The translations under genes and the position numbers were made by a program. DNA of 38,277 nt. Source: an uncultured Maribacter sp. GTDB taxonomy: Bacteria; Bacteroidota; Bacteroidia; Flavobacteriales; Flavobacteriaceae. Below the pieces are notes generated by a model. That model saw nothing but the letters and a program-made list of their open reading frames with translations, had not been told where the DNA came from and did no database searches. The DNA is taken from the NCBI GenBank assembly GCA_937125035.1, contig CAKZLG010000225.1, forward strand, positions 1 through 38,277, read 5' to 3'. Shown one piece after another: positions 1-38,277 of the stretch. Positions within the stretch are counted from its first letter, which is position 1, and every line of letters starts with the position of its first letter.

Positions 1-216
1 GTCCGACCTATCAGATTTGTTTCTGGAGTTATCCTCATCGGTCTGTACCGTGGTGTACTCTTTGTAATCCTTTTCTTCTTGGGCATTAATGATACGGGAC
101 CTTCCAAGCCCGTTGGGCACGATAGACTCCACACTGGTAATGACCTTAAACTGTTGGGCGTTCATTTCAAAGGTAAAGGCAAGTGCCACAATGGCAATAA
201 ATACGATTTTTTTCAT
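1..216 (-). CDS. secreted protein of unknown function (5' end only)
   Basis: The gene runs off the left edge; only the first 72 codons are visible. The product starts MKKIVFIAIVALAFTFEMNA, a lysine-led hydrophobic signal peptide probably cut near residue 20 (after NAQ or nearby). The mature part is charged and polar, with an EEKDYKEY stretch and an NSRNKSDRSD stretch, so it looks soluble or a flexible envelope protein. It is divergent from rsgA, with a shared 110-bp intergenic region. I do not recognise the family; too little is present to assign one. Confidence 0.7.
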   Translation of the reverse strand, partial: MKKIVFIAIVALAFTFEMNAQQFKVITSVESIVPNGLGRSRIINAQEEKDYKEYTTVQTDEDNSRNKSDRSD

Positions 217-326
217 AATGGGTTGGTTTTAAAAGTTGAATGATTTGCTGTAATTGCTTAATGAAACGAATATAACTAAAGAAAATTGTTTCTTTGTTAC
301 CCCAAGATTATAATAAAGAAAGTTAA

Positions 327-1277
327 ATGCGAGGAACGGTTTACAAATCTACGGGCAGTTGGTACACGGTAAAGACCGTTGCGGGAGATTTCTATGAATG
401 TCGCATCAAGGGAAAGTTCCGTATTAAGGGCATAAAAAGCACCAATCCCATAGCTGTGGGTGATAGGGTGCATTTTGAGGTGGAGACCATAGGGGACGAT
501 ACCATTGGTATCATCCATGCCATTGATGACCGTAAGAACTATATCATCCGGAAATCCGTGAACCTGTCCAAGCAGACACATATCATCGCTGCCAACTTGG
601 ACCATGTTTTTTTATTGGTCACATTGAACAACCCGGTGACCCATACCCTCTTCATTGATCGGTTCTTGGTCACGGCAGAGGCCTATGACATTCCGGTCGT
701 GCTGCTTTTCAACAAGTGGGATACCTATACCAATGAGGAACTGGCTGAAGTGGGGTATTTAATGGAAATCTACCAGGGCATTGGTTATGGTTGCATTGAA
801 ATTTCGGCCACAACGGAAAAAAACTTAGCGCAGGTGAAGGAGTTGATGATCGGTAAGACCTCTATGTTCTCAGGGCATTCCGGGGTGGGCAAATCCACCT
901 TGATCAATGCCTTGGAACCTGGTCTATCCCTAAAGACATCCAAAATATCCGAGCAGCACCTGCAAGGACAGCATACGACTACCTTTGCGGAAATGTTCGA
1001 TCTTTCTTTCCATGCGCAGATTATAGATACCCCAGGCATCAAAGGTTTTGGCATCGTGGATATGGAACCAGAGGAAATAGGGGATTACTTTCCAGAGTTC
1101 TTTGGTCTAAAACAACACTGTAAATTCAACAACTGCATGCATTTGGATGAACCCAAATGTGCCATAAAGGAAGGATTGGAAAAAGGGGAACTGGCTTGGA
1201 GCAGATACCGGAGTTATGTACAGATGGTATCTGGCGAGGAAGAAAATTATAGAGTGGACCAATACGGCGAAAAGTAA
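327..1277 (+). CDS. rsgA: ribosome small subunit-dependent GTPase A
   Basis: RsgA (YjeQ) is a circularly permuted GTPase that helps late maturation of the 30S subunit in the cytoplasm. The 316-residue product has the expected order: an N-terminal OB-fold, the NKWD (G4) motif at 129-132, then the P-loop GHSGVGKS at 183-190, DTPG (G3) at 234-237, and a C-terminal zinc-binding module with C265, C270, H272 and C278. G4 preceding G1 is diagnostic of the permuted class. Length is close to the family norm. The ATG is preceded by A-rich sequence with no clear Shine-Dalgarno site. Its stop overlaps the dtd start by one base, so the two are probably translated together. Confidence 0.96.
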   Translation: MRGTVYKSTGSWYTVKTVAGDFYECRIKGKFRIKGIKSTNPIAVGDRVHFEVETIGDDTIGIIHAIDDRKNYIIRKSVNLSKQTHIIAANLDHVFLLVTLNNPVTHTLFIDRFLVTAEAYDIPVVLLFNKWDTYTNEELAEVGYLMEIYQGIGYGCIEISATTEKNLAQVKELMIGKTSMFSGHSGVGKSTLINALEPGLSLKTSKISEQHLQGQHTTTFAEMFDLSFHAQIIDTPGIKGFGIVDMEPEEIGDYFPEFFGLKQHCKFNNCMHLDEPKCAIKEGLEKGELAWSRYRSYVQMVSGEEENYRVDQYGEK

Positions 1278-1729
1278 TGAGAGTAGTAGTGCAACGGGTG
1301 TCCAGGGCCAGTGTTACGGTCAATGAAAAGACCATTTCATCCATAGACAATGGGTTGTTGTTGCTTTTGGGCATTATGGATGGTGATACTGAAGAGGACA
1401 TAGCTTGGTTGACGAAAAAGGTGGTCAACCTACGCATCTTCAATGATGAAGCTGGCGTAATGAACAATTCCCTACGGGCTTCGGATGGGAATATTATTGT
1501 AGTGAGCCAGTTTACCCTGCATGCCTCCACCAAGAAAGGGAACAGGCCCTCCTATATCAAAGCGGCAAGACCGGAAGTGGCCGTGCCCCTATATGGGGCT
1601 TTTGTGGGTGCTTTAGAGCAGGAGCTTGGCAAACCCGTGGGTACGGGCATATTTGGGGCGGACATGCAAGTGGAACTTGTCAATGACGGCCCGGTCACCA
1701 TTTTAATGGATACAAAAAATAAGGAGTGA
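1277..1729 (+). CDS. dtd: D-aminoacyl-tRNA deacylase
   Basis: Dtd hydrolyses D-amino acids (and mischarged glycine) from tRNA, protecting translation. The 150-residue protein is full length. It opens MRVVVQRVSRASVTV, carries SQFTLHAST and RPSYIKAARPE in the middle, and ends with the GTGIFGADMQVELVNDGPVT segment whose Gly-Pro belongs to the family's cross-subunit Gly-cisPro active-site motif. The start codon overlaps the last base of the rsgA stop, and the stop overlaps the next gene's ATG, giving a tight three-gene run. Confidence 0.96.
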   Translation: MRVVVQRVSRASVTVNEKTISSIDNGLLLLLGIMDGDTEEDIAWLTKKVVNLRIFNDEAGVMNNSLRASDGNIIVVSQFTLHASTKKGNRPSYIKAARPEVAVPLYGAFVGALEQELGKPVGTGIFGADMQVELVNDGPVTILMDTKNKE

Positions 1730-2055
1730 TGAATATAACAAATGCACAGCAAGCAGTAGATGATTGGATCAAGGCCCATGGCGTACGGTATTTCAACGAA
1801 CTTACCAATATGGCCCAATTGACCGAGGAAGTGGGTGAAGTGGCACGTATCATAGCTCGGAGATATGGGGAGCAGAGCGAAAAGGAATCGGATAAATCCA
1901 AGGATCTTGGCGAAGAATTGGCAGATGTCCTGTTCGTTGTGTTGTGTTTGGCCAACCAGACCGGTATCAATTTACAACAGTCTTTTGAGAAAAAGTTAGA
2001 AATCAAGACCCAACGCGATCATGACCGCCACCAAAACAATCAAAAGCTCAAATAA
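1729..2055 (+). CDS. MazG-like nucleotide pyrophosphohydrolase
   Basis: A short all-alpha NTP pyrophosphohydrolase of the MazG-like superfamily, likely hydrolysing noncanonical or excess NTPs to NMP and PPi. The 108-residue product shows the two paired acidic motifs that bind Mg2+: EEVGEVARI near residue 28 and DLGEELADVLFV near residue 59. The ATG at 1729 overlaps the dtd stop by one base, with AAGGAG just upstream at 1721-1726; a GTG one codon earlier is possible but lies on the ribosome-binding site. The C-terminus is basic and glutamine/asparagine rich. Its exact substrate cannot be told from sequence. Confidence 0.88.
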   Translation: MNITNAQQAVDDWIKAHGVRYFNELTNMAQLTEEVGEVARIIARRYGEQSEKESDKSKDLGEELADVLFVVLCLANQTGINLQQSFEKKLEIKTQRDHDRHQNNQKLK

Positions 2056-2058
2056 CAG

Positions 2059-2066
2059 TATATTTG
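2059..2066 (+). promoter_or_regulatory. possible -7 box upstream of aroA
   Basis: TATATTTG matches the Bacteroidota -7 consensus TAnnTTTG and lies just after the preceding stop codon, 22 nt before the aroA start. No TTG is seen at the expected -33 distance, so this is only a candidate; it would give aroA its own very short leader. Confidence 0.35.
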
Positions 2067-2088
2067 GCCTTTTTAAAATACACTTATT

Positions 2089-3318
2089 TTGAAACTGCAC
2101 CTGCACGGGCCAACCACCAACATTTTAAATGCGCACCTACAGATCACTGGCTCCAAGAGTGAGACCAATAGGTCCCTCTTATTGGCGGCGCTGTACAAGA
2201 ACATTGCCATCGAGAACCCCTCCAATTCAGACGACGCCCAGGTCATGCGGGCCGGATTGGAAAAGAAGGGCGGCCTTGTGGACATTCATCACGCGGGCAC
2301 GGCCATGCGGTTCCTTACCAGCTACTTTGCCAGCCGGCCCAACATGGAAATAGAGCTTACCGGTTCCCAACGTATGACGGAACGGCCCATAAAGATTTTG
2401 GTGGAAGCCCTTAGGTCTTTAGGAGCGGAGATTGCGTATCTTAAAAATGAAGGGTATCCGCCGTTACGTATATCCGGAAAGGAATTGACGGAAAACAAGG
2501 TGTCCCTCCCTGCCAATGTAAGTAGTCAGTACATCTCTTCTCTTCTGCTGGTGGCGCCGAGTCTTAAAAATGGTATTGAAGTGGAACTGGTGGGCGAAAT
2601 CACCTCGGTGCCCTATATAAAAATGACCTTGGCCTTACTGAATGAAATTGGGGTTGAAACCCGGTTTACCGGGCAGACCATCCGTGTGTTCCCCATGGCG
2701 GAAGCGGATCCTTTGACCCTTACGGTTGAGTCTGATTGGAGTTCTGCCTCTTATTTCTATTCCATGGTGGCCATGGCTCAGGTGGGTTCGGAAATCACAC
2801 TTTCGGCCTATAAAAGGAAAAGCCTCCAGGGAGATAGTGTGTTGGCCTCCATTTATACCCATTTTGGCGTCACCACCCAGTATGGCCAAGATAACATCAC
2901 CTTAAAAAAAGCAAGCGTGCATGATTCCAAAAAATTGCAGGTGGATTTGATAAATGCCCCAGATATAGCACAGACCATTGCGGTCACCTGTTTTGGTCTG
3001 GGGGCAGAGTGTCTGCTCACCGGGTTGCATACGCTGAAGATAAAGGAAACCGATCGTTTGGTGGCGTTGGAAACGGAACTCAAAAAAATGGGGGCGAACA
3101 TAACCGTAACGGACAAGACGTTGCAATTGGGCATGGCCCAGCAGATACGAAGCGGGGTGGCCATAGACACCTATAACGACCATAGAATGGCCATGGCCTT
3201 TGCCCCAATGGCGCTTAAAACGGATGTTATTATCAATGATGCGGGTGTGGTCTCCAAATCCTATCCGGACTTTTGGGCGGATATGCAAACGCTGGGCTTT
3301 CAAGTAATTGAATTATAA
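2089..3318 (+). CDS. aroA: 3-phosphoshikimate 1-carboxyvinyltransferase (EPSP synthase)
   Basis: AroA transfers enolpyruvate from PEP to shikimate-3-phosphate, the sixth step of the shikimate pathway to chorismate. The 409-residue product carries GSKSETNRSLLLAAL near the N-terminus, AGTAMRFLT near 70, TGSQRMTERP near 93, SSQYISSLLL, DWSSASYFY, IKETDRL near 320 and YNDHRMAMAF near 365, covering the substrate phosphate and PEP contacts of both domains. The start appears to be TTG at 2089, since no in-frame ATG lies close by and the reading MKLHLHGPT suits the family. It is about 30-40 residues shorter than the usual 430-450 residue enzymes, as is common in flavobacteria. Confidence 0.94.
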   Translation: MKLHLHGPTTNILNAHLQITGSKSETNRSLLLAALYKNIAIENPSNSDDAQVMRAGLEKKGGLVDIHHAGTAMRFLTSYFASRPNMEIELTGSQRMTERPIKILVEALRSLGAEIAYLKNEGYPPLRISGKELTENKVSLPANVSSQYISSLLLVAPSLKNGIEVELVGEITSVPYIKMTLALLNEIGVETRFTGQTIRVFPMAEADPLTLTVESDWSSASYFYSMVAMAQVGSEITLSAYKRKSLQGDSVLASIYTHFGVTTQYGQDNITLKKASVHDSKKLQVDLINAPDIAQTIAVTCFGLGAECLLTGLHTLKIKETDRLVALETELKKMGANITVTDKTLQLGMAQQIRSGVAIDTYNDHRMAMAFAPMALKTDVIINDAGVVSKSYPDFWADMQTLGFQVIEL

Positions 3319-3330
3319 TTCACCTTTTAC

Positions 3331-3362
3331 TTGACAACCCCCCTGCCGGCATTGTATCTTTG
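3331..3362 (+). promoter_or_regulatory. flavobacterial-type promoter of queA
   Basis: TTG at 3331-3333, a 21-nt spacer, then TATCTTTG at 3355-3362 match both elements of the Bacteroidota sigma consensus (TTG, N17-23, TAnnTTTG). The start would lie near 3369, leaving an A/T-rich leader of about 28 nt to the queA ATG with no Shine-Dalgarno site. It is the best two-element promoter in the window. Confidence 0.75.
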
Positions 3363-3396
3363 CTGCCGCAATTTTATGTGTTAAAAATCCAAATAA

Positions 3397-4446
3397 ATGA
3401 AATTATCGAACTTCAATTTTGAGCTTCCCAAAGAATTACTGGCCGAATACCCTTCAGAGAACAGGGATGAGGCAAAGCTAATGGTCATTCATAGGGAAAC
3501 CGGTAAGATTGAACACAAAATGTTCAAGGACATGATCAATTATTTTGATGAAGGGGATGTCATGGTCCTGAACAATACCAAAGTATTTCCGGCCAGACTG
3601 TTCGGTAACAAGGAAAAGACCGGGGCACGCATTGAAGTTTTCCTATTGCGGGAATTGAACGAGGAACAACGTCTTTGGGATGTACTCGTGGACCCGGCAC
3701 GTAAGATACGTATTGGCAATAAGCTCTATTTTGGGGATGACGAGACCTTGGTGGCAGAGGTTATAGACAATACCACCTCTAGGGGAAGGACGCTTCGCTT
3801 TTTGTACGATGGCGCCTATCTGGATTTTAGAAGAAAATTGCGAGAACTGGGTGAGACCCCCTTGCCCAAGTACATCAAAAGAATGGTGGAGCCAGAGGAT
3901 GAGGAGCGCTACCAGACCATTTATGCCAAGCACGAGGGTGCCGTGGCCGCCCCTACTGCAGGAATGCACTTCTCCAAGCACTTATTGAAACGATTGGAGA
4001 TCAAGGGGGTTGATTTTGCAGAGCTCACCCTCCACATAGGTCTTGGTACTTTTAACCCAGTGGAGGTAGAAGACCTTTCCAAACATAAGATGGACAGTGA
4101 GGAACTGGTCATAGATGAAAAGGCCACGGAGATCGTGAACAATGCCAAGCGCCAAAAGAAGCGCATCTGTGCCGTGGGCACCACCGTGATGCGCGGTCTG
4201 GAAAGTGCCGTATCATCAAACCATATGTTGAACACCCATGAGGGTTGGACGAACAAGTTCATTTTCCCGCCCTATGAATTCAGCATTGCCAATTGTATGA
4301 TCACCAACTTCCACCTTCCAAAGTCAACCTTGTTGATGATGATTTCGGCGTTTATGGGGCATGACCTTATGAAAAAATCGTATAAGGAAGCCATCCTGGA
4401 AGGGTATAAGTTCTATTCCTATGGAGATGCCATGCTGATTCTATAA
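3397..4446 (+). CDS. queA: S-adenosylmethionine:tRNA ribosyltransferase-isomerase
   Basis: QueA transfers the ribosyl group of SAM to 7-aminomethyl-7-deazaguanine in tRNA, giving epoxyqueuosine in the wobble position of GUN anticodons. The 349-residue product begins [19 protein letters not shown], as is typical, has [14 protein letters not shown] near 50, APTAGMHFS near 187, [11 protein letters not shown] near 207 and a C-terminal [14 protein letters not shown] segment. These are family-defining blocks and length is normal. It has its own promoter at 3331-3362 and an intrinsic terminator after it, so it may be a single-gene unit. Confidence 0.96.
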
Positions 4447-4513
4447 TCGCATGGAAATAGCATAAAAAGCACAAGACCACGGCGTAAAAACAGGGCAGGT
4501 TGGTCTCAACACA

Positions 4514-4549
4514 AAGTCCCCCTAGCTAAGCATCAGGGGGATTTTTTAT
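4514..4549 (+). terminator. strong intrinsic terminator between queA and rlmN
   Basis: TCCCCCT (4517-4523) pairs with AGGGGGA (4535-4541), and outer A/T and G.T pairs lengthen the stem; the 11-nt loop is followed by ATTTTTTAT. This fits an intrinsic terminator for queA. It ends only a few bases before the rlmN ATG at 4553, which is unusual (see findings). Confidence 0.8.
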
Positions 4550-4552
4550 AGT

Positions 4553-5599
4553 ATGAACGTGGAAACAAAGAAGAAAGACGTAAGGGCCCTTACAAAGGAA
4601 CAGCTTCGTGGTTTTTTTGAGGCTCAGGGAGACAAGGCCTTTCGTGGCAACCAGGTCTATGAATGGTTGTGGCAAAAATCCGCCCATTCCTTTGAGGTCA
4701 TGACCAACCTTTCCAAGGAGTGCCGTGCCATGTTGCAGGAGCACTTTGTCATTAACCATATTCAGGTAGATCAAATGCAGCGCAGTAGTGACGGTACCAT
4801 AAAAAATGCGGTACGGCTACATGACGGTTTGGTGGTGGAGTCCGTCCTTATCCCCACCAAGACCAGGACCACGGCCTGCGTCTCCAGTCAGGTGGGCTGC
4901 AGTTTGGACTGTAAATTCTGTGCCACGGCAAGGTTAAAGCGCATGCGCAACCTTCAGCCAGATGAGATCTATGATCAGGTAGTGGCCATAGACAATGAAA
5001 GTAGGTTGTATTTTGATAGGCCTTTGAGCAATATTGTTTTTATGGGTATGGGAGAGCCCCTTATGAACTATAACAATGTACTCAAGGCCATAGAAAAGAT
5101 CACTTCCCCAGAGGGCCTGGGCATGTCTCCAAAACGCATCACGGTCTCTACCTCTGGAGTGCCCAAGATGATCAAAAAAATGGCCGATGGGGAGGTGCGC
5201 TTCAAGCTAGCCGTTTCCCTGCATTCCGCCATAGATGAGGTCCGTACCTCCATCATGCCTTTCAATGCTACCTTTACCTTAGCAGACCTCAGGGAAGCAC
5301 TTCAATATTGGTATGAAAAGACCAAGAGCAGGATCACGTATGAATATGTAGTGTGGGAGGGCATCAACGATACCCAGAAAGATGTGGATGCCTTGGTGGA
5401 GTTCTGTAGGTTTGCCCCATCCAAAGTAAATCTCATTGAATACAATCCCATTGACGATGGTACGTTCAAACAGGCCTCCAACACCGCTTTGGAGCGCTAT
5501 ATCAAAACCTTGGAGGCGCACGGCATAACCGTTACCGTGCGCCGATCCCGCGGTAAGGACATTGATGCTGCCTGTGGGCAGCTCGCCAATAAATCATAG
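4553..5599 (+). CDS. rlmN: 23S rRNA (adenine2503-C2)/tRNA methyltransferase, radical SAM
   Basis: RlmN methylates C2 of A2503 in 23S rRNA (and A37 of some tRNAs) by radical SAM chemistry. The 348-residue product has the 4Fe-4S motif C116-x3-C120-x2-C123 (GCSLDCKFC), the SAM-binding MGMGEPLMNY, and the two further cysteines of the catalytic cycle: C109 in TACVSSQVGC and C341 in DAACGQL near the C-terminus. The ATG gives the start MNVETKKKDVRALTKEQL, in line with the family. No promoter motif was seen between the queA terminator and the start, so how it is transcribed is unclear. Confidence 0.96.
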   Translation: MNVETKKKDVRALTKEQLRGFFEAQGDKAFRGNQVYEWLWQKSAHSFEVMTNLSKECRAMLQEHFVINHIQVDQMQRSSDGTIKNAVRLHDGLVVESVLIPTKTRTTACVSSQVGCSLDCKFCATARLKRMRNLQPDEIYDQVVAIDNESRLYFDRPLSNIVFMGMGEPLMNYNNVLKAIEKITSPEGLGMSPKRITVSTSGVPKMIKKMADGEVRFKLAVSLHSAIDEVRTSIMPFNATFTLADLREALQYWYEKTKSRITYEYVVWEGINDTQKDVDALVEFCRFAPSKVNLIEYNPIDDGTFKQASNTALERYIKTLEAHGITVTVRRSRGKDIDAACGQLANKS

Positions 5600-5680
5600 G
5601 GCTGAGGGTATGTTTGGGCCATTATTTTTGGATGTTGCCGAAATCTTGATTCCCACCACGGCATACTAGCACATTTTACC

Positions 5681-5688
5681 TACTTTTG
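5681..5688 (+). promoter_or_regulatory. probable -7 box of the polyprenyl synthase gene
   Basis: TACTTTTG matches TAnnTTTG and is followed by a purine-rich leader of about 30 nt to the TTG start at 5723. A second match, TATTTTTG, occurs at 5623-5630. Neither has a TTG at 17-23 nt upstream, so support is from the -7 element only. Confidence 0.4.
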
Positions 5689-5722
5689 GTACAGGGAGAA
5701 GAACAGAAAGAGGCCAAGAGCA

Positions 5723-6700
5723 TTGAAGATCGCAGCACAAATACGGGAACCCATTGAGCAGGAAATGGAGCTTTTTGAAGAAAAGTTTCGCGATTCCATG
5801 TCCTCTAAAGTGGCCCTCTTTAACCGTATTACCTATTACATCGTAAACAGAAAGGGAAAGCAGATGCGCCCGATGTTCGTTTTTTTAACGGCCAAAATGT
5901 TGAACAACGGAACGGTGTTGGAGCGCACCTACACCGGAGCATCCATCATTGAGCTGATCCATACCGCCAGTTTGGTGCATGACGATGTAGTGGACGACAG
6001 TAACAAGCGTCGTGGTTTTTTCTCCATTAATGCGCTATGGAAGAACAAAATAGCCGTGCTGGTGGGGGACTATCTCTTTTCAAAAGGGCTGTTGGTGGCT
6101 TTGGAACGGAAGGACTATGATCTACTGCAGATCATTTCAGATGCCGTACGCTCCATGAGCGAGGGGGAGCTCTTGCAGATTGAAAAAGCGCGTAAGTTGG
6201 ACATTACGGAAGAAGTGTACTATGAGATCATTCGCCAAAAAACGGCTACCCTCATTGCGGCCTGTTGCAGTATGGGCGCCGCCAGTGTACTGCCCAATGC
6301 CCCAGAAGTGGAAACCTTTAGAAAATTTGGTGAACTCTGCGGCATGGCCTTTCAGATCAAGGACGACCTCTTTGACTACGGCAACGAACGCATAGGCAAA
6401 CCTACGGGGATTGACATCAAGGAACAAAAAATGACGTTGCCCTTGATCTATGCCCTGAACCACAGTTCCAAGGAAAAACAAAAGTGGCTCATCAACTCGA
6501 TCAAGAACCATAACAAGGACAAGAAAAGGGTAAAGGCCATAATTGCCTATGTAAGGGAACAGGGCGGACTGGATTACGCCGTGGAAAAAATGTTGGGCTT
6601 TAAGGACGAGGCGCTTGCCCTGCTCCAAGCATATCCGGAGTCTGATTATAAGGCCGCTTTGACCCTAATGGTCAATTATGTGGTAGACCGCAAGAAATAG
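5723..6700 (+). CDS. trans-polyprenyl diphosphate synthase
   Basis: A head-to-tail isoprenyl diphosphate synthase, probably making the long side chain of menaquinone. The 325-residue all-alpha protein has the first aspartate-rich motif DDVVDD at 87-92 followed by RRG, GDYLFSKG near 115, and the second aspartate-rich motif DDLFD at 214-218. KGKQMRPMFVFL near 44 matches the isopentenyl diphosphate binding region. The start looks like TTG at 5723 (MKIAAQIREPIEQEM); there is no nearby in-frame ATG upstream, and the next internal one would remove conserved sequence. Chain length cannot be fixed by eye, though the small residues before the first Asp motif suggest a long product. Confidence 0.9.
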   Translation: MKIAAQIREPIEQEMELFEEKFRDSMSSKVALFNRITYYIVNRKGKQMRPMFVFLTAKMLNNGTVLERTYTGASIIELIHTASLVHDDVVDDSNKRRGFFSINALWKNKIAVLVGDYLFSKGLLVALERKDYDLLQIISDAVRSMSEGELLQIEKARKLDITEEVYYEIIRQKTATLIAACCSMGAASVLPNAPEVETFRKFGELCGMAFQIKDDLFDYGNERIGKPTGIDIKEQKMTLPLIYALNHSSKEKQKWLINSIKNHNKDKKRVKAIIAYVREQGGLDYAVEKMLGFKDEALALLQAYPESDYKAALTLMVNYVVDRKK

Positions 6701-6805
6701 TATTTTGGCAGGGGCCTAGCCGCCACAATTCAAAGTTTTTGAAAAAAAATCAAGGTCTGGGCAACCTTTTTGCCACCCACGGCGTCTATATCCATAGAAG
6801 ACCAA

Positions 6806-7378
6806 ATGAACGTTTTGAAAATCATACCTTTTTATAGCAACGAGAAACAACTCATAAAAAAGGCCGCTGCCGGTAATAGACAGGCCCAAGAAAGGTTGTA
6901 CACTGATCACGCCCCTAAAATGCTGGGTGTTTGTAGGCGCTATGTAAAAGACCACCATTTTGCAGAGGATATCATGGTACAGGGTTTTTTAAAGGTTTTT
7001 CAAAGCCTGCACCTATTTAGGTTTGAAGGTAGTTTTGAGGGGTGGGTACGCCGCATCATGGTACGTGAGAGCATCTCTTATTTGAGAAAAAAACAGTTCG
7101 TGGTCTTTGATGATACGGTGTACGAAAAGCACCAATTGGAGGATGTAACGGGCCATGATGATGGGGATGCGGCCCATATTCAGAAAATGATAGATCAATT
7201 GCCCCAAGGCTATCAAATGGTGTTTGTGCTGCATGCTGTAGATGGCTACAAGCACCATGAGATAGCGGAATTGCTGTCCATCTCGGAGAGCACTTCCAAG
7301 AGTCAGCTCTTTAAGGCGCGCAAACTCTTACAGGAGCAATTGAGCAAACAAAAAATTGTAGGTTATGGCACCAGATAA
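6806..7378 (+). CDS. ECF-type RNA polymerase sigma factor
   Basis: A 190-residue sigma-70 family factor of the extracytoplasmic-function class. Region 2 is seen as YTDHAPKMLGVCRRYV..AEDIMVQGFLKVF with the RFEGSFEGWVRRIMVRESI segment (2.3-2.4), and region 4 as IQKMIDQLPQGYQMVF followed by the helix-turn-helix HHEIAELLSISESTSKSQLF. The chosen start is ATG 6806, not the upstream in-frame TTG at 6770, because MNVLKIIPFYSNEKQL suits the family. The 3' end overlaps the next gene by 14 nt, the usual arrangement for a sigma factor and its membrane regulator. Confidence 0.92.
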   Translation: MNVLKIIPFYSNEKQLIKKAAAGNRQAQERLYTDHAPKMLGVCRRYVKDHHFAEDIMVQGFLKVFQSLHLFRFEGSFEGWVRRIMVRESISYLRKKQFVVFDDTVYEKHQLEDVTGHDDGDAAHIQKMIDQLPQGYQMVFVLHAVDGYKHHEIAELLSISESTSKSQLFKARKLLQEQLSKQKIVGYGTR

Positions 7379-8132
7379 GTTGGAAAAATACATTCAAGGG
7401 AAATTGCGCGAACGTGAGATAGCCCCGAGCGAAAATGCATGGCAACGCATTTCAGATGGGTTGGAGCATACGGCTACGGCCCCCGTTCGGAAAAAGAAGG
7501 TGGCATGGTATGCTGTTGCTGCCAGCGTAGCGGCATTGGTGGGTTTTTCCCTTTTCTATGTTCAAAATACCCCAGTAACGGAACCTCAGGCAGATGGGGT
7601 GGTGGTTTCGCGGCCCGATCGCCCCGCGGGGGAAGAAGAGGGCGTTATGGCCGTACAGCAGAAAGAAAGCAAAGAGAATGTAAAGGATACAGCGCCTAGG
7701 GTCACTATAACGGAAACTTCCTTGAAAAAGGAAATTGCGCCCTCTGTTCTTGCAGTTATGGAACAAGACCCAGACAAGGATTTAGGTACTGGTGTATCCC
7801 ATAAAGAAACCAAGCAACGCAGCAAGGCGCTTGAACGGGCCCAAATATCAGACGCGGTACTGTCCGAAAAAATCACCGAGGTCATGGTACAGGTAGCGCA
7901 AATGGAAAAGAACCAAAGTGTAAGTGAGGCCGAGATAGATTCCTTGTTGCATGCGGCCCAAAGGGCCATTATCACGGAAAGACGGTTTATAGAAAACAAC
8001 GAGGTCAATGCCATGGCCTTGTTGGCTGAAGTTGAGGAAGAACTTGATCAATCCTTCCGAGACCAGATTTTTGAATCCTTGAAATCAGGATTCCTAAAAG
8101 TGCGCACCGCGGTTGCGGATCGCAATAATTGA
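7365..8132 (+). CDS. single-pass membrane protein, candidate anti-sigma factor
   Basis: I do not recognise a named family. The 255-residue protein has an N-terminal cytoplasmic segment of about 45 residues (DKLEKYIQGKLREREIAPSE, then NAWQRISDGL), a basic stretch RKKK, one membrane helix at about 47-66, then a long periplasmic part: a Pro/Glu-rich linker and a helical C-terminal half (about 150-255) likely to form coiled coil. A short N-terminal domain with a conserved Trp before a single TM resembles Bacteroidota membrane regulators cotranscribed with ECF sigma factors. Overlap with the sigma gene supports an anti-sigma role, but that is inference; direct sequence proof is lacking. Confidence 0.7.
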   Translation: MAPDKLEKYIQGKLREREIAPSENAWQRISDGLEHTATAPVRKKKVAWYAVAASVAALVGFSLFYVQNTPVTEPQADGVVVSRPDRPAGEEEGVMAVQQKESKENVKDTAPRVTITETSLKKEIAPSVLAVMEQDPDKDLGTGVSHKETKQRSKALERAQISDAVLSEKITEVMVQVAQMEKNQSVSEAEIDSLLHAAQRAIITERRFIENNEVNAMALLAEVEEELDQSFRDQIFESLKSGFLKVRTAVADRNN

Positions 8133-8159
8133 CCCAAAAAACATCCTTTTTTACATTAG
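8129..8159 (+). promoter_or_regulatory. candidate promoter of the coiled-coil/barrel gene
   Basis: TTG (8129-8131), a 20-nt spacer and TACATTAG (8152-8159, one mismatch to TAnnTTTG) overlap the stop of the preceding gene and lie about 65 nt before the ATG at 8225. Spacing is good; the -7 box is imperfect. Confidence 0.45.
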
Positions 8160-8224
8160 GGCCTTATGAAAATAAGGTGGTAGGGGAGAGTTTATTCATC
8201 AATCAAATAAAAACGAAAATCAAA

Positions 8225-9298
8225 ATGAGAACAATTACATGGTATGTACTGGCACTGGTTGCCTTTATGGTAGTCCAAAATGCTTTGGCCCAAGAGGATT
8301 ATAAAGACCGGGTGGCCACCTTGAAAAACCAAAAGGAAAAAATAACGGAACAGGAGAAAGAGGCCCTGAAGTTTGAGGTGGAGCAGATCAACAAAAGGTT
8401 GGAAAGCGGAGACATTGGTGCAGCGGAAGCCAATGAATTGAAGCGCCAGGCGGCTGAAAAGCGAGCGTTGAACATTGAGAACAGAGTGGCCATAATAGAC
8501 AATCAGATTGGTTTATTGGAAAGGAATGAAGGTATTTTATTGCCGGAAATTCCATATGATGGCATAGGCCCTACCTCGGTGGAACTGGGCATTAGGGTTG
8601 ATGGCCAACCGTTGGAACAATATCTGTTTGGGGAGAATAAAAAGGACATCAGATACGATCGTCGTACCTATTCCGATCTTGTTTTGGCCATAGGTCTGAA
8701 CAATGCGATTGTAGAAGGGCAGTCCCTCCAAGATACCCCATATAAAGTGGGGGGAAGCCGCTTTTTTGAAATGGGCTGGCAGTGGCGCACGCGGGTTTTT
8801 AAGAACAGTAATTTTTTACGGTTCAATTACGGATTTTCCTTTCAGTTCAATGGGTTGAAACCCAAGGATAACCGATACTTTGTGTCCACGGAAGAGGGAC
8901 AGACCCAGTTGGAGGAATTTGATTTTGATCTGGACAAATCCAAATTTAGGATGGATAATTTGGTTTTTCCATTTCATTTAGAGTTGGGCCCCTCTACCCT
9001 GAAAAAAACAGAGAAGACCATGCGCTATTCTTTGGCCAATCAAGTTAGGATAGGTATAGGAGGGTACGGAGGCTTTAATATGGGAACCCGTCAAAAGTTG
9101 AAATACGACCGAAATGGAGATCATGTAAAGGACAAATTAAAGCGGGGCTACAACACCAATGATTTTATATACGGGCTCAGCGCCTACGCTGGTTTTGATG
9201 GGGTATTGCTTTATGTGAAATATGATTTGAACCCCATGTTCAAAGATGCTTTGGTGGAACAGCGCAATGTTTCCCTAGGCCTGCGGTTTGATCTATAG
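8225..9298 (+). CDS. secreted coiled-coil plus outer-membrane beta-barrel protein
   Basis: The 357-residue product starts MRTITWYVLALVAFMVVQNA with a signal peptide ending near LAQ. Residues about 24-100 are highly charged and helical (KNQKEKITEQEKEALKFEVE and on), a likely periplasmic coiled coil. From about 115 the sequence alternates hydrophobic and polar residues with many Tyr/Phe/Gly and turn-forming Asn/Asp, as in outer-membrane barrels (FLRFNYGFSFQFNG, VRIGIGGYGGFNMGTRQKL), and ends with LGLRFDL. ATG 8225 is preferred to the in-frame TTG at 8129 since only it gives a signal peptide at the terminus. It may be a target or partner of the sigma system upstream; function unknown. Confidence 0.75.
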   Translation: MRTITWYVLALVAFMVVQNALAQEDYKDRVATLKNQKEKITEQEKEALKFEVEQINKRLESGDIGAAEANELKRQAAEKRALNIENRVAIIDNQIGLLERNEGILLPEIPYDGIGPTSVELGIRVDGQPLEQYLFGENKKDIRYDRRTYSDLVLAIGLNNAIVEGQSLQDTPYKVGGSRFFEMGWQWRTRVFKNSNFLRFNYGFSFQFNGLKPKDNRYFVSTEEGQTQLEEFDFDLDKSKFRMDNLVFPFHLELGPSTLKKTEKTMRYSLANQVRIGIGGYGGFNMGTRQKLKYDRNGDHVKDKLKRGYNTNDFIYGLSAYAGFDGVLLYVKYDLNPMFKDALVEQRNVSLGLRFDL

Positions 9299-9312
9299 AT
9301 ACAACGGCCCCG

Positions 9313-9552
9313 TTAATCCAGCGCCGCGTTCATTTGCGGTGTAAATTCATCCTTAAAGTACACCTTTTTACAATGGGAACATTCCGCTTGGCGGAATGTT
9401 CCTATTTTATAGATCTTGATCCAAAAAAAATGGATGAAATTAGGGGTTTGGTGCACGGTCAATGTTCCCGTTTGTTGGCAATGGTCACAGGCAATGTTGG
9501 GCAAATACTTGCTTTGGGTCTCTCCAGGACGTGTACCAAAGAAAAAAATCAT
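9313..9552 (-). CDS. small zinc-ribbon protein
   Basis: A 79-residue protein with two CxxC knuckles: CDHC near residue 22 and CSHC near residue 59, spaced as in a zinc ribbon. It starts MIFFFGTRPGETQSKYLPNI and has a central aromatic strand NFIHFFWIKIYKIGTF. Short proteins of this form are widespread in Bacteroidota with no assigned role; they may bind nucleic acid or protein. It lies 11 nt after the SIMPL gene on the same strand and is probably cotranscribed with it. Its coding sequence contains a perfect 12-bp inverted repeat (9376-9402). Confidence 0.85.
   Translation of the reverse strand: MIFFFGTRPGETQSKYLPNIACDHCQQTGTLTVHQTPNFIHFFWIKIYKIGTFRQAECSHCKKVYFKDEFTPQMNAALD
9376..9402. repeat. 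perfect 12-bp inverted repeat inside the zinc-ribbon gene
   Basis: GGAACATTCCGC (9376-9387) and GCGGAATGTTCC (9391-9402) are exact reverse complements around TTG. On the plus strand the hairpin is followed by TATTTTAT and lies about 80 nt after the stop of the convergent barrel gene, so it could end that transcript. Confidence 0.85.
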
Positions 9553-9563
9553 GGGGCTTTTTG

Positions 9564-10169
9564 TTAGAGCAGCTCAAAAGATACGTTAACGTAGTACGTG
9601 CGTTTGTTCATTGGACTGCCAAAATATATGGATTCATTGATTTCTTTGGTGTTGTTGTCACTGATATAAATGGCCTTTCCAATGTTTCTTCCCATTTTCA
9701 CGGCAATGGCCTGGGCTTTCTTCCTGGCATTTTCAATGGCCAACACCGCAAAATCCGTCATTTGGGCATCTGTCAACTCCGCTTCCATGACCGTATCCGA
9801 TCGGCTCACCCCCATGGAACGTACTTCCAGAAATTGTTGCATTTCGTCTAGGGATGTAGTGGTGTAGGTCATGATGGTACCTTCCTTATCATACCCCATA
9901 AGGGCATAGGCAAGGTCATCTTCCTTTAGTTTTGAAATGTCCAGACCGGCTTTGGATAGTTTCTCCCGGTAGGTGGTTTTGATCGCATCCAGGTCCATGG
10001 TCTGCGTATCGTAGTAAACGTTGCTCAGGCTCACGATCATCTTGCTGGTAAAGTCCGCCGGGACCTCAAAGGTATGGTTACCGGTGGTATTGATGCTGTT
10101 CATGTTATCTTGGGCTGCCAAGATACCGAAGCTGAAAAGGGCTAAAAGGGAAGCTACATAGGTTTTCAT
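9564..10169 (-). CDS. SIMPL domain (DUF541-like) periplasmic protein
   Basis: A 201-residue secreted protein. MKTYVASLLALFSFGILAAQ is a clear signal peptide, and ATG 10169 is chosen over the TTG two codons upstream for that reason. The body has features of SIMPL/DUF541 proteins: an initial strand GNHTFEVPADFTSKMIVSLS, a helix-rich middle (YREKLSKAGLDISKLKE), then the block AIENARKKAQAIAVKMGRNI followed by GKAIYISDNN and a final strand RTYYVNVSFELL. The family's molecular role is poorly defined; envelope stress roles have been suggested for relatives. Cotranscribed with the zinc-ribbon gene downstream. Confidence 0.8.
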   Translation of the reverse strand: MKTYVASLLALFSFGILAAQDNMNSINTTGNHTFEVPADFTSKMIVSLSNVYYDTQTMDLDAIKTTYREKLSKAGLDISKLKEDDLAYALMGYDKEGTIMTYTTTSLDEMQQFLEVRSMGVSRSDTVMEAELTDAQMTDFAVLAIENARKKAQAIAVKMGRNIGKAIYISDNNTKEINESIYFGSPMNKRTYYVNVSFELL

Positions 10170-10275
10170 GGTCAAAGTGTTTTAAAATTTAGACTAAGAT
10201 AGGCGTACGGCACTATATTTTGAAAATTGTTTTGATAAAATTGAAACTAGGTCTTTTTTAATGGGGAAGTTCGCC

Positions 10276-10304
10276 TTGGAATACCTACGGAATTGATAAA
10301 TTTG
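10276..10304 (+). promoter_or_regulatory. flavobacterial-type promoter of dnaG
   Basis: TTG at 10276-10278, an 18-nt spacer and a perfect TAnnTTTG box (TAAATTTG, 10297-10304) lie about 50 nt before the dnaG ATG at 10355. Both elements and their spacing fit the Bacteroidota consensus. Confidence 0.65.
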
Positions 10305-10354
10305 ATGTTCCCTTGGTTTTTCGTAGAAGCCATGGGAAGGCAAGCAGGTTACCT

Positions 10355-12337
10355 ATGATTTCAAAGTCCACTATAGATCAAGTATACGAGACCGCCCGGG
10401 TAGAGGAGGTCATTGGGGATTTTGTACAGCTGAAAAAGTCCGGGTCCAATTTCAAAGGGCTCAGTCCCTTTAGTGATGAGCGTACCCCAAGTTTCATGGT
10501 CTCTCCCGTAAAGCAGATATGGAAGGATTTCAGTAGTGGTAAAGGGGGCAATGTGGTGGCCTTTTTAATGGAACATGAGCATTTCAGCTATCCGGAGGCC
10601 ATTAAATTTCTGGCCAAAAAATACAACATAGAGGTAGAGGAAACAGAGCAGAGCAATGAGGAGAAGGAACAGGCCAATGAGCGGGAGAGCATGTACCTGG
10701 TCTCAGAGTATGCCCAATCGTATTTTCAAGATATTCTTTGGCAGTCCCCTTTGGGCAAGGCCATTGGTCTCAGCTATTTTAAGGAACGTGGCTTTACAGA
10801 GGAGACCATTAAAAAATTTGGCCTTGGCTATTGCCTGGATGAATGGGATGGTTTTACCAAGGCGGCTTTGGAAAGCGCTTACCAACTGACGTATTTGGAG
10901 CGTACGGGACTCACCATTGTTAAGGATGATGGCGGTGATGCCGCCAAGAAAAGGATGTTTGACCGTTTTAAGGGAAGGGTCATGTTCCCCATTCATTCCT
11001 TGAGCGGAAGGGTCTTGGGCTTCGGTGGCAGGATATTGGGCAATGACAAGAAAGCGGCAAAGTACCTAAACTCCCCGGAAAGTGACATCTACCACAAGAG
11101 CAAGGTGCTCTATGGCATCTTTTTCGCCAAACAGGCCATAGCCAAAGAGGACAATTGCTATTTGGTGGAAGGGTATACGGATGTGATACAGCTGTACCAA
11201 CGGGGCATCCATAATGTGGTATCATCAAGCGGTACGGCCCTGACCCCAGAACAGATACGACTCATCAATAGGCTCACCAAGAACATTACCGTGCTATTTG
11301 ATGGTGATGCCGCGGGATTGAGGGCCTCCATAAGGGGCATAGACCTTATTTTAGAGCAGGGCATGAACGTAAAGATCTGCACGTTTCCAGAAGGTGAGGA
11401 CCCAGACAGTTTTGCCAAAAACAATACTTTGGAGGACGTAGAGGCCTATCTAAAGGAGAACGCCAAAGACTTCATACAGTTCAAGGCCTCCCTTTTGGTC
11501 CAAGAGGCATCCAACGACCCAATTAAAAGGGCAGATACCGTGCGCGATATCGTGAACAGCATTGCCAAGATACCCGATAGGATCAAGCGGGAAATCTACA
11601 TCCAAGAATGTTCGCAGATCATGAACATCTCTGAGGCCGTCCTCTTCAATACCCTGGCACAAATAGGGCAAAAAGAAATATCCGATGCCCGGAAGCAGTT
11701 GAAACAAGAGCAAAAAGCGTTTGATGTCGTAAAAAACGAGACCGTTCAGGAAAAGGTGGATGTGCTCTATGAGCTGGAGCGAAAGATCATTGAGCTCTTA
11801 TTGCTCTATGGTAACCAAAAGGAACGTTTTGAGGATTTGGCGCTCAAGGAAAACGAGGCGGGTGATTTGGTGTTGGAACCCGAAGTGGTGGAGGCAAAAG
11901 TGTATGAAAAGGTTTTCTTGGATCTTCAGGAAGATGAGATAGAACTATCCAACAGCACCTTTAAGAGCATTTATTTCCAACTTATAGGAAAGCTGAACGA
12001 AGAAAAGGAATTTTCCATTACCGACTTTCTCTCCGGCTTAGATCAGGAGATAGTACAGGAGGTATCCTCCATTTTAATGGAAGAAGAGAAATACGTGCTG
12101 CATGATTGGCACCGCAAGGATATCTACCCCAAAGGCAAAGAGCATGGTATAGCCCAATTGGTAGGGGAGACCATTCTAACCCTACGCTGCAATCTTATTA
12201 AAAACCGTATTGAAAAACTCCAGAAAGATACTGAAGATGACCATGGGCAGGAGCATAGGGAGGTCTTGGAGGAAATCATGAACTACCTGCAGTTGAACAA
12301 ACTGCTCAATGCAAAATTGAACAGGGTGCTATCATAA
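10355..12337 (+). CDS. dnaG: DNA primase, with degenerate CHC2 zinc-finger ligands
   Basis: DnaG makes the RNA primers for replication. The 660-residue product has an N-terminal primase domain (MISKSTIDQVYETARVEEVI, GNVVAFLMEHE), a catalytic/TOPRIM core with YLVEGYTDVIQLY near 280 and VLFDGDAAGLRAS near 325, then a helical C-terminal region that would bind DnaB helicase. The N-terminal zinc finger, normally CPFH..CxxC, reads SPFS (37-40) and DFSS (58-61), so all four ligands are gone while the surrounding fold sequence (DERTPSFMVSP, SGKGGN) is kept. ATG 10355 is preferred; an in-frame TTG at 10313 would add 14 unlikely residues. Confidence 0.95.
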   Translation: MISKSTIDQVYETARVEEVIGDFVQLKKSGSNFKGLSPFSDERTPSFMVSPVKQIWKDFSSGKGGNVVAFLMEHEHFSYPEAIKFLAKKYNIEVEETEQSNEEKEQANERESMYLVSEYAQSYFQDILWQSPLGKAIGLSYFKERGFTEETIKKFGLGYCLDEWDGFTKAALESAYQLTYLERTGLTIVKDDGGDAAKKRMFDRFKGRVMFPIHSLSGRVLGFGGRILGNDKKAAKYLNSPESDIYHKSKVLYGIFFAKQAIAKEDNCYLVEGYTDVIQLYQRGIHNVVSSSGTALTPEQIRLINRLTKNITVLFDGDAAGLRASIRGIDLILEQGMNVKICTFPEGEDPDSFAKNNTLEDVEAYLKENAKDFIQFKASLLVQEASNDPIKRADTVRDIVNSIAKIPDRIKREIYIQECSQIMNISEAVLFNTLAQIGQKEISDARKQLKQEQKAFDVVKNETVQEKVDVLYELERKIIELLLLYGNQKERFEDLALKENEAGDLVLEPEVVEAKVYEKVFLDLQEDEIELSNSTFKSIYFQLIGKLNEEKEFSITDFLSGLDQEIVQEVSSILMEEEKYVLHDWHRKDIYPKGKEHGIAQLVGETILTLRCNLIKNRIEKLQKDTEDDHGQEHREVLEEIMNYLQLNKLLNAKLNRVLS

Positions 12338-12339
12338 AA

Positions 12340-12368
12340 AAACCCGCAATTCTGCGGGTTTCTCTTTT
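12340..12368. terminator. bidirectional intrinsic terminator between dnaG and the response regulator
   Basis: AACCCGCA (12341-12348) and TGCGGGTT (12353-12360) form an 8-bp stem with loop ATTC. A-rich sequence precedes it and T-rich sequence follows, so it can serve both converging genes. Confidence 0.85.
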
Positions 12369-12387
12369 TGCTTTTAGAAGGAAGACG

Positions 12388-13017
12388 TTAATAGAGCTCC
12401 AGTGCTTTTGCCTGTTGCAAAAGGTCTACCATATTGTCCACGTTCAATTTCTTCATTAAACGGGCCTTGTAGGTACTAACGGTTTTTTCGTTGAGATTAA
12501 GGCCTTGGGCCACCTCTTTGTTGCGCTTTCCGCTGGCCAACAATTTTAGTACTTCGATCTCTCGGGTAGAGAGTTTTCTAAAGAACCTTCTGGGCTTCTT
12601 GGTACCCTCATCGAATGCCAAACGTTGCGCCAGTTCATTGGTGATGAACATGCTGCCCTCACTTACTTTGGTAACGGCGGTAAGGATGTAATCCACGGCA
12701 GAGGACTTGGCCAGATAACCAAAGGCGCCCGCCCTAATGGCACTGAGAGCGTATACGTCTTCAGATTGACCACTGTACATCAATACTTTAACATTTGGAT
12801 ATTCTTTTTTAATCTTGCGCAATGCGGCAATGCCATTCACTTCTGGAATGTCCATTTCCAACATCACAACATCGGGGGTAACCTTTTCCAGTGTCTCAAA
12901 AAGTTCTTCCGTGGTGGCCACATCATCCACCATGTCAAATCCTGAAGCGGATTCCAGTACATTCCTAACACCCATTCTAACGATAGGGTGATGGTCTGCG
13001 ATTAAAACTTTGATCAT
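12388..13017 (-). CDS. NarL/LuxR-type response regulator with atypical receiver
   Basis: A 209-residue two-domain regulator. Receiver: VLIADHHPIVRMGV at 4-17, DVVMLEMDIPEVNG at 49-62, S82 and K104 (GYLAKS). C-terminal LuxR helix-turn-helix: LSTREIEVLKLLASGKRNKE, then LNEKTVSTYKARLMKKLNV. The usual phospho-acceptor Asp is Glu (E54, four residues before the conserved Pro), and the acidic pair is D8-H9 instead of two acids. It may therefore act without phosphorylation, with Glu mimicking the phosphorylated state. ATG 13017 is used, not the upstream TTG at 13059. No histidine kinase is adjacent. Convergent with dnaG and separated by a terminator. Confidence 0.9.
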   Translation of the reverse strand: MIKVLIADHHPIVRMGVRNVLESASGFDMVDDVATTEELFETLEKVTPDVVMLEMDIPEVNGIAALRKIKKEYPNVKVLMYSGQSEDVYALSAIRAGAFGYLAKSSAVDYILTAVTKVSEGSMFITNELAQRLAFDEGTKKPRRFFRKLSTREIEVLKLLASGKRNKEVAQGLNLNEKTVSTYKARLMKKLNVDNMVDLLQQAKALELY

Positions 13018-13038
13018 CCTGTTTTGTTTTGTAGATTG

Positions 13039-13083
13039 CCTTACTTTCGTTAATGTCAATAAAGACTTACACGCAAAGTAAGG
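13039..13083. repeat. 9-bp inverted repeat upstream of the response regulator
   Basis: CCTTACTTT (13039-13047) and AAAGTAAGG (13075-13083) are exact reverse complements 27 bp apart, 22-66 bp before the regulator's start. On the minus strand the distal arm runs into TTACTTTG, one mismatch from a -7 box. It may be an operator (possibly for autoregulation) or a leader hairpin. Confidence 0.5.
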
Positions 13084-13186
13084 TTAATTATTCTAATTTC
13101 AGAAGTCAAAGGTTAAATTATTTTAACAAAACAGAGCATTTATTGACAAATATTCGATTTTCATGCTTGATTGTTAGGTGAGTGGT

Positions 13187-13975
13187 TTATTTTAACATTT
13201 CAGGAATGGTGCAAACGGGTATGGGCACCATTTTATGTTGGTTCATGGAATGGTATCTTTTGAATATTTGGAACACTTCCTTTTCCCGGCCCTCAAAATC
13301 GGCATCGGTCTTACCGTCATCCTGCATCTTCATGGCCCATTCCAGCTCAGGATAGCTGGCCCCAATTTGGTCTTCATCCGTACGGTCATCCCCCCAGAGA
13401 CCATCCGTGGGCGCTGCATCTATGATCTCTTGGTTTACGCCAAGGTGTTTGGCCACCGCATATACCTCGGTCTTTAACAGGTCTGCAATGGGGCTCAGAT
13501 CAACCCCGCCATCTCCATATTTGGTATAGAAGCCCACGCCAAAATCCTCCACCTTGTTCCCAGTGCCGGCCACGAGGTAGCTATGTAGGGCCGCAAAGTA
13601 GTACAGACTGGTCATACGTAGGCGCGCCCTGGTGTTGGCCAGCGACATAAAGCGTTCTTCCTCGTTTTCCACTTTGGGAAAAGCGGCCACCAGACTATCA
13701 AATACCTCGGTAAGCTGGACTTCCTGGCGCTTTACGTTTTTATAATTTTTCTGAAGCCAATCAATATGCCTAGAGGCCCTGTTCACTTGGTTGGGTGCTT
13801 GATGAATGGGCATTTCCAAGCATAAGAGATCAAGTCCCGTCATGGCACATAGCGTAGAGGTCACGGCGGAGTCAATACCTCCGGAAACCCCTATGACAAA
13901 TCCTTTTTGTTTTGCCTGTGTTGCATAGTCCGTTAACCAGTGCACAATGTGTTGCGTTACTTTTTCCGTTTGCAT
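13187..13975 (-). CDS. nadE: NAD+ synthase, ammonia-type
   Basis: NadE adenylates and amidates nicotinic acid adenine dinucleotide to NAD+. The 262-residue protein has the PP-loop SGGIDS within GFVIGVSGGIDSAVTSTL near 26-42, VAGTGNKVEDFGVGFYTKYG near 152-171, DLSPIADLLKTEVY and the DGLWGDDRTDEDQIG region near 206, all typical of NadE. There is no N-terminal nitrilase domain, so it should use ammonia or a separate amide source. ATG 13975 gives MQTEKVTQHIVHWL. Divergent from gldB with about 90 bp between them. Confidence 0.94.
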   Translation of the reverse strand: MQTEKVTQHIVHWLTDYATQAKQKGFVIGVSGGIDSAVTSTLCAMTGLDLLCLEMPIHQAPNQVNRASRHIDWLQKNYKNVKRQEVQLTEVFDSLVAAFPKVENEEERFMSLANTRARLRMTSLYYFAALHSYLVAGTGNKVEDFGVGFYTKYGDGGVDLSPIADLLKTEVYAVAKHLGVNQEIIDAAPTDGLWGDDRTDEDQIGASYPELEWAMKMQDDGKTDADFEGREKEVFQIFKRYHSMNQHKMVPIPVCTIPEMLK

Positions 13976-14003
13976 AACCCCAAGGATATTTATTTAAATC
14001 AAT

Positions 14004-14011
14004 TAACTTTG
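14004..14011 (+). promoter_or_regulatory. probable -7 box of gldB
   Basis: TAACTTTG matches TAnnTTTG and lies 56 nt before the gldB ATG in the nadE-gldB divergent region. No TTG is found at the matching -33 position. Confidence 0.4.
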
Positions 14012-14066
14012 CCTTAAAATTAAGGGCTGCCCTTTGAATATTAAAATGTAATTGGAAATACTTCGC

Positions 14067-15023
14067 ATGAGAAAATCCATTTTTATAGTATTATCAGTTT
14101 TCCTGTTGCTTTTTGGTTGTAATGATAGTGATAAGGTGGCCAACGAAGTGGAGAAACTTCCGTTGGACCTCAAGATAGCCCGCTTTGATCGGGAGTTTGC
14201 CGCGGCGGCTCCGGGAGACCTCCCCAAGTTAAGGAAGGACTACCCCTATCTATTTCCGGCACCGGACAGCGTTTGGGTGGCCAAGATGCAGGACTCTTTG
14301 CAACGCGAGCTTTTTCAGGAAGTGGGCAATACTTTTAGGAGTTTTGAGGTAGAGGGGCAAGACCTATTGCTGTTCTTCAAATATGTACGTTATTATTTTC
14401 CAGAAGTGGAAATACCCAAGATCATTACAGTGACCAATGATGTGGACTACAACAACAGGATCATCTTGGCAGATTCCCTACTGTTCATTGGCCTTGACAA
14501 CTATTTGGGTCCGGAACACAGGTATTACGGGGGCTTTCAACGGTATATCACCAAAATACTGGACCGTAGGTTTCTTACGGGTGATGTGGCCAGCGCTTTT
14601 GCCAAAAAAGTAGTGCCCAGGCCGCGGGACCGTACCTTTTTGGCCCGCATGGTCTATTTTGGCAAAGAGCTGTACTTGAAGGATAGGCTCATGCCCGGGT
14701 TTGACGATGCCGTAAAGATGGGGTACACAAAAGAAGAGATGCAATGGGCCATGGCCAATGAAGAGCCCATATGGCGCAATTTTATAGAGAATGAATATTT
14801 GTACAGCACGGACAACAAATTGAACCCGCGTTTTTTAGACCCGGCCCCATTTTCAAAGTTTGGCCTAGAGCTGGATGTTGAGTCTCCCGGAAGGCTGGGG
14901 AGGTACATGGGTTGGCAGATCGTAAGGTCTTTTATGGAAAACAATGATGTGGAACTAAAGCAGATGCTCACAATGCCCGCTGAGGAGTTGTTCAAAAAAT
15001 CCAATTATAAACCTAGAAATTAA
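14067..15023 (+). CDS. gldB: gliding motility lipoprotein GldB
   Basis: GldB is an envelope lipoprotein required for Bacteroidota gliding motility; in the family it is needed for function of the gliding/type IX secretion apparatus. The 318-residue product begins MRKSIFIVLSVFLLLFGC, a type II signal peptide with the lipobox cysteine at 18, then NDSDKVANEVEKLPLDLKIA and RFDREFAAAAPGD. Later blocks LFFKYVRYYFPEVEIPKI, LGPEHRYYGGFQRY and ENEYLYSTDN follow the family. ATG 14067 is chosen over TTG 14052 because it places the signal peptide at the terminus. gldC starts right after the stop, matching the gldBC arrangement. Confidence 0.9.
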   Translation: MRKSIFIVLSVFLLLFGCNDSDKVANEVEKLPLDLKIARFDREFAAAAPGDLPKLRKDYPYLFPAPDSVWVAKMQDSLQRELFQEVGNTFRSFEVEGQDLLLFFKYVRYYFPEVEIPKIITVTNDVDYNNRIILADSLLFIGLDNYLGPEHRYYGGFQRYITKILDRRFLTGDVASAFAKKVVPRPRDRTFLARMVYFGKELYLKDRLMPGFDDAVKMGYTKEEMQWAMANEEPIWRNFIENEYLYSTDNKLNPRFLDPAPFSKFGLELDVESPGRLGRYMGWQIVRSFMENNDVELKQMLTMPAEELFKKSNYKPRN

Positions 15024-15359
15024 ATGGCGGATTTACATACATCAGAAATCAAATTGCGTGTGTCTTTGGATGAGAACCGCGTACCGGAAAAACTCCATTG
15101 GTCTGCCCAAGATGGAGGTATTGAGAACGAAGAGGCCAAGGCCATGCTGCTCTCTGTCTGGGACAGTAAGAACCAAGAGTCCTTGAAGATAGATCTTTGG
15201 ACCAAGGATATGCCCGTGGATGAAATGAAGACCTTTTTTCACCAGACCTTGGTGGCCATGAGCGAAACGTTCATGAAGGCCACCCAAGATGAGAAGATGA
15301 CGGCCACCATGAAGGACTTTTGCGATTATTTTGCGGAAAAACTTGAGCTGAAGGGCTAA
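15024..15359 (+). CDS. gldC: gliding motility protein GldC
   Basis: A 111-residue soluble protein, the expected length for GldC, which improves gliding together with GldB. It opens MADLHTSEIKLRVSLDENRV and has PEKLHWSAQDGGIE, AMLLSVWDSKNQESLKIDLW and a helical C-terminus. No signal peptide is seen, so it is probably cytoplasmic. The ATG is the base right after the gldB stop, so the two genes are translationally linked. Identification rests on sequence resemblance plus position next to gldB. Confidence 0.9.
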   Translation: MADLHTSEIKLRVSLDENRVPEKLHWSAQDGGIENEEAKAMLLSVWDSKNQESLKIDLWTKDMPVDEMKTFFHQTLVAMSETFMKATQDEKMTATMKDFCDYFAEKLELKG

Positions 15360-15451
15360 AATGGCTGACTTCAATAGGGCTGCCCCACCAAAAGCAATGG
15401 ATTTTATGGTAAGGGATAACGGCTTATAGGAGTTCACGCTTGTTCCCTTCC

Positions 15452-17074
15452 TTATTCTATGGCCACGGTTATGGGCCAACCTTCAAACTGGTCCGCATGG
15501 GGCAAGGTCACGTCAACGTTTCTGGGCCAACATTCAAAAGTGGCGGTTTTATCTTTGGTATGTAACCGAATGAAACCGTAGCCTCCACCATACGACGGAC
15601 TTTCTGGATTAACGTAGGCCATCATACTGATTTTATTCCCAAAACCATCCAAATAATCCCCTGTCCAAGGTAAAGAGGTGTCCGTATTGGGCCGGTCTCC
15701 CGCTTTTTCATCCTCAGGCCACCACCATCTACTGTAGTAATCATTGACAATGGCGGGTACGACAAAGGCCCAAGGACCATCCCTGAAATCATGGATGCCA
15801 TGTTGGATCACAGTGGCCAAATGCTGGTCGCCCGCAATATGTACCGCACCGGCTTTTTTTATGAGTTCCAAGGCCTTTTGCCTCCCCGTTTGCGGCCATC
15901 CATTGCTGTCCAGGTCCGCATGTAACCTATTGTCCAGACTACCGTGTATATGGGCACCACCACAGAATCCGGTTTGGCTCAGCACCACTTTTACTAAAGC
16001 GGTGTCCCGTTGGCCCCAGGTGTCCAAAAATTGAAGTTGCCTATCGCCCAACAAGGTAAGCCCTGGCAGATCTATGGAAGCGGGATCGTAATCCGGATTG
16101 CTGATATGGTCTGGTCGCGGGCCCTGCTGTGGAATCTTCCCTTCAGGGCCGGATTTGAACTTCCGGTCCTCTAAAATGGCAAAGTCCACCCCACCCAAAA
16201 CCATGTTGGTATAGTATACGCCAATGCCCTGTTCAATGGGCGCGGCATCAAAGGGATCGGGCAAGTGGGCCGTTTGGCAGCGCTCCACCATTTTTACATA
16301 GTCCGGATGATAGGTATAGCCGCCATCTGGGCCACCCGGACTTTTGGAGACTTTGCCGTTTTCACCCCAGAGATTGCCCTGACCAATGTCATGATCATCC
16401 GGGATGGTTATGCAGGGCCTGTGCCTAAAAGTTTCTTTGAACTGCAGCCCAAATTTCAACCAAGCGGCAGTATGTTCTGTATGGTCATAGGACTGGTCGC
16501 CCGCAAAAAAAATGAGGTCTGGATTTTGGTGGTTGATGTTGCGAACATAGTTTTCCCGCATTCCCCTGTCTTGGTTGCTGTTGCACGAAAGTGCCGCCAA
16601 GGTAATTTCCGTTTTGCTTTTGGGATCTTTGCGTATAGTGCCCTCAAAGCTGGCGTTGGTTCCGTGCCGCAGGCGGTACTTCCAATCTTGGGAGCTGTCC
16701 CAGTCCGCTATTCGGAACAGGGCAGACCAACCCAAGTCGTTGACGGGCTGTTTTTGCACTTCCTCCCAGGAGTTGTTCCTGTAGATCTCCAGGCGCACTT
16801 CCCTGGTTTCCTCTGGATAGAGGGGATATAGCTGGGCAGAGAGTTTCAGGGTATTTTGGTCCACGGTGTACAGGCCAAAGGCAACAACACTGTCCCGGGG
16901 CACCTTTAGTTCTATGATAGGGTTTTCCCCGCGGTTCCACCAGTCGTTTACGGCCAGGGTGTCCAATTTGTCAAAAGGGGCAATTACTGGGGGAACCTGT
17001 TTGGTTTCAACCTTGCCACAGCTCACGAACAGGCCGGAAATAAAAAAGAGGTAAAAGAGGGTTTTTAGGGTCAT
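15452..17074 (-). CDS. PhoD-like metallophosphatase lipoprotein
   Basis: A 540-residue calcineurin-fold phosphatase of the PhoD (alkaline phosphatase D-like) type, probably releasing phosphate from esters outside the cytoplasm. MTLKTLFYLFFISGLFVSC is a lipoprotein signal with Cys19. An N-terminal beta domain follows, then the metallophosphatase motifs: FFAGDQSYDH, TIPDDHDIGQG, DFAILEDRKFKSGP and HIAGDQHLATVIQHG. ATG 17074 is chosen because the 29 residues upstream in frame would bury the signal peptide. The ORF has its own short divergent promoter region (17075-17143). The true substrate is unknown; other phosphodiesterase roles are possible. Confidence 0.88.
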   Translation of the reverse strand: MTLKTLFYLFFISGLFVSCGKVETKQVPPVIAPFDKLDTLAVNDWWNRGENPIIELKVPRDSVVAFGLYTVDQNTLKLSAQLYPLYPEETREVRLEIYRNNSWEEVQKQPVNDLGWSALFRIADWDSSQDWKYRLRHGTNASFEGTIRKDPKSKTEITLAALSCNSNQDRGMRENYVRNINHQNPDLIFFAGDQSYDHTEHTAAWLKFGLQFKETFRHRPCITIPDDHDIGQGNLWGENGKVSKSPGGPDGGYTYHPDYVKMVERCQTAHLPDPFDAAPIEQGIGVYYTNMVLGGVDFAILEDRKFKSGPEGKIPQQGPRPDHISNPDYDPASIDLPGLTLLGDRQLQFLDTWGQRDTALVKVVLSQTGFCGGAHIHGSLDNRLHADLDSNGWPQTGRQKALELIKKAGAVHIAGDQHLATVIQHGIHDFRDGPWAFVVPAIVNDYYSRWWWPEDEKAGDRPNTDTSLPWTGDYLDGFGNKISMMAYVNPESPSYGGGYGFIRLHTKDKTATFECWPRNVDVTLPHADQFEGWPITVAIE

Positions 17075-17143
17075 GGTTGGTAAGGGTTTTGATGAATCAC
17101 CGACAAAGTGGGCTCTTAAAGATAGTATTTTTACAAAAAAAAC

Positions 17144-17527
17144 ATGATGCCAACAAACCATCTTATTTTTGTGTACAACGCAAGTTCAGGACTGGGGTCC
17201 GGTCTTTTGGATGTGGCCCATAAGATGTTGCGGCCCAGTACTTATGAATGCAACCTTTGTGCGCTTACATTTGGCACCTTTCGTGAACGTGGCAAATGGA
17301 AGGCATTTAGAAAGGGCTTACAAGAGCAGGGGCATACCTTGGCGTTTTTGCACAAAGACGAGTTCACCAAAACGTACGCCTCCAAATTTGGACATAAATT
17401 TGAGTTCCCTATTGTCTTAGCATCGGGCCCGTCTGGCCTTGAAGTGCTTATGGATGCTCAGCGCCTAAACAGTATCCAAACGCCTGAAGCCTTGGTGGGA
17501 CAACTGAAAAAAGTACTGGATTTATAG
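17144..17527 (+). CDS. conserved protein of unknown function with a CxxC motif
   Basis: A 127-residue soluble protein with no signal peptide. It opens with a hydrophobic strand HLIFVYNASSG, then a helix LLDVAHKMLRP, the motif ECNLCALTFG at about residue 35-44, an aromatic-basic stretch RGKWKAFRKGL, then FLHKDEF and FPIVLASG. I do not recognise a named family. The layout (strand, helix, CxxC, strand) recalls redox or metal-binding folds, but no function is claimed. Two tandem ATGs occur (17144 and 17147). Flanked by the PhoD gene (divergent) and engB (convergent), so probably expressed alone. Confidence 0.75.
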   Translation: MMPTNHLIFVYNASSGLGSGLLDVAHKMLRPSTYECNLCALTFGTFRERGKWKAFRKGLQEQGHTLAFLHKDEFTKTYASKFGHKFEFPIVLASGPSGLEVLMDAQRLNSIQTPEALVGQLKKVLDL

Positions 17528-17536
17528 AAGACCAGC

Positions 17537-18154
17537 TCAGGCGTCTTTGGCCCCAAAAAAGGAGCCGTTGATTTGCTCAATATAGCCCAAAACCTCTTCC
17601 CTGCCCATTTTTTTGGAGGAGGAAGTGACAAAATGTGGTGGGGCGGTCTCCCACATATCTTCCAATAACGCCGTAATATAGTGCTTCACCTGTCGTTCTA
17701 TGGCTTTTGGCTTTAATTTGTCCGCTTTGGTGAATATAATGCCGAATGGAATTTGGTTCTCCCCCAGCCATTGCATGAATTCCATGTCAATTTTTTGGGG
17801 TTCGTGCCGTATATCGATGAGCACAAAGGAGCAGACCAATTGTTCCCGTTCCAAAAAGTAGTGGCGTATGTATTTTTGAAAGGTGTTTTTATCCTTTTTG
17901 GATACTTTGGCGTAACCATAACCGGGCAAATCCACCAAAAACCAATTGTCATTGATCTTAAAGTGGTTGATCAGCTGCGTTTTTCCGGGTCTTCCGGAGG
18001 TCTTGGCCAAACCTTTTCGCTCGGTGAGCATATTGATCAAAGATGATTTGCCCACGTTGGATCGGCCAATAAAGGCGTATTCCGGCAGAGGCTCATTAGG
18101 GCATTTGGCCACATTGGAGTTGCTCATGACAAAGTCGGCCGACTTTATTTTCAT
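17537..18154 (-). CDS. engB: ribosome biogenesis GTP-binding protein EngB
   Basis: EngB (YsxC/YihA) is an essential GTPase acting in 50S subunit assembly. The 205-residue protein starts [19 protein letters not shown] and has G1 [10 protein letters not shown], switch-I region [12 protein letters not shown]3 [11 protein letters not shown]4 TKADK and G5-like TSSSK near the C-terminus. ATG 18154 is preferred; the longer frame from 18205 adds 17 non-conserved residues that overlap the upstream gene. It follows the alpha/beta hydrolase gene by 10 nt and is likely in the same transcript. Confidence 0.95.
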
Positions 18155-18164
18155 GTGAACGGGA

Positions 18165-18929
18165 TTAAAATTTTCGCTGTTCCAGCCAGCTATCCAAGAT
18201 CTCATTGAATTCCTTGGGGTGCTCCATCATAGGGGCATGGCCACACTCCTTGATCCAATACAGCTCTGAATCGGGCAAAAGTTCGTGGAATTCCTTGGCC
18301 ACATTGGGAGGGGTCACATTATCGTTTTCGCCCCAAATGATGCAGGTGGGGGTGTTCATTTTGGGCAAATCCTTGCTCATGTTGTGCCGTATGGCACTTT
18401 TGGCAATGGCCAAGGTCTTTACCAATTTCATCCTGTCGTTCACCGTGGCAAAGACCTCATCCACAATTTCCTTCGTGGCCACCTCTGGGTCGTAGAAAAC
18501 GTCCTGGGCCTTTTTCTTAATGAATTCATAGTCGCCCCGTTTGGGGTAACCGTCCCCCATAGCGCTTTCATAAAGGCCAGAACTGCCCGTGATCACCAGT
18601 GCCTTTACCATCTCGGGAAAGAGTTTGGTATGGAGCAGACCAATATGCCCACCTAGTGAATTGCCAAGAAGAATGACATCCTTAAGGTTTTTGTATTCAA
18701 TGAACTGTTCCAAGTACTTTGCAAAGTTCTTGACGTTGGTCTTGAGCATGGGCATGTCATAAATGGGAAGTTCTGGAATGAGCACTTTATAGCCCTTTTT
18801 GGGAAAATGCTCGGTGACACCCTGAAAATTGCTCAAGCCGCCCATTAAGCCATGAAGAATAATGATGGGGGTACCCTCCCCCTTTTCAATATACCTGAAT
18901 TTTCCGTCCTTGATTATCTCGTCTTTCAT
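18165..18929 (-). CDS. alpha/beta-fold hydrolase
   Basis: A 254-residue alpha/beta hydrolase with the oxyanion-hole motif LHGLMGG near 25-31, the nucleophile elbow GNSLGG (Ser91), an acidic residue in [10 protein letters not shown] and the catalytic His in [11 protein letters not shown] near 233. All three catalytic positions are filled, so it should be active on an ester-like or similar bond; the substrate cannot be inferred. No signal peptide is seen, so it is cytoplasmic. It lies directly upstream of engB and divergent from mraZ. Confidence 0.88.
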
Positions 18930-18952
18930 TCAGAATGGCACTGCTTGTTCGG

Positions 18953-18960
18953 CAAATATA
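18953..18960 (-). promoter_or_regulatory. probable -7 box of the hydrolase-engB unit
   Basis: Read on the minus strand, TATATTTG is a perfect TAnnTTTG box 24 nt before the hydrolase ATG. The -33 element is not clear. Confidence 0.5.
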
Positions 18961-19120
18961 GGCATTTCAATATTATGGGCATATAAAGTTTTTTGCTGTG
19001 TAAGGCCCGTTATTTTTTGATTGGACTTCATTGAAAAAGAACACAAAGTGGTAAATGAAGTTCAGTTTTTTGCAGATAAGTGGCATTTGGAGTTCAAAAT
19101 AGTGGGATTTTATTAACAAA

Positions 19121-19145
19121 GTGTTTTTTTGTGGTAAAATGTGGT
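19121..19145 (+). promoter_or_regulatory. candidate MraZ operator: three 10-bp direct repeats
   Basis: GTGTT (19121), GTGGT (19131) and GTGGT (19141) are spaced exactly 10 bp apart, each followed by five A/T bases. MraZ proteins are known to bind short G-rich direct repeats separated by 5 nt upstream of their own gene. The repeats overlap the likely -33 TTTG (19128-19131) and lie just before the -7 box, as expected for repression. Further GTGG words occur upstream at 19048, 19080 and 19102. Confidence 0.6.
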
Positions 19146-19164
19146 AATAATATTTATATATTTG
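19128..19164 (+). promoter_or_regulatory. promoter of the dcw operon
   Basis: TATATTTG at 19157-19164 is a perfect TAnnTTTG -7 box 24 nt before the mraZ start. The nearest TTTG (19128-19131) gives a 25-nt spacer, a little longer than usual. No other promoter is evident in the next 15 kb of co-directional genes. Confidence 0.6.
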
Positions 19165-19188
19165 AGTTGTAGAAATAAACCGGAGGGC

Positions 19189-19662
19189 TTGGATATCTTT
19201 TTCTTTGAAGTATTTAACTGTAAGGCTGATGCCAAGGGGCGTGTAATGCTCCCGGTTGCCCTGCGCAATCAGGTTACCCCCATCCTTAAGGACGGTTTTT
19301 ATATTAAAAAATCCTATTACGCCGATTGCCTGGAGCTGTACCCGGCCCATGAATGGGAGCGGGTAATGGCAGAGCTGAACGAAAAGAGCAGGTTTGATGA
19401 GGAGAATATAGACTTCATAAGGATGTATACCGCCGGGCTGCGCAGGGTAGAGGTAGATGGAACGGGCCGTTTGCTGATTCCTAAGGATTTGGTGAACATG
19501 GCCGGTATTGCCAAGGAAGTCACCATTGCGCCCATAGGCAAGCGGTTGGAGATATGGGACAAGGCCAAGTATGATAAGAAGATCATGGCGCCCAAGGACG
19601 AAAAGAAAAAACTGGCCAAGCAAGTGATGTCAGAGGCTAAACCCAAGGACAATGTATCATGA
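19189..19662 (+). CDS. mraZ: transcriptional regulator MraZ
   Basis: MraZ is a ring-forming AbrB-like DNA-binding protein that represses the dcw cluster through repeats upstream of its gene. The 157-residue product carries both half-sites of the fold: CKADAKGRVMLPVALR near residue 9 and VDGTGRLLIPKDL near 90. The start is probably TTG 19189 (MDIFFFEVFNCK), since that is where family similarity begins and GGAGGG lies just before it at 19182-19187, though the gap is very short. An upstream TTG (19162) is possible. No ATG start fits. The C-terminus is lysine-rich. It overlaps rsmH by 11 nt. Confidence 0.9.
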   Translation: MDIFFFEVFNCKADAKGRVMLPVALRNQVTPILKDGFYIKKSYYADCLELYPAHEWERVMAELNEKSRFDEENIDFIRMYTAGLRRVEVDGTGRLLIPKDLVNMAGIAKEVTIAPIGKRLEIWDKAKYDKKIMAPKDEKKKLAKQVMSEAKPKDNVS

Positions 19663-20545
19663 GCCAGTACTCCTTAAGGAGGCTGTGGACGGTTTGGGTA
19701 TAAAGGCGGATGGTGTATATGTGGATGTCACTTTTGGCGGCGGCGGCCATTCCCGGGAAATAGTGTCAAGATTGGGCCCGCAGGGCAAATTGTACGCCTT
19801 TGACCAAGATGAGGACGCGCAGGCCAATCGTCTGGACGATGAAAGGTTTATACTGATTGGGGAGAATTTTAGGTACATCACCCAATTTTTAAAGTTCTAT
19901 GGCATTCGGAAAGTAGATGGTATCCTTGCGGATTTTGGCGTATCGTCCCATCAATTTGATCAGGCCCAAAGGGGGTTTTCCACCCGTTTTGAATCTGAGT
20001 TGGATATGCGCATGAGCCGGCGGAGCGAAAGGTCTGCCCGCGAGGTGGTGAACGGGTATTCCTATGACGACCTCAGAAACGTGCTCTTTGAATACGGGGA
20101 GCTCCGAAACGCGAATGCCATGGCCAGGGCCATTGTGGGGCAACGGGAAGAGAGCCCTATAACCAGTTCGGAAGATTTGAAAAAAGCCCTGCACGGGTTT
20201 CTGCCAGAGCATAAAAGGCATAAGATCTTGGCCCAGGTCTACCAAGCCATACGGATAGAGGTAAACCAAGAAGTACAGGTCATAAAGGAGTTTTTGGAAC
20301 AGGTGCCCGCATTATTGCCTATAGGAGGCAGGCTCAGCGCCATTAGCTATCACTCCTTAGAAGATAGATTGGTAAAGCGCTTTATCCGCGCCGGGAAATT
20401 TGATGGGGAGCCAGAGAAGGATTTTTACGGGAACACAAACGTTCCCTTGAAAAAAGTGGGGCCGTTGATCGTGCCCTCAAAAACAGAGATAAAACGGAAC
20501 AATAGGGCGCGGAGCGCCAAACTCCGCATAGCTGAACGAATATAA
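19652..20545 (+). CDS. rsmH: 16S rRNA (cytosine1402-N4)-methyltransferase
   Basis: RsmH (MraW) methylates N4 of C1402 in 16S rRNA, tuning the ribosomal P site. The 297-residue product opens MYHEPVLLKEAVDGL and has the SAM-binding loop DVTFGGGGHS near 25-34, FDQDEDA, ILADFGVSSHQFD and the C-terminal ISYHSLEDRLVKRFI. It is the usual second dcw gene and overlaps mraZ by 11 nt. Confidence 0.97.
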   Translation: MYHEPVLLKEAVDGLGIKADGVYVDVTFGGGGHSREIVSRLGPQGKLYAFDQDEDAQANRLDDERFILIGENFRYITQFLKFYGIRKVDGILADFGVSSHQFDQAQRGFSTRFESELDMRMSRRSERSAREVVNGYSYDDLRNVLFEYGELRNANAMARAIVGQREESPITSSEDLKKALHGFLPEHKRHKILAQVYQAIRIEVNQEVQVIKEFLEQVPALLPIGGRLSAISYHSLEDRLVKRFIRAGKFDGEPEKDFYGNTNVPLKKVGPLIVPSKTEIKRNNRARSAKLRIAERI

Positions 20546-20578
20546 GGATGTAGGAACGATAGGATAAAAATTACGGAA

Positions 20579-20908
20579 ATGAAAAAAGGGGTTTTGAATC
20601 TTTTAAAGGGAACATTTTTAGTGAGCGGTGATGCCCCCAAAAATTGGTTGTTCATCATTTTTGCCTCCTTTCTTGCCGTGATCATGATCAGCAGCTCGCA
20701 CAGCGCGGATAAAAAGGTGCACAGGATTGCGGCCCTCAATGAGGAGGTAAAGGAATTGCGGAGCCAATTTGTGGACGTTCGCTCTGATGTTCAGCAATTG
20801 AAATTGGAATCCACCATATTGGGTGCCGTTTCCGAAAAAGGCCTGGTGCCCTCGGAGGCTCCTCCAAAGAAAATCAAAGTAAAATCCCGTAAAACAGACG
20901 ATCAATAA
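20579..20908 (+). CDS. ftsL: FtsL-like divisome protein
   Basis: A 109-residue bitopic membrane protein in the ftsL position between rsmH and ftsI. It has a cytoplasmic N-terminus of about 20 residues, one TM segment (WLFIIFASFLAVIMISSS, about 23-40), then a periplasmic coiled coil (IAALNEEVKELRSQFVDVRS and beyond) and a basic tail. FtsL helps recruit and activate FtsW-FtsI through FtsB/FtsQ. FtsL sequences diverge widely, so the call rests mainly on topology and position. Confidence 0.82.
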   Translation: MKKGVLNLLKGTFLVSGDAPKNWLFIIFASFLAVIMISSSHSADKKVHRIAALNEEVKELRSQFVDVRSDVQQLKLESTILGAVSEKGLVPSEAPPKKIKVKSRKTDDQ

Positions 20909-22914
20909 TGCCGGTAACCGAAAAGAAAATACTAACAAGACTTTACGTGGTGGCGGCTGGGCTGGTCTTGTTTGCCGGTGCCGTGATCTTTAAGTTGGTC
21001 TCCATACAAGTGGTGGACGGGGAGAAGTACCTGGCCCTGGCCGAAACAAGGACCACCAAAATGTTCACCATAGAGCCCAATAGGGGCAATCTCTATTCTG
21101 ATGACGGCAGTCTTTTGGCCACATCGGTTTCCAAATACACCATCCGTTTTGATGCGGTAACGGTCAGCGATAAGGACTTTAAGCAAAATGTGAAACCGCT
21201 CTCTGATGCCTTGGCCAATCTGTTTGGAAAGAGCTCCACACATTATCAGCAACTCTTGCGTAAGGCCCGGCAGAACAAAAACCGTTATGCCCTGATCGCC
21301 CGCAATCTTGACTATTCGGACTACATGGCCGTAAAGGGCTTTCCCTTGTTCAATAAAGGGGCGTTCAAGGGCGGACTCATCATAGAGCAGAAAACAAAGA
21401 GGGAGCACCCCTTGGGGAAAATCGCCGAACGCAGCGTGGGCTATGAGCGCGTAGATGAAAATGGGTATCGGACCCGGGTGGGCATGGAAGGCGCCTTCAG
21501 TGAGTATTTAAGTGGGGTGGCGGGCAAGCGCTCCAAGCAAAAAATCGCCAAGGGCCAATGGAAGCCCATTGGCATGGACAATATTGTGGAGCCCAAAGAT
21601 GGCTATGATGTGTATTCCACCATAGACATCAATATACAGGACATAGCGCACCACGCGCTACTGAAACAGTTGGAACATTACAAAGCAGACCATGGGTCCG
21701 TCATTGTCATGGAGACAAAGACCGGGGAGGTCAAGGCCATCTCCAATTTGGGCCGTACCGAGGCCGGGAAATATTATGAACGCCTCAATTACGCCATTGG
21801 TGAATCTCACGAGCCCGGCTCCACCTTTAAGCTCATGAACTTGGTAGCGGCCTTGGAAGAAGGCGTGGTGGACACCAGTACCGTGGTGGATACGGAAAAG
21901 GGCAGATGGCGCTTGTACGATCGTACCGTGAGGGATTCCAAATGGGGTGGTTATGGAGAGATCAGCGTGGCCCAGGCCTTTGAGGTTTCCTCCAATACGG
22001 CATTTGCCAAAATCATCCATAACAATTTCAAGGATGACCCAGAGCGCTATGTCAACCGACTTATGAGCATGGGGGTACACCAAGAATTGGGGCTTCCGGT
22101 AAAAGGGGAGGGCACTCCCGTGATCAGATACCCTGGTGATAAGGGATGGTCTGGGGTTTCCCTGGCCTGGATGGGCTATGGGTATGAAGTGGCCTTGACA
22201 CCCTTGCAGACCCTGGCGTTTTACAATGCCATAGCCAATGATGGTGAATTGATAAAGCCAAGGCTCATCAAAGAAGTGAAGGAATGGAACAAAACCATTA
22301 AAAAGTTTGAAAAGGAAGTGCTCATTCCCTCCATTTGCTCTAAGGAAACTGCAAAAAAAGTACAGCAACTCCTAAAGAATGTGGTAGAGAAAGAACATGG
22401 TACGGGCCATGGCCTGTATTCTTCCACCTTTTCCATGGCCGGTAAAACAGGTACGTGTCAGAAGAACTACGTGGCCAAGGACCCTGATAAATTGAAGTAC
22501 ATTTCCACCTTTGCCGGTTATTTTCCGGCAGATGACCCCAAATATTCCTGTATCGTGGTCATCCATGAACCAGATAAGAGTGTGGGCTATTATGGTGCTG
22601 ATGTGTCCGGACCGGTCTTTAAATCCATTGCCCAAAAGGTATTTACAACGTCCCCATCAACAGATGAGGTGGATATACAGGAGGCCTTAGTGGCCGATCT
22701 GGACAAAGCCTACGAAGGTTTTTTTGAAAATGCGGCCAAGGTGCACACCAGTATGCCCAATGTGAAAGGGATGAGTGGAATGGACGCCGTATCCATTTTG
22801 GAAAATCTGGGATTGGAAGTGGAGGTGAAGGGCAACGGAAAAGTTAGAAGACAATCCATAGCCTCAGGAACGGATATCCGAAAAGGACATAAAATAGTAT
22901 TGGAACTTTCATGA
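20908..22914 (+). CDS. ftsI: septal peptidoglycan transpeptidase (FtsI/PBP3) with PASTA domain
   Basis: FtsI crosslinks septal peptidoglycan as a class B penicillin-binding protein. The 668-residue product has a short cytoplasmic N-terminus, one TM (about 12-32), a dimerisation domain, then the transpeptidase with active-site STFK in HEPGSTFKLMN near 305, SSNTAF (SxN) near 365 and AGKTGTC (KTG) near 513. A C-terminal PASTA domain (MPNVKGMSGMDAVSILENLG onward) of about 60 residues follows, making it SpoVD-like. Start overlaps the ftsL stop by one base; its end overlaps murE by 4 nt. Confidence 0.95.
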   Translation: MPVTEKKILTRLYVVAAGLVLFAGAVIFKLVSIQVVDGEKYLALAETRTTKMFTIEPNRGNLYSDDGSLLATSVSKYTIRFDAVTVSDKDFKQNVKPLSDALANLFGKSSTHYQQLLRKARQNKNRYALIARNLDYSDYMAVKGFPLFNKGAFKGGLIIEQKTKREHPLGKIAERSVGYERVDENGYRTRVGMEGAFSEYLSGVAGKRSKQKIAKGQWKPIGMDNIVEPKDGYDVYSTIDINIQDIAHHALLKQLEHYKADHGSVIVMETKTGEVKAISNLGRTEAGKYYERLNYAIGESHEPGSTFKLMNLVAALEEGVVDTSTVVDTEKGRWRLYDRTVRDSKWGGYGEISVAQAFEVSSNTAFAKIIHNNFKDDPERYVNRLMSMGVHQELGLPVKGEGTPVIRYPGDKGWSGVSLAWMGYGYEVALTPLQTLAFYNAIANDGELIKPRLIKEVKEWNKTIKKFEKEVLIPSICSKETAKKVQQLLKNVVEKEHGTGHGLYSSTFSMAGKTGTCQKNYVAKDPDKLKYISTFAGYFPADDPKYSCIVVIHEPDKSVGYYGADVSGPVFKSIAQKVFTTSPSTDEVDIQEALVADLDKAYEGFFENAAKVHTSMPNVKGMSGMDAVSILENLGLEVEVKGNGKVRRQSIASGTDIRKGHKIVLELS

Positions 22915-24374
22915 AATTGCTCAAGGACATATTATACGGGGTAAGCCTTAGGGCTGTAAGCGGCACTACCAATTGTAGTGTGGCCCAGATATGTTTTGAT
23001 TCAAGAAAGGTGGGCAAGGGTGATGTTTTCGTGGCCATAAAGGGCACGTTGACAGATGGCCATGCCTATATCAAGGATGTGGTGCAAGCCGGGGCACGGG
23101 CAGTGGTGTGTGAGCAGCTTCCCAAGCAGATGGAGGAAGAGGTGACCTATGTACAGGTAGACCAAGGCAATAGGGCCTTAGCCATCATGGCATCCAACTA
23201 CTATGACAATCCGTCCAAAAATTTAAAATTGGTCGGGGTTACGGGAACCAACGGCAAGACAACGGTAAGCAGCTTGCTGTATCAATTGTTCAAAAGGGCC
23301 GGTTATAAGGTAGGGCTTCTCAGCACCATTAAGATCATGATAGATGATGAGGAGCTGCCCGCTACCCATACCACACCAGATGCATTGAGCATCAACCAGA
23401 ACCTGAAGCGCATGAACGCGGCAGGGGTGGAGTTTTGTTTCATGGAGGCCAGCTCGCACGGCATCCATCAAAGAAGAACGGAGGGCCTGGTGTTCGCCGG
23501 GGCCATTTTCACCAATCTTTCCCATGATCATTTGGATTACCATAAAACATTCGCGGATTATAGGGATGCCAAGAAAATGTTGTTTGACAACCTCTCCAAA
23601 AAAGCCTTTGCCCTGACCAATGTAGACGATAAGAACGGCCTGGTAATGCTGCAGAACACCCCCGCAAAAAAATACACCTATGCCCTAAAAAATTATGCGG
23701 ATTACAGGGCCCAGGTCCTGGAGAACCAATTGGATGGTCAATTGGTGAAAATAAATGAAAATGATCTATGGACGCGCCTCATTGGTGAGTTCAATGCCTA
23801 TAATATCCTGGCCATATATGCCACGGCCGATTTATTGGGCCTTGAAACGCTGGAAATCTTGCGGCTATTGAGCGAGCTGGACAATGTGGACGGCAGGTTC
23901 CAATATTTCATATCTAAAAATAAAATTACGGCAATTGTTGATTATGCCCATACGCCGGATGCTTTAAAAAATGTGTTGATGACCATCAATACATTGAGGA
24001 CTGGAAATGAAAACGTCATCACCGTTGTGGGGTGTGGTGGCGATAGAGACAAGTCTAAGCGTCCGGTCATGGGCAATATCGCATCAGAAATGAGCAACAA
24101 GGCCATTTTCACATCAGACAATCCACGTTCGGAATCCCCTACAGCCATCATTGCGGATATGGAGGCCGGCGTAGAGCCCCAAAATATGGGGAAGATCATT
24201 TGTATTGAAAATAGAAAACAGGCCATAAAGGCGGCATGCCAAATGGCGACTGACAATGACATCATCCTTGTGGCCGGGAAAGGTCACGAGACCTACCAAG
24301 AGACCCTTGGAAAAAGGGAAGCGTTTGATGATTTTAAGATAATAAGGGAGCTGTTGCAGGATATGGGCAAGTAA
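22911..24374 (+). CDS. murE: UDP-MurNAc-L-Ala-D-Glu:meso-DAP ligase
   Basis: MurE adds the third residue to the UDP-MurNAc peptide. The 487-residue ligase has the P-loop GVTGTNGKTTVSSLL near 107, the middle-domain FMEASSHGIHQ and FTNLSHDHLDYHKT, and the C-terminal motif DNPRSESP, whose DNPR signature is associated with meso-diaminopimelate as substrate. GKGHETYQE near 460 is also typical. Starts within the ftsI stop (ATGA overlap). Confidence 0.96.
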   Translation: MKLLKDILYGVSLRAVSGTTNCSVAQICFDSRKVGKGDVFVAIKGTLTDGHAYIKDVVQAGARAVVCEQLPKQMEEEVTYVQVDQGNRALAIMASNYYDNPSKNLKLVGVTGTNGKTTVSSLLYQLFKRAGYKVGLLSTIKIMIDDEELPATHTTPDALSINQNLKRMNAAGVEFCFMEASSHGIHQRRTEGLVFAGAIFTNLSHDHLDYHKTFADYRDAKKMLFDNLSKKAFALTNVDDKNGLVMLQNTPAKKYTYALKNYADYRAQVLENQLDGQLVKINENDLWTRLIGEFNAYNILAIYATADLLGLETLEILRLLSELDNVDGRFQYFISKNKITAIVDYAHTPDALKNVLMTINTLRTGNENVITVVGCGGDRDKSKRPVMGNIASEMSNKAIFTSDNPRSESPTAIIADMEAGVEPQNMGKIICIENRKQAIKAACQMATDNDIILVAGKGHETYQETLGKREAFDDFKIIRELLQDMGK

Positions 24375-24401
24375 ACGCTACAGCGTAAGAAGAGGAATAC
24401 T

Positions 24402-25622
24402 ATGTTGACCTATTTGTTTGAGTATTTAGAAAAACAATACCAGTTTCCGGGAGCTTCGCTCTTTGGGTTCCTGACATTTAGGGCGGCCTTGGCCATATTG
24501 TTCTCCTTGGGCATTGCTACGATCTATGGAAAAAGGGTGATCCTTTTTCTTCAGAGAAAGCAAATAGGTGAAACCGTGCGCGATCTTGGTCTACAGGGCC
24601 AGGCGCAAAAAGCGGGCACACCTACCATGGGCGGCTTGATCATTATCATGGCCACCTTGGTTCCGGTATTGCTGTTCGCGGACATTACCAATATCTATGT
24701 CATTCTGCTGATCGTGACCACGGTATGGATGGGCATTATCGGCTTTGTTGATGATTACATTAAGATCTTCAAAAAAAACAAGGAGGGCCTAAAGGGCAGG
24801 TTCAAGATATTGGGTCAGGTGGTACTGGGCCTTGTGGTGGGGGCCACCCTGTATTTTCATCCGGAGGTGACCATGCGCGATCATGATACCACGGCCATCA
24901 ATGCCAATTATGAGGTGGTGAACGTGAAGGGGAAAGACGTTAAATCCACCGTCACCACCGTGCCTTTTTTCAAAAACAATGAGTTGGACTACAGCAGCCT
25001 TATTTCATGGATGGGGGAAGGAGTGGCTTCCTATACATGGTTGATTTTCATTCCTATCATCATATTGATCGTTACCGCCGTCTCCAATGGTGCCAACCTT
25101 ACGGATGGCATAGATGGTCTGGCGGCGGGCTCGTCTGCCATTATCGTTTTCACCCTGGGTATTTTCGCCTGGATATCGGGAAATATCATTTTTTCTGATT
25201 ATTTGGATGTGATGTACATTTTTGGGGCAGGGGAACTGTTGGTCTTTATCACTGCATTTGTGGGGGCCTTGGTGGGCTTTTTATGGTACAATGCCTTTCC
25301 GGCCCAGGTCTTTATGGGAGATACGGGCAGCTTGACCATAGGCGGGGTCATAGCGGTCATTGCCATCATTATACGAAAGGAATTGTTGATTCCCATCCTG
25401 TGCGGAATATTCTTCGCGGAGTCATTATCGGTGATGCTGCAAGTGGGGTATTTCAAATACACCAAGCGGAAATTGGGGGAAGGGCAGCGTATTTTTTTAA
25501 TGGCCCCCCTGCACCACCATTACCAGAAGAAAGGCTACCATGAAAGCAAGATCGTAACCCGTTTTTGGATCATTGGTATCCTCTTGGCCATTGTGACCAT
25601 TGTGACCTTAAAGATACGCTGA
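24402..25622 (+). CDS. mraY: phospho-MurNAc-pentapeptide translocase
   Basis: MraY transfers phospho-MurNAc-pentapeptide to undecaprenyl phosphate, giving lipid I at the inner membrane. The 406-residue polytopic protein has [15 protein letters not shown] near 70, [35 protein letters not shown] and the HHHYQKKG loop, the catalytic and binding signatures. It is longer than the E. coli enzyme owing to a periplasmic insertion of about 45 residues (about 155-200), a feature of Bacteroidota. 27 nt follow murE; the stop overlaps murD by one base. Confidence 0.97.
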
Positions 25623-26956
25623 TGGAATTTTTGGTGATACTGGGTGGTGGGGAAAGTGGCGTGGGAACGGCCATCTTGGCGAAAAAAAAAGGGTATGCTG
25701 TCTTTGTCTCGGATAAGGGCGAAATACAGAAAAAATATAAGGACGTTCTTGAACATTTTGGAATTGAATGGGAAGAGAAACAACATAGTGAGGAACGGAT
25801 ATTGGGCGCGGACATTGTTATGAAAAGTCCGGGCATACCGGATAAGGTGCCCCTCGTAAAGGCTTTGGTGGCCAAAGGCGTGCCGGTTATCTCAGAGATT
25901 GAGTTTGCCGCGCAATATACAGAGGCTACGTTGATCGCCATCACTGGCAGTAATGGGAAGACCACTACGACCATGTTGGCCCACCATATCCTAAAGGAGG
26001 CGGGCCTCAATGTGGGCATGGCCGGTAATATTGGGGACAGCTTCGCTAAAATGGTGGCGGAAAGACAACATGACTATTATGTGCTGGAGGTCAGCAGCTT
26101 TCAGCTGGATGGGGTGGCCACTTTCAAACCACATATTGCAGTGCTCACCAATATTACGCCCGATCACTTGGACCGCTATGACTATGTGTTTGAGAAGTAC
26201 ATCGCCTCTAAGTTTCGCATCGCCATGAACCAGGACACGACCGATTATTTTGTGTACGATCAAGATGATGAAGTCATTGCCCCATGGCTGGCGAAGCACC
26301 CCGTTCATTCCAAGAAAATGCCTTTTTCACTCACGGAAACCGTGGAACAGGGCGCTTTTGTTAGGGAAGGACAATTACATGTAATAACAGAAACAGATAC
26401 TATAAAAATGACAACAGATACCTTGGCGCTGGAAGGGCAGCACAATCTAAAGAACACCATGGCCGCGGCCACCATTGCCAAACTTGTGGGTATCCGAAAG
26501 GAGACCATACGGGCGTGCATCTCCAATTTTCAAGGTGCCCCCCACCGTTTGGAGAAGGTCTTGAAAATTCACCATGTACAATACATCAATGATAGTAAGG
26601 CCACGAATGTGAATGCCACCTATTACGCCCTGGAAAGTGTAAAGACGCCCATTGTTTGGATCGTGGGCGGCGTGGACAAAGGAAATGAGTACAAACAGCT
26701 GATGCCTTTGGTACGGGAAAAGGTAAAGGCCATGGTCTGCCTAGGTACGGACAATACCAAAGTAAAGGAGGTGTTCGGCAATGTGGTAGATCTTATTGTA
26801 GAGACCTATGCTATGGAAGAGGCGGTAAAAGTGGCCTACAAGATAGGGGAGCGCGGGGATACCGTACTGCTGTCCCCGGCCTGTGCCAGTTTTGACCTTT
26901 TCAAAAACTACGAAGACCGTGGTGATCAATTTAAGAACTGTGTGAAAAACCTATAG
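25622..26956 (+). CDS. murD: UDP-MurNAc-L-alanine:D-glutamate ligase
   Basis: MurD adds D-glutamate to UDP-MurNAc-L-Ala. The 444-residue product begins [20 protein letters not shown] (nucleotide-sugar binding loop), has the ATP loop AITGSNGKTTTTML near 109, the middle-domain SSFQLDG and TNITPDHLDRY, and C-terminal HRLEKV, NDSKATN and LSPACASFDLFKNYEDRG. ATG 25622 overlaps the mraY stop (TGATG); the longer in-frame reading from 25565 lies inside mraY and is rejected. Confidence 0.96.
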   Translation: MEFLVILGGGESGVGTAILAKKKGYAVFVSDKGEIQKKYKDVLEHFGIEWEEKQHSEERILGADIVMKSPGIPDKVPLVKALVAKGVPVISEIEFAAQYTEATLIAITGSNGKTTTTMLAHHILKEAGLNVGMAGNIGDSFAKMVAERQHDYYVLEVSSFQLDGVATFKPHIAVLTNITPDHLDRYDYVFEKYIASKFRIAMNQDTTDYFVYDQDDEVIAPWLAKHPVHSKKMPFSLTETVEQGAFVREGQLHVITETDTIKMTTDTLALEGQHNLKNTMAAATIAKLVGIRKETIRACISNFQGAPHRLEKVLKIHHVQYINDSKATNVNATYYALESVKTPIVWIVGGVDKGNEYKQLMPLVREKVKAMVCLGTDNTKVKEVFGNVVDLIVETYAMEEAVKVAYKIGERGDTVLLSPACASFDLFKNYEDRGDQFKNCVKNL

Positions 26957-26960
26957 AAAA

Positions 26961-28160
26961 GTGCTCAGGATTTTTGAATATATAAAAGGGGATAAGGCCA
27001 TTTGGGCCATTGCCGCCTTGTTGGCACTTTTCTCTTTTTTGCCCGTATACAGTGCCAGTAGCAATTTAGTGTATGTAGTGGGCAATGGCACCACAGTGGG
27101 GCATTTGGTAAAACATGCCCTGCTCCTGTTCTTAGGTTTTGGTATCATGTATGGGATCCACAAGGTACCCACGCATTTTTTCAAGGGGCTGAGCCTTATT
27201 GCCCTGCCCATTGTACTGTTCCTGTTGGTCTTTGTCCTGGCACAAGGTACCTCTATAGGAGGGGCCAACGCCAGCCGCTGGATCAGGATTCCCGTAGTGG
27301 GGTTTGGTTTTCAGCCTTCCAACTTGGCCGCCGTGGTGCTTATGGTCTATGTGGCCCGGTACCTTTCTAAGATACGGGATGTTAAGGTGACCTTCAAAGA
27401 AAGTGTCCTACCCCTTTGGATGCCCGTTTTTTTCGTGGTCTTTTTGATATTGCCGGCCAATTTCTCAACAGCAGCGATCATATTTTCCATGGTTTTGATG
27501 CTGTGCTTTTTAGGCGGCTATCCTATGAAATATCTTATGGGCATTGTGGGCACGGGCGCGTTGTGCCTTACCCTGTTCGTGCTTTTGGCAAAAGCAGCGC
27601 CCAATTTGTTTCCCAATAGGGTGGATACGTGGATGAGCCGTTTGGATAGCTTCGCCAACCCAGAGGATACGGAAGCCAACTATCAGATAGAAAAAGCCAA
27701 GATCGCCATAGCCTCTGGTGGGCTGGTGGGCAAAGGAGCGGGAAAGAGCGTTCAAAAGAACTTTCTTCCCCAGAGTTCCTCAGATTTCATATATGCCATT
27801 ATCGTGGAGGAATACGGCCTAATGGGCGGTTTGGCCCTCATGTTCTTTTACCTGTTCCTGTTGTTTCGCATTGTAGTGGTGGCCAATGGGTGCAATACCA
27901 TTTTCAGTAAGCTGTTGGTGCTCGGCGTGGGCCTGCCCATTGTGTTCCAGGCCCTGATCAACATGGCCGTGGCCGTTGAACTGTTTCCCGTTACGGGACA
28001 AAACCTGCCCTTGATCAGCAGTGGCGGCACCTCTAGTTGGATGACCTGTTTGGCCATAGGCATCATCTTGAGTGCCAGCAACAAACATTTTGAGGGCCGT
28101 AGTGATGCTTCTGATCTGGATGAAAACAACCCTTTAGAAGTGTTGAGTGGGCAATTATAG
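26961..28160 (+). CDS. ftsW: septal peptidoglycan glycosyltransferase FtsW
   Basis: FtsW is the SEDS-family polymerase for septal glycan strands, working with FtsI. The 399-residue polytopic protein has about ten TM segments, the conserved NASRWIRIPVVGFGFQPSNL loop, the QKNFLPQSSSDFIYAIIVEE motif and LPLISSGGTSSWMTC near the C-terminus. Start is GTG 26961, 4 nt after the murD stop. The C-terminal 14 nt overlap murG. Confidence 0.95.
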   Translation: MLRIFEYIKGDKAIWAIAALLALFSFLPVYSASSNLVYVVGNGTTVGHLVKHALLLFLGFGIMYGIHKVPTHFFKGLSLIALPIVLFLLVFVLAQGTSIGGANASRWIRIPVVGFGFQPSNLAAVVLMVYVARYLSKIRDVKVTFKESVLPLWMPVFFVVFLILPANFSTAAIIFSMVLMLCFLGGYPMKYLMGIVGTGALCLTLFVLLAKAAPNLFPNRVDTWMSRLDSFANPEDTEANYQIEKAKIAIASGGLVGKGAGKSVQKNFLPQSSSDFIYAIIVEEYGLMGGLALMFFYLFLLFRIVVVANGCNTIFSKLLVLGVGLPIVFQALINMAVAVELFPVTGQNLPLISSGGTSSWMTCLAIGIILSASNKHFEGRSDASDLDENNPLEVLSGQL

Positions 28161-29241
28161 GTTCATACTATCCGGTGGGGGCACGGGCGGACATATTTAT
28201 CCGGCCATTGCCATTGCCAACGAATTAAAGAGCAGGTATCCAAAGGCCAAGTTCCTCTTTGTAGGGGCCAAGGATCGGATGGAGATGGAAAAAGTACCCC
28301 AGGCAGGGTACCACATTGAAGGCTTATGGATTACTGGGTTACAACGGAAACTGACCCTTAAAAATGTGATGTTTCCCATAAAATTGATACATAGTTTGTA
28401 TAACGCACGGAAAATAGTCAATCGGTTTAAGCCTCATCTTGTCATAGGTACAGGAGGGTTTGCCAGTGGCCCTTTGTTGAAGGTGGCCACGGCCAAGGGC
28501 ATACCCTGCGTCCTCCAGGAACAGAATTCGTTTGCGGGTATAACCAATAGGCTTTTAAAGGATAAGGTGCAAAAAATCTGCGTGGCCTATGCGGATATGG
28601 AGCAATTCTTTCCTAGGGATAAGATCGTCATGACCGGCAACCCGGTACGCTCGGATATAGTGCATATGGATATACCCAAGGCATCAGCGCTCAATTTCTA
28701 CGGCCTACAAGAGGGCAGGCCCACCCTATTGGTGCTTGGTGGTAGCTTGGGAGCCAGGCGTATCAACCAATTGGTCGCACAAAAAATCGATGCAATACAG
28801 GCCATGGGTCTGCAAGTAATTTGGCAGTGTGGCAAAGGCTATATACAACAGTATGGGGCCCATAATTCAGATACAGTGAAGGTGCATGCCTTTCTCAACG
28901 ATATGGAAAAAGCCTATGCCGCTGCGGACATTATCATTTCCAGGGCGGGGGCAGGAGCTGTTTCAGAGCTTTGTTTGGTGGGTAAGCCCACGGTCTTCAT
29001 CCCTTCGCCCACGGTGGCCGAGGACCATCAGACCAAAAACGCCATGGCCTTGACACAAAAGCAGGCCGCCATCATGATACATGAAAAAGACCTGGATGCG
29101 CAGTTTGAGGACAGGTTCACGGAGTTGGTGGCCTCAAAGGAACTACAGCGGACCTTGGGCGATAACATGAAAGAAATGGCCCTCCCCCACGCCACCGCGG
29201 ATATTTGTGATGTCATAACCGAAATATTGGAGCAGGAATGA
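28147..29241 (+). CDS. murG: lipid II synthase (GlcNAc transferase) MurG
   Basis: MurG adds GlcNAc to lipid I on the inner face of the membrane, giving lipid II. The 364-residue GT28 enzyme opens with FILSGGGTGGHIYPAIAIAN, has VIGTGGFASGPLL, LQEQNSFAGITNRLL, LVLGGSLGARRINQ and the sugar-nucleotide motif ISRAGAGAVSELCLVGKP with PSPTVAEDHQTKNA. GTG 28147 is the start, inside the ftsW 3' end, so translation is probably coupled. It overlaps murC by 4 nt. Confidence 0.96.
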   Translation: MGNYRFILSGGGTGGHIYPAIAIANELKSRYPKAKFLFVGAKDRMEMEKVPQAGYHIEGLWITGLQRKLTLKNVMFPIKLIHSLYNARKIVNRFKPHLVIGTGGFASGPLLKVATAKGIPCVLQEQNSFAGITNRLLKDKVQKICVAYADMEQFFPRDKIVMTGNPVRSDIVHMDIPKASALNFYGLQEGRPTLLVLGGSLGARRINQLVAQKIDAIQAMGLQVIWQCGKGYIQQYGAHNSDTVKVHAFLNDMEKAYAAADIIISRAGAGAVSELCLVGKPTVFIPSPTVAEDHQTKNAMALTQKQAAIMIHEKDLDAQFEDRFTELVASKELQRTLGDNMKEMALPHATADICDVITEILEQE

Positions 29242-30590
29242 ACATGACTACGGTACATAGGGTCTATTTTATAGGTATAGGGGGCATAGGTATGTCCGCA
29301 CTGGCGCGGTATTTCAAATTCTTGGGCAAGGAGGTGGCCGGCTACGACAAAACAGCCTCCCCTTTGACGAAGGCCTTGGAAAAGGACGGGCTCGCCATCC
29401 ATTATGCAGAGGATATGGACTTGGTGCCCCGATCATTTTTGGACAGCGAAGGTACCCTGGTCGTCTATACCCCGGCCGTGCCAAGTTCCCATAAGGAATT
29501 GCATTATTTCAAAGCACAGGGCCATGTCCTAAAAAAGCGTTCCGAGGTGTTGGGCATGATCACCAACAGTACCTTCAGTCTGGCAGTAGCGGGTACCCAT
29601 GGCAAGACCACCACCTCTTGTATATTGGCCCATCTCTTGAAGGAGGCAGGCGCTCCCCTTACGGCTTTTTTGGGCGGTATATCCGAGGATTTTGGCAGTA
29701 ATTTTCTTTTGGAAGGCACCGATTTCTCGGTAGTGGAGGCGGATGAATTTGACCGTTCCTTTTTGCACCTCACCCCTAACGTGGCCTGTATCACCTCTAT
29801 GGACGCAGACCATCTGGATATCTACGGGAATAAGGCCGAATTAGAGCGGTCCTTCATGGAATTTTCTAAGCGCCTTAAGCCCAATGGCAAGCTCTTGGTG
29901 CGCAATGGTCTGCCTTTGGAAGGGTTGCGGTATGGTATTGAGGACGACTCTGAATACTGTATAAAAAACATACGTGTAGAAGAAGGCACCTACCTATTTG
30001 ATTTGGTTGCCCCTAATACTGAGCTATCAGGGGTCAGGTTCAGCAAGCCGGGCCGGCACAATCTGCTCAATGCTCTGGCCGCTTTCGCAATGGCCATGGA
30101 GGCAGGTTTTGCGCCCCAAGGCTTGGCAGCAGCGCTGGCTACCTTCAAAGGGGTTGTACGGCGGTTTACCTACCGCATCAAAAACAGTGATTTTGTTTTT
30201 ATTGATGATTACGCCCATCATCCAACGGAAATAGAGGCCGTGCACCAAGCCTTACAGGAGATGCACCCGGAAAAAAAGACCGTGGCCATTTTTCAACCGC
30301 ACCTCTATTCCAGAACACGGGATTTTGCCGATGCCTTTGCCGACAGCCTTTCAAAGTTTGACCATGTGCTCTTACTGGAGATCTATCCGGCCAGGGAAGA
30401 GCCCATACCGGGAATCACCTCGGCCTGGCTGATGGAAAAAATGAGCAGCCCCAGTGTAAAACTAGTGGAAAAAGGAGCGTTGGCAGGAGCAATTAAAGCC
30501 CTGGATCCAGAGGTCTTAGTGGCCATGGGCGCTGGGGATATAGGACTGGAAATACAAGAACTGACAAAACAATGGGAACATGCGCATTAA
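29238..30590 (+). CDS. murC: UDP-MurNAc:L-alanine ligase
   Basis: MurC adds the first peptide residue to UDP-MurNAc. The 450-residue ligase has the N-terminal FIGIGGIGMSALA loop, the ATP-binding AGTHGKTTTSCILA near 117, EADEFDRSFL, TSMDADHLDIYG and the C-terminal IDDYAHHPTEI and FQPHLYSRTRDF. It starts inside the murG stop and overlaps ftsQ by 11 nt. Confidence 0.96.
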   Translation: MNMTTVHRVYFIGIGGIGMSALARYFKFLGKEVAGYDKTASPLTKALEKDGLAIHYAEDMDLVPRSFLDSEGTLVVYTPAVPSSHKELHYFKAQGHVLKKRSEVLGMITNSTFSLAVAGTHGKTTTSCILAHLLKEAGAPLTAFLGGISEDFGSNFLLEGTDFSVVEADEFDRSFLHLTPNVACITSMDADHLDIYGNKAELERSFMEFSKRLKPNGKLLVRNGLPLEGLRYGIEDDSEYCIKNIRVEEGTYLFDLVAPNTELSGVRFSKPGRHNLLNALAAFAMAMEAGFAPQGLAAALATFKGVVRRFTYRIKNSDFVFIDDYAHHPTEIEAVHQALQEMHPEKKTVAIFQPHLYSRTRDFADAFADSLSKFDHVLLLEIYPAREEPIPGITSAWLMEKMSSPSVKLVEKGALAGAIKALDPEVLVAMGAGDIGLEIQELTKQWEHAH

Positions 30591-31299
30591 TTGGAACATT
30601 TTAAAGATAGTAGGGTTGGGCCTAGCGCTTACGGGGCTTTATGCCTTTTCCGCTCACAGAAACGCGCTAAGGACGGTGAGCAAGGTACATGTGGATTTTT
30701 TGGGAGATGAAAATCTGTACATCACGGAGGGCACGGTTAATAAATTGTTAATACAAAAATATGGGGCGCTCAAAAATGTGCCTAAAGAAAATTTAGTTTT
30801 GAATACGGTAGAAAGGGCCTTGGAGGCCAATGAAATGGTGAAAAGTGCCCAAGTCTATCTTACCATAGATGGTAAGCTTACGTCTAAAATCGTACAACGT
30901 AAACCAATCGGTCGTATAGAGGGGAATGCCAAATTTTATCTGGACGATGAAGGAAAGCGTATGCCGTTTTCTAAGAACCATTCAGCTAGGGTACCTATTA
31001 TCACTGGTGAGATCACGGGCAAGAGCTTAGAGGATGTCTATCTGATCTTGGAACACATCAATACGGATGATTTTTACAGGAAAAACGTCATTGGTATCCA
31101 TATAAAGGCGGAGCGTGATTACCAATTGAAATTCAGGCTCAATCAGTTTGTGGTGAATTTGGGCGATGCCAGCGGATTGGAGGCCAAGTTTGCCAATTTC
31201 AAGGCTTTTTATGCCAAAGCCAATAAGGATAAGACGTTGGAAGATTTTGCAGTAGTAAGTTTAGAGTTCAATAACCAGGTAGTGTGCACTAAAATATAA
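30580..31299 (+). CDS. ftsQ: cell division protein FtsQ
   Basis: FtsQ is a bitopic divisome protein linking early and late components. The 239-residue product has a short N-terminus, one TM (about 6-24, ILKIVGLGLALTGLYAFSA), then a POTRA-like domain (VHVDFLGDENLYITEGTVNK, about 38-110) and a beta domain with GRIEGNAKFYLDDEGKRMPF. Position between murC and ftsA supports the call, as FtsQ sequences are divergent. Ends 4 nt before ftsA. Confidence 0.9.
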   Translation: MRINWNILKIVGLGLALTGLYAFSAHRNALRTVSKVHVDFLGDENLYITEGTVNKLLIQKYGALKNVPKENLVLNTVERALEANEMVKSAQVYLTIDGKLTSKIVQRKPIGRIEGNAKFYLDDEGKRMPFSKNHSARVPIITGEITGKSLEDVYLILEHINTDDFYRKNVIGIHIKAERDYQLKFRLNQFVVNLGDASGLEAKFANFKAFYAKANKDKTLEDFAVVSLEFNNQVVCTKI

Positions 31300-31303
31300 G
31301 CGT

Positions 31304-32641
31304 ATGGAAATAGGGAAGTATTCGGTAGGATTGGATATAGGAACCACGAAGATCGTTGCCATGATCGGCAAGGAGAACGAATATGGTAAAATAGAGATAT
31401 TGGGCATTGGTAAATCCAAGAGCCTAGGGGTGCACAGAGGGGTGGTGAACAATATTACCCAGACCATAAAAAGCATTCAACAGGCGGTGGAAGAGGCGGA
31501 AATGAACTCTGGCCTAAAGATCGGTTCCGTAGTGGTGGGCATTGCCGGCCAACACATACGAAGCCTGCACCATAGTGATTACATCACCAGAAGTGATTCT
31601 GAGGAAGTGATCAATGAAGAAGACCTTGACAATCTCTGCAACCAAGTCTATAAATTGATCATGCTGCCCGGGGAGGAGATCATTCACGTGCTCCCCCAAG
31701 AGTACAAGGTAGATGGCCAAGCAGAGATCAAACAGCCCATAGGCATGTACGGCGGGCGTTTGGAGGCCAATTTCCACGTAGTGGTGGGCCAAGTGACTTC
31801 CATTAAGAACGTAGGGCGCTGTATAAAAAGTGCGGGGCTTGATCTCGGCAACATCACATTAGAGCCCTTGGCATCCTCAGACGCAGTGCTGAGCCAAGAG
31901 GAAAAGGAGGCGGGAGTAGCTTTGATAGATATAGGAGGCGGCACCACGGACCTCGCCATTTTCAAAGACGGCATCATAAGGCACACCGCAGTGATACCCT
32001 TTGGCGGTGGGGTCATCACGGAAGATATCAAAGAAGGCTGCTCCATCATTGAAAAACAGGCGGAACAGCTCAAGATAAAATTTGGCTCTGCATGGCCAGG
32101 GGAAAATAAGGACAATGAAATAGTTTCCATTGCCGGTCTTCGGGGGAGGGAGCCCAAAGAGATCACCCTTAAGAACCTATCCAAGATCATCCATGCCCGC
32201 GTGGTGGAAATCATAGAGCAAGTCTACATGGAAATCAAGAACTATGGGCATGAGGAACAGAAGAAAAAACTCATTGCGGGCATTGTACTGACCGGCGGTG
32301 GCAGCCAATTGAAACATTTAAAGCAGTTGGTGGAGTACATTACGGGCATGGATACCAGAATTGGCTATCCCAATGAGCACTTGGCGGGGGATTCTGATGA
32401 GACGGTCGCCAGTCCGCTGTACGCAACGGCCGTAGGCCTCTTGATGAACGCCATAAAGAACCAGCCCAAGGGCAAGAATGGCCAAGACGCCATTGCTGAC
32501 AAAGCTGCCCCAGAGGAGGGCATCTATTCCCAGCACAAGGAACAGGAAGAGGATTCTCCGGAACGCCAACGGAAAGCACGGAAATCCGTATTTGACAAAT
32601 GGTCTGAAAAATTGAAGGAATTTTTGGACAACGCAGAATAA
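31304..32641 (+). CDS. ftsA: cell division actin-like protein FtsA
   Basis: FtsA tethers FtsZ filaments to the membrane. The 445-residue actin-fold protein has the phosphate-1 motif VGLDIGTTKIVAMIG, the 1C domain (VVVGIAGQHIRSLH, IHVLPQEYKVDGQ), phosphate-2 ALIDIGGGTTDLAIF and the adenosine motif GIVLTGGGSQLKHLKQLVEY. A linker and a C-terminal amphipathic helix (VFDKWSEKLKEFLDN) form the membrane anchor. 46 nt separate it from ftsZ. Confidence 0.96.
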   Translation: MEIGKYSVGLDIGTTKIVAMIGKENEYGKIEILGIGKSKSLGVHRGVVNNITQTIKSIQQAVEEAEMNSGLKIGSVVVGIAGQHIRSLHHSDYITRSDSEEVINEEDLDNLCNQVYKLIMLPGEEIIHVLPQEYKVDGQAEIKQPIGMYGGRLEANFHVVVGQVTSIKNVGRCIKSAGLDLGNITLEPLASSDAVLSQEEKEAGVALIDIGGGTTDLAIFKDGIIRHTAVIPFGGGVITEDIKEGCSIIEKQAEQLKIKFGSAWPGENKDNEIVSIAGLRGREPKEITLKNLSKIIHARVVEIIEQVYMEIKNYGHEEQKKKLIAGIVLTGGGSQLKHLKQLVEYITGMDTRIGYPNEHLAGDSDETVASPLYATAVGLLMNAIKNQPKGKNGQDAIADKAAPEEGIYSQHKEQEEDSPERQRKARKSVFDKWSEKLKEFLDNAE

Positions 32642-32687
32642 CCACAATACCACGAAAGAACATCTAATAACCAGTAATATATATAAC

Positions 32688-34595
32688 ATGAGTAAGAACA
32701 ATGATTTTGACAATATTTCTTTTGATTTGCCCAAGAATCAAAGCAATGTGATAAAAGTGATCGGCGTAGGTGGCGGTGGCAGCAATGCCATTAACCACAT
32801 GTTCCAGGCAGGCATCAACGGGGTGGACTTCGTTATTTGCAACACAGATGCCCAAGCTTTGGAAAATAGCCCGGTGCCCAACAAAATACAATTGGGGGTC
32901 TCATTAACGGAAGGATTGGGGGCTGGTGCCAATCCTGAGGTTGGGGAACAGGCCGCCATGGAGAGCATGGAAGAGATCAAACGTATGTTGGATACGACCA
33001 CCAAGATGATCTTCATTACCGCTGGTATGGGCGGGGGTACGGGAACTGGTGCCGCCCCTGTTATTGCAAAACAAGCTAAGGAAATGGATGTTCTTACCGT
33101 GGGCATAGTGACCATGCCTTTCCAATTTGAAGGTAAGATGCGGTGTGAACAAGCACAAAAAGGCATAGAGAAACTGCGCAAAAACGTAGACTCCCTTATT
33201 GTTATCAACAACAATAAACTGCGGGAAGTGTACGGAAACTTGGGCTTTAAGGCAGGGTTCTCAAAAGCGGATGAGGTTTTGGCCACGGCAGCACGTGGTA
33301 TTGCAGAGGTCATTACCCACCATTACACCCAGAATATAGATTTACGGGATGCCAAGACAGTACTTTCCAATAGCGGTACGGCCATAATGGGTTCTGCCAT
33401 TGCATCTGGATCGGCACGGGCCAATGAGGCCATTATGAAGGCTTTGGATTCACCGTTGTTGAACGATAACAAGATCAACGGTGCCAAGAACGTATTGCTC
33501 CTGATCGTATCCGGTTCACAGGAAATCACCATAGATGAGATCGGGGAGATAAATGACCACATTCAAATAGAGGCCGGTTATGGCGCCAACATCATCATGG
33601 GTGTGGGTGAAGATGAGAGTTTGGGAGAATCCATTGCCGTAACGGTCATTGCCACTGGTTTCAATGTGGAGCAGCAAGATGATATTGTGAACACGGAGAG
33701 CAAAAAAATCATCCATACCTTGGATGACGAGCAGAGGGCCGAGAAGAAGTTGATGCAAAAGGGCACGGTTCATACCTTGGAGATGGAAGAGGACGCCCCG
33801 GAAACCCCTGAAATGAACTATGAACTGTTGGAAGATGGTGATTTTGACCTTATCCCAACAACAAACTATATCAAGAACTTCAATGTCTTTTACGAAGAGG
33901 TCATTGCGGATAACGTTGGTGTAGAGGATGATTTTGTCATCATAGCCTCTTCAGAGGCGCTTAAGAACATAGAGGTAGTTGAGCCGGAAGTCCTAAAGGG
34001 CAAGGAAGAGGATCAGATTGCCCTGAGTTTTGAATTGCCCTTGGTTACGGAAGACGAAGAGGAACGGGAGAACGTCATCACTTTTGATTTGGATGATGAT
34101 GTGCGCGATCTCAATGTTAAGGACAGTATAGAGGTAATACCCGTTTTGGAGTACAACAAACATGGGGAAAAGCGCTATAGCCTGGATGATTACATGGAGT
34201 TGGAAAATGAGCTCACCGGAGCCAAATCAAAGGCAGAGGAATTTGAGCCCAAAATCGTTGAAGATGAATTGGTCTTTGAAAAAAGAACCGTGGCCAAAGA
34301 GACCCCATCTCAAGAAAAAGGAGCCGCAGACCCCATGGAGACCCCTATAGAGGAGCTGTTAAAGGAAAGAGCGGATGAGCGACGCAGAAAACTAAAGGAT
34401 TTCAACTATAAGTTCAAGAACAGTATGAGCAATATAGACGAGATAGAAAAAGAACCCGCGTACAAAAGGCAGGGCGTACATTTAGAGGACAGGCCCCGGG
34501 AAAGTAAGATATCCCGTACCAGCTTGGGCGGTGATAGCAATGATGAGATACAACTGCGCTCCAACAATTCCTTTTTACATGACAATGTAGATTAG
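32688..34595 (+). CDS. ftsZ: cell division tubulin-like GTPase FtsZ
   Basis: FtsZ polymerises into the Z ring. The 635-residue product has the GTPase core in about 1-335, with VIGVGGGGSNAINHM, the tubulin signature GGGTGTGA near 115-122 and the T7 catalytic loop NIDLRDAKTV. A 300-residue acidic, low-complexity C-terminal linker follows, much longer than the roughly 50-70 residues of E. coli, then a conserved tail RSNNSFLHDNVD. Long linkers are known in flavobacterial FtsZ. It is the last gene of the dcw run, followed by a terminator. Confidence 0.97.
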   Translation: MSKNNDFDNISFDLPKNQSNVIKVIGVGGGGSNAINHMFQAGINGVDFVICNTDAQALENSPVPNKIQLGVSLTEGLGAGANPEVGEQAAMESMEEIKRMLDTTTKMIFITAGMGGGTGTGAAPVIAKQAKEMDVLTVGIVTMPFQFEGKMRCEQAQKGIEKLRKNVDSLIVINNNKLREVYGNLGFKAGFSKADEVLATAARGIAEVITHHYTQNIDLRDAKTVLSNSGTAIMGSAIASGSARANEAIMKALDSPLLNDNKINGAKNVLLLIVSGSQEITIDEIGEINDHIQIEAGYGANIIMGVGEDESLGESIAVTVIATGFNVEQQDDIVNTESKKIIHTLDDEQRAEKKLMQKGTVHTLEMEEDAPETPEMNYELLEDGDFDLIPTTNYIKNFNVFYEEVIADNVGVEDDFVIIASSEALKNIEVVEPEVLKGKEEDQIALSFELPLVTEDEEERENVITFDLDDDVRDLNVKDSIEVIPVLEYNKHGEKRYSLDDYMELENELTGAKSKAEEFEPKIVEDELVFEKRTVAKETPSQEKGAADPMETPIEELLKERADERRRKLKDFNYKFKNSMSNIDEIEKEPAYKRQGVHLEDRPRESKISRTSLGGDSNDEIQLRSNNSFLHDNVD

Positions 34596-34617
34596 CACTT
34601 CGTAATATGGAGAAGTA

Positions 34618-34656
34618 AAACCCGGAATCCCATGTGGTTTTCGGGTTTATTTTTTA
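34618..34656 (+). terminator. terminator ending the dcw operon
   Basis: AAACCCGGAA (34618-34627) pairs with TTTCGGGTTT (34639-34648) including one G.T pair; the loop is followed by ATTTTTTAT. It lies 22 nt after the ftsZ stop and is the first clear terminator since mraZ. Confidence 0.8.
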
Positions 34657-34662
34657 TCTTCG
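34655..34662 (+). promoter_or_regulatory. possible -7 box of yqeY
   Basis: TATCTTCG (one mismatch to TAnnTTTG) overlaps the U-tract of the ftsZ terminator and lies 20 nt before the yqeY ATG. The -33 element is unclear. Confidence 0.35.
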
Positions 34663-34682
34663 TGCCGCTAAAAAGAAAACGC

Positions 34683-35129
34683 ATGGGCCTGCAGCAAAAA
34701 GTAATGGATCAGATGAAAATTGCCATGAAGGCCAAGGACACGGTGGCCTTGGAATCCCTCAGGGCCATTAAATCAGCATTGCTGTTGGCACAGACCAGTG
34801 GCAAGGGGGAATTGAGTGAGGAAGAGGAGGTCCTTTTGGTGCAAAAATTGGTAAAGCAGCGCAAGGACAGTGCCGCCATATTCCAGGAACAGGGTAGGGA
34901 GGACCTTGCCCAACCGGAGTTAGATCAAGTGGCCGTCATTGAGAAGTTCTTACCGGAGCAGTTAAGTAAGGAAGAGATAGAAAAAGTCGTAGTACAGACC
35001 ATAGCTGCTTTAGGAGCGGATGGCATGAAGGACATGGGCAAGGTGATGGGAGTGGTCTCCAAGGAATTGGCAGGCCAAGCGGACGGCAAGGCCATTTCGG
35101 CCATAGTAAAAGCAAAGTTAAGTTCATAA
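34683..35129 (+). CDS. yqeY: GatB/YqeY domain protein
   Basis: A 148-residue helical protein related to the tail domain of GatB, the tRNA-dependent amidotransferase subunit; stand-alone YqeY proteins have no firmly known role but a tRNA link is suspected. MGLQQKVMDQMKIAMKAKDT, LESLRAIKSALLLAQ, KQRKDSAAIFQEQGREDLA, EKFLPEQLSKEEIEKVV and GMKDMGKVMGVVSKELAGQA follow the family and length is normal. ATG 34683 is preferred; the longer frame from 34632 runs through the ftsZ terminator. The tRNA-Arg gene begins only 6 nt after the stop. Confidence 0.93.
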   Translation: MGLQQKVMDQMKIAMKAKDTVALESLRAIKSALLLAQTSGKGELSEEEEVLLVQKLVKQRKDSAAIFQEQGREDLAQPELDQVAVIEKFLPEQLSKEEIEKVVVQTIAALGADGMKDMGKVMGVVSKELAGQADGKAISAIVKAKLSS

Positions 35130-35135
35130 AAAATT

Positions 35136-35209
35136 GGCCGCGTAGTTCAACTGGATAGAATATCAGGTTTCGGCCCTGAGGGTTGGGGGTTCGAATCCTC
35201 CCGCGGTCA
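35136..35209 (+). tRNA. tRNA-Arg (anticodon TCG)
   Basis: A 74-nt cloverleaf can be folded by hand. Acceptor stem GGCCGCG/CGCGGTC (one G.T), D stem GTTC/GAAT, anticodon stem TCAGG/CCTGA with loop TTTCGGC, 5-nt variable loop, T stem GGGGG/CCTCC with loop TTCGAAT, discriminator A at 35209. The anticodon TCG (35170-35172) reads CGA arginine codons. CCA is not encoded, as is usual in Bacteroidota. It lies 6 nt after yqeY. Confidence 0.95.
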
Positions 35210-35210
35210 C
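35194..35210. repeat. att-like direct repeat, copy 1 (tRNA-Arg 3' end)
   Basis: AATCCTCCCGCGGTCAC covers the 3' T arm, acceptor strand and discriminator base of tRNA-Arg plus one base. An identical 17-bp copy lies at 35374-35390, so the two bracket about 163 bp of unrelated DNA. Tyrosine-recombinase attachment sites typically use tRNA 3' ends like this. Confidence 0.7.
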
Positions 35211-35221
35211 GACACTCAAGA

Positions 35222-35249
35222 AACCACGCTCTTTTTTCAGAGCGTGGTT
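35222..35249 (+). terminator. perfect 11-bp hairpin after tRNA-Arg
   Basis: AACCACGCTCT (35222-35232) and AGAGCGTGGTT (35239-35249) are exact reverse complements with a TTTTTC loop. It may terminate or protect the tRNA transcript; the downstream U-tract is poor (CTGTGTTTC). Confidence 0.6.
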
Positions 35250-35267
35250 CTGTGTTTCAAGAAGGCT

Positions 35268-35285
35268 CAAAAGCCCAAGCTTTTG
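35268..35285. repeat. 7-bp inverted repeat in the inter-repeat segment
   Basis: CAAAAGC (35268-35274) and GCTTTTG (35279-35285) flank CCAA. One of several hairpins packed between the two 17-bp repeats. Confidence 0.5.
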
Positions 35286-35310
35286 TGAACGGATTGAAAT
35301 ACAGAATCAG

Positions 35311-35338
35311 GCCCGCTTTTCGCGGGCTGTGTTTTCTT
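35311..35338 (+). terminator. GC-rich hairpin with T-rich tail
   Basis: GCCCGC (35311-35316) pairs with GCGGGC (35322-35327) around TTTTC; GTGTTTTCTTAT follows. It resembles an intrinsic terminator, although no gene reads into it except tRNA-Arg. Confidence 0.55.
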
Positions 35339-35373
35339 ATTTGCAACATTGGGCTTCAAGGAAAACCGAAGGT

Positions 35374-35390
35374 AATCCTCCCGCGGTCAC
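35374..35390. repeat. att-like direct repeat, copy 2
   Basis: Identical to the last 17 bases around the tRNA-Arg 3' end (35194-35210). The sequence before it does not resemble the rest of the tRNA, so it is a 3'-end fragment, not a decayed second tRNA. A terminator follows directly, as would be expected at the original end of a tRNA gene. Confidence 0.7.
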
Positions 35391-35396
35391 TTTATC

Positions 35397-35429
35397 AAAG
35401 GTCTTTTCTAAAGAAAAGGCTTTTTTTTT
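35397..35429 (+). terminator. intrinsic terminator after repeat copy 2
   Basis: GTCTTTTC (35401-35408) pairs with GAAAAGGC (35413-35420, one T.G), loop TAAA, then nine T residues. A good tRNA-type terminator now separated from tRNA-Arg by the inserted segment. Confidence 0.75.
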
Positions 35430-35564
35430 ATGGTATACTACGTATATAGGAGCAAAAGAGACGGGCGTTTGTACTAGGGGATGACCTCCTCCCTTGAAAA
35501 GAAGATAGACCAACATAGCCAAGGAGAACCTAGTGCCACGATGGGTGGAACCCATGGCCTTTGA
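35430..35564 (+). pseudogene. GIY-YIG nuclease remnant with an in-frame stop
   Basis: One frame of 44 codons reads VYYVYRSKRDGRLY, a TAG stop at 35475, then GMTSSLEKKIDQHSQGEPSA. This matches the start of small GIY-YIG family proteins (YYVYILKSK.DGRLYIG.TSDLE.RI..H..G), with the Ile of the YIG motif replaced by the stop and two residues missing after VY. The frame ends with TGA at 35562; the +1 frame briefly continues the expected PW segment (WNPWPL), suggesting a frameshift. The rest of the domain is absent and unrelated coding sequence follows. Such genes usually have about 80-100 codons. Confidence 0.72.
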
Positions 35565-35998
35565 TGAGAGGGGGCAATCTTTACACATTATGGAGCGAGG
35601 GCACGGTATTAAAACTGGGCATATCCGCAAACAACGGGGAAAATTGGCGGGAGGAAATAATTTCTGAGGGGGGGCAGATGGCCTACTTCCCTTATTTGGA
35701 ACCCATGGGCAATAGTCTGTTGTGCACTTGGGTCTCAGGATTTGAGGAGGACATCAGACACCATGCAGCAGCGCTGAGCATTACGGATAACGAGGTATTT
35801 GTGCATGAACTACAGCCACAAAAGTTGGATATTTGGTCCAGATTCGTGGCCGAGGAATATCAGCGGACCAATGGTGGGGAGTATTTTCCTATCATCCCAC
35901 TATCCAATGGAAATATAGGGATGGCCACCCCCGTACAGAACAAAAACGGAAATAGACTTGGCTTTACGTGGTGGGAATTGGAACTCAACGAATTTTAG
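35564..35998 (+). pseudogene. BNR/sialidase-like C-terminal fragment
   Basis: An open frame of about 145 codons with no credible start (a TTG at 35561 and ATG at 35564 lie at the junction with the GIY-YIG remnant). It has an Asp-box-like SANNGENW near residue 23, MAYFPYLEPMGNSLLCTWVS and a final GFTWWELELNEF, which look like blades of a beta-propeller such as exo-sialidases or related secreted glycan-binding enzymes. No signal peptide or catalytic N-terminal part is present, so this is probably the tail of a larger gene brought here by recombination. Family assignment is tentative; it could also be a short propeller fragment of another kind. Confidence 0.5.
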
Positions 35999-36320
35999 AG
36001 GTTGGTCCCCCCCTGCGGTTAATTTCTTGCGCAATACGGCAGCAGGCTATTCCTTTGTAGTATGAAGCTTCTTAAGTATGGCACCGTGACGCCTATCAAA
36101 GCTGAATAGTGTACAAAGGGAACCCTGTGTTCACAAAATAACCAAAGGGTGGGGCCTCTAGACGACTTTATAAATGATTGGAGGGCCTATGCGAAATAAA
36201 AAGGTCCTTGGTTTCAACGGTCTGTCCCTTAGCGGTGCGATGGTTTGCATGGTGTTGGTGCAAGCGGAAGGTACGGTGGTATTGGGCGGTTGGCCGTAAC
36301 ACCAACCGCAATCAATTATC
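35999..36320. other. gene-free, decayed stretch
   Basis: No reading frame here is convincing. Short frames (for example 36189-36299 starting MRNKKVLGFNGLSLSGAM) are interrupted and match nothing I recognise. Base composition is less regular than in flanking genes, and it is probably degraded coding sequence. Confidence 0.5.
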
Positions 36321-36683
36321 CTATGGTCTTTCTTTTTTTTGCCAAGGAAGCTTGCCTTCTATCTCCACTTCTATGGACAAGCTCAAGAAGGTTCTTATTA
36401 AGACAATAAGGGCCAGGGTAAGGGCGGCGTCCATGGTGGGTTCCAACACCACCGTTGAAATAATGTCGCCTGCAACCAATATCTCAAGACCCAATAAAAT
36501 ACCCTTCCCCAGTTCTCTCCTAAGCATTTTATAATCCCTCCCTGCAGGACCTTGAAGGGAAAAGACATACCTGATCAGGGCAATGCCCACCGCAAGGACC
36601 ATGGTCACAATGCCTGTGGCCTCTATGGCATAGGCTATGTAATCTATGTATAATTTAAAGTTTTCCATGAATTGGGTGTCCAT
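36321..36683 (-). CDS. DUF1622 family membrane protein
   Basis: A complete 120-residue membrane protein with three predicted TM segments (about 11-38, 58-79 and 84-103). The block LGKGILLGLEILVAGDIIST with PT a few residues on, then LIVLIRTFLSLSIEVEIEGK, is characteristic of DUF1622. Function of the family is unknown. It is intact, unlike its neighbours, and is the only full gene between the tRNA and mscS. ATG 36683 or the internal one at 36668 could be the start. Confidence 0.85.
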   Translation of the reverse strand: MDTQFMENFKLYIDYIAYAIEATGIVTMVLAVGIALIRYVFSLQGPAGRDYKMLRRELGKGILLGLEILVAGDIISTVVLEPTMDAALTLALIVLIRTFLSLSIEVEIEGKLPWQKKERP

Positions 36684-37102
36684 GCAAATTAAACCCCTTA
36701 CAGCGGTTTCATTGTGCTCGGAACGTCAAATAGTATCTCTTTTGATAGTTGATGACCGCAGCCAAAAAGGCCCTAGCACCATGCCTTTGCAGAAGGACAT
36801 TTCTTCCCATTTCCTCACTGTGGCTACATAGTGGCTGTACCTAATGAGGTGACATTTCGGAATTCTAAATACCTCTCCTGACCGGCGAGAAGGTGCTGGC
36901 GGTCTAGCCAATTTGAGAAAGGGATTGATCATCATCAACATTTCATGTACTTTTCATGGTTGTTGGAACTGCTTGGGTAGTGGCAGCTTTAGGGGCTAAG
37001 CTCTTTGTTTTACAAGGAAAGTTGCACACGGATCAGTTGTCCCTATTTAGGTTTTAAATCCAATTCTGTCAATTCTCTATCTTTAGGAACAACTTAGACC
37101 CT
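36684..37102. other. gene-free stretch between DUF1622 and the glycerate kinase remnant
   Basis: Only short, interrupted frames with no recognisable protein are seen on either strand. It must hold the DUF1622 promoter on the minus strand, but no clear TTG/TAnnTTTG pair was found; TATCTTTA at 37078-37085 is a one-mismatch -7 box ahead of the kinase remnant. Confidence 0.5.
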
Positions 37103-37293
37103 GTGAAAATTCTTTTGGCATCGGATAAATACAAAGGGTCCCTGACGGGGCCGGACTTCTGTAACGCAGTGGTGGAAGGCATTGCCAAGGCATTCCCACG
37201 GCCACCTTCTTAAAGAAACCTTTGGCGGATGTGGAGCCAAGTGAAAAGCATTTAGGTGATAAGTGCAAAGGCAGTTTGGTTTTTTCCACTTAG
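37103..37293 (+). pseudogene. glycerate kinase remnant, frameshifted and truncated
   Basis: From GTG 37103 the frame reads MKILLASDKYKGSLTGPDFC then NAVVEGIAKAFP and stops at TAA 37211. A different frame continues TATFLKKPLADVEPSEKHLG to TAG 37291. Together these match the N-terminus of glycerate 2-kinase family proteins (MKI..APD.FKGSLT....A...G, then KLPLADGGEGT), but the expected GG after ADG has changed and about 300 C-terminal residues are missing. Clearly non-functional. Confidence 0.72.
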
Positions 37294-37440
37294 TTCAGAA
37301 CGCAAACAATAAGGCTATTGAAAAACCAAAAGTGTGACGCTACAGCAGCGTTAATGCCCTTCAACATATTGGAATATTACCATTAGAACAGATTAAAAGC
37401 ACCAAAACCATTATTTTTAGACCCACTAATCATTAGCCTT

Positions 37441-38259
37441 ATGGATGAAATCACGCACTACGCCGAACTCTTTCGCGACAATGCCATTGCCTATGCACCT
37501 AGAGTACTTGGAGCCATACTTTTGTTATGGCTTGGATTTAAGCTACTGAAAAAGGTCGATAGGCTATTGAACAATAGCCTTACCAAAATGAAGGTGTCCG
37601 ATACCATGCGCCCGTTCATCACCTCTCTCGTATCTACGACCCTAAAGATCGTATTGCTATTGGTTGCCGTGTCCATACTTGGGGTGGAGTTATCAGGATT
37701 GGTCACCATTGTTGCCGCTATGGGTTTCGCCGTGGGTCTTTCATTACAGGGCAGTTTGGGCAATTTCGCCTCGGGCATTCTTATCTTATTTTTAAAACCC
37801 TATAAAGTACACGATTGGATACAGGTGGATGACAGCTTTGGAAAGGTGGAGGAAATCGGTATTTTCAACACTATTTTAGTCACGCCCGGAAACAAGACCT
37901 TGATTGTGCCCAATGCCAAAATCACCGATGGAGTTGTCACCAATTATTCAGAAAAGGGAATTGTTCGGCTAGAACTCAATGCGCATATTCCCTATGAAGA
38001 AAGCTTTCCTAAAGTGCAACAACTTATACGTGACGCCTTGGCCGAGGCACCATTGGTGCTGAATGATCCAGCCCCAGAAATCGGCATAGAAAGTTTTGAT
38101 ACACACAATGTTATTTTGGCCATTCGGCCTTACGTTGACCCCGAGGATTACTGGGATGCCACTTTTGAATCACATAGAGTGGTAAAGCAGGTCTTTCACG
38201 AAAATAACATTCGGGTCGCTTATTCTGAAGGTATTGAATTGGGGAATATTGGGGGGTAA
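37441..38259 (+). CDS. small-conductance mechanosensitive channel (MscS family)
   Basis: A 272-residue three-TM channel that opens under membrane tension to release solutes after osmotic downshock. TM1 about 18-36, TM2 about 58-81, pore helix TM3 about 84-112 (VTIVAAMGFAVGLSLQGSLG, rich in Gly/Ala as in MscS), then the cytoplasmic beta domain (VHDWIQVDDSFGKVEEIGIF) and alpha-beta domain. PNAKITDGVVTNYS is the family motif. Length is close to E. coli MscS (286). Intact, with about 150 bp upstream free of genes. Confidence 0.94.
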   Translation: MDEITHYAELFRDNAIAYAPRVLGAILLLWLGFKLLKKVDRLLNNSLTKMKVSDTMRPFITSLVSTTLKIVLLLVAVSILGVELSGLVTIVAAMGFAVGLSLQGSLGNFASGILILFLKPYKVHDWIQVDDSFGKVEEIGIFNTILVTPGNKTLIVPNAKITDGVVTNYSEKGIVRLELNAHIPYEESFPKVQQLIRDALAEAPLVLNDPAPEIGIESFDTHNVILAIRPYVDPEDYWDATFESHRVVKQVFHENNIRVAYSEGIELGNIGG

Positions 38260-38277
38260 GCTTACGGAGATTTCGGT

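Follow-up and report, generated by a model that had tools for sequence, protein, structure and literature searches.

The locus behind tRNA-Arg(TCG) of an uncultured Maribacter sp. raises the question of why the 3' end of this tRNA is found twice, and what the DNA between the two copies is. The window, meaning the whole 38,277-nt stretch of DNA that was analyzed, carries the 17-mer AATCCTCCCGCGGTCAC at positions 35194 to 35210 and again at 35374 to 35390 with no mismatches, 180 bp apart from start to start, exactly as a sequence-only reading of this DNA had it. Because matches to the 17-mer with up to three mismatches averaged 0.04 over 100 shuffles of the window, a chance origin of the repeat was rejected. 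A search of the host genome (G000; 3.58 Mb in 360 contigs, 92.75% complete) allowing two mismatches returned the two exact 17-mers and one site with two mismatches, and no more. The 17-mer was also absent from all 29 other Maribacter tRNA-Arg(TCG) ends that were compared. The features of the locus are as follows.

34683 to 35129 (+): yqeY, the conserved upstream neighbor of the tRNA (Pfam YqeY, E = 7e-45)
35136 to 35210 (+): tRNA-Arg(TCG), the host tRNA, with no encoded CCA (ARAGORN; Rfam tRNA, 60.5 bits)
35194 to 35210 (+): copy 1 of the 17-mer, spanning T-loop base 58 through the nucleotide that follows the discriminator (conventional tRNA numbering)
35211 to 35378 (+): structured unit, of which 163 nt reach to 35373 and the remaining AATCC is shared with copy 2 (150 bits with covariance model R1 and 124.9 bits with R2, both models being built partly from this copy)
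35218 to 35225 (+): 5' strand of the outer helix P0, AAGAAACC; one of eight pairs is broken in the window copy
35222 to 35249 (+): P1, a terminator-like hairpin with a T-rich tail, the outer part of which competes with P0
35249 to 35305 (+): P2, a long hairpin (fold and alignment)
35310 to 35328 (+): P3, a hairpin (terminator search and fold)
35331 to 35338 (+): 3' strand of P0, GTTTTCTT, followed by a conserved ATTTGCA
35360 to 35378 (+): P4, the terminal hairpin, GGAAAACCGAAGGTAATCC, its final AATCC common to copy 2
35374 to 35390 (+): copy 2 of the tRNA 3' end, an exact repeat of the 17-mer
35397 to 35432 (+): terminator-like stem and T run (terminator search)

Upstream of the tRNA is a cluster of cell-division and cell-wall genes, the last of which are ftsA, ftsZ, and yqeY (ftsZ and yqeY named by Pfam, the others assigned from translations), and yqeY preceded tRNA-Arg(TCG) at 39 of the 40 loci checked. 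ARAGORN identified one tRNA in the window, and only one scored above the Rfam threshold; a decayed second tRNA at copy 2 was rejected on these results. Copy 2 therefore lacks tRNA-like surroundings, as had been claimed, and gives no indication of a tRNA relic; the bases before it form the hairpin at 35360 to 35378, the conserved end of the unit. The terminator that the sequence-only reading had placed beyond copy 2 was recovered as a terminator-like stem at 35397 to 35424. Where relatives lack the unit, the tRNA is directly followed by a terminator-like stem (identified by eye), and we infer that the stem and T run at 35397 to 35432 are the older terminator, displaced from tRNA-Arg(TCG). The view of the segment as a distinct, tiny, and gene-free piece of DNA behind the tRNA was supported, and Pfam searches of the six ORFs around the site agreed with its reported lack of an integrase, as no integrase domain was present in any of them. 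No inverted pair of at least 12 bases was found at 34900 to 35700. Elsewhere in the window, an ORF on the reverse strand (36324 to 36683) encodes a DUF1622 protein (Pfam, E = 2.8e-20).

The segment between the copies is laid out as a unit in which P0 encloses P1, P2, and P3, with P4 coming last and ending in AATCC. Terminator-like stems were identified within it at 35222 to 35249 and 35310 to 35328, and the number of terminator-like sites on both strands at 34500 to 36200 was six, against 2.2 expected from shuffles. The fold of 35211 to 35440 stood far above those of shuffled sequences (z = -5.6). From an alignment of 33 of 36 units (L157, L161, and L163 were left out), two-sided changes were identified at 28 of 36 pairs. 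Paired cells made up 90.4% of this alignment, compared with 76.0% when shuffled and 45 to 52% when the partners were slid, although the excess over the slid versions is partly built in, as the structure was drawn by eye from these same sequences, in place of a first RNAalifold structure that lacked P0, P3, and P4. The outer helix was analyzed separately in 107 units, 13 of 120 having been dropped for want of an anchor. All eight P0 pairs were formed in 72 of them, whereas 300 permutations of the 3' strands under an equally free search gave a mean of 15.8 and a maximum of 24 (an earlier control with a less free search gave 9.2 expected, and the figure of 15.8 was used instead), and 36 of 67 distinct P0 helices were fully paired against 5.1 in permutations; these counts, like those of adjacency and flanks below, come from loci fetched as good hits and so not from a random sample. 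Between the window copy and its sister at locus L050, one P2 pair is C-G here and U-A there in the alignment. Compensatory base-pair changes beyond the controls, the mark of a structured RNA element, were thus found, and on this comparative evidence the unit may be classed as one.

The oppositions at paired positions also bear on which strand would be the RNA. G-T outnumbered A-C by 34 to 3 in P1 and by 42 to 10 in P2, with ratios of only about 1.4 to 1.6 when the strands were swapped, whereas P0 showed no G-T excess (13 G-T and 25 A-C). The asymmetry in P1 and P2 favors the tRNA-sense strand, and points to that strand of the unit acting as RNA. Rfam searches of 16 unit loci at gathering scores returned tRNA and tmRNA only, with no match of the unit to a known Rfam family at the curated score; matches to RAGATH-19 and SSRC10 below threshold were taken as chance.

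To identify how widely the unit occurs, covariance models were built from 14 units (R1) and subsequently from 33 (R2). Units were found with R1 in 28 of 36 Maribacter genomes (E = 0.01) and with R2 in 29 of 36 (E = 0.001). R1 also identified them in 116 of 299 Flavobacteriaceae genomes, representing 99 of 236 genera (E = 1e-4), and in 39 of 395 genomes across Bacteroidia, 33 of which lie outside Flavobacteriaceae. Seven loci outside the family were viewed; at six of them the hit begins no more than seven bases from the end of a tRNA (Cys, Val, Lys, Pro, and two Arg), and at the seventh no tRNA was detected. Across the family the units are 150 to 170 nt long, and their hosts are tRNA and tmRNA genes. 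An exact 19-mer search returned 14 stretches in named genomes, from Maribacter, Zobellia, Pseudozobellia, Nonlabens, Psychroflexus, Muricauda, Marinirhabdus, Ulvibacter, other Flavobacteriaceae, and one Clostridia record; at five of the 14 loci a tRNA or tmRNA is followed by a copy of its own end. No account of these units was recognized in the PMC literature at the level of listings and abstracts, nor in passages of PMC6977970, PMC6429828, PMC2864571, PMC8040213, and PMC7366714.

A search for the segment elsewhere, proposed with the sequence-only reading, identified a second copy in the host genome, about 89 to 90% alike by BLAST, behind tRNA-Arg(ACG) on contig C335 (L050), and a third relative, 86% alike, in Maribacter sp. 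PR1 (G023). Weaker relatives in other Maribacter lie behind tRNA-Arg and tmRNA. The proposed comparison of the yqeY-tRNA-Arg(TCG) locus itself gave a near copy in none of 29 other Maribacter loci (from 29 of the 35 other genomes). These results also bear on the idea that the repeat arose by chance or by a simple tandem duplication of the tRNA region. Near-identical tandem units do occur in several genomes, but the shuffles make a 17-mer repeat by chance very unlikely, the unit has no likeness to a tRNA apart from its end, and the second genomic copy and covarying fold refute both origins further, leaving them a practically negligible probability. BLAST searches of phage and plasmid sequences with the window segment gave no units. 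Exact-pattern scans of IMG/VR gave zero and two stretches, and as the two lie inside phage genes without tRNA ends they were taken as chance and carriage by phages or plasmids was rejected.

The position of the units behind tRNA genes was examined with both models. R1 gave 158 matches, 115 of them at 55 bits or more, of which 114 were kept (an 83-nt match in L087 was left out). Seventy of the 114 touch a tRNA or tmRNA gene called by ARAGORN, a further 41 follow sequence resembling a tRNA 3' end by a loose pattern, and three do neither. The genes touched were those for Arg (three anticodons), tmRNA, Phe, Val (two anticodons), Ser, Tyr, and Ala. From 94 R2 matches in Maribacter, 71 were kept after removal of duplicates at one place, echoes on the opposite strand, and a few additional weak matches; 40 lie within eight bases of a gene (Pro, Ser, Arg, Phe, tmRNA, Met, and Val), and of the other 31 all except L229 follow tRNA-end sequence by eye, in an array, at a contig edge, or with no detected gene. 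Counted by amino acid, the hosts amount to eleven kinds of tRNA or tmRNA.

Whether the sequence after a unit belongs to the host was determined from the 12 bases following the model end, taken without choosing for likeness, in 88 of the 114 units (24 had no tRNA in the fetched flank and two no known end). The flank matched the end of the unit's own tRNA within two mismatches in 45 of the 88, matched partly in four, and did not match in 39; the last figure is an upper bound, as at least L062, L097, L147, and L156 do have a copy but with the model end shifted. Among the 45, another end from the pool fitted better once and tied once. Copies were seen of Arg ends with different acceptor stems and of tmRNA, Tyr, Ser, Pro(TGG), Phe, and Met ends, sometimes in tandem. 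Both flanks in L050 are the end of its own tRNA-Arg(ACG), AATCCTGTCGAGGTCAC. Two flanks are ill fitting: a third copy in the L050 array that resembles an Arg(TCT) end, and L197 (G023), which bears the ends of two different tRNAs. The sequence-only reading had the tRNA regain its 3' end from the incoming copy, which was not borne out here: related units end differently, in AATCCTGTCGAGGTCAC, and the end copied at tRNA-Arg(TCG) is that tRNA's own. Since its closest kin are bounded by the end of tRNA-Arg(ACG), the core appears to have passed from one tRNA to another, with the flank remaining that of each locus.

The AATCC at the start of each flank is less simply assigned. Behind hosts with AATCCC, several copies carry AATCC and then skip one C (tmRNA in L059, L082, L083, and L137; Arg(TCG) in L088; Ser in L127), and a Ser copy in L166 skips one C with one further change. 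With copies one C short behind such hosts, AATCC looks partly unit borne, and the skipped C suggests that the AATCC of the flank derives from the unit. However, where the host has AATCT or AATCG (L098, L102, L107, and L062) the copies carry the host's base, so that the last base at least can be host derived and AATCC is not wholly unit borne.

Other arrangements were observed at these loci. A second, shorter class of unit, beginning GAATAAATAG, lies behind the same tRNAs in L014, L015, L044 (first unit), L103, and L115 and consists of one long hairpin and a short terminal hairpin; in L014, L015, and L044 the end of the host tRNA is repeated in full after it. In L034, small ORFs for GIY-YIG nucleases (1623 to 1865 and 1989 to 2231; 80 amino acids; Pfam E = 5e-17 for the first) lie directly behind tRNA-Arg(TCG), with similar cases in L028 and L029; ORFs of this type are followed by a partial tRNA copy of more than 17 bases and look like tRNA-linked homing-type genes. 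GIY-YIG-like frames, identified by reading, also lie upstream of tRNA-Arg(ACG) in L136 and of tRNA-Ala in L152, bracketed by partial copies of the 5' end of the tRNA.

These results bear on the proposal of a relic attachment site or the scar of a lost integrase-borne island. The scar of a larger deleted island, offered by the sequence-only reading, is at odds with a segment that is a covarying structured unit present at many tRNAs. Islands may indeed use these ends: in G023, units at L007 and L197 follow an isolated 3' fragment of a tRNA, no tRNA being present in the flank that was fetched, and look like the far end of an island splitting the tRNA from its unit. Larger DNA also lies between near-identical units (97 to 98% identical) in L116, where a Fic-like gene separates units at 1455 to 1616 and 3077 to 3238 on the reverse strand, and in L126, where an Rhs-like fragment and an IS-like transposase separate units at 1513 to 1669 and 5116 to 5272 (these genes being named from reading), as if islands there used the tRNA end and unit as a boundary. 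Nevertheless, in the window the inner DNA has conserved structure and is not structureless cargo, the unit recurs at eleven kinds of tRNA or tmRNA, and none of the six nearby ORFs carries an integrase domain, so that this explanation is largely refuted and very improbable.

The descent of the units was examined by comparing them across genera. Nearest-neighbor units mostly had the same host tRNA, and a tree of 113 units (99 host labeled and 14 unlabeled; 24 of 110 branches well supported) required at least 26 host changes, where nine is the least possible and shuffled labels gave a mean of 59.2; L112, close to L083, was left out of the tree and of the neighbor comparison. Units are thus mostly inherited along with their host tRNA but switch hosts at times. 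The window unit grouped with L050, at tRNA-Arg(ACG) of the same genome, and L007, and then with L089, also at tRNA-Arg(ACG), which on the tree reads as a move from tRNA-Arg(ACG) to tRNA-Arg(TCG) within or just before this lineage.

The main rival to an insertion is that the unit and tRNA-end copy at tRNA-Arg(TCG) predate Maribacter and that the interior was overwritten by gene conversion from the tRNA-Arg(ACG) unit, with no recent insertion. Clear units do lie behind yqeY-tRNA-Arg(TCG) in several other genera (L086, L088, L096, L097, L121, L131, L138, and L164); within Maribacter, G003 has a distant unit at this tRNA (48.8 bits) and G002 a weak match further down its array. Given the occurrences in G003 and the other genera, the window unit may have replaced an older one. 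The tRNA-Arg(TCG) terminators of L009 and L011 share the P1 stem (AACCACGC/GCGTGGTT), and the grouping of units by host tRNA also accords with an old resident. Against this, a close unit was kept at none of the 29 other Maribacter loci, and on the tree the window unit is placed with L050, L007, and L089 rather than with L086 at the same locus. In addition, nearest-neighbor pairs within a genome that are marked as different in host are few, the window unit and L050 being the only such pair with both tRNA genes identified. Against an insertion, in turn, no pair of close strains, one empty and one filled, was found. With 0 of 29 near copies on one side and the units in G003, G002, and other genera on the other, fresh insertion and overwriting are both open. 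Gene conversion is considered unlikely but is the alternative to be taken most seriously; the insertion of the segment at the tRNA, as the sequence-only reading proposed, stands as the preferred reading.

Candidate agents of movement were sought by protein domain. RVT_1, the reverse transcriptase (RT) domain, does not track the units, being present in 20 of 36 Maribacter genomes including G000 and found in none of G002, G009, G018, and G021, all of which bear units (G002 has seven unit matches), although loss of the RT after insertion is possible. GIY-YIG was present in all 36 genomes, including frames of about 600 amino acids that we take to be UvrC. The Cas1 domain was found in three of 36 and was absent from G000 (at 92.75% completeness). 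As none of the three tracks the units, Cas1, RT, and GIY-YIG were rejected as agents needed today. A Cas1-like integration of the casposon or CRISPR-like kind, doubling a repeat at the tRNA end, had been considered because casposons insert at tRNA 3' ends with short target duplications of 14 to 15 bp, as described in passages of PMC6977970, and because the logic of an array is alike. Unlike casposons, the unit is 160 nt long with RNA-like covariation, and neither inverted ends nor a Cas1 match in G000 or most unit-bearing Maribacter was found, making this origin extremely improbable.

Taken whole, the explanation we favor, and hold to be probable, is that 35211 to 35378 is a structured, RNA-like trailer unit of tRNA and tmRNA genes that was inserted here with doubling of the tRNA-Arg(TCG) 3' end. 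The unit RNA would arise as the trailing part of a transcript started at the tRNA promoter, with P1 acting as a terminator at which transcription would partly stop, so that a tRNA receiving a unit would keep a terminator, and the folded trailer RNA may then be released. On its presumed arrival at tRNA-Arg(TCG) in this lineage, the AATCC at the unit's 3' end would meet the AATCC of the target T-arm and its 5' end would join the tRNA 3' end; 12 bases would thereby be doubled, or 17 with AATCC. Candidate roles of the unit RNA are termination or trailer control in cis, or that of a released small RNA.

In a bolder and improbable version of the insertion, the unit would be the bacterial equivalent of a SINE, a mobile element that travels as RNA and writes copies of itself into the 3' ends of tRNA and tmRNA genes. 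Its terminal AAUCC would base-pair with the nicked T-arm strand of the target, which would prime copying; with copying primed by the target, the flank would be the target's own sequence, the orientation would be fixed, and 5' shortening would be possible. Eukaryotic tRNA-targeting retroelements (TRE) and SINEs are noncoding, anchored to tRNAs, and found in one orientation. The unit is likewise noncoding, tRNA anchored, and in one orientation, and has 5'-shortened tandem copies, but unlike the tRNA-targeting retroelements it has no link to a reverse transcriptase. Tandem sub-units that are shortened but retain the 3' part were observed in L087, L133, L152, L165, L188, and L195; these would be explained by priming from the 3' side, and by tandem slippage as well.

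The closest known layout is that of E. coli tyrT/tyrV and RtT (rttR), where a 19-base end of tRNA-Tyr, AATCCTTCCCCCACCACCA, recurs three times behind tyrV. At tyrT, 159 bp of unit precede each end copy and the copies start at AATCC, as in Bacteroidia; the same arrangement was found here, with about 160 nt of unit separating copies of the host tRNA 3' end that start at AATCC. By its annotation, RtT is a small RNA that arises through processing of the tyrT transcript. However, R2 did not match the tyrT stretch with filters off and E values up to 1, the Rfam RtT family matched neither the window nor, at gathering scores, any of 16 unit loci, and the fold of the tyrT unit, unlike that of the window unit, does not stand above those of shuffled sequences (z = 0.33). 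Units in Bacteroidia also differ from the tyrT repeats in occurring at many tRNAs and in having a terminator-like hairpin first, whereas the tyrT-type places compared by annotation in K-12 and one other strain are both near narI. The window element thus has a like setting but did not match the RtT family in sequence or structure. Among 5,426 E. coli genomes, RtT units were present in 4,680, at one to nine places each (median of two), and 18 of 9,974 places were on plasmid records.

The 3' ends of tRNA genes are classic landing sites of mobile DNA, and in tyrosine-integrase islands attL and attR are direct repeats of the tRNA 3' part. The locus described here shares with these islands the target end and the direct repeat, but it has no cargo, both copies are local, the DNA between them has a conserved RNA fold, and an integrase domain was found in none of the six nearby ORFs. 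A repeated tRNA end is easily read as an island scar, and as it here marks a widespread, folded, RNA-like unit, island scars called in this way should be verified in Bacteroidia. The resemblance to the tyrT repeats of E. coli, including the AATCC boundary, suggests that distant phyla have a way of doubling tRNA ends in common, and the units in several species offer a means of asking what tRNA trailers do and how they move.
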